A DNA stretch of 64,000 nucleotides from Gerris lacustris (Eukaryota > Arthropoda > Insecta > Hemiptera > Gerridae): positions 44,467,574 to 44,531,573 of the forward strand of contig OX578278.1 of the NCBI GenBank assembly GCA_951217055.1, in the 5' to 3' direction. How positions within the stretch are numbered: the stretch's first letter is position 1; every line of letters begins with the position of its first letter. Below are positions 1 through 64,000 of this stretch, piece after piece. The position numbers and the translations under genes were made by a program. The notes beneath the pieces were generated by a model. The model was not told the origin of the DNA and did no database searches. It saw only the letters and a program-made list of their open reading frames with translations.

Positions 1-494
1 ATGTATATAATAATTTTATTATTATTTTAGAAAAAGAATCGAGAAAGACAGATAGAAATTCTATTTATTGGTAGAATATGTCTGGTTTGAAATCATACAT
101 ATCCTATTGCTAGGTGCATTTTGTATTCCTTCCTTTTCCAATTTTAATATTTATGATTATGAACTCCTTGGCTTAGTTTGTCATTCATTTTAACTTATTT
201 CATTAAATAAGATTTTGTAATAATGTTGTAATCTACAAAGTTTTCCTGCAATACAAAGGGCCCATTCTATTTTTGTTTTTTTTTAAATAAAAACATGATT
301 TGGATAATTAACAATGAAGTGATGGTAAATCTTTATTTGCAAGGTGCTTCATCAAAAGCCATTCTTTTTTTGAAGTAACAATTTGTAACTGAAAATTTTC
401 TTACTGAAAATGTAACTTCCCCAGGACTGTGAGTGTAATAATAATGTTTATTCTCTTTATTAAATGATAAATTACAATTTTTATTTATTTTTAG
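1..494 (+). other. Piezo intron (upstream part)
   Basis: This AT-rich non-coding DNA precedes a clear splice acceptor, a T-rich tract ending in TTAG at 491-494. I see no Piezo-like coding stretch in it, so it is read as the 3' part of an intron whose upstream exon lies outside the window. Confidence 0.6.
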
Positions 495-725
495 CCTCGC
501 CACTGACTGTTAAACTTGAATTAAGTATAACAAGAGCTCCTACCCCTGAAAATCCGGGGCCTGTTATTTTCTCTCATCAAATATTGTTAGATCAAGGAGG
601 TCCTGAGAGAGTCAAACTTGCTGAAATGTTAAGTGGTATTGAAAATAATGTAACATTTAAATATATATTACCTCGGTTCCTCAAAATACACAGCAGAGGT
701 GCTAAAGTAGTGCCTAGTCTTATGA
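495..725 (+). CDS. Piezo: Piezo exon A: first half of the cap domain
   Basis: This 231-nt exon follows a TTAG acceptor. It opens with two bases that finish a codon and ends with one base before a GTAAGT donor at 726. It encodes the extracellular cap, with the strings [13 protein letters not shown] and [12 protein letters not shown], which match the region of mouse Piezo1 around HLFPKYIRAPNG. An N-V-T glycosylation sequon fits an extracellular position. The open frame continues past the donor only into AT-rich intron. Confidence 0.9.
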
Positions 726-1653
726 GTAAGTTTCTTTCTTTGTATTTTTTTATTAAATTAATTATTTTGACTTTTTAATCTTTCCAATATTTTAATGTAT
801 CTTAGTCAATATAAATTCTTCTTTAGTATGAATAATTATTTATGATGTATTTATTTTGTTATTTTTCCATATTTTAGGTAGTAAATCTCAAGAACCAACA
901 AATGCTTATACTGGTTTAAATGCTACATTAAAACATGAGAGTAACATGTTCTGGTGGGAGATGAAAGGATTATGTGGATACAATTCATTTATTGCTTCTC
1001 TCCCTCTAATGGATTGTAACAATAGCATTGTACTGTACACGTTTAATGATAAAGCATTCCCACCTACTCTTAGTATTATATCTGGCAAAGGGTAAGCACA
1101 TTTATTATTCACTTTACTTACTATCAATTTATTTACAAAAACAAGGGGAAATAAGTAAGATTGTTTCGAAATCAAGATAATTGCATAATCTAGTTAATGG
1201 ATGTTAACATTTATTTAGTTATATTGGAAAGTAAGTCATGGATAACTTTCTAGCTGACTAATTTCCCTATTAATGGAGTTTCCTTCAGAATTTGCTTTGT
1301 TTATGTAAGAAATAGCTTCTTTTTAGCTACCATTTTAAGGGATTTCTTTCTGAGAACCCTTACTATACTCACCAAGAGTTTCTTAATAGAGCAAATTGAC
1401 ATTGTTTTGAGTATTGATTACGATGCAATGGACTTAAAGTAGGATTAGTTTTATTTTAATTATTTATTTAATATTTTAATAGACTATTATTTTGTCTACT
1501 CATATTGTTATTATTTATTTATTTTTAGTTTTATTATTAATTAATATTTTATAATTTATGTATTCCCAAGTGATATTTTAAGCATTGTTTTTATAAAAAG
1601 TGTTGACAATATTCTAAAGTTTTATGGCTTGTAAATCATTATGAAAATAAAGA

Positions 1654-1719
<66 letters not shown>

Positions 1720-2043
1720 CTCATATTTGTAATTTGTTGTTTACAAAACTAATTATCGGGCGTAGCCGTTAATGTAGATGCAAAGCATTCTCCTGAAACC
1801 ACCTATGTCATTAACAATATACCTGGTGATGGTTTGAATCCCAGGGAGGTGACATGTTTCACACTGATGATCATATCAAGTAGATGTGTGAAGTGTGCCT
1901 AATTCCCTCCCTTTCTGTATTACCAGGTTTCTTAGTTCTGGTATAGGTTTCTGTATCTCCAGGTAGGATGTATGTTTTTGAGTTTAAAACTTGAGTCTTG
2001 GGGCTCAATTTGGGTAAAACAAATTCCATGTATCAGATAATAA

Positions 2044-2138
<95 letters not shown>

Positions 2139-5100
2139 AATTTAGTACAACTGTACAGCAGTTGTAAAAATTTGTTGTTGGATGGCAATATCATGAATAA
2201 ATAATTCATTACATAAGATAGACGACACAAATTATGTTTTATCCCGAACAAAATTTCATATGTGAATTTTCATCCATAAAACACAGTTTTATTGCTCTAA
2301 ACTGGCATTTTTAAATCCTTTATATTAACTTCTGTGCCTGTTGTCAAATCTTTGGAGGGCTAACTAAACATCTTCCAGTCATCCAATCTAGCTGATATTT
2401 GGCACCTAGACTCAGTACCAATACTAAAACATTCTATAAAATTAATGAAATAATTAAAATTAATATTAATTTATACCAATATTAAACCTTCTATTTATTT
2501 ATTTATTTAACCAAAATCCATAAATACAAAGGATTTATAATTAAAACTTTGTTTTATGGGCTAGTATTATTATTGTCTCAAGTACAATAAAACTTAAGCA
2601 TGACTATTATTCTTTGTTCTTTTTTAAATTGCTCTTCCTTGTTTTTTGTTATTTATTTATTTTTTTGTTTGTCAAGTTATTTTCTATCTTTGTGATTCTA
2701 TCCTCTGATCCTTTGTACCTTCCTTAACCTCAAGCACTTATGAAAACTTGATCCTTCCTTAAGAATTTCTTGCCAACGTAAGTATATTTTTCCTTAAACA
2801 TTTTTAAACCTTATAATCCATAAATTCTATTGATTTGAAAGTTATTTTGTATTTAAATAAGAATTTTTTTGAACTTAGATGATAGAGGGGTGATAACTTG
2901 ATTTTGTTGTTAAACAGTGGAAGCTACTTAATGTAATCGTGGTTAATGTTATCAACCGCTTAGTGTGGTCAAAATAGCTTGGAACGGCTCTACACCAGTG
3001 TTTATCGTGATCTAAGTTGAGATCGTTGGATTTTTTTTTTACACATTCCGGGGAAACGACTAGAGCGGGGGCACTGGGGGTGTTTCAGTGAAAATCCTTT
3101 TTTCTCAGAAAGTAAACCTCACCTTCCTCCCCCTTTACTCGAAAGACCGCAAACGGTTTTAGTTTCCTACATACCTACTTTACTTATCCATATAATGGCC
3201 ATTCACTTAACACTTTTCTTAACTCTTCAACAGTTTCCTTAACCATCATGCATAGAAGTTGGCCGCCTGGATATGGAACCAGTTGACAATGGTGGTCTTA
3301 GTTCCTTTGAATTTGTGTACCCACCTTTTGTGATATCCGAGCTTTTCTGTGACAATCGTGAAATTCAGCAGCCAATGCACTAATCGCCAATCGTTGATCA
3401 GATCGGAATTATTGGTCTACTTTTTTAACGATTTCTCTGGTCTGGATACTGGGCACATTTGTGCGGCCATTTTTTAAGGCTGACCTTTCCTTCACTCATT
3501 ACTGTAGGTCCTTAAACTAGGCACAACTCCTAATGAATTTGGGCATCTGATGATCGTTTTGCCACAAAAATTGAATCACAGGCCACACTTTGCAACTGGC
3601 GGAAGCAGCAATTTTCACAGACATTGTTGGCTGCATTTCCCGACAGGCAAATGACTACTGAATTAAAACAATAACTTCAGTGCCTTCGGAAACATTCAAT
3701 AGACGGTGCTGCATGCATGACTACTTTGTTGCCTATATAACGGTCCTTACTTTTTTAATATACCTTGGACTTACAACCTTTATGGTAAAATGAGAATATA
3801 AAGGATGGTAGCAATAAGTATAGAAAGGTGGCCATCCTATAGGAACCACTGTTATCTTTGCACCACAGAAAAGTTATTTTATGTCAAAAAAGCGATATAT
3901 TGTTAAAATTTTAAAAAAGGTTAAATTCTCAACACAAAACACCATTTATATTGCCTAGTAATATAAAGTTTAAGTTTTAGTTACATTTCCATAATTTTGT
4001 ATGGTTATTAATTTATCATTTCAGGATTGTTGGTCTTTACACTACATTTGTTATATTGATCCATTCATTCATCAGGCAGTTCTTCACTGGAATATCATTC
4101 AAAATCATGTTTGATGACATGCCATGTGTCGATAGAATATTACAGGTATTCACATTTAAATGTTTTTTGTTTTTGTTTTTTTAAAAAGAAAAAGGCAAAT
4201 TGACAGTAATTAACCCTTTCGGTACTGAGGTAGAAATCAAAAGTAGGCTTCCACAGACGGGGCCGTATTTTCAGACCTGCCTTCCCCAGCCTGAGTCGTT
4301 TCAACCCTCACACAAAACTATCCATTCTTCAACGCTTTCACACTATTTATTTTATATCTCCTACATTTTTTATCATATTAGGATAATTCTTGTTTTATTA
4401 CTTTTTTACATTCATCTATAATTATTTTTTTATTTTTAATTAACTAAAATTTTTAATTTTAGATGTTAATTTAATAATTTTCAATTCTATATATACATAA
4501 AAAAAAAGTAATGTACATTTTATGAATAACTGGTATTTTTATATATATATAAATAACTTTTTTTCATTTCTTTATTATTTTTGACATATTTCATATTATA
4601 CAATACATTGATAATTTTTCAAGCATGACGACAAAAATAAATAATAATAGTAAGTCCTAGCCTTCTTTCGTATCCAGGCTTTGGACCGGCAACGGCGAAG
4701 TTAAACTTTTTTAATTTTATTTAATTTAATTTTTTTTGTTGAGTTTATTGAAACATAAACTTAATATCTAAACCATAGGGGACAAAAAGAAAAAATATGA
4801 TTAAACTACTCTTTTTTACATAAATCGTATAAAAAAATTGTATAAAAATTAAGTTAAGTTTTTAAGAGACATAAATATTATTTCGGAGAAAAAAAAAAAA
4901 GAAAAAAAAAGCTTTATAAAAAGGGAAAACGCTCCAAGGATGAACGTAAGAAGGTACAATAGGCTTTGACCTGCGCTGACCTCATTTGGCCTTAAAAAAA
5001 TATTACGCGGGGCCGGCACAAGTAATATGAGTCACCCGCCCTGCTAGAGTTGCAACCCCTTTCATTTTATTCTATCACTGAGAAATATTAACCCCAGCGA

Positions 5101-5559
5101 CACCTAGTGAGCCTATTATTTACCATTGTACATCATTCTAGTTCCGATAGATGGCGTTAGGAGTCACATGCGACGTCTAGTAAGGCTTCTATTTGAAAAC
5201 ATACATAAGAAAACCTCAAAACGTCTATAGACGTCTGTAGGCTGTGGAAGGCACTTTTTGATTACGTCCATAGACGTTTACAGTCTAATAAAGGCACTTA
5301 CTAATTACGTCCATAGACGTCTACAATGCCGAAAGGGTTAATGTCCAGACCATTAATCTTATATTTAATAAATCTTATTGTCCTTTTATTTTAGCTCTGT
5401 CTCGATATTTATTTGGTCCGAGAAAGCGGTGAATTGGATCTTGAAGAGGATCTGTTTGCCAAATTAATCTTCCTCTACAGATCGCCTGAAACGTTAATAA
5501 AGTGGACCCGGCCACCTGAAGAATCAGGTGATGAAGAGGCAGACAACGCTCCTCAATAG
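495..5559 (+). CDS. Piezo: Piezo mechanosensitive ion channel, C-terminal part (4 exons)
   Basis: Piezo proteins are very large trimeric plasma-membrane cation channels opened by membrane tension. The window holds the last 242 residues, joined from 495-725, 878-1091, 4025-4145 and 5395-5559. All junctions are GT-AG and the phases agree (A ends with 1 nt, B with 2 nt, C on a codon boundary). The order is the extracellular cap domain (exons A and B), the pore-lining inner helix (C) and the intracellular C-terminal domain (D). Recognition rests on near-invariant Piezo strings: IVGLY at the helix start, [12 protein letters not shown] at its end, and [23 protein letters not shown] and IKWTR in the tail. 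Against mouse Piezo1, exon C aligns residue for residue from about 2466 to 2505. The gate pair L2475/V2476 is I-L here, M2493/F2494 are kept and E2495/E2496 are D-D. The 5' part of the gene lies before the window. Confidence 0.95.
878..1091 (+). CDS. Piezo: Piezo exon B: second half of the cap domain
   Basis: This 214-nt exon lies between an acceptor (ATTTTAG at 871-877) and a donor (GTAAGC from 1092). It contains FWWEMK, equivalent to the conserved E-W-W of the vertebrate cap, and [10 protein letters not shown], equivalent to FSDKVSPPSL. Two sequons (N-A-T, N-N-S) fit the extracellular side. It ends with two bases (GG) of a glycine codon. Both candidate next exons, at 4025 and at 16208, complete that glycine (GGG or GGA), so this is the branch point for alternative 3' ends. 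Confidence 0.93.
1655..1714. repeat. (ATT)n microsatellite
   Basis: About 20 uninterrupted ATT units directly follow an AATAAAGATATT string, as is common at the 3' end of retroposed sequences. Confidence 0.95.
1762..1900 (+). mobile_element. tRNA-derived SINE copy (family S1), degraded head
   Basis: A B-box-like GGTTTGAATCCCAGG at about 1831 is followed by a body (ACATGTTTCACACTGATGATC). The same body recurs at 9855 and 16480 on this strand and near 38300 on the other strand. The head (GGCGTAGCCGTTAATG) is a weak A-box. Four dispersed copies of one arrangement support a SINE family. Confidence 0.65.
2045..2132. repeat. (TA)n microsatellite, 88 bp
   Basis: This is a pure TA dinucleotide run. 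A frame reading through it gives a meaningless Ile-Tyr repeat and is not a gene. Confidence 0.98.
2920..3770 (-). pseudogene. Degraded Tc1/mariner- or pogo-like transposon fossil
   Basis: This stretch is less AT-rich than its surroundings. Read on the minus strand in broken frames it gives fragments such as [11 protein letters not shown] and AAEFHDC, which resemble the DNA-binding and linker part of mariner-type transposases (LGYRKVCARWVP-like). Stops and frameshifts are frequent. An inverted-repeat-like start (CAGTGGAAGCTACTTAATG) is seen near 2917, but I could not place a matching partner. The family assignment is weak. Confidence 0.3.
4025..4145 (+). CDS. Piezo: Piezo exon C: canonical pore-lining inner helix
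   Basis: This 121-nt exon (1 nt plus 40 codons) lies between TTTCAG (ending 4024) and a GTATTC donor. It encodes the last transmembrane helix, which lines the pore, and the start of the cytosolic tail. It has the conserved IVGLY start, hydrophobic F-V-I-L-I core, R-Q-F-F and [13 protein letters not shown] end. The acidic pair D-D sits where mouse Piezo1 has E2495/E2496. An exon of identical length and phase lies at 16208-16328. Confidence 0.95.
4214..5337. mobile_element. piggyBac-type non-autonomous element in Piezo intron C-D
   Basis: TTAA target duplications (4210-4213 and 5338-5341) flank inverted ends CCCTTTCGGTACTG and, on the opposite strand, CCCTTTCGGCATTG. TTAA plus CCC at both ends is the piggyBac signature. 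No transposase is present. The right part (about 5215-5330) is a short tandem repeat with a period near 50 bp, built around the self-complementary ACGTCTATAGACGT. Confidence 0.8.
5395..5559 (+). CDS. Piezo: Piezo exon D: canonical C-terminal domain and stop
   Basis: The acceptor is TTTTAG (ending 5394) and the frame starts on a whole codon. The 54 residues contain [31 protein letters not shown] and IKWTR, which are among the most conserved residues of all Piezo proteins and form the intracellular neck. P-E aligns with mouse P2536/E2537. After this, an insect-variable acidic tail leads to TAG at 5557-5559. Confidence 0.95.
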
Positions 5560-8500
5560 AGAAATCAATACACGTCCATTAACATTTTGCCCAAATTATT
5601 TACGCACAATGTTGTTTTGCTGTGATAACCATCCAAGATTAAGTGATCTTATTTAATATTCTTTTAATTAAAAACGTAAGATCAAAATTAGAGGGAATAA
5701 TATGTGAATTATTCTTAAAGATTAATATCGAAATTAATCTTAATGATTCCCTTTTAAATAATAATAAATTTAATTGATAGATTTAAGTATTATTAACTAC
5801 GGGAAACAGACAGTGAAAAATACACTCCCGCGCCGGGATAATGTCATAAATATTGACTGTCTAAATGTATATGAATATTGAAAGCTTGGATTCGGGAGTA
5901 GTTATCGATTACGGCAGTTAAAAATCAGCTTAGTTGGCCAGAGCATCTGTACTGGAAATACGGGAATCCCAGTGCGGGAGTGTATTTTTCACTGTCTGTT
6001 TCCCTTAGTAAATAATAATTATAATTTGATTTAAATTAAAATTTAAACTTTCCGTAGTATGAAAACTACCAATAACTTAAAATTGATAGATTTAAGGTAA
6101 ATGGCAAACTTTTGTGATGTTTAAATAGATAAAATTTTCTAAAATTCTACAATATTTGAAGTTAAGGAATGAATGTTTTAGGAAGCAATATTTGAAGGCT
6201 TATTTTTTAGTGGCAAACTGCCATCGGATCAAAGGGAAAAACATTTGTAACTTGGATAAGATTGGTTCATGATTTATCTTTAAGTATTTTTTTTTTTACA
6301 TACATTAAACTTTTTATTTAAAATACTAATAACTTCAAAAGTGCCATTATTAATTTACCTACCTTAAATATTGTGTTTCTGACTAATTTTTGTGAAATTT
6401 GAATCCAACTAAGTTTGAAGAGATTCCTCATGAGGTAATATATACTTGTATATTTATTATAAACAAAGATGCTTTTAAGTATTTTTTTATGTATACTTAA
6501 GAAGCATCTTTGAATTGATATATTGCTTTTAAGGGTACTCCCCAAGTTTTGTCCTAATTCAGAATTATGAAAGAGCCTATGCAGCTGTTGCAGGCTTTTA
6601 ACACAAGATAAAGATACAACGGAATTAAGATTACTATGGAAGTGTTGATTGTGTCTGTGAATACTAATTATAATTATAGAGTTGTTATAAGAGGTTAGAG
6701 TTTGATCAAAAACAATACAAAAGTTAAGCAGAAAGTAAGTTTCTAGAATACCGCTGTAGCTGTAACCTAATTTATAAATTATTTTTAGCATCAATTGAAC
6801 AATCTTATTTTATTTTTTCCTCGTAATAAAGGCTTTCTTAAGCTACAATGGAGAGGCATACATTATTTAAAATTGATGTTAATTTTAAAACATTTGCCTT
6901 TTTAAAAACCACACAATACCTGAACTGGAATTTTCCAAATTTTTATTTTGCTCTAATTTTGTAATCTTATTGTATTTCTTGTGGTCTAGACTGGAAATAG
7001 AAGTAATAGAATAAGAACTACTATATAAATTTATCTGTGGAAGTTACTTCGCATATAAGAATTCTTATGGAAACATACTTTTAGGTAAATTTATTTTAGG
7101 TTTTGTTTTTTAGTCTATTTTTTGAATAAAATGAAAAATCCAGTTTTCAAAACTATATTTATTTTCATTATAAGATTAGTTGTTGTTCAATTTAATTTTA
7201 TTTAAAATCATAGTTAACAACATATTTTTGCTAACAAGATAAGTATTGGGATGTAAGGTTTATTTTGAAAGGACACAGAGGAATTATTAACTAAGAAGTT
7301 TGAATCACATTTCTTGGATTAGTATAATTGTATTGCAAGCCCAATCATATATCATATTTAAAATTTAAAAAAAAGTTTTAATAAATTCAATCACTTTTTT
7401 AAGGAAATCTAAATAAGAGTTGTATATTTTAATTTTTTTTTTGTCTTTTATTAGGATTCGGAGACTATAACATTTTACGAGTACATTCAACCTACTCTTA
7501 ACAGTATTCTTTGTCCCTTGTTATACCCCCTATTGTCTACAAAAATTGATTATATACTCGTATTTTATTTGTTTTATAAAAAAAAAAAAAAATATGTAAA
7601 AATGGTGTAGGTATATTACAAAAAATGATTTCTTATAATGGCTTTTGAATAGCAGAATGCATTGACCATATTTGGAATGAATATGTAGGAACATTTTTTA
7701 TTCAAAAAAATATAATATGGGAATATTTTCATGTATGCATGGCTCTTGATATTTGATTTAAATTAAAATTTAATGAATACTACCAAAAACTTAAAAATTG
7801 AATTTAAATAGCAAGTAAATGAAGTGGGATATTTTATATACATGTATTAGCTGTCCACCATCTTATTCTATTAATTTAAGACATAATTTATCAGAATTAT
7901 TTGTTTGGTAAGGATAACATCTTGTGGCTAAATAACTTTAGTAGAAATGACAAATTCATTTCAAGGTGTTTCTTATAGAAAAGTATGTTAAATGTGTAGG
8001 GCACTTATTTCTTTCACTTACTATTGATGACAACAAATATAAGGTTTTAAGACATGAGTGTTGTACTCTACAAAAGTAATTTTTTCCAGAGAGCATTCCT
8101 CGTTCTTTTTCTATACCCTGTATGGAACTATAAATAAATTTAAAATATCCATGACATTTATTTACTTATTATTAGTTAAATTTTATTAAAATATCAAGCA
8201 TTGTCCATACTTTTAATATAACTTTCTTTTTTGTAATGCCACATACCCTATCTGCTAAGCCGCCATGTAGTGAAAAGAAATAATTAACAATTTGTTTTAT
8301 GCGCCCTATTCAGCTAAATGTGACCATTGCTCAAAGTTTTGGCGTATTTAAAGGATCAATAACTCTACAATAATATTATACTTATTTTATTTTTTTTAAA
8401 AATGTTTATTTATTTATTTGTTTTGTTTGATTTTTTTTTTTTTAATATTTTAAAAAGATTTTATTTTATTTTTTACAATAATTTACTATATTAAGTTTTA

Positions 8501-8883
8501 GTTTCTATTTAAGTTCATATTTTAAAGCTTTTTTATTTTCATGACATTTGTTAATAATTTAGTTTTTGCTTTTTTTTGTGAAATTTAATTATAAAATTTT
8601 CAATTAATAAAAACATTTATTATTGTGTGTTTGATTGATATGTTTGGTTAATATTGAAGTGAGAGCAACAGAACCTAGAGAGGAACAGTATGTACATTAT
8701 AATGTTGTACTTAACTCATTTTGTAAAAGATAAATTCACAATATGAGGGAGGAGGGGCTATAAATAATTGTAAGCAAGTTGCGTCAGTAGGGAGGGGGGG
8801 GGGGAGTTAATGTAGTAAAATGTCAACTATACTTACAACAGAAGAAATAGAATTACTAATACCATCATCAAGGGGACCAGCAT
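5560..8883 (+). other. Piezo 3' untranslated and intergenic or intron DNA
   Basis: AT-rich sequence follows the first stop. An AATAAA polyadenylation-type hexamer lies at 6825-6830, but I cannot place the cleavage site. A short sequence around TTTCCGTAGTATGAAAAC is present near 6045 and again, in related form, near 7770 and 61835, so it is a small dispersed repeat. Open frames here (for example minus strand 6318-6794) resemble no protein I know. Confidence 0.5.
5801..6004. mobile_element. Short foldback MITE with ~31-bp perfect inverted ends
   Basis: The left end GGGAAACAGACAGTGAAAAA is repeated in perfect inverted form at the right end (to 6004), extending about 31 bases to ACACTCCCGC. The 204-bp element sits about 240 bp after the Piezo stop, probably in the 3' UTR. 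Its interior has tRNA-like pieces (TTAGTTGGCCAGAGCATCTG and CGGGAATCCC). Confidence 0.75.
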
Positions 8884-8933
8884 AAGCAAGTAGTTAGCGT
8901 ACTCGCAACTTGCCTGAAACCTTGTTCTAAACA

Positions 8934-9832
8934 TAGGGTGACCAAACGTACCATTTTGACCGGGACAGTCCTGTTATTTTAAGCTTTTGAAGGCGTTGGT
9001 TTCCAAAAATGCCCCATTTTCCAAAATGTCTGGGGTAAAAATGAAAAACTTGTCCAATACATAATGAGTTGGAGAAGTTTTCAATGTTAGTAAATAAGTT
9101 GTATATCAACCAGTTTGCTTCTCCTATGTGTGATATTTACTAATCATCTGTTTGAAAAGGGGGGAAAGAAACAAAAAAACTAGATCTTCACGCAACATTT
9201 TTTTAATAAAAATTAACCCCTTTCCACTACTTAACAGCCATTTTCAGATTCTAAATTAGTTGCTCACAGTAACATGGTGTTGAAGTAAATCTCAGTTATT
9301 CAATGATGAAGAATATAATATTTGTTGTTAGGGGTAAATCTTACTTCGGACTTTTTTAAAATTGTTTCTTATTACATTACAAAAACAATTTCAGTAGCAT
9401 CTCAATAAATTGAATTTTTTTTAAAATTCATTTCTAAATTTTAGGGAAAATGATGGAAGGTTATGGTTACTTTAGGTTAAGGTTAGAATTTTTTGACCTA
9501 ACCATAACCTTCCATCATTATCCTAAAATGTAACACATGTTTTTTTCAAAATAACTAAAACTATTGTTTATTGAGATGCTACAACCGGAATCATTTTTAT
9601 TATGTAAAAAGGAATTTAAAAGAAGTAAATCAGAGAGTACAAAATAGGTGGACCTGATTGTGCAAATTTACCAATTAATGTCAAAAGAGAAAATGTTGTC
9701 TAAAGAATGCATATTTTTCCTTAAAATTTCAAAAATTTGCCCACACCCTGTTGCCTGGGGCTGCAATAGTTCGACCCCCCCCCCCCCCATTTCAATGTCC
9801 CTTTTTGGACTAAACTTTTTATGGCCACCCTA
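8934..9832. mobile_element. hAT non-autonomous element (899 bp) with perfect 8-bp duplication
   Basis: The 8-bp target duplication TCTAAACA occurs at 8926-8933 and 9833-9840. The ends are TAGGGTGACCAAACG and, inverted, TAGGGTGGCCATAAA, a Charlie-like hAT terminus. No transposase frame was found. It contains the foldback element at 9394-9582 and a C-run near 9776-9788. Confidence 0.85.
9394..9582. mobile_element. Foldback element nested in the hAT copy
   Basis: GTAGCATCTCAATAAA at the left is inverted at the right end. An inner pair of arms (AATGATGGAAGGTTATGG and its inverse) closes almost the entire 189 bp into one hairpin. Confidence 0.7.
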
Positions 9833-9935
9833 TCTAAACACTAATTTATCTTATCTGGTGAGTTCTGATCCCAGGGAGGTAATACATGTTTCACACTGAT
9901 GATCACATTGAGTAGATGCGTAAAGTGACCCTCCA

Positions 9936-10863
9936 GATTATATTTACATCTAAAATTAGTAATATTTCATGTTATTTATTCCCCTTACACATATCACTAT
10001 TAACATCTAGTGTTATTCTCCTCACTGGCCCCTTCTCCCAATTTTTTTTTGTCTTAATGTTACTCTCTTTTTTTGATTAACTATATCAAAAAAATAGTTC
10101 TTAAATTTTATGTGAAATCAAAAAACAATAAATAAAACAAATATAATAATAATTACAATAATTGTTAATGTTAAATATATGGTGTTTTATTATTTTAAAT
10201 TTCCTCTGAATTTTTTGTTAGCCAAAATGATGTAAAAAATTATGTATTTTCATTTTTTATTTTTTTAAATATAATTGAATAAAATTATTTAAATGTATTT
10301 CTATGCTAAATTAATATTAACATAAAATAATATTAGAGATTATTTATTTTTATCGGCATACCTTTTTTACCAGTGTTGGTCTATTGCCTTATTCTTATAG
10401 TTGTACACTAGTAGTATTTTGTGGTGGGAGCACTGAAGTAACTTCAATATAATGTTATTTTAATACTGAATAAGTAATAATAACTATTATTTTATCTTGA
10501 CATTTTAAAAATATATGTTTATTTAATATTTAAAATTTTATTACTGTAAATGTGTACATAATAATTGGAAGTCACATGATTTTATGAATTATACTGTGGC
10601 ATTTATAAAATAATAATTCATAATGTTTAAAAGTAACAAATTGCTAATAAAATAAAATTAAAAAAAAATGCATAATAATCAATTTCACAAGTCTGAAAGT
10701 AATGAAATATTTACTGTACTTAAGAATTAGTATTATGGTTTTATTTAAAAAGTATATATATATTCTTTTACTTTTTTTTAAAACAATTTATCAATATTTT
10801 TTGTTTTATTTATTTTTTTGTTTAATTAACTATTAATTTTATTAAACAAAATTTAAATAGATA

Positions 10864-10934
<71 letters not shown>

Positions 10935-11290
10935 AATAACTAATATATAATATAACTTATATTGAAATATAAGTTAACCCTCTGGGATGTGTAGGAGGTA
11001 AGGTCTGAACACTGCCTGTCCCTTTAATCTTATTTAATTGGCCCAGATATAGACGAAGTTTAATTATTATTGGTTTTCTACCTTCCCAATTAACTAACAC
11101 TAATACTAAAACTATTCATGTAGGGAGAGATGCAATGATTTTCTGATTCTTCACTTCAGTATTGGAAAGCCTTTCTCTTTAATTCCATAGTGTATCACTA
11201 AGACCCACCTCCCTTCTAGTTCTTCTGTTAAATTATTTTTCCAATTATTATTTTAAGTGAAAAATCAAAAGATCCTAATCAGTGGTTGCA
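9936..11290. other. AT-rich non-coding DNA
   Basis: I see no gene here. The only structure I can support is the (AT)n tract listed separately. Confidence 0.6.
10869..10932. repeat. (AT)n microsatellite
   Basis: This is an AT dinucleotide run of about 64 bp. Confidence 0.97.
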
Positions 11291-11293
11291 GTT

Positions 11294-11365
11294 GTATAGC
11301 AAGCTTTAAGAAAACAAAGAATTGGAAACCCTTCCAATTCTTTGTTTTCTTAAAGCTTGCTATAC
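11294..11365. repeat. Perfect 34-bp hairpin with 4-base loop
   Basis: The arms at 11294-11327 and 11332-11365 are exact reverse complements (GTATAGCAAGCTTTAAG at the outer ends), separated only by ACCC. No target duplication or known family was recognised. Confidence 0.9.
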
Positions 11366-11590
11366 ACCCGGTAGTGGTGACAATGAATTAGGAGTTGTCC
11401 ATCTGCAGCACATTATTATCTTTATTAATCATTGTTTAATAAGGTGTCTGTTTTTTTATTAAGTTTAAACCCTTTTTCAACCTTCATTGATTTTTTTTAG
11501 CATTAATTTACCGTGGAATAAGGATTGAAAGGTAGATATTAGAAATTATTAGTTTACAACTTAAAACAAAAATTAGGCAGAGCTCTGCTA

Positions 11591-12529
11591 GAGGTCGACC
11601 AAGAAGTCATGAACACGGGAGAAACGGAAAGCTTAACTTCGTTTAAAATCGGAACTTCCGAGTAGTGCCGAAGTCAGTACAGTCGGGTGCTAAGACAATA
11701 CCCATTTCTAGTTTGTATGACATGAGCAGTTACGTCAAATCTCACGAATAACAACAACAAGAAGGTTTCCAATCTGTTAGGTTTCCTGTTTTGTTTTTAT
11801 ACAATACGAATTATAGTCACAACTGTCACACAACAATTTTGATTTTGTACCATTCACCATGCGATGATGCAAATGCAAAGAACGCTACAAATAATGGGGT
11901 TGGAACAAACCTAATATTTATTTTTTTATTATAAAAATGATTGCTCTCCATGACAATTAATCAAAATAATATTAACGAATTTCTAGTTTGCTTTTCCCCA
12001 TTATATTTTAAGGAAAACTTATCTTAGAATCTCATTATTTTTATAATTTTGAATTCGTGTTATTATCCATGTTTTTAATAATACCAGGAAATTTAATTTA
12101 CCAAAGAGAAAATTGCCAAAAACAATCTGAGAGTAATAGTACAAATAATAATTCACAAAAAAGTAAGAACTAAAATCCAGAAATAAGGAAAGTAACAAAT
12201 AAAATAGAAATAAAAAAGTAACAAATCAAACTCAGAAATAAAGAGGAAGAAAAAATCGATTAAGATAGAAGAAAATTTATTTAGATTTAAAGAATATTAT
12301 TGTGAATAATCAATAAAGAATAATATAAAGATATTATCGTATATTATTGTGATTTCTTATCAGGTACAGTGTTGCCTGTTGCAAAAATATAGAAGTTATC
12401 AAAAATAAAATTATTAATAACAAAAAAACAACACTGTATTTTTTGACAGTGGTCTATTTTAATAAAAACTGACTGTACATGTCGACACTAGCGCACTCCT
12501 CACATTTCCATGACTTCTTGGTCGACCTC
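11591..12529. mobile_element. Tc1/mariner-type MITE (939 bp)
   Basis: TA dinucleotides at 11589-11590 and 12530-12531 flank inverted ends GAGGTCGACCAAGAAGTCAT. The 2-bp TA duplication is typical of the Tc1/mariner superfamily. No transposase frame was seen. The interior is AT-rich. Confidence 0.75.
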
Positions 12530-12531
12530 TA

Positions 12532-14966
12532 GTAAAGCACTCAGGAGAGATCCCAAAAAGTGGGCCTTGCTTACAAAATAACAAGTGTGAATCCTCAGAA
12601 TAACTTAGAAAAAGTAGTTCTCTTGTGAAATAGATTATATAAAAGATTTGGAGGGGGTCAAGAAGGTTTCCTACTCATACAATAGTACCGGGAACAATGT
12701 TGAATCAGACACATCTTGTTACTTTTTTTAATTTAAGCTAGAGGAGTAACTCCGTGTGCTGTGGAACAACTCCTGAAGACTATTGCTGTGCTTTGAAAAG
12801 CTATTTATTGTTATTGGTATATTTTAATAAATTAATAAATAATTGGAAAATGTTTAATTTCTATTTATTTAAAGTAAATTTATACAAGAAAATAATAACA
12901 ATAATACTAATATGAAATTAAAGTTATCTATGGGTTAAAAATGTAATTGAGTAAATTATTAATTGAAGAAATGCATACCAATGATATTTTTCTTGATCTG
13001 GAATCACTGGTGACCATTTTTAAATACCATCACCATTAGTCGAAAAGGATTAGTCAATGGACTATAACCTTTTCATGTAATTCACCGTCCATAAAAAAAA
13101 AAAACATGTATCAGTAACACTAATAACACCATAATTTATGTAGTTGTGTCAGTCAATAATAACAAAAATAAGTAAATCATCAGTAGAAGATTATAGATTA
13201 TAACTCTAATAGGTTTATGTGAAGTCATGGAGTTCATATAGAGCTCTCCTCTACATAGATACCTTAAGCTCACATAGGGGAGTTTTAAATTCAACACAAC
13301 AAACACTGTTTTGTATTCTTCTGCTGGTGATGGTGTTAAGCTCAAACCATATGATTAAACCTTGTGATATTCAGATCCAGCTAGTATCATCTGTAATTAC
13401 TTCTTTAAATAATCATATGGAAATGTTAGTTGGGAATGATAGACAGACATAATTTCTGTCTCTAGAACCAATGGCTAAACTCTGATAAATCTGTGATCAA
13501 ATCCCGGTGTGGTAAGCTAAGTTCTACTCTAATTACCACTTTGTCTATTTTTATTTCTGTCAATCAAAATGATGAAATAATGGTTGATAAACTTAATATA
13601 AATGAAAGTTTCATGTTACTAACTATTTTTTAAATTTAATTATGATACTGATATAATTTGTTTTAAATTTATATAAGCTTTTTACCTTATTAAAATTTCC
13701 GGCCTACATCTAGTCTTAATGTAACCTTAGGTTTATTTGTATATATTTATTAGTGTATAAAATACATATAAATATTAAATGTATTATGTCTTGTGAATTT
13801 TTATTGGATTTGTGAGAAGATTATTGTTTGTAAATGGCTTGACTAAAAGTGTGCTTATATCTTTGGTTACATGTTGCTTATACATTTGGGATATCCAATT
13901 ATTGTCAGAGAAGTGGTATGATTTGATAATAGTTTTATCGCTTGTTTAATGAGTTTTACTTTTCCTTCAAAGCCATAAACATTTCTCCGTTTATTAACCC
14001 ATTTATAAGTATCACCAGTAATGAAATCGGTGATAGATTGTTTTAATTAAGGATTTTTAGTAACTTCATCTCACTGAATAAATTTTTAATATTTTTGATT
14101 TGGCTGGTTTATTGACAAATAAAAATAATAATACAGATTGCTTTCAACCAATTGTATACTCAGAAATTAACAATAAATGGCTATCTAGTGTATCCACCGA
14201 TCAGAAAGGTTTTAACAGCTCTCTGATAAATTTGTTTTGTGTTTTAACAATAGTTTGATAAAATTTAATCTTTGGATTATATCCCTTTCATTGCTATGAA
14301 ATAGTTAACTCTTTGGAGGGGGCTTTGTTGTAGGGGTTATAGATGAGACATCCTACTACCTTTATTTTAAATATTCCTCCATGCACTAACTCATCGTTTC
14401 TTTCTTCTTCAATAATTTGTTTCATAATTTATTATTAAGAAGTTTCTTAGTAATCCCATGTAATTTATAATATTTTAATAAATAATATAATTTATCAAGA
14501 GGATATTTCTTGAAGCAACTTTGTCAAGCCTTTATTTCCCTTATGTATTTTAAATTTATTAATAATATTTATTAATAAGTTATTCAACAGATTTGTCAAC
14601 ATAGCTAAATTAATCGAGTGTACAGAAAATAACTTTTTAACTATAATTAATATAAGGTTTAGATTTATGTAACATTATTGTGGTCCTAGAAGGTTTTTTT
14701 TATTTATAAAAATATTGATAAATTCAAAATCATATTAGGGTTTATTTTTAAAGTTTTTTTTTTATTATCTTAGTTAAGGTTTTCCATTTGCTTTGTAAAG
14801 AATTGAATAAAGACCTTGGAAAATCACAAGATGGTATAAAGTTTGTTCTGAGGGTTAATAACTAATAATTTATAAAGGAGACCTATAGTGCTGTTTCTAG
14901 CTTCATTATTTTTTAAACCATCCTTCCAAACTTCCATAAGCAGCTATAAAACATTTTTGTAAACCC
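12532..14966. other. AT-rich DNA without recognised genes
   Basis: Several frames of 60-80 codons exist, but none resembles a protein family or has convincing splice context. A weak SINE-like string (TGATCAAATCCCGGTG) is seen near 13494. Nothing else can be supported. Confidence 0.5.
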
Positions 14967-14969
14967 TAA

Positions 14970-15199
14970 GGCGGTTTTCACACCAAAATAGCAAGTTGCA
15001 GGCTGCATGCATCCCTAGTAACACCGGATTATCTAAGGAGTCGAGGTAATTGAACGAGAGCCTCCACACTGAACATGCAAGTGCGACGTGCATCCTGAAA
15101 GCAAGTGGCAAGTGGGACTCCGGACTGCGAACCAGTCGGCTGGTTCGCCACCAGGGACGCATGCAACCTGCGACTTGCTACTTCGGTGTGAAAGCCGCC
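14970..15199. mobile_element. PIF/Harbinger-type MITE (230 bp)
   Basis: TAA target duplications at 14967-14969 and 15200-15202 flank inverted ends GGCGGTTTTCACACC and, inverted, GGCGGCTTTCACACCG, extending to AGTAGCAAG. The 3-bp TWA duplication with a GC-rich start fits PIF/Harbinger. It is much more GC-rich than its surroundings. Confidence 0.8.
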
Positions 15200-15519
15200 T
15201 AAAATTTGGCATAAACTTTTAGGACGTTATTTATTTTTATATTATTTTAATTTATTAAAGTGTTACTAAAAACAATTAACAGTAGAAAGAAAGTAAGGGA
15301 AAACATTAAAGTAGTATTTTTAATATAGTTTTTATATAATTGTTTGTCACCTAGTTATTTGAAAATCTAATCTTTGAAATGTTAATGGAATTAAATAGTT
15401 CCACTAATAATGTGGTGGACTTATAATTAAAATAAATGTAAGCGGTTATGGAGTTTTAATTACTTAAAAAGTAGTACTGTTAGTAACTTAAAGTTTGCAA
15501 AATTAAAACGAGTTTTGTG

Positions 15520-15521
<2 letters not shown>

Positions 15522-15566
<45 letters not shown>
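15522..15566. repeat. Poly(A) run, 45 bp
   Basis: This is an uninterrupted run of about 45 adenines. Confidence 0.97.
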
Positions 15567-15569
<3 letters not shown>

Positions 15570-16207
15570 TAATTGTGCATTTATATGCATGTTTATTGTG
15601 TGCCTTAGTTATTATTAATGGATTTTCCGATGATTGAAAAATTGACCCATCGCAAATCAGTACTGAAATTTTCACATATGAATTATTATGTGGAAAAAGG
15701 AATATTAAATATTCTTTTTCATGAGAGTAATCCTATGTATTTTTTATATCTGGATTTTTTTTTTTTATTAAAAATGTTAATCAGATAACAATAATTTTTA
15801 ACAATTTATTAATAATGTTTATCTACTAATTGAATCATGTCTAATTAAAATTTATTACTATTGGAAAAAAATTGCTTCCTATTTTTAATAGAAATACTAT
15901 TTTAAAAATTGTATTTAAAATTGTGAATGCAAGTAAATGAATATATATTTATATTTATTACTAATATATATTTAATGTATTAAATATATTATTTAATTAA
16001 AAAAAAATATTGTCCATAAGACTTACTCATGCCTTTTAAAATAAAAATAAAAGAAATGTAATTATTTGATATATTAAAATGTTTTTGTCTTAATAAACTG
16101 TATTTCTTATTATATTTTATAAACTAACTTGTTAGTCACAAGCTACTTAAAAACCTTATCTAATAAAATGTACAATTTTGTATTTTAACAGTTTTTCCAC
16201 TTTTCAG

Positions 16208-16328
16208 ATTGTTTGGACTGCAAATTTTTGTAATTGTGGTTTTCTTCAGATTTATGCGAAGACTATTCCATGATATTTCATTTTATATACCATTTACAAT
16301 GATGCCAAATGTTGAATTTATTTACCAG
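16208..16328 (+). CDS. Piezo: Alternative Piezo exon C': variant pore-lining inner helix
   Basis: The acceptor is CCACTTTTCAG (ending 16207) and the donor is GTATTG (from 16329). The exon is 121 nt (1 nt plus 40 codons), exactly the length and phase of exon C at 4025. Its first base completes the glycine codon left open by exon B. It keeps 15 of 40 residues of exon C, including GL, R at position 17, ISF, MP, V and the final Q. It differs at functional sites: where mouse Piezo1 has M2493, E2495 and E2496 it has P, T and M. The hydrophobic gate pair is V-V, so that property is kept. There is no stop or frameshift despite high divergence, which argues for selection. It is probably an alternative terminal exon of the gene upstream. 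It could also be the remnant of a tandem paralogue, although no cap-domain copy was found next to it. Confidence 0.85.
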
Positions 16329-16336
16329 GTATTGCA

Positions 16337-16371
<35 letters not shown>

Positions 16372-17072
16372 TGATTGTAGAAAATTGATATTTAAAATAG
16401 TTTTGCGCAGCCAGGTGGTTTGCTTGAAGCTGCTGGCCCAACGCTGATATATCCGGTGTGAATTCCAGAGAGGTAAGATGTGTTTTACACTGCTGATCAA
16501 ATCAAGCAAATCTAAGTGGTGTTCCCTCTGTCCTTCAACTCCTATATCAAAGGGGAGAGAGAGAGAGAACAAAAAATTCAAACTAATTGCAATCTATCTA
16601 TATCATTAAATGGTATGAATGCCAATAAGATTATTTTTATCTGTTATTCTTCTTTATTATTAATCTAATAAAATAAATTTAAAATTGTGGAGTAGTAGGG
16701 TCTAAAATTCATATGATAGTTCAAATTGGTGTTTGGTGGTCTAAAGCCAAGTACATATTAGGATTCTTTATTCGGAATTTGTCGCAAATTCTTCGTCTGG
16801 ACTCATTGTCATAGGTTGAGTCCCACCTTGCATCCCAGCTGAGTCTGCAACAATCAATCCGAACAAAGTATCCCAGAGTGAAGCTTAAGGTACCTGTTTG
16901 GCCCAAACATCAAACTCAGTTCTCAGAAACGTGTTAACAACAATGAGGAAAGTGGCTGATAACTCTGTGCTGTAATGTTCATAATACTATTGTCATTCAC
17001 AACAAGAAAAAAAGTATGCCTTATAATAAACTTTAAATTAACTGTTTTCTTTTCTTTTTGTTTGTTTAAAAG
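16329..17072 (+). other. Intron between alternative Piezo exons C' and D'
   Basis: This 744-bp intron starts with GTATTG, has a T-run soon after, carries an S1 SINE copy at about 16408-16530 and ends in a long pyrimidine tract and AAAAG. Its other frames are not gene-like. Confidence 0.75.
16408..16530 (+). mobile_element. tRNA-derived SINE copy (family S1)
   Basis: It shares the family body (TTTTACACTGCTGATCAAATC) and a B-box-like GGTGTGAATTCCAGAGAGG. The head GCGCAGCCAGGTGGTTTGCT resembles an A-box. Confidence 0.6.
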
Positions 17073-17270
17073 CTTTGTCTTGACCTTTATAAAGCAAGAG
17101 AGTTAAAAGACTTTGTTCTTGAAGAAGATTTGTATTCTAAACTTATATTTATTTATCGATCGTCACACACACGTATCAGGATCACACGTCTGCCCCAGAT
17201 AAGATGTTATTACAATAAACAAAGTCTGACTGCATTTTCTGGAATAACCAATCCTAATAGGCGTCATTAA
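17073..17270 (+). CDS. Piezo: Alternative Piezo exon D': variant C-terminal domain and stop
   Basis: It follows a pyrimidine-rich acceptor (TTTGTTTAAAAG) and starts on a whole codon, as exon D does. It encodes 65 residues and ends in TAA at 17268-17270. Over the first 39 residues 23 match exon D, including LCLD, RE, LEEDL, KLIF, YRS and the final TR. The conserved SPET is replaced by SSHT, so the positions of mouse P2536/E2537 become S-H, and IKWTR becomes IRITR. The last 26 residues have no counterpart in the first copy. The frame is intact throughout. Exon C could also splice to D', because both junctions lie between codons. Confidence 0.85.
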   Translation, partial: LCLDLYKARELKDFVLEEDLYSKLIFIYRSSHTRIRITRLPQIRCYYNKQSLTAFSGITNPNRRH

Positions 17271-18584
17271 TCATCAAGGAAGCATCAATGTTGAGTAATT
17301 AGAAGTTATTACAACTATAAAAGTATAATTAATAAATTAATTAAATATTTAATTTGAAATCAAATAAATAGAAATAATGTTATATGTTATTTATTATTTC
17401 TATAATTTATTCTTGATTAAATTGTGTTCGATGATGCTTTAAAAATTGTATTTAGTGGACTAGTTGATCTAACATTCTTAAGGTTATATAAAAGTCCGAA
17501 TTTCAGAATTGAACATTTAATACATTTACTCGTTTTCACTCAGGAAACCCTAGCATCATCAATGTATAACTAATTATATAAAAGTAAGTGAACTGCATGT
17601 TAATATTATTTATGTTAATTGAGCTATAATGATACCTCCTGAATCGGCTAGACCCTGCTGGATGGTATCGGCAGACAAGAGATGTTAATCCTTTCGACCT
17701 CTGGACTACTCTAGAATTATGTGAATTCTCTCTTGTTTGTTGTATAGCCTAAATGAACTGCTGTATAAATTCGACCTTGAGGTTTCACAGTAATTGAGGG
17801 TTTCTTGGAAAGAGAGAATTTGGTAAGATTCATGAAGGCTAGTATCATAGCTGGACCATGTTGAGATAATGACAAGAGGGATTGATAATGTCCCAGAGAT
17901 TGTTATATGGAGAAATGCATGGTGTGAGTTGAAGAGGTAAGTCGTTGAGAAGATTAGCTGTATAGGTAGATGTATTGAGGGAGGAAGATCTAAGTATGGA
18001 AGTAGAAAGTAATAAGAACCTGGAAAGAATTGATGCAATCTTAAGAAAAACCAAGACCCTTGTTAGGATTTAGCACTGTGGAAGTATTATCTCTAATCTA
18101 AATCTTGTTCCCCCCTCCCTCATAAGTCTTATAAATTCATTTATTGATAATGAAGTATCCTTTTTTATCTTATAAGAAAAAACTACTTCGTACAATACAA
18201 ATTTAAAAATAAAATTATCATTAAAGTAGGCCTCAAAAATGTTGCTGCACCGCAATTTCTTTTAAAAAATATCACTTATATAGTAAATTAATGTAGATAG
18301 CATTCTTCGGTTAAAATTTCACAGATTGTGCTGTTGAAAATAAAACTTGAACATAAAACTCTCGGTGCTACTTAAATGAGAAAAATAGAAGGAGGAGGAG
18401 CTCGTTAAACTTACAATTATGATCAAAATTAAGAAAAACAAAATAATTTCTTAGTTTAGAGAAAATATGAAGGATTCTCTTCAGGCTAAAGATTTTAAAT
18501 AGATAGATAGTTGTTAGATCAGTTTGTTAAAATTATTTCATTAGATAGTTATAACTTTCTTTTTACTTTCTCATATACTATATA
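17271..18584. other. Intergenic DNA downstream of the alternative Piezo end
   Basis: AT-rich sequence with a CAAATAAATAG string near 17362 that could serve as a polyadenylation signal. No further gene is supported. A short TTACTTTCTCATATA string near 18564 matches the start of repeat family R1. Confidence 0.45.
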
Positions 18585-18762
18585 CAGTAGTGTATCACTA
18601 ATCTGGATTTAATGGGACCCGGCCCTGTCCAGTTCACTGAAAGTCAAGGATTAAACTAAATTTGTTTTAGAATGTTGGTAAAACAAATAATATCCATGAT
18701 TAACACCTGAATTAACCAAGTACCCAAATTAGCACCCCTCGGATTAGCCAGGCTCTACCTTT
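18585..18762. mobile_element. pogo/Tigger-type MITE
   Basis: TA is followed by CAGTAGTGTATCACTAATC. The right end, read inverted, is AGGTAGAGCCTGGCTAATCC, which shares the pogo pattern of CAGTAG, then CCT, then TAATCC. The exact right end is eroded. Confidence 0.45.
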
Positions 18763-18782
18763 ATAATACTATAAAGAGTATA

Positions 18783-19717
18783 GGCCCGGCCACACAGAAA
18801 GCTACGCGAGCTAGCTGTGTTTGAAAATTTCCGTTCTATAATAATGAATGGGGGTGGCCCCACAGAACGCGACGCTATGCTACGTCGGCGACCTATCTTA
18901 GCTATGTTTTGGCAATTCCATTTGAACGGATTTCTCGGCGACGTCCAACAGCGTCAGACTTGCGCAGACTGCTACTATCCCTTTCAACTCTACCTGCCCT
19001 TCTCTGCACGTTCCACATCTCCTTATCCTACACGCATTTTAGCGATTTGTTGTGTTTTACAGTTAGTAGTTAAGTTAATCAAGCGAACCATTTAGGTACC
19101 TCTGATGCAAGAAATGTTAATAGAAGAGGTGAGGAAGTGCCTTTTTCATTTTTCGAAGAAAAGTCACTCTTTATAATAATATTACCTGCTTGTGCTTAAA
19201 TGAAGATTAATAGTATTATTTTTTTCAAAATGTACTCTGTACACAAAAAGTATAAAAAAAACCAATTTCACCGTTAAAAGAAAAACAATTTTGTGTGGAT
19301 TCTAATAATTGAGAGATTGATTTAAACATCCCGTTGTATATTGAAAGTTATATTCTATTTTGTGACTGTATGAAAAGTAATAGGGGAAACCTTCTGAAGT
19401 ATTCTATGAACTTTTCATCATCTTCTTTAAGATCCTCCATTAAGTGATGGAATTCCCCTAATTGATTCATTTTACCGTTTGCATGCACCCACTTTCTTTT
19501 CTTTTTTTGCTCACATAAAGTAAATAAAAGCAATAGCTCTTCATCAGAGCTGCTGTAGTCCTTCCTACTAAACATGTCGAACGAGACTAAAAAAACCCCG
19601 CTTAAAATTGTAGCTCTCTGTGTGGCCACCCCGCCTAAATATAGCTAGCGTAGCTCGCATAGCTAGTAGACGTAGCATAGCTAGCTCGCGTAGCGTAGCT
19701 TTCTGTGTGGCCGGGCC
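18783..19717. mobile_element. PIF/Harbinger element, internally deleted (935 bp)
   Basis: The ends are GGCCCGGCCACACAGAAAGC and its exact inverse, followed by CTACGC/GCTAGC-rich sub-terminal repeats. The flanking triplets are ATA and TTA, consistent with a worn TWA target duplication. It encloses an N-terminal transposase remnant on the minus strand. Confidence 0.85.
19348..19575 (-). pseudogene. Harbinger transposase N-terminal remnant
   Basis: Read from a Met at 19575, the frame has an acidic start (MFSRKDYSSSDEELLLL), a basic patch (KKKRKWVHANGK) and NQLGEFHHLMEDLKEDDEKF followed by EYFR. The W-V-H, GEFH and D-E-KF-YFR pattern is typical of the N-terminus of PIF/Harbinger (HARBI1-like) transposases, which have it before the catalytic DDE domain. 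The frame ends shortly after, and no DDE region lies within the inverted repeats, so the element cannot move itself. The upstream extension to 19629 is probably not part of the protein. Confidence 0.65.
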
Positions 19718-19811
19718 TTAAGGATGATGAGAAAATTATATTTTGAGATTTTAATTGATTAACATGATATGAGGCCCCCCTGAATAAAAAAAAGGTTTAT
19801 TTAAAAAAAAA

Positions 19812-20235
19812 TCTTCTGTCTGGAGTCTGTGCTGAAACATGCGGAGCCTAAACTGCAGAGCTGATTTCAATGAAATTTGGCTTACATGTTAAAAAAAATC
19901 ACACTCTGGGGCGAAATTGAGAAATGAATTTTAGTTCCAAATTTGGGGGCTCTACTCCCCCCCCCCCCCCCAAAAATTAAAGTTAAGAAAACACTTTCTC
20001 AAAAACGGTACCGACGATTTTGATTAGAAAATTTCTCAAATGTAGTCCATTTAAATACGTATTACATGGTTTTCCCAGCCAAAATCTAATTTCCTAGATA
20101 TTAATGAAAATATATCTAATTCTATTGAAAATGGAAAAAAAAACACCTGTCGAACACTTTTTAAATGTTTAGAGAAATCAATTAAATTCAATATCAATGT
20201 CTTTATGAGAAAGTTTCGTTCGATTTATGATTCAT
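19812..20235 (+). mobile_element. Repeat family R1, old copy
   Basis: It shares GAGCCTAAACT, GATTTCAATGAAATTTGGC, GGGGCGAAATTGAGAAATGA and a C-run with the copies at 38706, 52325, 53644 and 56240. It is the most diverged copy, and its tRNA-like B-box segment is missing. Confidence 0.6.
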
Positions 20236-20507
20236 CGAACGATTATTTAATCGTAAATTTATTTAAATAATTAAAGCATTATTGTTTGAATAAATTCAAT
20301 CAACAATCATGCATTCGTTTATTATTTTCGATTTAAATTAGAGCTCTATTACCTTTGACCCGTAGTGAGAGGAAGTGTTTTCCTTTTCTTTTTCTAAACA
20401 AAGAATCTAATAGGGAAGGAGACTAAACAGTAAATCTTATCACGACCCCCACGCTAAAATGTTATCTTGAAGGTCTGAATAGTTACGATAATCTAATGTA
20501 ACATTTA

Positions 20508-21005
20508 CTACGTTCACACATCGTTTTGAAAGCGTTTCGGATCCAATTCGTTTTCAAAACGATACGCGTTCGTACAACAAAAAATACAGGTGATCGAAAT
20601 ATTTGTTTTCGAAATCTCGTAACGGTGACGTCACGAGTAAAACCTTCTTTCTTGTTACCCAATATGTCCGCGAATTTTTACATTTTATTTACAAGTTATT
20701 AAAAGTTTTTACAGGTTCTTTATAGTATTAAATTTTGTTTAAAAACGTTTTTGCAGTTAAAAAAAAAGAAACGGAAGCTCACGAAAACAAAGAACTTAAA
20801 AAGTGGAAAAGAGTAAAATAACCTGAAACCTCGATCCCCTCCACGACCTGTTCACACGAGCGTTTTGAATTCGATCCCCCGTTCCGATCACGTATTTTTG
20901 GTGGATCGGATCTAAACCGATACGATCCGTCGATCTCCGTTCGTACAGCGTTTTGAACTAGCGGATCGTTTTCAAAACCGTTTCCAAAACGATGTGTGAA
21001 CGTAG
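20508..21005. mobile_element. MITE with ACGTTCACACATCG ends directly upstream of jub
   Basis: TA dinucleotides (20506-20507 and 21006-21007) flank inverted ends CTACGTTCACACATCGTTTT. Sub-terminal GATCCGATC-type and CGTTCGTAC motifs are repeated in both orientations. It contains a palindromic TGACGTCA (20626-20633), the CREB-type half-site pair. It ends about 150 bp before the likely jub start of transcription. The superfamily is uncertain (TA duplication). Confidence 0.7.
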
Positions 21006-21144
21006 TAATTTATTTTTTAGAATGTTGATATTAACAATCATACACGCACGAAGGAATAAATCTTTAACAAATAAGAAAATAAAATAATCTTGATTGGGTG
21101 CGACACTAGCGCTGATTTGCCTGTTCAACTGCGGAGAAGGTGAG

Positions 21145-21438
21145 AACTTTTCAGTTTGTGTTCGTTCGTCGGCGGAAGTGTTTGTGTAGTTCGTGTCCAG
21201 TGTCATGTTTTCTTCATGTTTTCGAACGCATTGATATAATACTCATTTTTTTCGGTTTGATTATTTTTTTAACTGTTGATAACAAGTGAGGTTCTATTTG
21301 TTGGTTAATTTCTAAAGACGTGTGTGACGTTGAATGCGATGGTCTGCGAGTTGAACTTTCTGGTCAAACAGGAAAAATGCCATTGGAGTTAACTTCGCAT
21401 CTCGCAGTTTTCAGTGAATCAGATCGTTATTTTAAAGC
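21145..21438 (+). promoter_or_regulatory. Likely jub core promoter and 5' leader with upstream ATGs
   Basis: A TCAGTTT initiator-like string lies at 21151-21157 in a locally GC- and CpG-richer stretch. The leader contains upstream ATGs at 21205, 21216, 21334, 21339 and 21377. The first four open short frames that close before the main ATG. The last (about 29 codons, ending 21466) overlaps the jub start in another frame. The transcription start is inferred, not shown, and a leader intron could remove some of these. Confidence 0.45.
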
Positions 21439-23642
21439 ATGGACCCTTATTTATCGAAACATTTAAAGAGTAGTTCAGATTCGGCCCGGCCAAACTCCGA
21501 AGTTAGTATGAAAGGGGGCGGGGAGTCTGGTTACGGGAGGATCACTCAAAAACAGGTAGAGGATCCCGTAAGATCGGGGAATGTTTCGTACGGCACTGGT
21601 AACAGCAGTTATCCTGTAAATAGTATGTGCTATGACGTTATCACAGGTAGACCTAGATCACCTATGAATATGGCAAACAAAGTGGAGGTCAATACAAGGG
21701 TCAGGTCCAGTTCCGCGTTAGAAGGTTACTTGGACATGTCCAAGGCTCAGTCCACAGATTACAAAGGATACGACAGAGGTCATGTTACAAGTTCGTCTAA
21801 ATTCCCGTCCATGAGTAGACAACTCGATTCCGTCACTAATTCTTTGAATTCCGTTAGTCTCAGCGATAAAGACTTGCCAAGATATCAGAACGGTTCTAAT
21901 CAGCAATTAGACCACAACAAGTATTACAATGCATATCTTAGTAAACCCATAAGTCCGACTAACAGCTGTTCAAGTCGAGATTCCAACAGCCCCAGGTCGA
22001 GCATGGCTGCTGTGCCCCAGTACGATACTAAAACTTCCCCTCTTTACGAGAATGTAGAGCTGTACAGTAGAAATCAGAAACAACCTTACTACCAACCTCT
22101 TGCAGACCCTAAAGTCAGCCCTAGAACAAGCTACATTGATAACGTTTATGAAAATACTGGTTTTAGAAAGGCACAGCCTCAGGTGCCTGTTGGTATGAAG
22201 TATAAAGATCCTCCGTATGAAGCTCCTCCTGTTTATGAAAACATCCAAGAAATGAGAGGACTTCAAAGTAGAGCTTCTCCACAGATGGCCTTGCCTATGA
22301 CACCTCCTCTTCATCCGCCACCTCCTTACCCAGGACAAGTGTCAAATGTTCCGTCTCCACAGCAGCCAAGGCAGGCGGTGAACAGTTCTCTCAGTCATGC
22401 TTCTGCTTCATTGACTTATGCTTCTGCACCTCTTTCTCACCCACCTGTAACCTCCAGCTATACGGAAACAATGCAGAGTCACAGCTCCTTACTTAATCAC
22501 CCTGTTCCCCCTATACACCATGCAAAATCTCTTAGTAACTCGACGTCTCTTAGTCATACCACCAATATGAGCCACAATTCTTCTTTAAGTCATAACTCGG
22601 CCATGAGCAACAATTCTGCCCTTAGCCATAGTTCAGCCATGAGCCACAACTCATCAATGAGTCACCCTAGTTCAACAGTATCTTCTCTGGGCCATGTGGG
22701 AGTGTGTATGAGCCAGAGTTCGGTAGCACTTAGCCACGCTACGAGCGTATCTACTCCCTTAGGACACGCTGGTCGACTTGATCGAAGCCAGCAACAGACC
22801 CATGCTCCTGTGTCTTCACGCTCAGTAAGTGATCCCCCTACACGTGCATCTACTCAACAACCTGCTCCTGCACCAGCATTTCAGGCTTTGCCACTACAGT
22901 CTAAACTACCCAACCCTGAGGTTGTTCCTCCTCCTAGCCCTACTCCTTCTCTTATAAAGAACATCCAAGCATCTGGAAAGACTCTTCTTCCTTACAACAT
23001 CACCCCACCTCGACCTATGGTAACTTTTATTCTTCGTGTTTTCATATTTAATTTGTTAGGTTTTTTTAGTTTATTATTTTTACAGCCCATTTAAAATACC
23101 AAGTTAATTAAAATACCCTCCATGGGCTGTTGCACCACTGAGTTACTTTGTTAGTTAGTTTTTGGTTCCATATTAATTTCAACCTTCTGGGCCAAATTTG
23201 GATGGTTTGTCGAAAGTAGCCCACATATGGTCACACATTAATTTCAACCGTCTGCACTCTTTAAATATTGCTTAATTGCTACTTTTATTTATATAAAAAC
23301 AATAAAACAAAACAATATTAATAGATTTATAAAGGAGGGTGAGGTGGGAGTGAATTAAATAAATTAAACAATATTGGGTTTGAAAAGCAAAACATCATTA
23401 AAGTACACGATAAGATGCGAGAGAGTTCTATGCCACACTTATTGGCAGTCTATTTTAGTTTATACTTCTTTTATGAGGGTATTTATTTTTTGTTCTATTA
23501 GATTCTCCATGTTAAAGAATAGACTAATTCTATTTTTTTTTTTTTTTGTAGGGGCCTAGTGAAGCTGAAAGGAAGATTGAGGAGCTGACTCGTCAACTTG
23601 AGGAGCAAATGGAAAAACAGGAAGAAGAAGGGGAGTATTTCG
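21439..23642 (+). CDS. jub: Ajuba/LIMD1-family LIM protein, N-terminal part (2 exons, continues beyond window)
   Basis: Ajuba proteins are junctional scaffolds that restrain the Warts/LATS kinase in Hippo signalling. Two exons are seen: 21439-23019 (527 codons) and 23552-23642. The ATG has A at -3 and G at +4. Exon 2 gives GPSEAERKIEELTRQLEEQM, a run of E and K, then EGEYF with a split glycine. This helix followed by EYFG is the segment just before the first LIM domain in insect Ajuba proteins and is the basis for the name. The pre-LIM part is disordered. It has three Y-E-N motifs (residues 203-205, 237-239 and 266-268), a PPPPY WW-type motif (293-297), Ser/His-rich repeats (about 350-440) and a proline-rich end (about 475-527). 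The LIM domains are not in the window as far as I can see. Zyxin-type relatives are less likely because of the EYFG junction. Confidence 0.88.
23020..23551 (+). other. jub intron 1
   Basis: This 532-bp GT-AG intron between codons starts with GTAACT and ends in a long T-tract and GTAG. The frame running past 23019 into it adds AT-rich nonsense. Confidence 0.85.
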
Positions 23643-24524
23643 GTGAGTTCAGTTTTTATTATACTAATCATTATTTTAAAGACTTAATTTGTAACATATT
23701 ATTATGCTTAACATAAAATGAGTATAAAGTGCACATTTGTTGATATCAGTCCAATATTTTTTTATTATTGGAAACCATTCTGTGGGTAAAGCTATCCTTG
23801 TATGTTCTTTGCATTTAACGCACACTAACAATTTGTACTCTCTGCAGAGTAAATACTTATTGTTAGATTTTAGAGTAATTCCTAAATAAATTTATCTTGT
23901 ACCTCTTATATCGTCAATATGAATCAGAATTATCTTTAGTCCAAACAACATCATTTTATGGGAGAAATTATTTAATTCTTAAATTGTGAGCAATTTAGGT
24001 TGGACTATCGAATATAAGCTGGTTGAGTGTAGTTTAATTGCACATTATGAATAGTACCTTCTACTAACTTTGTTATGAAAATAATTAATTGGTGCAGAAG
24101 TACCTTAATGTCGATTATTTTAATGCTGCTGTACTTGTGTAGAATTTTGTTTATTTAGGTATCCTAATGCAGACTTAGTTAGTTCTACTTTGTCTACTAA
24201 TTTATGAATTAATTAGAACATCTGTTGATATAGATTGTGCACTATAGATCAGCTTGATATAGATTTGCACTACCTAATCTACCTTTCTCAAGATGGTATT
24301 GGTGCAAGGATAATAGGGAATTGAGTTCTTTCTATTTCTTTTAATTAAGCTATTTTATATTTGCTTAGTTTAATCAATGTGGGGGACTCCCTGAACTTAG
24401 TACATCTTTATCAGCTACTAATCTAGATGACAACCAAAGTAGAAGCTCTCCTCTTGTAAACTTTAGAAGAGGTACTAGGATGGTTATAGTTGTTCAAGTT
24501 TTGTCACAATAAGTTATTTTATTT
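23643..24524 (+). other. Start of the large jub intron 2
   Basis: It begins with the strong donor GTGAGT. AT-rich sequence without recognised features follows, and the intron probably continues to the end of the window. Confidence 0.6.
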
Positions 24525-26177
24525 CAGTAGAAGCCCTCTTAACCAGTCACCTTGGGACTAAACCTATTTTCGTTTGTTTCTTAATTCACACAAAACGATA
24601 ATGTTAGCAGTGGTGTAAATAGCGCCCCCGCCAACCCCGCGGTGCAGGGGGCCAACCCCTCTGTGGGCGGAATTATTTTAATAAAATTATTTTTGATAGA
24701 TAAAAATAAATGAGAAATAAAACAAATAAAGAGTTTAAATGAGAGTGAGAATGTTATGAGATGTAATGTTTTTTATAGCTCAGAGCTCAGTTCGGTTTCC
24801 AAGTTGAGTGTCACTATATCTATAATTATATGGATAAATATATCGGACTGATTCTCCCTTTTTCATTTTGGACTGTTAGGAGATCGAAGTGAACTAAAAG
24901 TCATCTTATCTAATCTGGTTTTAGCTTTACTAGATAAGGAAGTCTGTTCCAAACTTAACGTCATAATTCTATTATGATTGTCTTTTCTATATGTGTGTAT
25001 GTATTTCTCTTTCTTTGTTAATCCCCTTTACTTCTTTTTCCCTATCGCTTTTTATTCGCACTTTTTATTTAGTTTCTAACTCTTTTCTTACCTAGCTAAT
25101 TTTACCTCCCTTTAGAGTTGTTATCTTTTCTACCCTTCCCTTAATTTAAGAATTGATATCAATTAATCAAATAGAAGTATCAGGCTCAGTGCTCAGTTTT
25201 GTTATAGCTCTCGTGCGAGGTAGTTATGTCTTTTGTTTTGAATTTTAACTTGCCTTTCTCTATAAAGCTTGCAATTTTTTATTTCTTATTCTACGTTCAG
25301 TTATTTTATGCGTAACATTAGTTATTTTGCTGAAGAATTTATTTAAAATGGTGAGTGCATTTTTTTAGACTATTATATAGATGTCGGGGCTCTCGGGAGC
25401 CCCGTCAGATCAGTCTGTTAATGTCTCAAATATTTCATCGAAATCTTCCTCCTCCTCCATCAGCAAACACTTTTTTTCTTTTGCTTCCAAGCTTACCGAA
25501 ACTAACGAAAGCTATGTGATTGTTCTGAAGAACTAACAATTTTTATGTCTCAGATAATCCGTCCAAGATAATCCGTTTCAGATAACAGGAAATTTTAGTT
25601 TCCGTGTCTGTCTGTCGCTAAAAACTACTCGTCCCAACTACTCGTCGTGGGTAATGATTAGCCCATTGTTGGTTCCGTATAAGTTTAAACCTTCTGCGCC
25701 TAGGTATTTCTTTTTCTTCAACATGCGCACAAACATAAATTTATTTACAGCTATATAAGCCGTTTTCCCGGGAAGAATCTAGTTCCTGACAAAATAGCTT
25801 TAATGGTGGACGGAGAGATGCCGAGTTCGATTTCCCGCCAAGGAGAAGTTATTTTTATGATACATTTTGATGAATTGTCAATAATTATTAAATGTACCTA
25901 TGAAAATACGTATAATACAGGGTACATTTTGTAAGCTATAGGGGGCGCATTTTTAAATATTGCAGGGGGGGGGGGGGGATTTCTTAGTTACGCCACTGAA
26001 TGTTAATACATAAATATGCCAACTTTTAAACTAACTACAACAGACAGCTGTGGACAGATATCTTCTCTAAATAGTGTTAAAAAGACCTTTTATCTTTTAT
26101 GTACCTGTTCTCACTAGAGGATTCCTCTCTAGCTTAGTTGCCCGTTGAACTGATACCAAATAAGAGTACTTCTACTG
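24525..26177. mobile_element. pogo/Tigger-type MITE split by a hAT insertion
   Basis: The left end CAGTAGAAGCCCTCTTAAC and the right end, read inverted (CAGTAGAAGTACTCTTATTT), match each other. TA follows the right end, but the left TA is worn. Removing the hAT insert (24608-25998) leaves an element of about 250 bp. Confidence 0.6.
24608..25998. mobile_element. hAT non-autonomous element, family H1 (1391 bp)
   Basis: The ends are CAGTGGTGTAAATA and, inverted, CAGTGGCGTAACTA. The flanking octamers AATGTTAG and AATGTTAA differ at one base. The interior shares segments with the H1 copies at 34471 and 50105 (for example CCAAGCTTACCGAAAC and CTGAAGAACTAAC). It also contains an R1-like segment with a B-box (GAGTTCGATTTCCCGCC). 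A tight hairpin, GGGGCTC-TCGG-GAGCCCC, lies at 25386-25403. Confidence 0.8.
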
Positions 26178-27543
26178 TATTATTGAATCCCCCCCCCCTT
26201 TTTCCTTTGACTCTTATTCAACCCAAACTTAGAATAATGCTGGTTAGGGGATTGCCCACATAATAGGTATTTTTGTTATCTCTACATTGTTCCATTCATT
26301 TGTCTTAAAAGATAATTGTCAGAAGTGTGTGGCAATATTATTGTTTAATCTTCTTGATTGTTTATGAGTAAAATCAGATAGTTTATTGGAAAAAAAATAT
26401 GAATTAATATTATTCATCACTTAGCTTCCATTAAAGCTTTAGTTGGCTTGTCATTTGTATACAATTTTACTCTGCCATTAAGTAAAATAAGATTATAACA
26501 AACTAATAATTAATGTAAAGTTAAAACAATTATGGTAATAAAGTTGAATGTAACAATTATATAAATAAGTAGAGTAATTGGAATGTTCAATGCATTTTTC
26601 CTACCTCATGATGATGAAATTGATTTAAACAAAACTTTTTATTCTGATTTAAAAAGACGAATAAACAAATTCCATTTACAATTTGTCGAAGTTCTTTTTA
26701 TTTTTAGTTAAGGTAATTATTAATTACGTTTAATGCAGCTATTAATGGGCTATACTTCTGTAAAAAAAAGTAGATATTACATTTAAGAATTGGAATTTCT
26801 AAATCAAGGAAACAATAAAATAAGAAAAAAATAATCTCTAGTCTATAATTCTAAATATTATTTTTAACATCAAGATATTCTTAATGATGTGAATATAGAG
26901 AAGAAATATGTGATAAAAGATGAGTGGAATAACAATGTAAGAATGTTTTGACCTGAAAAAAGGAGTGTAAGTTAAGATGTGGAGGGATTAATTCCTTATT
27001 TATGCAAATTATGTGGCCTGAGATATGTATTAGTTTAAAAACACACATTCATGAATTAACTCTGTTATAGTATAATATATAATATCTTGCCATTAAATAA
27101 TTTGTTTAGTATAATGGTTAAAACCGAAACTGAACTATATTACTGTCAACAATTTATACACCTAAATACAAAAATATAACATTTTATAAAAAAAAAAAAA
27201 AAAAATGTTGTTTTACTGAGATTTTGTTCAACTTGCGGTAAATAAAAGTTTATTGATAAGATACATTTCTGTCTTTAGTACTTATTTGCTATGGTATATT
27301 TTTTTTGTTTTTTTTAATAAGCTTTTTAATTTAGCTCTTTTATTATTAATTTTATTGACTACATATTTAATAATTTTTCAATAATTAATTGGTTGATGAT
27401 TAATTATTTAATTGGTTTTAATATAAATTATTAATTTACTTTTCACGTTTACCCTGTTTTAAAAATCTTAAGGTTTTTTTCTGCATTTGTTTTTTGTGTT
27501 TCTGTTTAGTGACTTTTTTCTAGTCATTTAGTTTGCAATTTTA
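26178..27543. other. AT-rich intron DNA
   Basis: Only short A- or T-runs are visible (for example about 27189-27206). No gene or defined repeat is supported. Confidence 0.55.
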
Positions 27544-28266
27544 AGGGTCCGTAGGCAAAACCAAGGACCCTTATATTTTCCTGCGTGTGTCTGTCCGTCC
27601 GTCCTCTCGCGTGCTCTCATGGCTACACCTTTTGTCCGATCACTTTGAAATTTGGCATGTATGTGTCTTGTACCTGCCCAAATATTTTAAAAATATAGCG
27701 ACTTAAAAAAAATATTTTTCAAAAAAATTAGGGTAAAACAACTTAAGAGTTAACATTTTTTTATTTTTTTTCAACACTGTTAGGGGTATCATATGAAAGG
27801 GTACGTCGAGCTGATTACAAAAATATATAATTCTTTGGTTATAACTTTGATAGGGCGAGCATAGGCAAGTTTGAAGTGGGTGTGAAACGTGCACCCCCCC
27901 CCCCCTCTATCTCGCTCATGTGGAGTGTAAAAAATCTGAAAACATTCCTGAACATTCTTCGACCAAAAGTAAAGATACCACTTTTTGGAAATTTCAAAAA
28001 AAATATTATTTAATTTTTTATTGACAAAATATTTTTTTTATAACTTTGGTCTTTTCGATGTATTTATATGGTGGTAGTCCGGATTAGTGGCAAAAAAATA
28101 CTTTATCAGAGTGTGTTTTGAGAATATCAGACCCTTAGAATGGTTCAAAGTAAGCTTTTTAGCATTTTTAAAAAACACTGTTTATACACTTTACAGTTAA
28201 ACACTATATAGTGTGGCCTACGGACCCTCGCTGTGTGCTGACTATCACACACTTGACCTGTTTATT
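27544..28266 (+). mobile_element. Repeat family R2, copy 1
   Basis: It starts with AGGGTCCGTAGGCAAAACC. Its inverse, GGCCTACGGACCCT, ends at 28228. A conserved 38-bp tail with a TGTGTGCTGA/CACACAC hairpin follows. A second copy at 41476 has the same order and orientation, including a GTCTGTCCGTCCG stretch and a C-run, so the unit extends past the inverted end. It is non-coding, and the class is unknown. Confidence 0.75.
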
Positions 28267-28591
28267 TTCTTACATTTGCTTATCTAAATTATAGAGAATC
28301 TTTTAATATTTTCCTTAAGAGTTGATTAGGAATGCTTGGATTTACTCTATTTATCGTCATAAAGAAAATATTATGTATTGAGCACTGTTAACTCCAGGTA
28401 GTTCAAGGATCACAACATATGTTGTTGTTTTCTTGTCACAAGTTCTGCTCTTTGTCAATTTTAAGGAAATAATTTATTAATCTCTTATAATTTTACATTC
28501 AAAATGCTTTTCTTTATAACCTTTTGCTGAATTTGAAGTTTTGTTGAAAATCTGTAAACCAGTTTTAACCCCCCCTCCCCCCACCCTTCCT

Positions 28592-28825
28592 CAGGACCAG
28601 ATTTATTAATGGGTAGACTGGGTATTTTTTCCCAGGGTGCCAGTTTTAGAGGGGTGCTAAAATCTAGTGAGAAGGGAGGAATAGAAGCGAATATCGATAA
28701 TGTTGACTTTTTGCTCATCAGCTCTTTGGGCATTGAAATCTACCCCTCCCCCACATTCGGGCCAGAAAGTGGGAGGCCTATAAGATTTTTGTGCAGGGTA
28801 CCTTTCAGGCCTGCCTATACTGCCT
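28592..28825 (+). mobile_element. Possible hAT-like repeat fragment
   Basis: The string GACCAGATTTATTAATGGG followed by CCCAGGGTGCCAG resembles a widespread hAT-type terminus. No clear target duplication is visible. Short frames on both strands are not gene-like. Confidence 0.3.
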
Positions 28826-28960
28826 TTTTTGACCGTTCAGAACATAATTTATTTTATGAAAAGATCATTGAATAGCAAAAGGTAATTTAGTGCATAGGCT
28901 TCCGCTGGTTGACTTGTAATAAATAGCTTGTTTTTCCAATGGAAGGTTTGAAGTACAACT

Positions 28961-28990
28961 TTTCGCTTCCACTACTGGAAGCATCTTCAG
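28961..28990 (-). ncRNA. Hammerhead-like motif at the Penelope 3' end
   Basis: On the minus strand it reads CTGAAGAT, then GCTTCC, a 6-base loop, GGAAGC and GAAA. This is the CUGANGA / stem II / GAAA layout of a hammerhead ribozyme, with one extra U before the stem compared with the consensus. Penelope-like elements are known to carry hammerheads in their terminal repeats. Confidence 0.45.
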
Positions 28991-29304
28991 CAGTGTGGTT
29001 CATAGTGTTATTAATTTGAAGATACAAAGCGTATTTATACTGGTTTTCAGGAACGTAGATTGTACCTGTATTTCCCAGAGTTGCCTTCACTTGGATTAAT
29101 ACTTTGTTGGGATGATAAAATCGAACATGTGCTAGCTTGCTTGGTGATGTATCGATGATTTCAGGAGGCCTCTGGTGGTCATGTGGGCATTGAATGTGGT
29201 CCCAATGTCATTCTGATAATCCTGCTTATCTTATCCGTTGTCCTTCGTTGAACGGGAGATAAGCCTTCCGTCCTTTCTGCTTGGGTGTGGACCTTGGTGT
29301 TCTC

Positions 29305-29575
29305 TCCCCGGATTCCCGGACCGGGCCCCCCGCTCAATGTCAACCCAGCATTGTTTAAATAAATGGGAAGCTCCTCGAAAGAGTGGCGCCACCAGGTTTC
29401 GGCCTGGAAACCATGATGATGACTCTCCTGGTTGTAATACAACCAGGAGGGGAGTCATGGTTAACTACCACATCTTCACAAAAGTGTGAAGATTTCGGTC
29501 CCTAACCCGGGTTTGTTCTATGGGCCCACTTAAGTGGCCTGAGTCCTTCGGGTGTAAAACCCTCCCGGAAAAAAA
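29305..29575 (+). mobile_element. tRNA-derived SINE copy (family S2)
   Basis: It is homologous over its length to the inverse of 46181-46574. Shared strings include GGTTTCGGCCTGGAAA, GGGGAGTCATGGTTAAC, GATTTCGGTCCCTAACCC and TTCGGGTGTAAAA, ending in an A-rich tail. The tRNA-like head is mostly missing or worn. It lies inside the Penelope remnant. Confidence 0.75.
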
Positions 29576-30480
29576 ACACAAAAAAAACTAGGGCTGACTT
29601 GAGGTACTGCTTTTCTTCTTTCCTTGAGTTTCCGTTACAGATCCTGAAACACATTGAGACTAAAGAGTGGATGACAGCTTTCTTTGTGTCGGATGGTGAT
29701 GTAACCTATCGGTATGCTTAGGCTTCCTGTAGGCGGCTTGTTATAGAGAGTTCCTTTGGTCATCTTCGTCACCAGCACATCCAGGAGAGGTAGACTGTCC
29801 TTTTCTTTAATTTGTCCCATGAATGTGTTTTATCTTCACTTACCTTTCTTCGTATGAGGGTGATGGTGTCGTCTATCGGCAGGGTTGGTGAAACACCATG
29901 TTGAAGCCAACCAATAGATTCCTTTTCTCGTCATGAAGTAATGAAATTTTCTCGACGATGTTATTTGAGTTTTTGATGTTACTGGAAGGTCCTTTCTGTG
30001 AGCGGCTGTAGTTTATCACAAGGTGGCATCGTGGTCAGCAATCCAATAGGCGCTAACTATGGATCGCATAAGGATACTGTCCTTATGGATTTTTGGCAGT
30101 TCGTACAGAACTACCGGCTTCAGGTCCGTGCAGAGAAGTTACCCTCTTTCTATGTCTTCCATGTTTGCTGATCTCCGATTTCACCGGAAGCGTAGCGTTC
30201 CGGATCTTGCTATAGGCCTAGTTCTCGAGTAGGGCCTTCATCTTCGATGTGTATAGTTGTTGTGCACCTCAACCGAAGCGTTCCCTTTGTCAGCGGGCAG
30301 TACTTACCAAGATATCAGGGTCCTCTCGAAGTTTGCGTAGATCCTCAATCTCCAGTTTCCTCAATGGTTTGCTGTGTGATTTCTTCCACTACGTCAACAG
30401 GCATTCCTTGAATAGCTGACTATTCCGCAGATGATTTTCTCCACAGGGATCTTCTGTGGAGCAATGGTGAAGTTAAATCC

Positions 30481-30689
30481 TTTCATTAGAGCCTTATATA
30501 GTTGAAAATCGGGGGGAAAAAAACAAAAACTGAACAACCACTCGTTGAACACATTTTAATGTGTTTATAAATAAATTGATTAAATTGGACATGGATTTAA
30601 ATTCTATCTTGCTTTGTTGATGAGAAAGTTTCTTCGAGTTTGTCTTTCCAATTTTGTTAAACAATGATTTTTTCTTGTAAAATAAACTA
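30481..30689. other. Short AT-rich spacer with R1-like tail
   Basis: GATGAGAAAGTTTCTTCGAG resembles the right end of family R1. Nothing else is seen. Confidence 0.4.
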
Positions 30690-31465
30690 AAATTTAATAT
30701 GTGGGCAAAGTAAGCAAAATTACCCTTCCGATAATACTTTGTAAAATCTAAACGGTTAGAGATAAATTAATGAAACTTGGGGGATCTCTACCATGCAAAG
30801 GGAAGTTTGTTTTCATGCAATCACCCACTAGGGGCGACCTCCCATTTTGCCCCCAGACCACCTAAAAATTTTGACCTGGCATGTATATATTTGATAGCAG
30901 GTTTAGATTCTACGGCAAAAAATAAAAATATTTTACTTCAAACTTTTTTTTATATCTCCAATATTTTGCCCCCTATAGGGGGGCAAAGGTGTAAAAATCG
31001 TAGATTTCAGCGCCTGGGGGCAAAATTGTGGTTGCCCCTAGTACGCGAGTGGGTGAAATTAAACTTCCCTTTACATGGTACAGATCCCCCAAGTTCCATT
31101 ACTTTATTTCAAACCGTTGAAATTTTTTAACGATTTAAGAGTTATTTTTTTACTATTTCGGAAGGGTTATTTTGCTATCTTTGCCCACCAATAGGGGGCA
31201 AAATATTGAAGATAGAAAAAATAGTTTCAAGTAAAAGTTTATTATTTTTCACTGTAGAATCCAAATATGCTATCAAAAATATACAAAAAAAAATAATTTT
31301 GTAGTTGGGTGGCCTGGGGGCAAAGTGGGTGGTTGCCCCTAGTGGGTGATTGCATGAAAACAAACTTCCCTATGCACGGTAGAGATCCCCCCAAGTTTCA
31401 TTAATTTATCTCAAACCGTTCAAAAGTTAAGAGGGGGGGGGATTTTTGGACTACCCTGTATGTAT
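30690..31465. repeat. Inverted repeat cluster: one forward and two reverse copies
   Basis: A unit containing CTTGGGGGATCTCTACCATG, CATGCAATCACCCACTAGG and TTTTGCCCCC runs forward from about 30700. It recurs inverted at about 31010-31140 (partial) and about 31150-31440. The outer pair forms arms of about 280-300 bp. It ends with TTGGACTACCCTGTATG. Frames inside are antisense images of the repeat, not genes. Confidence 0.8.
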
Positions 31466-31498
31466 GTTTTTACAGTTCTTTCCGGTGGCAATCCTATG

Positions 31499-31842
31499 TA
31501 GTGGCGTATCCAGCGGCAAATTCTGGGGGGGGGGGTATTCGTGTACAAATAATAAACAAAAAACATCTCCTCGGCCAAGTAACAACAACTGTGTTTAGCA
31601 CGGATTCGTTAGAAATGTTATGCTGATGCTTACTGCAGTACAATATCTTACTACAGTTAATTAATGGGGGGGGGGGGGGGGGGGGTCCGGGGGTACACCC
31701 CAGGAAAATTTTTGAAATATGACCCCTCAAAACAGCGCTTTTATGCATATCTGAGGTGAAATTGATAATTTGAATCCTGGGGGGCTAATTTGGTTCCTGG
31801 GGGGGCTCAAGCCCCCTTAGCCCCCCCCTAAGATCGCCACTG
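31499..31842. mobile_element. hAT non-autonomous element, family H1 (short)
   Basis: The ends are TAGTGGCGTATCCAG and CGCCACTG, with G- and C-runs inside. The segment around TATCTGAGGTGAAATTG is homologous, in inverse orientation, to the copy at 53854-54227. The target duplication is not recognisable. Confidence 0.65.
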
Positions 31843-33889
31843 CAGATACTAAAAATGCGTCAATCTTTAGCTTAAGCAATATGTATATTTAAAAATGTAT
31901 TGCGCACTTTTATTTGATTTATTATAGTGTTCTATTAATTTATAAATTCCATTTTTAACATCGGAGAAAGCATTTTGTTGGGTACCTTTTATGTTATAAA
32001 GAAATGAATGAATTCCAAAACTTAGCTATTTAAGATAAATGAATCTTAAGGAGCATGCACACACACATAAATATACTTTGTATGAGTTAAATAACGCTTA
32101 TCCTCTAACTCAAGGCGATCAGGAATGTAAAAAAGTGAGTGAGTACTTTGAGACTTAAGTATGTAATATTTTAGAATAGTTACGTATTTATTTATTTATC
32201 TTCTCATGTACAAAGTATACATTGATAGGGAGGTTGAATTGGTATAGTTTTGAGTGTTGGTTTGAGTTATACGTTCTACTTTCAGTCCAAGAAAGTCTGT
32301 CTGCCGTCTTTGAAAGCACATGAGCGTGGAAGCCTTTATTACCGAACCGATTTCAATGGATTTTGGTATATTCAGGAGATTAGCTTTGAAATAAATGTCC
32401 GAATTTTAGAGATAGATAAATGATCCATTTATTACCAAATCATACGTACGTATACACTTTTATACAACAATTATTTACCTGCTGCTAAATTGGACAAAGT
32501 TGCTCGTTGAGGGCGCCTGAGTCTCGTCGTCTCGTCAATGATCTAAAATAATTAAAAAGAATCTTATCTAAAGCTTGGACTTATATTTCCAACTAAACTC
32601 GTGAATATTTTATTGCCAAGAAGATATTTCTAATTATCCTACATTTTGTTGCCAGTAACATAAACAATTAAAAAAAAATCTGCAATTTTTATCATGAATA
32701 TCTTTGAGTTCTCTTAACTACCCTCAAAATTTGGTATGCAATATTCATATTTAGAATACACCCCGAAGGAAAATCGAGAGGATCCCCAATCCCCAGAATT
32801 TGATTAAACCCTGATTTCTTTATTTTAATGTGGACACGGTTTGATTTTTTTTTTTTCTTTTTTTTTTTTTTTTTACTTAAAATAAGGTCTTTATATTCGT
32901 GTAGTGTTCTTCTCTCACCTTCTCTTTTTTACCTCTTAAAATTTAAGTCTACTGTACTAGAGAATTCCTGTATTCACCAGTGACGAGAATGAGCAAAAGG
33001 ATTTCCAGGCTTCCCTATCTTTGAATAGGTTTTAAGCCTGTTGTAGTGACGACCCTCTTTGTCCTTGGGTTAATGTGACGTTAACCACCCAGATAATTCT
33101 TTTCTTTCCCCATAGCCTCTCTCCCTCGCATCTCGCCTCTGGGATACTGTAGGGTAGTCTTTCTTTCCTCATTCTTCTTTACATGAACCCCTTTACTCAT
33201 CAGAGCTGAGCATTTTCTATAGCACCACCACCAACCATTCATGTCAGTTTGGGTGTCGAGTCCAAGTCTAATCTTGGTGATTTTGTTCTAAGTCTATAAG
33301 TTAGTTTTAAAAGGAAATTTTACTCATGTTACTGTAATTACACTTCACAAAATATCAAGGGCAATTTTAATTAAATAATACGAATGCACTTACCTTCTCA
33401 GTTTTAATTTTGTTTTATTTAGTGAATGTTTTGTACCCTTCTACTATCTCTTGCACTCAGCTTATGAGACATTTTTTTAGACCGTTATAATATGGATTAT
33501 ATATGGTATACTTGTTTTGTATGGCGATGAATCATACAGATTTCCTTAAGTATTTCCTAGTTCACGCTCTCATCTCTCGTTATATCTGAGTTTAGCTCAT
33601 AGTGATTTATGATTCATTATTTTGAAGCTAACGAAACCAAGGACTCATACGTCCTCTTAGACACGTCTTACCTTTATTTTTCTTATTCGTGATATTTTTT
33701 TTATTTATCGTGAATGTTGAATCTTTATACATTCTAACTTATTAGGAGGTACTGTGAAAGTCAGTATTGTCGTATTACCTCTGCCACGTGTCATTTACAC
33801 AATTTTAACGCTCCCGTTCTCCAATAAACTGTAATTTGGTTTATATAATAAATCCAAATTATTAATTCGAAAATTTTGGATTTTAGTAG
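31843..33889. other. AT-rich DNA with fragments of repeats
   Basis: An R1-like fragment (GTCTGTCTGCCGTC, then ACCGATTTCAATGGATTTTGG) lies at about 32290-32420. A T-rich run lies at about 32846-32874. No gene is supported. Confidence 0.45.
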
Positions 33890-33894
33890 AATAA

Positions 33895-34090
33895 GGATGT
33901 GAAGAACAACGTTTTGCTTTTACTACTGAAAGCGTCTTCAGGCTTATTAACAATTTTGCTGATAATGAAATAAACAAACAAGTAAAACAAAATCAGTTCA
34001 TGTTATAGTTTAGAGTTTACAACACGATGTCAAAAATAGCTTAAGATACTTCTAGTAGTTGAAGCGAAACGCTGAACCTCAATTAATTCG
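33895..34090. repeat. Two inverted hammerhead-like motifs (Penelope terminal fragments)
   Basis: On the minus strand, 33942-33911 reads CCTGAAGAC, a GCTTTC...AAAGC hairpin and AAAACG. On the plus strand, 34041-34072 reads TTAAGATACTTCTAGTAGTT and then GAAGCGAAACG. Both match the layout of the motif at 28961-28990, including the CAGTAGT-type loop, and both are worn. Confidence 0.45.
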
Positions 34091-34470
34091 TTCAATTTAA
34101 TTGAACAAAAAACCAAGATTGTTTTAACAAATCAAGCAGTGGAAGCTTCATCAAAAACAAATTAGTAATTTTTAAATTTAAGTATTAATATTATCGTGTA
34201 AACATCCAGCGTAAAAACGCCGGAAGTAAGGGTTTTTTCTTGTAAACTTGGTCGGCATTATGCAGCAGTATTAAAATGAGGAGCCACCATATAAAGTATT
34301 TTGAATTTTAGATCATCGATGTTTGTCATGGAGACCTTTACACTTTTAAACTATGTTATTTCAGTCTAGCATTAGTAATATGAAATCTATCTAAATTAAT
34401 TAAATATTAGAAAAAGGGACTGCAGTATCTCCCTGTGAATCAGACAGGGAGGATTCTAAATCAAAATCCA

Positions 34471-37076
34471 TTCGGGGGCAAGGGGCCCTGCCCCCCCCCC
34501 CCCGAAATTATTACATACCTAAGACCCGCCATACACTTAAAACCAAAAAAACACAGTAATGACAGATGCATTCGAATTGGCTGTAAATATTTTCCAATAA
34601 AAGGAATTAATTAAGTATTATCTTATGGTGTGTATACACTTAATCACCCCAAATAAGCTCGGCCCGGATTTGCCGATAGAAAACAAAATTTATTAAACAC
34701 TATACCGGCCCAACTGTCGGCTGGGCCCGGATTTTGCCGATGGAATTAAATTTATTAAACACTATACCGGCCCGACTGTCGGCTGGGCCCGGATTTTGCC
34801 GATGGAATTAAATGTATTAAACACTATACCGGCCCGACTGTCGGCTGGAACTGGATTTTGCCGATGGAATTAAATTAATTAAACACTATACCGGCCCGAC
34901 TGTCGGCTGGGCCCGGATTTTGGCCGATGAAACTAAAACTATTAAACACTATAGCTGGACCGAGATTTTTGCTGATGGAATTAGATTCATTGAATTGAAT
35001 TAGGATGCATGAAATAAATCGGCTCATTTGCCGACTAGGCCTTGATTTTTGCCAGTGGAACTAAAAACATTAAACTTGATCGACCCGATTTCGGCTGGGG
35101 CCCGATTTTTCGCCAATTGAATTCAATGATTTTTTTTGTGGTTTTAGTCCAGTTCAATAGCATAGGTTGCATTATAGGACAGCTTCAATTCATTACGAAT
35201 CCTAATGCAATGAATTGAATTTGGATTCGTAAAAATAGACTGCTCCGATTGACAGCTTGGCCCGGATTTTTTGCTATAGAATTAAGTGCATTGAATTGAT
35301 TAGGATGAGTACAATGAATCGGCCTGATAGCTAGTAGGCCCGATTTTGTCGATGGAAATTATGCATCAAAATAAATTGGGATGCGTTCAATAATAGACCC
35401 GATTGCCGGCTCGGCCTAGGTGTTAAACACACATTAAATTAAATGAGGCCCGAGTCAACTCGAACTTTTGCCGATGGAATTAAATTAATTGAATTAAAAT
35501 ATGCACACTAGACTGGCTTAAACGGGAAAATGATGGTTGTGGATTTCAGTAGCAAATTTTTGTTTTGGACCAGGATTGTGTGTAGAACGCTACGTGGGTG
35601 TGGGTCCTCTTGTCTATGCGGCATTCCCCTCTTGCTGACTCAGGTCGGACTAGTGTTCGTCGACATGTAGTGGGAAAACAGAGGCAATATAAATAAATCG
35701 GTTTATCATTTTGTTAAAAAACTGATTCATATTACATAGTAATAGTAAATTTAAATCTAAAAACTCAAAAAGCGTTCAGAAAACATTTGATGTTAAATGT
35801 CCCATGTAATTACCCAGCGAATGAGCGAATGATTCTTTTGTTTTGCAATAGGTATTTAATTTTCTTAGAGAAGAATTCTCTTCTAGATAAAAATTTGAAA
35901 TTCGTATGTGCTCCAAATCCACGTTTGCTTTTGCAGTATGGATCACGTTTTGCTTCCGAGCTTACCAAAGGAAACGGAAGATATGTGACAGTTCTGAAGA
36001 ACGAACAATTTTTATGTCTCCGATTTCAAAAATTCCAAGACAGAAATCTGTTCAACATCAGGGTACAGTTTGGGTCCCGTGTCCGCCTGTCCTTCAATTT
36101 TTGCGAACCAACATATCTTAAAAGCTATTCTTCCAATTTTATTGAAATTTTGATGGTAGGTCATAATTAGCCAGGTTATAACATTGCTGATCCCGTATAA
36201 GTTTCAATCTTCTGCACCTATTTGTTTCTCTTCCACATTCGCACAGACATACATTTATTTACACCTATATCTTCAAAAGTAAAAGTACTCATCTGATTTT
36301 TATGAAATTTTAATGGTTTGTTTAAAGTAGCCCGCAGATAACCCAAGAATAATTTCAACCGTCTGCGCTCTTAAAATATTGCTATATTGATACTTTATTC
36401 ATGTTAAATTTACTCAATTTTCCCTCCTTTTTTAAATTAGTCAAAATTGGTTTGATTTTTACATGATTTAAAGTATCAATTTACCAAAATTTAAACAGCG
36501 CAGACAGTTAAAATTAATCTGTGAGCTTCTATCAGATAAGTTTTATAAAATCAGATGAATATTTTTGAAGATAAGGTGTAAATAAATGTATGTGTGTGCA
36601 CATGGGGAAGAGAAATGGTGGCAGGTGGAGAAATGTGGTGGAGGGAAATGGGACCAGAAGATTGGACCTTATATAGGACCAACAATGAACTTTTTACTTG
36701 CTAATTAACTGCCATCCGAATTTCATTAAAATCGAAAGAGTAGTTTTTAAGAATTGTTCGCAATGATTGAGCGAGACACAGACTAACAGCCAGAAACGGG
36801 ATCAAAAATGTCTGATAACTGGAACAGATTTCTGTCTTGGAATGATTGGAATCGGAGATATAATCGTTCTTTAGAACGATCACATCACATAGTGAGGTGT
36901 TACCTCATAGGATTTTAATTTAATTAAATATGAGGTTAGAAATTAAAATTAGAGTGTTGAAAAGGGGGAGAAATTACAATTATAATAAATTATGGGGTAT
37001 GCTAAACCCGCATATAAGTTAAATTAGGTCCCCCCCCCCCCCCCCCCCCCGAAAAAATTTTCTGTGTACGCTACTG
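34471..37076 (-). mobile_element. hAT non-autonomous element, family H1 (long, with minisatellite)
   Basis: It is homologous in inverse orientation to 50105-52246. The right end GTGTACGCTACTG is intact, while about 14 bases of the left inverted end appear lost (it starts in the G-rich CGGGGGCAAGGGGCCCTG). The flanking ATCCAT strings on both sides may be the remains of a duplication. Frames such as 35787-36170 lie within this repeat and have no recognisable protein similarity. Confidence 0.75.
34640..35480. repeat. ~62-bp minisatellite inside the hAT element
   Basis: About four regular units occur at 34690-34980, with TATTAAACACTATACCGG starting near 34691, 34753, 34815 and 34877 (spacing 62). 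They are followed by increasingly diverged units to about 35480. Each has CCGACTGTCGG, a small palindrome, and GGGCCCGGATTTTGCCGATG. Confidence 0.85.
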
Positions 37077-38289
37077 TTATCCATATATGTGAATAAACCA
37101 AGTTTTGATTAATCTTAATGTAAAATTCCATGGTACGTAAAGTTTAAAACTATGACTAAATTTCAATAACTTCAAGTGAAAGTAATGGTAAGTTCTATGG
37201 GAACTAGATCGCTGAATGTTTTAATCTACTCTACATCTACAATATGCTTTCAATTAATTTATATTGATAGGCTGGTTTGATTTCTCAAAGGATGTTTTGC
37301 AAGGTGTCCTTGTTTGGATGTAAGTTTGTCAATGTTACGAAATATTGAGGTACATCACGGTCGTGGTCGTGCTACCGGTACTCCTTAGAACTAACTCTGT
37401 ACGAGGCCACTTTCCTTAAAGGAGTGCGGGGTGTCACGTATCACGTAGCCCCTTAACTAGTAGGACGAGCTATTCAATGGCTTTATTGTATAATGTGTTA
37501 ATCCGTCCTATTTCCATGTTGATTCTACATCGACATGAAATGCATTCACATTGCCACTGCCGATGAACTCAACTCTTCTCCACCTATGTTTTCACTTATG
37601 ATTACTTACATCGCATGTAAGTTACTGATATGTATTCATCGCATACGTACTACAATTGAATTAGTATTATCTATCCTTTTAAAGATAGATGTTCCGATTC
37701 TACTGACTCAGTTGCATATGAATCTTATCATGAGCCATTCCCTTGAGAATGATCACTGTGATGGGTCCGAAACTTCGGGTTTCACAATGTCACTGACGCG
37801 GAAGATCTAGATTTATTAGATTGAGGCCGCGAAAGCCTACTCTCTATCCTTGTCATGTTTTATGTTTATATATTACTTAAATTTTTTTTATCTTGAAAAC
37901 TGATCGTTGAAGGGCTATTTTTGTGTACTCTTGGTGAATAGTACATCCAGATTTATTTATATATTCGTTTTCTTGTTGTAGAAGGGTCATTTAATTGGTT
38001 TTTCTAATTATGGCGATGTTGTTGAATCCTTGTTAAGTCTTTAAATCTGGATATATCCTCATTGTTGATACAGTTGAGTATATGTCATCGGAGTTGATGT
38101 CATATATATCGGATTCTTGAAAAGATAATACTTAAACTTAAAACAATAATTAAGGTAATATATTATGTAGGTAGTACCTTTTTTCTTTAACCGGGGGGTT
38201 CCCAAATTAACCCCGAAGGTGGGTAACCCGGAGACATGGACCACATAGGTTAGTTCATTAAGCAAACCTCCGGGGGGGGGGGGGGGCTC
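37077..38289. other. Non-coding DNA, less AT-rich block at 37320-37860
   Basis: The 37.3-37.9 kb block starts with TGTTACGAAATATTGAGG and has a 91-codon frame (37535-37810) with no recognisable similarity. A long-terminal-repeat origin is possible but no boundary pair was found. Confidence 0.3.
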
Positions 38290-38455
38290 TTTCACTTCAC
38301 ACATCCACTTATATGATTATGATTATCAGTGTGAAACATTTCTTTCCTCCCTGGGATTCTAGCCCTGTCAGGGATGTTGATAATGAATGACCTTGGTTTC
38401 TGCCGAGAGTTTTTGATTTCTACGAGTTCGCTAACCACTCGGCTAAGCCTGTTAC
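38290..38455 (-). mobile_element. tRNA-derived SINE copy (family S1) with good A-box
   Basis: Read on the minus strand it starts GGCTTAGCCGAGTGGTTAGC, a near-perfect tRNA A-box. A B-box-like GGGCTAGAATCCCAGGG follows, and then the family body (ATGTTTCACACTGATAATC). This copy best shows the tRNA origin of family S1. Confidence 0.8.
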
Positions 38456-38705
38456 TCAAGTATGCACTTTTAATAGTTACAAAATATCATGCTTATTTAG
38501 TTAAAATATTTGATGTTTTAATTTTCAAAATGGTGGTTTTGAAACTTTTGAACGTTTTGAAACGAATTTTTTAAAAGTGTTCTTCTAATGCAGTAGTTGC
38601 TCGCTTAATTACTTCTGTACATTCGACTGTCGTGCTTTTATCTTTTTACATAGTACTTCAGAAAAAGTATTCTATGATAGACAAATATGTATTTAAATAT
38701 TGTTT

Positions 38706-39325
38706 TGTTCGAAAATTAGATTTGGAGATTTTATAGATTTAGACGTTTTAAGATCCCAATCCAAAATTTGATTTTGAGATTTTGATGGATTTACACGTTT
38801 TGAGGTCCCTTGAGTCCAAAAAGTGGTTTTTAAAAAATATCTGTCTGTCGACTGTCGTCTGTCTGTGCAAACGCCAGGAGCCTAAACTACTGGGCCGATT
38901 TTGACGAAATTTGGCATACATGTTCAGAAAAATCATACCCCGAGGCAAAATCGAGAAATTAATATTAGCTCCAAATTTGGGGGCGCTACCCCCCAAAAAC
39001 TCTGAAAAAACGTGGAAAAAAATATTTATCGAAAACAGTTCCCACTATTTTTATTAAAAAATTCTAAAATGTAGTCCATTTAAATGCGGGTCCAACGATA
39101 TAAGCAGTTTTCCCGGGAAAAATCTAGTTCCTGAGAAAATAGCTTAAAACGTGGACGGAGAGATCCCGGGTTTGATTCGCCGCCCTGGGGAAGTTATTTT
39201 TATGGTAAATTTTGATATAACAGTTAAACGTACTTACAAAAACTAATAAATGGAAAACATTAGCTAAGTTATTATGAACTTGTATATGAGAAAGTTTGTC
39301 TGAGTTGTCTCGGACCGATTTTTTC
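38706..39325 (+). mobile_element. Repeat family R1 copy
   Basis: It shows the full order of the family: ACACGTTTTGAGGTCCC, GAGCCTAAACTACTGGGCC, GACGAAATTTGGCATACATG, GGGGGCGCTACCCCCC and a tRNA-like segment (GGGTTTGATTCGCCGCC), ending GAGAAAGTTTGTCTGAGTTG. Confidence 0.8.
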
Positions 39326-40719
39326 TTCTTCTTTTTTAATTCATTTACCTTTTTGATGAATGTTTTAAAGTTTAATTTTACTAATACTGATGTGATATTT
39401 AAAATATTTTCTTATTGTATATTTCTCTGTTAAAAAAGTAAGTATGGTGCTTAATATAATTCCCCTTATATGCACACTAAAATGGGTTACCATTAATAGG
39501 TTTAAATATTGGACTGTACATTTTAATGTGTAGGTAAGAACTAGCTCAAAACAAAATTCAACAAAGCAATCCTCCAATATAATAACTTACAATTATTAAA
39601 CCTAATATTTTTTCCTAATAATAATTATAACTTATGCAGTAAGATTAAGCCTTCTTATAAGTTTCTGATAAAATAAAATCATTCTGTCGTTTGATCTATG
39701 GTATTATTTGGAAAGAGTAACTCTGAATTCACTGACATAACCATGTTTTTTTGTTTTTAAGATCTACTCGTATTGAAGACCATGTACCGGTATTACTGAG
39801 ATCGATTCCTAGAATGTAATATCATATGTAGCTGAAGCGATTGCTTCGATAGGTAAAAACTATCAGATGTTTAGTCTAATGTAACTAAGATAATAATTTA
39901 TTATATTTCTCAGTATAACGTTTAGAGTTTAAGAATTATTTTGGAGAAAGCAAACAGTTCAGTTTATAAAAGAAGAGTACTCATTAAATATTTATAGCTT
40001 TACTTTTAAAAATATTAAGTAAAGAATTTCCTTTTTGGAAATCACTGTTATCTTATCACTGAAATCACGTTAGCATTTTTTTTTTTGAAAAAGAAGGTTG
40101 CCTCAGAAGCACTATATTTTTCCTTGTTAGTTGGGTCATTGACGTAGTGTTTAAATACATTTCAGTTTTATCTTAAAGAAGTGAGGAAAAATACAACATT
40201 ACGTCAGAAGCGAGCCATCTTCTCGGACCTTTTGTTTACGTCTTTCTCATATCGTTAAAATATTAGTTTAGCTTTATGAACAAAAAAAAAACCCAGTTCT
40301 ATGTATAACCCTTATCCTTATCCTAAAACTGTAAATGATTATCTTAATGAGGTTAGAAGCCTTAGTACGTCTTTGTTATTATTGTAATTTGCCAACTAAA
40401 CATTGACTGTTTATCTTATAATTTATTAAATGTTGTTGAAGAAACTATATTGTAGTACATCCCTTTAAAATGATGTATAGTGTGTTATTTGCATTTGCTG
40501 TTATGTAACTGATTATGATTATGATACTCGCACAACATGCAGAGGCATGTTAGCTAGAGAGCTGTTTCCACTTGGGATATTTACTTTTACCTGTATAGCA
40601 ATGCTATTGTTTTTTTTATGACTTTGTCGTAGTACCTCTTTTGATATTTGCTAATTAATTTATTGTACGTTGACCGATTTCTCTGAAATTTTGTACTCCT
40701 GTTATTTTCATAAATTATT

Positions 40720-40750
<31 letters not shown>

Positions 40751-41475
40751 TTTTATTGAATATTGCAACTACAGTTTTACATGTTATAAGCAATAATGAT
40801 AATTTGATTGTATGGCTTGATTTAAATTGACAGATATAAGACTCCTGTCCAGTGACAGAGCTTATTGACTTCGCATAAATTCTTTAAATTAACAAATGTC
40901 TTATATTATAATAGATCTCGGGGCCATTGCCGCTTCAATCGCCTAGGAGGATTGTCAGGAATGGTTTGGAATGACAGGTTTTGGATCAAAGGATTTGTGT
41001 GGAGGGAGACTGAGTGGTGGAAGGATCTATAGCGGGAAATAGCTAGGTCTCGGACAAATGGGACGTTTAGGTCAGTGTGTAGGATTTGGTTGGATACGTA
41101 ATAGGGTGCGTAAAATTATTTTTACCATTCGCAAATGTTACTGTTGTTTATGGCTTCGTGGCATCTCTTAGAACTTGTAGTAATAGTTGTATGTTGTATT
41201 CTGACCGATTCATCTGAAGACTTGTCTTTTCAATAAGCCATTAGTATAAAAATTCCATACTAATGGCAATATTATTAGTTAGTTGTCACAGCTTTACTGC
41301 GTTTTATGTCGTTATTCCTATGTTCTACGTTATTGCAATTAAATGTACAAATAATTTATTAGATTTTTAATTAAAGTAATACGAATGAGCTCCCATTGCG
41401 CCTAATGGGTTTCATTGCATTTTTTTAAGTTTGCTCTCATTTTTACAGAAAGGTTAATTTGAATATACTTGTTTT
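39326..41475. other. AT-rich intron DNA
   Basis: A poly(T) run lies at about 40719-40747. A slightly GC-richer block at 40910-41110 is unassigned. No gene is supported. Confidence 0.5.
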
Positions 41476-42072
41476 AGGGTCCGTAGGCAAAACCAAGGAC
41501 CCTTATATTTCCCTGCGTGTGTCTGTCCGTCCGTGCTCTCACGGCTACACCTTTTGTCTGATCACTTTGAAATTTTTTTTTTTTCGACACCGTGAGGAGT
41601 ATCATATGAAAGGGTACGTCGAGCTGATTACAAAAATATATAATTCTTTGGATATAACTTTGATAGGGCGAGCGTAGGCAAGTTTAAAGTGGGTGTGAAA
41701 CGTGCCCCCCCCCCCTCTATCTCACTTATGTAAAGTGCAAAAAATCTGAAAAAATTCCTGAACATTCTTCGACCAAAAGTAAAGATACCACCTTTTGGAA
41801 ATTTCAAAAAAATATTATTTTATTTTTTATTGACAAAATACGTTTTTTTATAATTATGGTCTTTTCGATATATTAATATGGTTGTAGTCCGGTTCTGTGG
41901 CAAAAAAATACTTTATCAGAGTGTGTTTTGAGAATATCAGACCCTGAATGGTTCAAAGTAAGCTTTTTAGCATTTTAAAAAAACACTATACACTTTACAG
42001 TTAAACACTATATTATAGTGTGGCCTACGGACCCTCGCTGTGTGCTGACCAGCACACACTTGACCTGTTTAT
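41476..42072 (+). mobile_element. Repeat family R2, copy 2
   Basis: It has the same ends and interior as 27544-28266, in the same orientation, and is shorter because of an internal deletion after CACTTTGAAATTT. The inverted end ACGGACCCT closes at 42035, followed by the conserved hairpin tail. Confidence 0.75.
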
Positions 42073-42299
42073 TTAACTTCAATTTTGAAAAATATTTTCC
42101 TTTTTTCAAATAAATTTTCTAGATTGTAGTTATAATTTATCTTAATTGTCCATTCGCAGAATAGAAGGTGTCCTTGAAATTGTTTTAATATCCTGTGAGA
42201 AATGTTAGTTGGGAGAAATATTAATCGATTTTGATTGAAATATTCGAAAATTAAAGTCCATTTATACACGAATCTAACTAAAATTTTACCATTCAAATA

Positions 42300-42500
42300 A
42301 TTCCTCCCCTGCAGGGAATCAATCCCCCCCTCGCCCTTTGCAATTTTAGCCGTATAAGTCGTTTTCCCTGGAGAAATTATTTCTTGAGAAAATAACTACA
42401 TATATAATTATTGCATAGTGGTCTGGTAGGTCTGGTTCAATTTCTTGTCGGGGAGGAATTATTTTTATGGTAAATTTTGATAAAATATCATATAATATTA
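42300..42500 (+). mobile_element. Repeat family R1 fragment
   Basis: The segment TATAAGTCGTTTTCCCTGG, then GAGAAAATAACT, a worn B-box (CTGGTTCAATTTCTTGTCGG) and TTATTTTTATGGTAAATTTTGAT matches the second half of R1. Confidence 0.6.
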
Positions 42501-43524
42501 AATTGTAACCATGTAAACCCAAAACAAATAATAGCTGGACGAAGCAATTTGTACTAATATATAAGAAATATTAGTATGAATTTAATTTATTTAGGGTTGT
42601 GTGGACTATTCCGCTTTTCCGAACGTACGGCTACCAAACTTATGTGATTCATGTGTAGCGGTGGTAATGGTATTCTTTGTAACGTTTACCTTAATTTTAG
42701 ATATGCGAGAATGCAAGTGCCAAGTGCAATCAAAATATTGTTTATTATAATGGAAATACGATGGCCAACTCTGCTCGAGATAACTGTTAGGTCTAATAAA
42801 GGCCCGCGGGCAGACAGGACCCAGGTAAGACTATGTACGACTATGAGGAGGGAGGGAATCAAAAATCTAACAAGTCGTGTGAACAAGTCGGCCTTGCCGG
42901 GGTTCTCCCGCATACCAACAAACAATTGAGACTTTTAATCGTTCCAAAAAAATATTAGATTTCTAATTCCTTTTCTTGTCACCTGTCATTTACCCGCCTT
43001 TAAACAACTTTTTTTTCTACTTGATTCATTTGAGTAAATATAAGATTAACAATTATTATAAATAATAAGATAAATAAGATAACAGTTAAAATAAGATTAA
43101 CAATTCTGTAGTCAAAACCAAAAAGGCGTTAAATCCAAAAATGCAACTTTTCAGGAGAGCAAAATCAAACTTTGAAGAATTCTCTAAAAAAAATTGTGAA
43201 TACTTACAGATTAAATATAATGCAATCCTCGCCCTCCTAGGATCCACAAGCTTAGATCATTATTCCTTCGGACTTAACCTCTTTGGACCACATTGTTGAC
43301 TGACTTAACACCTTTAGACCAAAATTCGTAAAATTTATGATGGTTTATAATAATTTGTGTGTTGTTCATTGTAGTGTATTATTATCAGCATTAATAAAAG
43401 CTAGAATAACTGTCAATTCTATATTAAGTATATTTTAATAACCAACCACCCTAGTTTGATTATATTATTACAATAGCATGAAGGTGTTGAATGACATACA
43501 TAGCTCCCAAAAACTTATGCTCCT
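42501..43524. other. Intron DNA with an unassigned 92-codon frame
   Basis: The frame at 42651-42929 (+) is slightly GC-richer than its flanks but resembles no family I know. A good acceptor is lacking. The rest is AT-rich. Confidence 0.35.
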
Positions 43525-44284
43525 TAAGGTAAGTTTTCCAAGACGCGACTCCAGCGTTAGACGCTGAGCGATAGTCGCTGGCACAAAATTATAATAGGTG
43601 TTTTCCTACACGCGTCTCCAGCGACTATTGCAACACTTATCAGTAGGTAACTAACTATCAGTAGATGCGAACTGCACGGTAGTTTTTATAATTCTGCTGG
43701 ATTCATATCGAATTAAGGCAAGTGAAATATCTTTTTTAATGAAACAAGAAATGATCTGTTTTTTTGCCCTGTTTGAGTAAATTAATAATTAATATATTTA
43801 TATTATATTACATTATATTATATAAATTAAATTTAACTATATTTTATTACATAATATTAAATTTATTAATATTTAAATTTAATTAATTTATTAATTAAAT
43901 TTAATTATGTTATATTTCATTATATTATATATCAAATAAATTAAATTAAATTATATAGTATTTAATACTAATTTATGCAAGTAATTTAACTTTGAATTGG
44001 TTCTTTTATTTTAATTCATCGTCTCAGTTTGACGGCCACAGGCTGGTTTCACTGGCACTGCATTACTGGGATCGCCAGCGACTGCGATTATGACTGCTCC
44101 TGGAGCAGACGGCAGCAATCGCTCAGCGATCGACGCCAGCGTCTCTAGCGATTATAGCTACAGTCGCTTGCCTAGGAAAACAGTTACAGTAAACTCAGAA
44201 GAGGAGTCCTCAACGATAGTCGCTGAGCGGCTATCGTTGAGCGTCTATCGCTGGAGTCGCGTCTTGGAAAACTTACCTTATACT
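43525..44284. mobile_element. MITE with AGGTAAGTTTTCCAAGACG ends (~760 bp)
   Basis: The left end AGGTAAGTTTTCCAAGACG, continuing CGACTCCAGCG, is exactly inverted at the right end. TTA- or TAA-like triplets flank it, so PIF/Harbinger is possible. Sub-terminal GCGATAGTCGCTG motifs occur repeatedly in both orientations. The core is extremely AT-rich. The frame at 44090-44326 runs through the repeats and is not a gene. Confidence 0.75.
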
Positions 44285-46105
44285 AAAATCAGATATATCT
44301 CATCAGAGAATGCAAAAAGGCGTTAAATTAACTTAAACCCTTTATACTTGGCTCTACATACTTCTTACAAACGTAACCCTTATGTATTAGTTCGATATTG
44401 CATTAACAAAACAGGCTAGAATTACCTTCTTTATACCATTCTGTAGACAATTTTTCGCTGATTTCAAAAAGTGAATAAAAAAAATTTGGCATTTTTGGAC
44501 TTAACTTTTTAGTTTTGATTACAGCATTATTATAAATAATAGTTAAATAACAATTAAATATAAGATTAACAATTATTATAAATAATGCTTAAATAACAGT
44601 TAAATATAAGATTATAATTATAAACCGGTTATTTTGGAGGCAATGACATTAAAAGACTATAATGGTGTATACCAAACTTAAATTAATTTCAATTAATTAG
44701 ACGTATGGAGAAATGTATGAATATAAAAGAAAATAAAAACATTTCTAGTTCAAATCTCGATCGATGTTAATTCCTTGATTAAAACAAAAATAAAGTAGTA
44801 CTAAGTATTTGATGTTCATTCATTACGGCTTAGGTTTGGTATTTAGAAATTGATTAAGAAATGTGTTGGTACGCGGCTCGTCTTGGCTCTTAATGTTGAA
44901 ATGTCAATTGATCATTCGTTTATTAGTTATCGATTCTCGTGTATTATATTATGATTGATAATGTCGATTTGACCTTCGATCCAATTTAGTTTAATATTAG
45001 TTGTAATGTACGCACATGTACTAGAATCATCTTAAAACTGTGTACATTGCTGATAAAATCATTCTTGTTTACAATTATAACTCAATTATTTTTCTTTTTT
45101 ATTAATGGGAAATAACGTGAGACACCCTTATCAGTGCAATTCACAAGGATCTGATTTGTTTTGGAATTTAAGAGTGATTATTGATAATCTATAAATGCAC
45201 AAATACCCCCCTTTTTTTTTGTTGATGTGTTAAACTGTATTTTAAGCCTCTTTAGCCGGTGTCACTAATTGGAATGTGTGATAAATCCAAAAATCCAAAT
45301 CTTTTGCTGGAACCTTTGTAAAATAGATGTTTTAGTTGAATATATTTTGTAAAAGATTGTACTTTATTTAAATAATATTAGTTTTAATTAAAATTTATTA
45401 TTTATTATATGTATATATTCTTCGTTATATATAATAACGTAGCAATACTAATAACACTAGTAAAAACTAACAAAAGAGGAATAAAACGGCTCATTTGTTT
45501 ACTTAATCGGAAATTATGAAAGACGTCTCTCTATAATTAAAATTAAGTATATGCCAAAATCAATTATTACAAAAGGCCGACTTTTGACCGCAAGCGATCA
45601 CCATCAATTAATGCCTGTAAGTTGAGAAGAAATGTGGAGGAGCTGTTAGCACAGGAGTTGGAACTGACGGTTATAAATGTGTCATTCTTATGTTAACTAT
45701 AGTCGTACCGCTACTGAAGATATAAAGCCAAACCAACCTTTTGATTATGGTTCTACCATAAACAAAAGGTAAAGAAGCAATGTTCTTGATTTTCTTATCA
45801 AGTGACCCACTATAAGTACATACACGAATTTTTCACATGAGCATCAGGGCAGGTGCTAGAATTTACTAAATCGAAATGCCCAGAAATATTATTTCTCTGT
45901 CAGAATTGTCGTTTTTTAATTTGCTAAAGTAATCAATGACTTCAGTTTTGCTAGTGTGTGCAAACTTATTAGTGGGTGTAATTACTTTTAATGATCTTGA
46001 AACGGGTTTGTTGTAAATTTTAGCGAATTTCATCAAAATAATTAGCATTTCCACACTATCAGACTTTAGTTTGGTGCATCTTTTTCTAATATGTATTGCA
46101 TAGGG
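44285..46105. other. AT-rich intron DNA
   Basis: A TATAAGATTAACAATTATTATAAATAA-like stretch near 43040 recurs near 44560, in part flanking the MITE. No gene is supported. Confidence 0.45.
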
Positions 46106-46826
46106 CAGGGGTCTTCAATCTTTTTGGTTGAAGAGACGGATATGGATAGGATGGTCTATAGAGGGCCGAATGAAGTAAGCAACTTTTTTTTAATCCGGGG
46201 GCTTTTACACCCGAAGACGCAGGCCACTTAGGTGGGCCCACTGAACAAACCCGGGTTAGGGACCGAAATCTTCACATACTCGTGTGACGATATGGTCGTT
46301 AACCATGACTCCCCTCCTCTCCTAGTTGTATTACAACCAAGAATGTCATCATCATGATTTCCAGGCCGAAACCTGGTGGTTCTTTCGAGGAGCGTCCCAT
46401 TTGTTTAAACAATGGGTGGACATTGGACATTGAGCGAGGGGCCGGTCCGGGAATCGAACCCAGAGCTGTGGTCAGAAGCGGTCATCCATACATCTTGTGA
46501 CCCTGCTCGAGGCTGCTTAACTTGCCTTATCGCAAAGCGAGCGCTCTAGCCTCCGAGCCACCCAGGCCCCCTCAAAGTAAGCCATACTCAACCATCGAAT
46601 TTTACAATGGTAGGCAATATCCGGATGAGCACGATCCATTTCGGCCATAAAAACTTTTTTAATGTTTTAATGTTTTTAATGTTTGATATGGCATTTGATT
46701 ATGCGTAGAACTTATAACTTTACAGTGTTTAGGTTTATTTGTTAACTTCTTTTATGGGGTGGCGGGCCGGATAAAAATGTCTCACGGGGCGGATACGGCC
46801 CGCGGGCCGTAGTTTGGAGACCCCTA
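46106..46826. mobile_element. hAT (Charlie-like) non-autonomous element
   Basis: The left end is CAGGGGTCTTCAATC. The right end, read inverted, is TAGGGGTCTCCAAACTACGG followed by CCCGCGGGCC. This is a very characteristic Charlie-type hAT terminus. A SINE is inserted at 46181-46574. The flanking octamers do not match clearly. Confidence 0.8.
46181..46574 (-). mobile_element. tRNA-derived SINE (family S2), full length
   Basis: AAGTAAGC target duplications lie at 46173-46180 and 46575-46582. Read on the minus strand it starts GGGTGGCTCGGAGGCTAGAG (A-box), then has GGGTTCGATTCCCGG (B-box) and the body shared with 29305-29575. It ends in an A-rich tail. All parts of a tRNA-SINE are present. Confidence 0.9.
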
Positions 46827-48400
46827 GGGTATAGACAAATTGAACTAAATCGGATTGACCCTTGAATTAGGTTTTTATCGAAATAACAAATGTTATAACC
46901 ATTCTGAAATACATTTTCTTGGCAAATATGTAACGAAATTCTACTGAATAATTTAACTTTGATTACCTCATTAAAACCAAGATTTATTAAACATATAAAG
47001 AAACGTGTTTATGATTTCTATTTAAAAAAAAGTTTACAATACTAACAAATATTTGAGTATTTCCATTAATTAAGTGAGTAGTTGGTGAGAATTTTCCAAT
47101 TTGAAATAAATCGAATAAATAATTTTATTATATTTGGAACAGCGTGCATAAATTTTAAATTCATAAAAGTATTTATATGAGTAAGTGAGTAAGATTTTCT
47201 ATAAAAAGTAAGTACTTTGAAATATATGAAACACAACCGGAAACAATATCCCCGAAATTAAATAACACATGATCATGATACATGATTTGAAAAATATTTT
47301 TTTAAAAAATGCCCTTGCAGATTCTTAAAATATACCTTTTTATCTATACAAGGAACCTTAAATAAAAAAATAATAATTTTATGTTCTGTGTCTTAAAACA
47401 GAGTTATGACGAACATCCGGTTCGTAAATTGAAACCACAAAATATGTTATCTTTATAAGTAATATCTACCACATTAGAAAGATATTGTTAACATTTTGTC
47501 CATGACAGCTACTCATTCGTAAAAACATAAATGAAATAATAAAAGTAAAATTGAAATATTTGCATTCATCCTTTTCTCAGTTCATTTATTAATTTTGATG
47601 TTTACATGCGAATAGCTAGTTAAGTAAAGAATGTTGATTCTGGTAAGTGAAGATGATAGTGAAATGGATGCATCATCAGTTTTATAAACAGGAATTGTAA
47701 GTTCTAGAACCTTTGGCCTACCGGCCTTGAATAGGCTATTCTCTCGGTCCATCTCTTTGTATTGCTTTTTCGGTTTGCTTTGTTTTTTGTTTTTTTCATG
47801 TTTTAAGCAAATTTTTCTGTATTCTGTTTTGCATTATAAAATTTTCTTCATGCTTATTTCCATTTTTTTAACAAATATTTTGTGATTTGTAGGTTCAGTC
47901 TGAATTGTACTATTTTCAACATATTTGTGTCCATGTGCATTTTTTTTTTTTTTTTTGAGATACATTTTTATTATTACTAAATTCCGGTTCATACCCTACT
48001 TAAAAAATTAAATACTAACTGCTACAAAACCTTGCTCGTTTTTATTAATATTTATTATACTTTTGTTACCATGTTGCTAACGTAACATGGTTTTAACTTT
48101 TTTATTATTTAACAATTCGTTGCAATAGAAATTTGATTCCTCATTGATTAATTGACGAGTTTAGAGGTTTTGGGACAATAGTAGATAGACATAATAAATA
48201 TAGTTTTGGGGCAATGTCTTGTGTTGCTAACTAAAGGCGTTTTTAAAGGGAGCTGCTACTTCATCCATCATCAGGTTTACTTTACTACCTGTTGCAGCTA
48301 ATCCCGATTCTCAGTTCTTCCTGTGGAGGGCGGTTTTAGCTCCGCCTGTAGCTGAGTTTTAAATTTTGTCTGGAATCGATCTTGAAACTTTTTTCTCTAT
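46827..48400. other. AT-rich intron DNA
   Basis: No gene or defined repeat is supported. A T-run lies at 47940-47956. Confidence 0.5.
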
Positions 48401-49161
48401 GCCCTATTCACACGGGGGTATACGCAAATCTCGTCACGAGCTACCTCGCGACCATGAAACTGGGAGACTGCGCGATTCAAGTTCACCCGTCATCCTCACA
48501 CTTCCGCGACTCGAGTTGCGCGTACAACGTAGTCTGAGGTTTGGTTAGAAATTAAAGTCAGTTTTCACAGGCAATAGGCCGAGTAAATCAATACTCAGTA
48601 TTTTGTATCCAGCTCCCTGAACAATATCTAGTGATTGCAGTAGCGATGAGGATATCGTTATCCATTATTATTATTGCCGCCGGTACAGAAGAATAAAAGT
48701 GAGATGTTTTGTGTGCATATCCTTACATCAAAAAGAACATCAATTGTAGGTTATTTTTGGTGCAAATGCTTGGTTTGTGTACAGATTTAATGTATTTTAG
48801 TATGTATTTCTTAGTATATTTCAATAAATTGATAAACTTACCTGGGAGATTCACTTCCCTGGATTCTCATTTCCATGCTTTCTCCGTCACATCCTTCTTG
48901 GAATATCCTTTAACCCTGTAACTATGCAGCACGGGAAACTTCTCCACTTCCACGAATTTTAAATTAAACACTTATTCACTCATTGCGACACGAACAACAA
49001 GCCACGTTTGGTAGGAAACTGGAGAGCCACGTTTGGACTAGGAGATCAGCATGCAGAGTCGCCGGTACTGGAGTATTCCTGTCTAAGTAGCGCCACCTAA
49101 TTACGCATGCCGAGTCTCCTTGTTTCGAGGATATTTACGCATCCTCGTGTGAATAGGGTCC
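48401..49161. mobile_element. MITE with CCCTATTCACACG ends (~760 bp)
   Basis: The left end GCCCTATTCACACGGGGGTA and the right end, inverted (GGACCCTATTCACACGAGGA), match, as do sub-terminal TACGCAAAT/GCGTAAAT pieces. The ends resemble PIF/Harbinger-type MITEs. The frames at 48366-48548 and 48709-48921 overlap it and have no family similarity. Confidence 0.65.
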
Positions 49162-50104
49162 TTAGACGGTGATTCTTCTCACTTCACCACAGGGTTGGTC
49201 TTAAAGAAAAAATTACAGTACTGCAATTTTTTTTAATACTTGTAGGTAGCGAACTGTTCGTTCTCAAACCACATTTATTTTTAAAGCCCCACCGGAGAGA
49301 CAAGAATTCCTATATAATGATTGCAGCCTTTTTGAAGTCTTTTTAACCAGGCACGAAATATAGTGTGGAAGCTCTATACGCTATACTCAAAACTCAAAAC
49401 ATCTGGGCGTAATTATTGTCGGTGGATGTAATAAAAATTAGAAAATTGCATATGGTTCTGTTTTTATTTTATGAAGGCAGGTACTGAAATAAACAAAGAT
49501 TTAAAATTAATGTTTTGACAAATATAATTTTTTAAAAAGTAATTTAAATGTTTTTAAATTTCTATACTGAAAGAAATCTTTAAATTGTGTTATATTAGTT
49601 AGTTTTTTTTTACGCTATTAGTGCAACTAAATAATATATGGTAGCATCTAATATTTCGATATTAATTAATTAACACATTATTTCTCAAATATCATGTTTA
49701 AACTTACAAGTTTATATTTGTACGAGTCAGGATTATTTTAAGTTATTAAATGTTTCCATAATTTTTCCTTACCTTTTTAGCTATAATATAAATTTTTCTA
49801 TTTAATTGTGAAGTTTTTTACATTTTCTTTTTTCATATTATCATTATTTAAGAATTATCCTAGAAATATACCAGTACTTGTTTTATAAGTATATATACTT
49901 AGAAATTTTAATATTAATGAAACCTACATATTTTTCCGGTTTATTTCACAATATAATACTCTAACATTATCCTTTGAATAAAAATTATACTGTTCTATGG
50001 CTTTACTTTAATTATTATTTTTTTAATTTTTTTTACATTATAAATGCGTAACTTGAAAAGGTTAACATTCCTATTCGTTTTCGTCATCAGTTTGCTGTCT
50101 GATT
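49162..50104. other. AT-rich intron DNA
   Basis: Nothing is supported here beyond low-complexity AT sequence. Confidence 0.5.
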
Positions 50105-52246
50105 CAGTAGCGTACACAGAAAAAAATTTCGGGGGGGGCCAACTTTCTTGAGTGACGATATGCGGGTTTAGCATACCCCATAATTTATTATAACTGTAAT
50201 CCCCCCCTCCCCTTTAGCACAACAATTTCAATTTCTAACCTTATTTTGAATATAATTAAAAGCCTATAAGATAACACCTAACAAATTGACACACTTATAA
50301 AAATTACATAGAGGCTGTAAACTTTATAAAAACTCAATGAATTGGGTTTTAAATTACATGTTGCAATCAATACAAAACAATTTCACCTCAGTAAATAGTG
50401 TGGCACATAGCTTCCTCGCGTACAATATCATATACTTTAACGATGGTCATAATTAGCCCACCGTTGGTCCCATATAAGTTCCATCATCATTGAGCACCCT
50501 TTTGCTTTTTTTCCACAGGTGCACACACATACATTTATTTACACCTATGTCTTTAAAAATACTCATATGATTTGTTATAAAGCTGATCGAAAGTAGCTAA
50601 CAGATCCCCAGATTAATTTCAACCGTCGGCGCTCTTCAAATTTTGCTAAATTGATACTTTAAAACATGTTAAAAATCAAATAAATTTTGACTCATTTAAA
50701 AACGAAGGGAAAATTAAATAAATATGAAAATAAAAGGATGTGAAACCATAAAATCATTAAATTATACGAAATTGGACGCGAGGAAGCTATATGCATGAAT
50801 TAAAGTATCAATTTAGCAACATTTTAAGAGCGCAGAAGGTTGAAATTAATCTGGTGCTAACTGCAGTTTACTTTAAACAAACAATTAAAATTTCATAAAA
50901 ATCAGATGATTACTTTTGAAGATATAGGGGTAAATAACTGTGTGTTTGTGCGCATGTGGAAGAGAAACAAATGAATGCAAAAGATTGAAACTTATTTGGG
51001 ACCAGCAATGTTATGACCTGGCTAATTATGACTTATCATAAAAATTTCATTAAAATAGGACCAATAGTATTTAAGACATGTTGGGTCATAAAATTGATAA
51101 ATTATGTTCCACAAAAATTGAGTGGCAGGCAGAGGTCGTAAACGGATTTCTGTTTTGGATTTTTTTAAAATCTAAGACATAAAAATTGTACGTTCTTTAG
51201 AGCTATCACATATCTTCCGTTCTCTTTGGTAAGCTTGGAAACAAAAACGTGCTCCAAACTGCCTTTCCGGGCCCGGAAAGCAATTCGACTGATTTAGTTT
51301 AGGAATCCAAGTTCAATTTAATGCATTTAATTCCATCGGCAAACATCCGCGTCCTGCCGACAATCAGGTTGATCAAGTTTAATTTTAAGCGCCATCGGAA
51401 AAAATCTAGCCGACCCGGGAATTGGACCGATTTAATTTATGCATCCTAATTTAATTCAATGAATCTAATTCCATCGAAAAAAATATTGGCCCAGACGACA
51501 ATCGGGTTAGTGTTTTTAATTCCATCAGCGAAAATCCGGGCCCAGTCGACACTCCGGCCGGTATAGTGTACAACGTTTTCAACTCCATCGGCAAAAATCC
51601 GGGCCCAGGCGACAATTGGGCCGGTATAGTGTAAAACGTTTTCAACTCCATCGGCAATAAACCGGACCCAGCCGACAATCGCTGGTATAGTGTACAACAT
51701 TTTCAACTCTATCAGCAGCAAAAATCCAGGCCCAGCCGAGAATCGGGCCGGTATAATGTTTAACGTTTTCAACTCCATCTGCAGCAAAAATCCGGGCCCA
51801 GCCTACAATCGGGCCGGTATAGTGTTTAAAGTTTTCAACTCCATCGGCAAAAATCCGGGCCCAGCCGACAATCGGGCCGGTATAGTGTACAACGTTTTCA
51901 ACTCCATCGACAGGAAAAATCCGGGCCCAGCCGACAATCGGGCCGGTATAGTATTTAAAATTTTCAACTCCATCGGCAAAAGCCGGGCCCAGCCGACAAT
52001 CAGGTCGGAATAGTGTTTAATAAATTTTAATTCTATCGGAAAAATCCAGGCGGAACTGGCATTTTGTGATAATTTAGTGTATATACACACCCTAATATAA
52101 TACTAAATTAATTCCTGTTATCAGAAAATATGAATGCATCTGTCATTAGTATGTTTGTTTGGTATTACATGTATGGCGGGTTCAAGTTATGTAATCATTT
52201 CGGGGGGGGCCAGGGCCCCTTGGGCCCCCCCCTGCGTACGCCACTG
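50105..52246 (+). mobile_element. hAT non-autonomous element, family H1 (2142 bp, perfect duplication)
   Basis: GTCTGATT occurs exactly at 50097-50104 and 52247-52254. The ends are CAGTAGCGTACACAG and, inverted, CAGTGGCGTACGCAG, with G- and C-runs just inside. This defines the H1 family and its hAT membership (8-bp duplication). The interior carries the same minisatellite as 34471-37076 in opposite orientation. No transposase was found. Confidence 0.9.
51500..52040. repeat. ~62-65-bp minisatellite (about eight units), inverse of the 34.6-kb array
   Basis: Units contain CCATCGGCAAAAATCCGGGC, then CCAGCCGACAATCGGGCC and GGTATAGTGT. Start-to-start spacings are about 62, 61, 67, 65, 64 and 65, with small insertions of CAGCAA type. 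Open frames on both strands through the array (about 95-113 codons, repeating NPGPADNRAGIVFN-like) are products of the repeat, not genes. Confidence 0.9.
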
Positions 52247-52324
52247 GTCTGATTGAACTTGGTGATTTTTTTTGGAAAACCATCTTTTTTGGAACTTACT
52301 TATCTCTATCTCTCTCTCTCTCAT

Positions 52325-52943
52325 TTTTACTTTCTCATATAAAGAGAAAGTATTGTGATGGCGCGAAAATTCGATTTTGAGATTTTGATGGATTTACACG
52401 TTTTGAGGTCCCCTGAGTCCAAAAAAGTGGTTTTTAAAAAATGTCTGTCCGTCGTCTGTCGTCTGTCGTCTGTGCAGGCGCCTGGAGCCTAAACTACTGG
52501 GCCGATTTTGACGAAATTTGGCATACATGTTCAGAAAAATCATACCCCGAGGCGAAATCGAGAAATGAATTTTAGCTCTAAATTTGGGGGCGCTACCCCC
52601 CAAAAACTCTGAAAAAAACGGAAAAAAAATTATTTCTCGAAAACGGTTCCGACGATTTTGATTAAAAAATTCTAAAATGTAGTCCATTGGACTACGAATC
52701 TAACGATATAAGCCGTTTTTCCGGGAAAAATCTAGTTCCTGAGAAAATAGCTTAAAACGCGGACGGAGAGAGCCCGGGTTCGATTCCCCGCCCAGGAGAA
52801 GTTATTTTTATGATAAATTTTGATGAAATGTTCAATATTAATTAAATGTACATACGAAAACTAATAAATGGAAAACACTGGGCTATGTAATCATGAACTC
52901 GTATATGAGAAAGTTTGTCTGAGTTGTCTCGGACCGATTTTTT
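52325..52943 (+). mobile_element. Repeat family R1, reference copy
   Basis: It starts TTTTTACTTTCTCATATAAA and ends with GTATATGAGAAAGTTTGTCT followed by GAGTTGTCTCGGACC. The B-box GGTTCGATTCC is at 52777-52787, preceded at about the usual tRNA spacing by TAGCTTAAAACGCGG. A second R1-like start (TTTTTTACTTTCTTATATACG) follows directly at 52940. Confidence 0.8.
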
Positions 52944-53643
52944 ACTTTCTTATATACGTAGTGTACCTATATAAAATCATAGTATTGTAATGGCGTATAA
53001 ATTCGATTTTTGGTGACATGTTTTTATCAAAACATTGAATCAAAAACTCTTGACTATTACTTAGGCCTGCCCTTAACTGTAATTTTTCACTCCAATAATT
53101 TACTGTTTTATTTTTTTTTTATTATAGTTCATCATTAAACTAGAACTAGAGGGTAAGTGTATCGTATGCTCTAAGTATTTTCTTATCTGAAGGTACTTGT
53201 TCCTTGTGATGTTACTATATATTCTTCAGTAAGGAAATAAGTTTTTATGGTTGGAACGTGGTTGGGCTAAAGCTCACGATTTGTCCGGATTCCTGGTCCG
53301 AGTGTTAACTCAGTCTAGGTTGCAGGTCTGCCGTGGAACATGGAGCCCAGCCTCCTCGCCGTGTGTAACTTCCAACTTCTATCTTCCCTTGTAATAGATC
53401 CGACCTTGATCCACAGTCTGACGTGAGATTGGTAATCACCTGAAGCTCTCGTTATGTAATTTAAGACGCTCCTCCCACGACTCGTTCTAATCTCTAATCC
53501 TTTATCGTATCATTTCAATACGATCGTTCAATAAATGTTTTTCTTACTCTTCATTATTTCACGGCTTTTGATTTGTTTTGACTGGTGTATCCGATGGTTC
53601 ATTGTATAGCCTTGCTTTTTATATTACTTGCAATTTTTTAAAC

Positions 53644-54643
53644 CTCCTCATATAAAGAGACAGTAAAAAAAAGAGTATTGTGATGGAATACGAATCAAAA
53701 ATTTTATTTTGAGATTTTGATGGATTTAAACGTTTTGAGGTCCCCTGAGTCCATAAAAGTGTTTTTTTAAAAAAAATTCTGTCTGTCGTCCGTGCAGAGG
53801 CCTGGAGCCTAAACTACTGGGCCAATTTTGATGAAATTTGGCATACATGTTCGCAGTGGCGTATCCAAGGGGGCATAGGGGGCTCGTGCCCCCCCCCCCC
53901 CCCCTGACAGGCCCGTACCCGAAAGAGTTAACAAAAAAAAAAAAAAAATACGCTGTATTTTTTTTTTTTAATATATATTTTTAACTTTACCTCATATTCA
54001 ATTTCACCTCAGAAATGCATAAAAGGGCTGTTTTGAGAGGTCATATTTTCAAAATTTTCCGACCCCCCGCCATAGATCCCCTCTCCTTTTAATTAACTGC
54101 AGCCGACGCCCATGACTTACAGTAAGATATTGTACTGCAGTAAGCTTTCCACTACGAATCCCCCCCCCCCAATCTAAACTTACTTAGAATGTGCCCCCTC
54201 CAGACCTAGCCGCTGGATACGCCACTGCATGTTCAGAAAAATAAAACCCCGAGGCAAAATCGACAAAATGAATTTTAGCTTCAAATTGGGGGCACTACCC
54301 CCCAAAAACTCTGAAAACACGTGAAAAGAAATTATTTCTCGAAAACGGTTCCGACGATTTTGATAAAAATTCTAAAATGTAGTCCATTTAAATACGAATC
54401 TAACGATATAAGGCGTTTTGCCAGGAAAAATCTAGTTCCTGAGAAAATAGCTTAAAACGCTGACGGAGAGAGCCCGGGTTCGATTCCCCGCACAGGTGAA
54501 GTTATTTTTATGATACATTTTGATGAAATGTTGAATAATAATTAATGTACAAACGAAAACTAATAAATGGAAAACTCTGGGCTAAGCAATTATGAACTCG
54601 TATATGAGACAGTTTGTCTGAGTTGTCTCGGCCCGATTTTTTC
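53644..54643 (+). mobile_element. Repeat family R1 copy, interrupted by a hAT element
   Basis: It has the same order as 52325-52943, and the sequence breaks at CATGTT and resumes at CATGTTCAG around the insert. The B-box GGTTCGATTCCCCGC is near 54478. Confidence 0.8.
53854..54227. mobile_element. hAT non-autonomous element, family H1 (374 bp), nested in R1
   Basis: The ends are CAGTGGCGTATCCA and, inverted, CAGTGGCGTATCCA. The flanking octamers are CATGTTCG (53846-53853) and CATGTTCA (54228-54235). The intact R1 copies at 38.9 and 52.5 kb show the empty site with a single CATGTTCA. Confidence 0.92.
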
Positions 54644-56239
54644 TTATTATGCAGATAAGTTTATTCTGAATGCTGAGTATGAGTTATATTTCTGCGAATT
54701 TATGGACACACATTTAATGTATTCTTTTCCTCTTGATTACAGTTTAATGCGCATCTAAACTGGGGTCTCTCGTTCCTCCCTCTTATTCTTACTTAGTTCC
54801 GCATAAATGTGCTCAGACGACGGATAGACATTGTAATTTCTTTTTATTAAAAAAAAAACGAAACATCAATGAAAAATCATAATAAAATTTTCGCGCAATC
54901 ACAACCCTTTCTAACTATATTATAATATTTATATGTACTAACTTTATGAGCAAATAAATATAGGTTTTAGCCACAAATTGTATAGTTTTTATTATTTTAG
55001 TTTTTATTAGATACTCATTTTGCGTTTTTGTAATTAAAATTAAAAATATTTAAAAAAAAGTTTGTATAAGGAACTTATTTTATATCAAATACTGTCAGCA
55101 TTGTTATAGTAAGTTCGTCTAATGAAGATTTTAAAACTAAATTTAGCTCAAGTGATGAATTAATAAAATGTTCGCTATTTATTTTTATGTTGTTAAAAAA
55201 CTATAATTTAAGCTATTATACTTTACGAGTTCAAAGTGGGACGTGTGGCAACAGACATTTATAATTATAATTAGCGAGAGGACTGCATTCGATAATTTTA
55301 TACTTGCTAACGATGTAAACATTTTGTTTTCGTCGCCGGCGGTGTGTAATAAAATATTTTTATTCTAAACAAAAGCGCAGTTAACATGCTAACACTTACC
55401 TTTTTAATTTTCACGTCATTTTTACTTTTAAATTATCCATGTTTGGTTTTGTTTGCTATTTCTCGAGTTGTTTTACGTGGGTTCGCATTAATAACGACCC
55501 TCAGTTGGTGGTCAGACGCAGAGGTGGAATATTTTAAAGGTTTGTAGTCATGCTTTTGGTTTTTTACATGATGGGATCTTGTTAAATATTTCTAAAGGGG
55601 GAGATCTGAAGGGCAACAACTAACATTGAGACTGCTACGGGATTTTAATGTGTGCGTACTTGTTATAGTTAGTACTTGTTAGCACCTTAGTCTGACATGC
55701 ACTAATTAGATTGCAAGATGTGTAATTGGATTAGACGGTTTAAGTACAAATGAGCATAAGTTGTCTATATCCATGTCTAGTCCAAATAAACCATGTTTTT
55801 CTGGATGCAGACAAGCAAATGGAAGACTCGGCTCACATTCAGGGAATGAATCATTTCCAGATTGGCGCAAAGATATTTCTTTCTCTTGGTCCGGAATCTG
55901 GTCGAAAATTCCTAAAAGGGGCACAGCTGAAGGGCAACAGCTGACGCGGATGCGAAGCTGATTGGGAGGGGAGAAAATGAAATAAAAGATCAAAGATGTT
56001 TTGGAAGCCTGAGTGCAGGTGTTCCACCACTACCTGCACCCCACGCCATGCTTCGTAGTATTCTGGGAATGCATTCTCCCAACCGGTCTCCTTTCCGTAG
56101 TAATGAACCGGCATGATGGAGCCGGCTCCCCAGCAAATATAAGCATGCCCAGTCATTCAGCTATTTATTTTAAAACATTAACTGGACAAGGGATCGAAAC
56201 AAACGGTATGTGGCTCTTCTTGCCCGCAAAGCCGAACAG
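54644..56239. other. Intron DNA with a GC-richer, coding-like block at 55740-56160
   Basis: Most is AT-rich. The block at 55740-56160 has overlapping open frames on both strands, of which the minus-strand 55851-56156 is the most protein-like. CTGAAGGGCAACARCT-type sequence recurs at about 55605 and 55925, suggesting a repeat. I recognise no family. Confidence 0.35.
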
Positions 56240-56690
56240 AAAATCGGACCGAGACAACTTAGACAAACTTTCTCATGTACGAGTTCGTAATAACTTAGCC
56301 AGTGTTTTCCATTTATTAGTTTTCGTGTTTTCGTAGGCACATTTAATTATTATTGAACATTTTAAATAACTTCCCCTCGGCGGGGACTCGAACCCGGTCT
56401 CCCAACGAGAGAGGCTGGCTTATATTTTTATTGAATGGACTAAATTTTAGAATTTTTAATCAAAATCGTCGGAACAGTTTTCAAGAAATCATTTTTTTAA
56501 CGTTTTTTCATTTTTTTTTGGGGGGGGGGGGGGGGGTGGAGCTTAAATTAATTTCTCGCTTTCGCATCAGGATATGATTTTTTTTTTGAAAATGTATGCC
56601 AAATTTCGTCAAAATCGGCCCAGTAGTTTAGCCTCCACGCGTCTGCACAGACGACAGACAGACTTTTTTTAAAAACCACTTTTTGGACAA
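56240..56690 (-). mobile_element. Repeat family R1 copy, internally deleted
   Basis: It is the inverse of the family, starting at the right end (CGGACCGAGACAAC, then CAAACTTTCTCATG). The tRNA-like segment reads GGGTTCGAGTCCCCGCC on the minus strand. It ends near GTCTGTCTGTCGTC on that strand. Confidence 0.75.
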
Positions 56691-59043
56691 ATGGACAGTA
56701 GCCTGCTCTTCACATCTAATAGGTTGTGTGCCAGTTTAACACTCTTATCTGTGGCGTTTAGCTTGAAATACATATATATTAAATAAATAGGATTTGAGTT
56801 GGCAATTTAATAATAATTTTATTTAGCAAAAGTGTTTGACAAGTTAAGTTAAATTCAAGAAAAGAAACCTTATAAGAAGTATTTGCCGAAACAAATAGCG
56901 TCTCAACAAAAATAAGCAGATGAATAAATAATAAAATTTAATCTAGGATTAGGAATAACAATTTTTAAGATTTAGTATATACTTTATATTTAAAAAATAT
57001 GTATAATTTAAGAAAGTGGTTGTGAGAAACAATTGTATCAAATATTTCTTATTGAACCTATTAATTTCGGTTTTTAATAAATCTACATTTATATTAGCGT
57101 TTATTAAAAAAATATATAATGACATAGAACCACAACTTCTATCTCATTTAAATACATAGTTGAATTCTTACTTTAGGTGATTTTGGGTGAACCTTAAGAA
57201 TTTGATTTAGTAATTTTAGTGTAGAGATATAGGTTTCAGCTAGACATACAAAAAGCCATATTATTACTCCATTAGCGCTATCTTATGGAATGAAAAAGTG
57301 ATGAACTAAGGCTGGCCTTTTAAAAGTAGGCAAGATTGCACCTATATGTGCTTATGTAGGTACAGGAATGTATGCGTGTATTATTTACATACCTTATTAC
57401 GTATAATTAAATGGAAGTAGAGCCATACAATTTATAACGAGAGAGGGAATGGACGCTCCAAAAGCTTATTTTAGAATACATATATGTTTGAAGAGCCTCA
57501 TAGAAATAATGCGAGGAGAATCCATTGCATATATTATATATGCGTAAGCTTCTTTAAGCCTCTTAACATATCCCCGACATTTATTTGTTTAGATTCTTTC
57601 GGAAGTTTTTGAGGATGGGGAACAAAACGAACAACAAAGGACCTTGCCGGTCACTTTAGCCCACGGTAACAGGAATAATTACACAGATAAACTCTGTGCC
57701 ATCAGATTTATCAATTCTCTTCTAGTTAGTCCAACATAATGCTTGTTCTCTTTCTATTAACCTTAATAATGAATTAATAATTCAGTGTTATCTAAAAACA
57801 AATGTAAAATGTTTAGTAACATTCTTCATATTACCAAAAAGAGTCTTAACCTGGTAAAGTAAGTAGGCCAGGCAGTAGGTTCTTTTATAAATTATAATAG
57901 TTTCATGTTGAAAATATTTTTTACTCGATTCAATTACTTAATTTTTATTTTAATTTAATATTTTTTCTTTAACTTGCTACTAAATCGTAAAAATAATAAT
58001 TATTATCCCCTGTCTTAATCTCGTGCCACTACTTACTACATTCTTTAATTTCCTTTTTCTCCTGAGAATCTTCTTGATATGCTACATCAAGTCAGGTTAA
58101 TTAGATGTGAAGATGGATTAGACTGGTTTCTCAGATTTAACTTGTATATAGATTCTATAAATACTCAGCTTTTCTTTGATGACGCCCTTCCTCTTTAACT
58201 GCTGTCCCTTCCTTCACTAATCCTCACGTCTTGTCAATGTTCAACTATTTATTTCTTTTCTTTTCATTACTTGGTCCACACCTTTGACACTCAGGTTAGA
58301 AAGTTCAGTAGATGAAACGGAAATATATTATTTACCATTCAATTTTTTTTGTTTTTTTAGAGCCAAACGCGTTCTCTAATACTCACCTGAGATCATCTAA
58401 TGTCAATAGTGTTTTCTAATATTATATTTGTGAAATAATTTTGAAGAAAAACGGTCCTATAAAACTCTTAAAAGATTATAGTTAGTTATAGATATTTAGT
58501 GGAAGAACACATTTTATTTATATTCATTAAACAAGTCCCGCTTGTCAAACATTTAACTAATTATAGATGACCGATTTAAATTGATGATTGATTTGGTGTT
58601 GGCTTTGAAATAGGTTGTTTACTATTTGTGATAGTTACATTGTTTATTATTTGTTTGGTTTCTAGGCTGGGTTTTGTTTGAACTCTTGTTTCCCCTTCTT
58701 CTTTTCACCATTTGTTCCTGCTTCCTGTTCTCCCCTCTTCCCTAATTTTCTATTTTTTACCATAAAATCCAGCATTCAGTTAAGAACTTGTCTTAAACCG
58801 TGTTCAAATCCATACACGTATTCTTGTCCAGCACTCTAGTTTTTTGTCGATATTTTTATTGCTTTTGTGGCTACCCTAGCTCTTTAGTTACTGAAAATTA
58901 GAAGTATTTTTGAGTTGAGTTTTCACTTAGTTGTTTTGTCAGAAGTAGATAAATAAGTGGTCGTAGAAAAGTTTGTCTTACTTATTACTTATTATTATTT
59001 TATAAAACGTTGAGATTAACACCTTTCTATTTAATTATTATTC
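56691..59043. other. AT-rich intron DNA
   Basis: One exon-like frame (57593-57739) is discussed as a finding. Otherwise nothing is supported. Confidence 0.45.
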
Positions 59044-59607
59044 TTTTATGTTGATGGATGGCTTAAGGTGTAATAAATAACTATTATTTTCTTTTTTCTA
59101 TTGTGAGACGTTTCGACCCTTTATAGGGATCTTCTGCCACAGTTCTTTATTATTAAAATCACATTAAGATTTTAAGATTCAATTAACATTGTTATTTAGT
59201 TCCCATTTTAACACTTAATTAAACATAAACAAAGCATAGTAAAATAAATTTAAATTGGTGAAAATTACTAATTAACATTAACAATAATAAAAAATCAAAT
59301 GATCGCTACTTACAATTAGCGGTGAAAGTATTTGAGTACATAATATCACTATCTCCATGAGAGAGGGTCTTTAAAGTTAGATAAAAAAAATTAACCATAA
59401 TTAATATCAATTATTATTAATTATTGTTAAAAAATTGTATCTTAACTAACTTAAAAGACCCTCTCTCATGGTGTTAGTGATATTGTGTACTCAAATACTT
59501 TCACCGCTAATTGTAAGTAGCTATCATTTGAGGGTCGAAACGTCTCACAATAGAAAAAAGAAAATAATAGTTATTTATTACACCTTAAGCCATCCATCAA
59601 CATAAAA
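59044..59607. mobile_element. Long inverted-repeat element with Penelope-type motif
   Basis: The outer arms (TTATGTTGATGGATGGCTTA and on through ATTGTGAGACGTTTCGACCC) are inverted at 59520-59607. Inner arms (TACTTACAATTAGCGGTG, then GAGAGAGGGTCTTT) are inverted around 59450-59520. Most of the 560 bp can fold back. On the minus strand 59138-59108 reads GCAGAAGATCCC, TATAA, GGGTCGAAACGTC, a hammerhead-like layout. Confidence 0.75.
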
Positions 59608-62514
59608 AATTAATATTGTTATTTTAGTATTAAAGTCCAATGGGGTACCCGCCCACACATTCATTAATTGCAGTTCTTGGTCTTATCTTAACAGGGATTT
59701 TGATGGTGGATAGGGATTAATACTACCGAATTTTTTATATTTAAGTAAGGCATTTATGACAAAATTAGGATTAATTTGTAAGCTTGTAAGGCGGAAGCCT
59801 AAGCCTTGAGTCCGTACAAGTTAGTTTTTATGCATAATCTGAGCCTAAACAAAACTCGGCTGATATAGTCGTTCAGTGTAATCAAACAATTAATTTGGTT
59901 TGATGTAGCTGGTTTAGTGTTGAGAAGAATTTTTTTTAACTCAATACCTTAAAATCTTTTGAGGAAGACACATAAAAATGCATCTTGCCACTGCTATTCG
60001 AATGAATACCAAGTCCATTTATATTACTCCGACACCTATAATTTCTCTGCTATTGTAGAAGCACTTCGCTGATTATTAGTATTATAAGTGTAGTTTTAGA
60101 CCGACCGTACATAGGATCCGTACTCAGTCGAGTAGTGGTCGGTCGACTAACGTCCGACCAATCTAGGGGATATCGAAAGAAAATTATCCAGTGGATGAAC
60201 ATCTATATTAGTCAAAATATCGAAAGAAATTAAGACATTATCGATACTCCCGATATATCTCGAGAACCTTCCCAACTACCCAGTTTACCCAGGTGATGAG
60301 CAAAAAAAAGGAGGTCGTCGGGGCAATTTTTCTCCTCTGTTGAGCAGAAAAAATATGGAAAAAAGGTCACCGATTTTCGATATTTTCTAAAAATATCGAT
60401 GTTGCCGATATATCGAAAGATCAATATCGATATTTTTGGGTCCGATATTATCGGAATCGATGTCCCAACCCTAGACCAATTCAAAATCAAGGGCAGGCAC
60501 CTACTAAGTAGCATAAGCGTAAACTGGGGCTTGTCGGACATATCCAAATATTTTGGATCGGTCGGACGTATATATGACCGTCCCAAGGCTGATTTGTTTT
60601 ATTTTTATTATGACGTTCAGTACCACTATGGATATTGAACAGCATATAAGCATCGTTTACGACGAATTTCGAAATTTCTCATTCATTCCCAATCATTTTC
60701 CATGGAGATGGGGAAATTTTTTTGTTGTTTTTTTTAGTATAGTGCTAACCCAATACTTCCTTTCTTCTGCCTTCGTCTATTGAGGTATAAATTTTCTATA
60801 ACATATAAATCAGATCCATCCTGCGCGATACGAAACGCGAAGTGACAGCCCGGGGTAAGAATAGCGACTGTAGGTCGTAGGTCGTAGGTCCTCTGTACTG
60901 TCGGCCTAGCTCTCGATAATGTAATTAACCTTCAGGCGATCACGCGAATCTTGTTGGTGCACTTTAATTATACTTAATTTTTGTCTGGATGTATTTAACT
61001 TTTCACAGATTATATAATAACAACGTATGAATAGCTTCTTAAACAAAAAACTTTAATAAATAAACCCGTAACTATTAAAGCTCTGCCATCCAGTCATGGT
61101 GGTTGATAGTTGACACTTTGCAACTGAATGATGACGGTACCGAGTAGAAAGAATAAACGATGCATGCGATATCTACCTTATCAATAGTTAACTATAGATT
61201 AGCAGAGGGTCTTATTTTACGGGTAACAGTAGATCACTAAACTTAATATTTCATGAAGTGTGTATCAAACACCGCGGGCGCGACCGCCTGAAGGCGTATA
61301 TTAAAATTACCTTAAGTTATTTTTACGCACTTACAGCAACGAGAAAAACGGGTTTTAAAGTACGGGGCCAAAGTGCGTCGTACTTAAGAGCTAAATATTT
61401 GCTCCCTGATTATGAATAATAACAGTAAACCTGACTGGATTAAATAAATAAATATTTTTATCTTGGCTCTATCTAGTCAATGAACTGTTCAGATTGAGTT
61501 TTGTTAAAAATAATCTATTTTTATTACGTAAAAATCAACAGCTATCAAATAAAGAATTAAGAAGTTATTGAATAAAAACTGCAAATATTTATTACCTTCT
61601 TCTTTTTAGTTAAGAGTTAGTTGTTAGTCGTCACTTTAGATTTTATTAATAAACCTTCATTTAGGTTGATAACCTCCATTATTTCGATGCTTGGTAATTA
61701 TCTCCAAATCGAGGAGTTATCGGTGTTTATTTATTTTCTTTGACTAACTGCCTATACTTATCAAATATGATTAATTATGTCAAGTAAACATCAAGGAGCT
61801 GAAAACTGTTATTTTAAAAAAAGATTTAAATTAAACTTTCCGTAGTATGAAAACTACCAAAAACTTAAAAATTAAAAAAAGATGTATTACTATAACTTAT
61901 TCAATAAATAATTTCCTAATTTTCTTGAAGAATTATCAAGTGGATTTGCATCCAGTGAACTAATTTAAAATTATACTTATATGTATTTAGATAAGCATAA
62001 AAATACGAAGGTTGTGCGGTAGCTCTGTCAAAGTGATTCAATAAAATTTTCACACTAATAAAGGGAATGTTTTTACTTAATTAAAAATTATAAACAGACA
62101 ACAGAGCATTAATCACTGTTACAAGCATCGCTTTACCCGCTTCAATTTGGAAGTATTTTATATTAGGCAGAGTTCGAGCGGCGCCTTCTTTTTTTTCTCG
62201 TATTCAGTTGTACCTATACTCTGTTTTGAATTTTTGTTTATTTAGTTTTATTGGCTTGCAACAATATGATATTAGTGTTTAAAGTTGACTGATGTATGTT
62301 GAAAGGTTACAGTTGTAGGATATTGTTAGTCTATTTGTCTGTGAGTTGGGTAGTGCGTGTGACACACTGATCGCTCCTGGCTCTGGTCTATATTTATAGT
62401 GTTTCTTCTCCTAACCGGTGTCTCCGTGTGTTTGTGTACATCCTCTATATCTATACCTTACTAAATGCACGGATGTGGAACAATGCCCTGCCAGTCTTAA
62501 AGAAGAGATCTTGA
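59608..62514. other. Intron or intergenic DNA with a repeat end at 60370-60476
   Basis: GATATATCGAAAGATC/ATATCGATATTTTTGGG and the terminus that reads GGGTTGGGACATCGATTCC on the minus strand mark a widespread type of DNA-transposon end. Three GTAGGTC units lie near 60871. A GC-rich block (CCGCGGGCGCGACCGCC) at about 61272 is unexplained. Confidence 0.35.
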
Positions 62515-64000
62515 CTTCAATTTGTGCCCTCTTCAGACACTAAGAGTAAATCGTATAAACATTTCCGCGTTGAAAATTACCCAATTACAGCCATACCGCG
62601 AACAGGAGAACTCCCACGCGCCATGCACATCCAGTGGCGCGATTTAATCATCCCTTTAGACCAATGTAAGTAGTTTAAAAAATCTGACGTATTTTTAATA
62701 TCTTATTTGAATTGTTTAAAATATTTTTTTATGTTAATTGTAGAAGACGTCTTAACTATAAACATATTTTTTTCCCTGCTTTTTCTTAAACCTCTAAAAT
62801 AACATAAAATATTTTCTTGATTTTATGACGGATGTTCAGTTTTTTAAAATCATTAAAAAATTACCATGATTTAACTATATCTACCATTATTTTTTATGGT
62901 ATCGAAAAATATTATTTAAATAAGTGATTCAGAATCGGAAATGAAAACGAGTTATATTAAATATTATTTTATTTTATGAAAATCAAATAAATTACTAACT
63001 TGTCAAATTATAAGCTAATATTTAAAAATAACAGTTTTTTTTACCATCAATACAAGTAATTATATAAACCTTTACACACAATTATAAAACAAGTGCGAAT
63101 CGCAAAAACTTCAACCGTGTTCAAAAATAAAAGTAAATAAATAAATCATTAACATGTATTGCTACTTACTTAGCGCAAATTTCGACTCTATTCATAAATT
63201 CTATACTAGCATTTTGATGGTGCTCAAGGCACTAATAGAGTATATTAGCAATGGCTGTATACTCTTTCCTTTAGCTTATCCACGCTGTTATTTAGGCATT
63301 CGGCATAAACTTTTTATGTCAGAATTCCCCATTAAATAACCATAATTGTTAGATCTGTACTCCTTGGAGGCCATGCAATTGGACGATTTTTAACTATCCA
63401 GCGGTCACCGAACTTCTCAATTAGCTATTCTCTAATCAATGCATCAGTTTTAAATGGGATGGGTGGAACACTACTTTAAAAAAAATAATATTATTTTCTA
63501 ATTAGGTGCGTAAACATTACCATTATTAATTACTTGGGTTTGTTTGCCAAGCAAATTAGACTTTTGTCTTCGATAAACATATGCAGTTCTGGAACTGCTT
63601 TAATCACTCAAGTAGGCCTCTGATATGAGTAATCTGAGTTAGCCCCGATTTCCGAGTGAAGCTTTTTTTCTTTTTTTTTGAAGGGTTTTGCTTATATATC
63701 TCTGTTCCTATGCATGGATGACCAAAAGTAGTTATTATCAATATTGTATAGGACAAAAAAAAAATATATATATATATATATTTTATATATACATATATAT
63801 ATGGAGTTTTAGGTCGGGAAAAGATTCTACATTTATCTATAATTTGAGATAAACTTTTGTTACTTATACATTTTTTTACTTCCATGAAAATGGAAGTATG
63901 GTGATACCGTCCAAAACGTGATTCCGAGATCTCTGTGAAGGAGGGGTCTTACGAACCGGGGGATATCATTAAAATCCGTTTCGTATACATGTATGTATGT
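62515..64000 (+). other. Distal part: exon-like frame, AT-rich DNA and an R1-like start
   Basis: The frame at 62515-62665 is discussed as a finding. An AT repeat lies at about 63762-63802. From 63872 the sequence TTTTACTTCCATGAAAATGG followed by AAGTATGGTGATACCGTCC has the same kind of self-complementary start as R1, but a different body. Confidence 0.4.

What the first reader, a model, noticed from the sequence alone, without database searches (positions are those of the whole stretch)
16208..17270. A second, intact pair of terminal Piezo exons 11 kb downstream of the first
Seen: 16208-16328 and 17073-17270 encode a second version of the inner helix and C-terminal domain, with the same exon-C length (121 nt), the same phases and good splice sites. 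There is no stop despite only 15/40 and 23/39 residues shared with the first pair. No copy of the cap exons lies next to them. Known: most Piezo genes end in one constant, extremely conserved terminus. Inferred: exon B (ending 1091) can join either pair, making two channels that differ only in the pore helix and neck. I am not aware of such a terminal exon switch being described.
Basis: partly seen in the sequence, partly recalled or inferred. Interest (0 to 1): 0.92.

Follow-up and report, generated by a model that had tools for sequence, protein, structure and literature searches.

The report
Second set of Piezo ending exons
An insect Piezo (touch and pressure channel) gene carries, 10 kb past its normal end, a second intact pair of exons for the pore helix and inner mouth of the channel; the glassy-winged sharpshooter has a comparable second ending, so one gene may make channels with two different pores, though no RNA evidence was available.

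Summary
Exons C2 (16208-16328, 121 nt) and D2 (17073-17270) encode a second Piezo inner helix plus C-terminal domain, with good splice sites and the phases of the canonical pair C1 (4025-4145) and D1 (5395-5559). Joined to exon B they score 133 bits against Pfam Piezo_cap (canonical 195). A genome-wide Piezo_cap search found 4 matches, each at this locus; it missed some of the locus's own exons, so it is not exhaustive. Codon-position identities to the canonical pair are 44/57/27 of 79: the copy is old and was under protein-level selection. C1 and C2 together, or neither, break the frame; one at a time keeps it, as in mutually exclusive exons. Homalodisca vitripennis also has two endings: a canonical one (P0168) and a divergent one (P0023) that keeps 30 of 30 highly conserved columns; C2-D2 keeps 21 of 30. 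One tree pairs P0023 with C2-D2, without decisive support. Most likely this is a real alternative terminal exon pair, fast-evolving here; a slowly dying duplicate is the main rival. No RNA was available, and the sharpshooter annotation lists its second ending as a separate 100-residue protein, so the switch itself is inferred.

The parts
495..725 (+). Piezo exon A (cap domain), shared
   Evidence: open frame and AG/GT borders; 3' border 724 or 725 not settled
878..1091 (+). Piezo exon B (end of cap domain), shared donor AGG|gtaagc
   Evidence: its 5' border (878) not tested further
4025..4145 (+). canonical exon C1: inner helix and start of C-terminal domain, 121 nt
5395..5559 (+). canonical exon D1: C-terminal domain, stop TAG
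16208..16328 (+). second exon C2: inner helix and start of C-terminal domain, 121 nt, same phase as C1
17073..17270 (+). second exon D2: C-terminal domain with a longer unrelated tail, stop TAA; an AATAAA begins 61 nt after the stop

Best explanation
C2-D2 is a functional alternative 3' end of the Piezo gene. Exon B is spliced either to C1-D1, with polyadenylation shortly after 5559, or past both to C2-D2, with polyadenylation shortly after 17270. The reading frame permits C1 or C2, never both or neither. The product keeps blades, anchor and cap and exchanges the inner helix, the neck and the tail. Because the exchanged segment holds acidic neck residues that affect cation selectivity in mouse Piezo1, the second isoform should differ in permeation and block, and could mix with the first in trimers. 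Shown: anatomy, phases, past selection, no second cap found. Inferred: splicing, polyadenylation, expression, channel properties.
For: Phases and lengths match and both products are open. No in-frame ATG precedes C2 before the stop at 16164, so a protein holding all of C2 needs an upstream exon. The 4 Piezo_cap matches in the 937-Mb genome are at this locus. Codon positions 44/57/27 of 79 identical. A neutral branch long enough to give 57/79 at position 2 gives on average 2.4 stops; no stop together with position 1 at or below 44 occurred in 1 of 3000 runs; with an assumed indel rate of 10% of substitutions, no indel has a chance of about 2e-4. Residues identical to C1-D1: 21/30 at columns conserved in at least 90% of 102 distinct relatives, 17/49 elsewhere, Fisher p 0.002. 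H. vitripennis holds both a canonical ending (P0168) and a divergent one (P0023) that keeps 30/30 of these columns. The best tree of 47 chosen rows pairs P0023 with C2-D2; separate duplications are 13.4 log units worse, AU p 0.12.
Against: No RNA evidence of any kind. P0023 is annotated as a separate 100-residue protein whose first residues look like intron, so that annotation did not join it to the Piezo body. C2-D2 lost 9 of 30 highly conserved residues (Y5Q, D36E, L39Y, I45L, L47K, V48A, L67I, P71S, E72H) and has the longest branch, 1.77 against 0.34 for P0023. No test settles that P0023 and C2-D2 share one duplication: no alternative tree was rejected by AU; (other model, 106 rows) trees pairing each with its own canonical copy scored 1.8 and 8.1 log units above what the free search had found. 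Counts of shared residues do not single P0023 out (8th of 128 by fraction). The changed residues are not unusually conservative (P 0.15). At equal overall nucleotide identity a neutral copy would lack stops in 3% of runs.
Confidence: 0.6

Rival explanations
1. C2-D2 is a decaying relic: the terminal exons were duplicated long ago, the copy was used for a long time, and it is now little used or silent in the window's species, not yet broken.
For: 9 of 30 highly conserved residues lost and the longest branch of the tree; no transcript evidence; the sharpshooter copy is not joined to Piezo in its annotation.
Against: No stop, frameshift or bad splice site in 319 exon bases; conserved columns are still kept more than others; position 2 much more conserved than position 3.
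Confidence: 0.25
2. C2-D2 belongs to a separate short transcript with its own upstream exon or promoter, making a stand-alone pore-helix/C-terminal peptide that could act on the full channel.
For: The H. vitripennis annotation lists such a 100-residue protein.
Against: No in-frame start upstream of C2 before a stop in the window; a start at the internal methionine, residue 16 of C2, would cut the inner helix. No Pfam domain of another gene on the + strand between 5.56 and 25.0 kb (domains only). A start in an intron is a common annotation artefact for an orphan exon (general knowledge).
Confidence: 0.08
3. C2-D2 is the last remnant of a complete tandem second Piezo gene whose other exons were lost, diverged beyond the searches, or not assembled.
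For: Piezo paralogs exist in insects: Drosophila Piezo-like proteins with their own cap exon turned up in the hits (P0101, P0103). The genome search missed exons A, B and C2 of this very locus, so a diverged cap could escape it.
Against: No cap exon beside it by tblastn or Pfam and no other Piezo_cap match in the genome.
Confidence: 0.07

Closest known systems
Piezo1.1 (exon 30) and Piezo2 splice variants (exons 18, 19, 33, 35, 40) of mammals
   Same: One Piezo gene makes channels of different stretch sensitivity, inactivation or calcium permeability by splicing (PMC12490864, passages read)
   Different: Those are internal exons; the ones placed by the passages read lie in the lateral plug and intracellular domains, not in the inner helix, neck and C-terminus
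Mutually exclusive and alternative last exons in general, for example in insect myosin heavy chain or the calcitonin/CGRP gene (recalled)
   Same: Alternative exons of one gene used one at a time; last exons with separate poly(A) sites
   Different: None for Piezo was seen in the listings searched here; here a whole pore module would be exchanged
Drosophila Piezo-like (Pzl; name recalled) and vertebrate Piezo2 paralogs
   Same: A second, divergent Piezo terminus in one genome
   Different: They are genes with their own cap; here only the two last exons are doubled

Membership tests
Piezo terminus (Piezo_cap family, PF12166) | Pfam model match over the curated cut-off | tested here: met
   B+C2+D2 133.4 bits against a cut-off of 26.9 (B itself adds to this score); D2 alone 49.7 bits in the genome search
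Piezo terminus (Piezo_cap family, PF12166) | Residues conserved in at least 90% of termini (30 columns of 102 distinct rows) | tested here: inconclusive
   21 of 30 kept by C2-D2, 30 of 30 by P0023 and by C1-D1
Mutually exclusive exons | Same phase and interchangeable length | tested here: met
   C1 and C2 both 121 nt, both in frame after B; D2 in frame after either
Mutually exclusive exons | Including both or neither breaks the frame | tested here: met
   B-C1-C2-D2, B-D1 and B-D2 run into stops
Mutually exclusive exons | Both versions spliced to the same upstream exon in RNA | not testable with these tools
   no RNA reads on hand; no near-identical database protein among the 120 hits listed by each search
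Conserved alternative exon | Orthologous second pair in related species at the same place | tested here: inconclusive
   P0023 in H. vitripennis is a second terminus; common origin not decided, place in that genome not readable

The most novel reading that the evidence does not exclude
In a group of sap-sucking insects the Piezo gene carries a switchable pore module: an alternative terminal exon pair, shared since before the window's species and the sharpshooter parted, that replaces the inner helix and neck, removes in the window's species the acidic pair matching mouse E2495/E2496 (canonical DD to TM) and alters the constriction (mouse M2493, P2536, E2537 to P, S, H), giving channels or mixed trimers of different ion selectivity from one gene.
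Probability: 0.35. Interest if true: 0.82.

Novelty: new variant of a known kind. Interest (0 to 1): 0.6.

Why it matters
The Piezo splice variants I found in print tune the channel from outside the inner helix. A natural exchange of the pore helix and neck would be a ready-made test of which residues set Piezo selectivity, block and inactivation, and would show how one Piezo gene can give two channel types. It also warns that annotations can miss terminal exons lying 10 kb past a gene's apparent end, or list them as separate short proteins.

Tried and rejected
A third terminal exon about 100 kb upstream (L015:8121-8249, E 0.037): noise, the frame has three stops and the E-value rises to 0.58 with composition correction. 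Counting shared unusual residues as proof that P0023 and C2-D2 are orthologous: rejected as proof; by fraction P0023 is 8th of 128, although it ranks first when rare residues weigh more (24.4, next 20.7). The rarity score was tried after P0023 had caught the eye. Trees: 79 columns are too few; neither nor the AU test could reject anything. A long-protein search for full-length Piezo isoforms ending in D2 found 2 candidates, none scoring; it can reach only close relatives. The locust PIEZO splicing paper (PMC13383693, passages) concerns exon 1. Searching for a second Piezo body with PF24871 and PF24874 did not complete.

Rows dropped: searches list only their best 120 of 491 and 233 hits; 171 distinct proteins were in hand, of which one search used 128, 114 distinct rows, 109 plus the window's two, 104 plus two, 45 chosen by me plus two, 102 distinct rows (P0023 and the window's two left out).

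Full report
The place. The window is C3:44467574-44531573 of a 937-Mb genome of 69 contigs. Its first 6 kb hold the 3' end of a Piezo gene on the + strand; the gene continues upstream (a cap exon lies at window position -4132 to -3950). The canonical last 52 columns are 94% identical to those of Homalodisca vitripennis (P0168), and C1-D1 groups with P0168 and two sequences of psyllid type (P0002 is Diaphorina citri; SH-aLRT 94), so the species is probably a hemipteran.

The second pair. C1 and C2 are both 121 nt, with the donors CAG|gtattc and CAG|gtattg; the four acceptors have 71-82% pyrimidines in the tract examined; AATAAA begins 61 nt after the D2 stop and 204 nt after the D1 stop, which in so AT-rich a region proves little. 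Joined to B, C2-D2 matches Pfam Piezo_cap with 133.4 bits against 195.3 for the canonical pair.

Reading frame. B-C1-D1, B-C2-D2 and B-C1-D2 are open; B-C1-C2-D2, B-D1 and B-D2 run into stops. So the frame demands exactly one C exon. There is no in-frame ATG before C2 back to the stop at 16164, so C2 cannot simply start a protein of its own; the first methionine inside it is residue 16.

How many Piezo loci. The genome-wide search with Piezo_cap scored 5 candidates and gave 4 matches, each at this locus: the upstream cap exon, C1, D1 and D2. It did not list exons A, B and C2, so it does not see everything. tblastn with exons A+B and with relatives' termini over the window and 120 kb upstream found, apart from weak noise, only these exons. 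Searches for the blade domains elsewhere in the genome did not complete (see Tried and rejected).

Age and selection. Identity between the two pairs by codon position is 44, 57 and 27 of 79. Third positions are near saturation, second positions are not: the pair is old and evolved as protein. Under a neutral branch just long enough for the second-position value, 91% of 3000 runs had a stop, and a run without stops and with position 1 as diverged as observed came up once. At equal overall nucleotide identity the chance of no stop was 0.031 (20,000 runs). The mean similarity score of the changed residues is not unusual (P 0.15); that measure does not support selection. Hydrophobicity of the first 16 residues of the inner helix is kept (2.03 and 2.29). 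The residues kept are preferentially those conserved in the family: 21/30 against 17/49 (p 0.002). These tests speak of the whole history since the duplication, not of the present.

The sharpshooter. Among 171 proteins in hand from two searches, most of them unnamed, H. [quoted passage not shown] P0023 begins with eight residues that read like an intron end (MEHYMFCS; my reading) and then runs through a C-D pair; it is 51/79 identical to C1-D1 and 40/79 to C2-D2, which are 38/79 identical to each other. It keeps all 30 highly conserved columns. It is thus a second terminus, constrained, in another species. With C2-D2 it shares DFVLEEDL.SKL; the motif DF[VI]LEEDL occurs in 2 of 171, P0023 and P0078. 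Of the 171, none was closer to C2-D2 than to C1-D1 in the 120 compared. The best tree of 47 rows, unconstrained, pairs P0023 with C2-D2; C2-D2 with its own canonical costs 6.4 log units (AU p 0.33), both alternatives inside the hemipteran group 6.3 (0.40), two separate duplications 13.4 (0.12). A wider tree gave the pair with support 79; with support 81, but there constrained trees with other groupings (P0023 with P0168, C2-D2 with C1-D1, all six together) scored 8.1, 1.8 and 6.0 higher than the free one. One duplication is my better guess, not a result. If the duplications are independent, the terminus was doubled twice.

Likely effect. By the table row of mouse Piezo1 5z10 (query 2-79 to 2467-2544), position n equals mouse 2465+n. 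The gate residues L2475 and V2476 are I, L in C1 and V, V in C2; R2482 is R in all. The neck differs: E2487 is G in C1 and D in C2; S2491 is K and Y; E2495/E2496 are D, D in C1 and T, M in C2; M2493, P2536 and E2537 are M, P, E in C1 and P, S, H in C2. P0023 differs from C1 at 2487 (K), 2491 (I) and 2495 (T) and keeps M, D, P, E at 2493, 2496, 2536, 2537. So the two second endings share only the loss at 2495. [quoted passage not shown] E2495/E2496 may bear on calcium selectivity, conductance and block (PMC7796548, passage), and on ruthenium red block (PMC8042031, passage). So the second ending, if used, should alter permeation. This is inference from alignment.

Literature. The Piezo splice variants described in the passages I read concern internal exons (PMC12490864; PMC8924262). 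No paper on alternative terminal Piezo exons was among the listings of searches (at most 20 listed of up to thousands held), and one search listed none; passages of six papers were read. The library holds open-licence papers only, so this is no proof of absence from print.

Verdict. The exon pair is real, old and was selected as protein; a second terminus also exists in the sharpshooter. That it is an alternative ending of this gene is the best explanation (0.6), with a fading duplicate as the chief rival (0.25). The junction is untested.

Noticed in passing
P0062, P0076, P0082, P0086 (tree): Four Piezo termini form a group (SH-aLRT 100) apart from nine others such as P0054, yet rows of both groups end in similar tails (..DIDES/T..AEK.LRK). 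They may be second endings or paralogs in one insect order, perhaps flies.
   Followed up: partly
P0013 and P0078: Two different Piezo C-D pairs both list 6694 bases as longest contig, perhaps the same contig; P0078 has the DFILEEDL motif. Equal contig lengths also occur otherwise (P0004 and P0012, 1985).
   Followed up: no
window 5805-5831 and 5974-6000: 27-base perfect inverted repeat starting 245 bases after the D1 stop, like the ends of a small transposon (MITE) just past the canonical coding end.
   Followed up: partly
window 21436-23091 (+): 552-residue open frame, rich in S, P and PPPPY, no Pfam match: probably a large exon of the next gene.
   Followed up: partly
window 51446-52016: Overlapping long open frames on both strands with a repeated unit (..NPGPADNRAGIVFKVFNSI..), a tandem repeat.
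   Followed up: no
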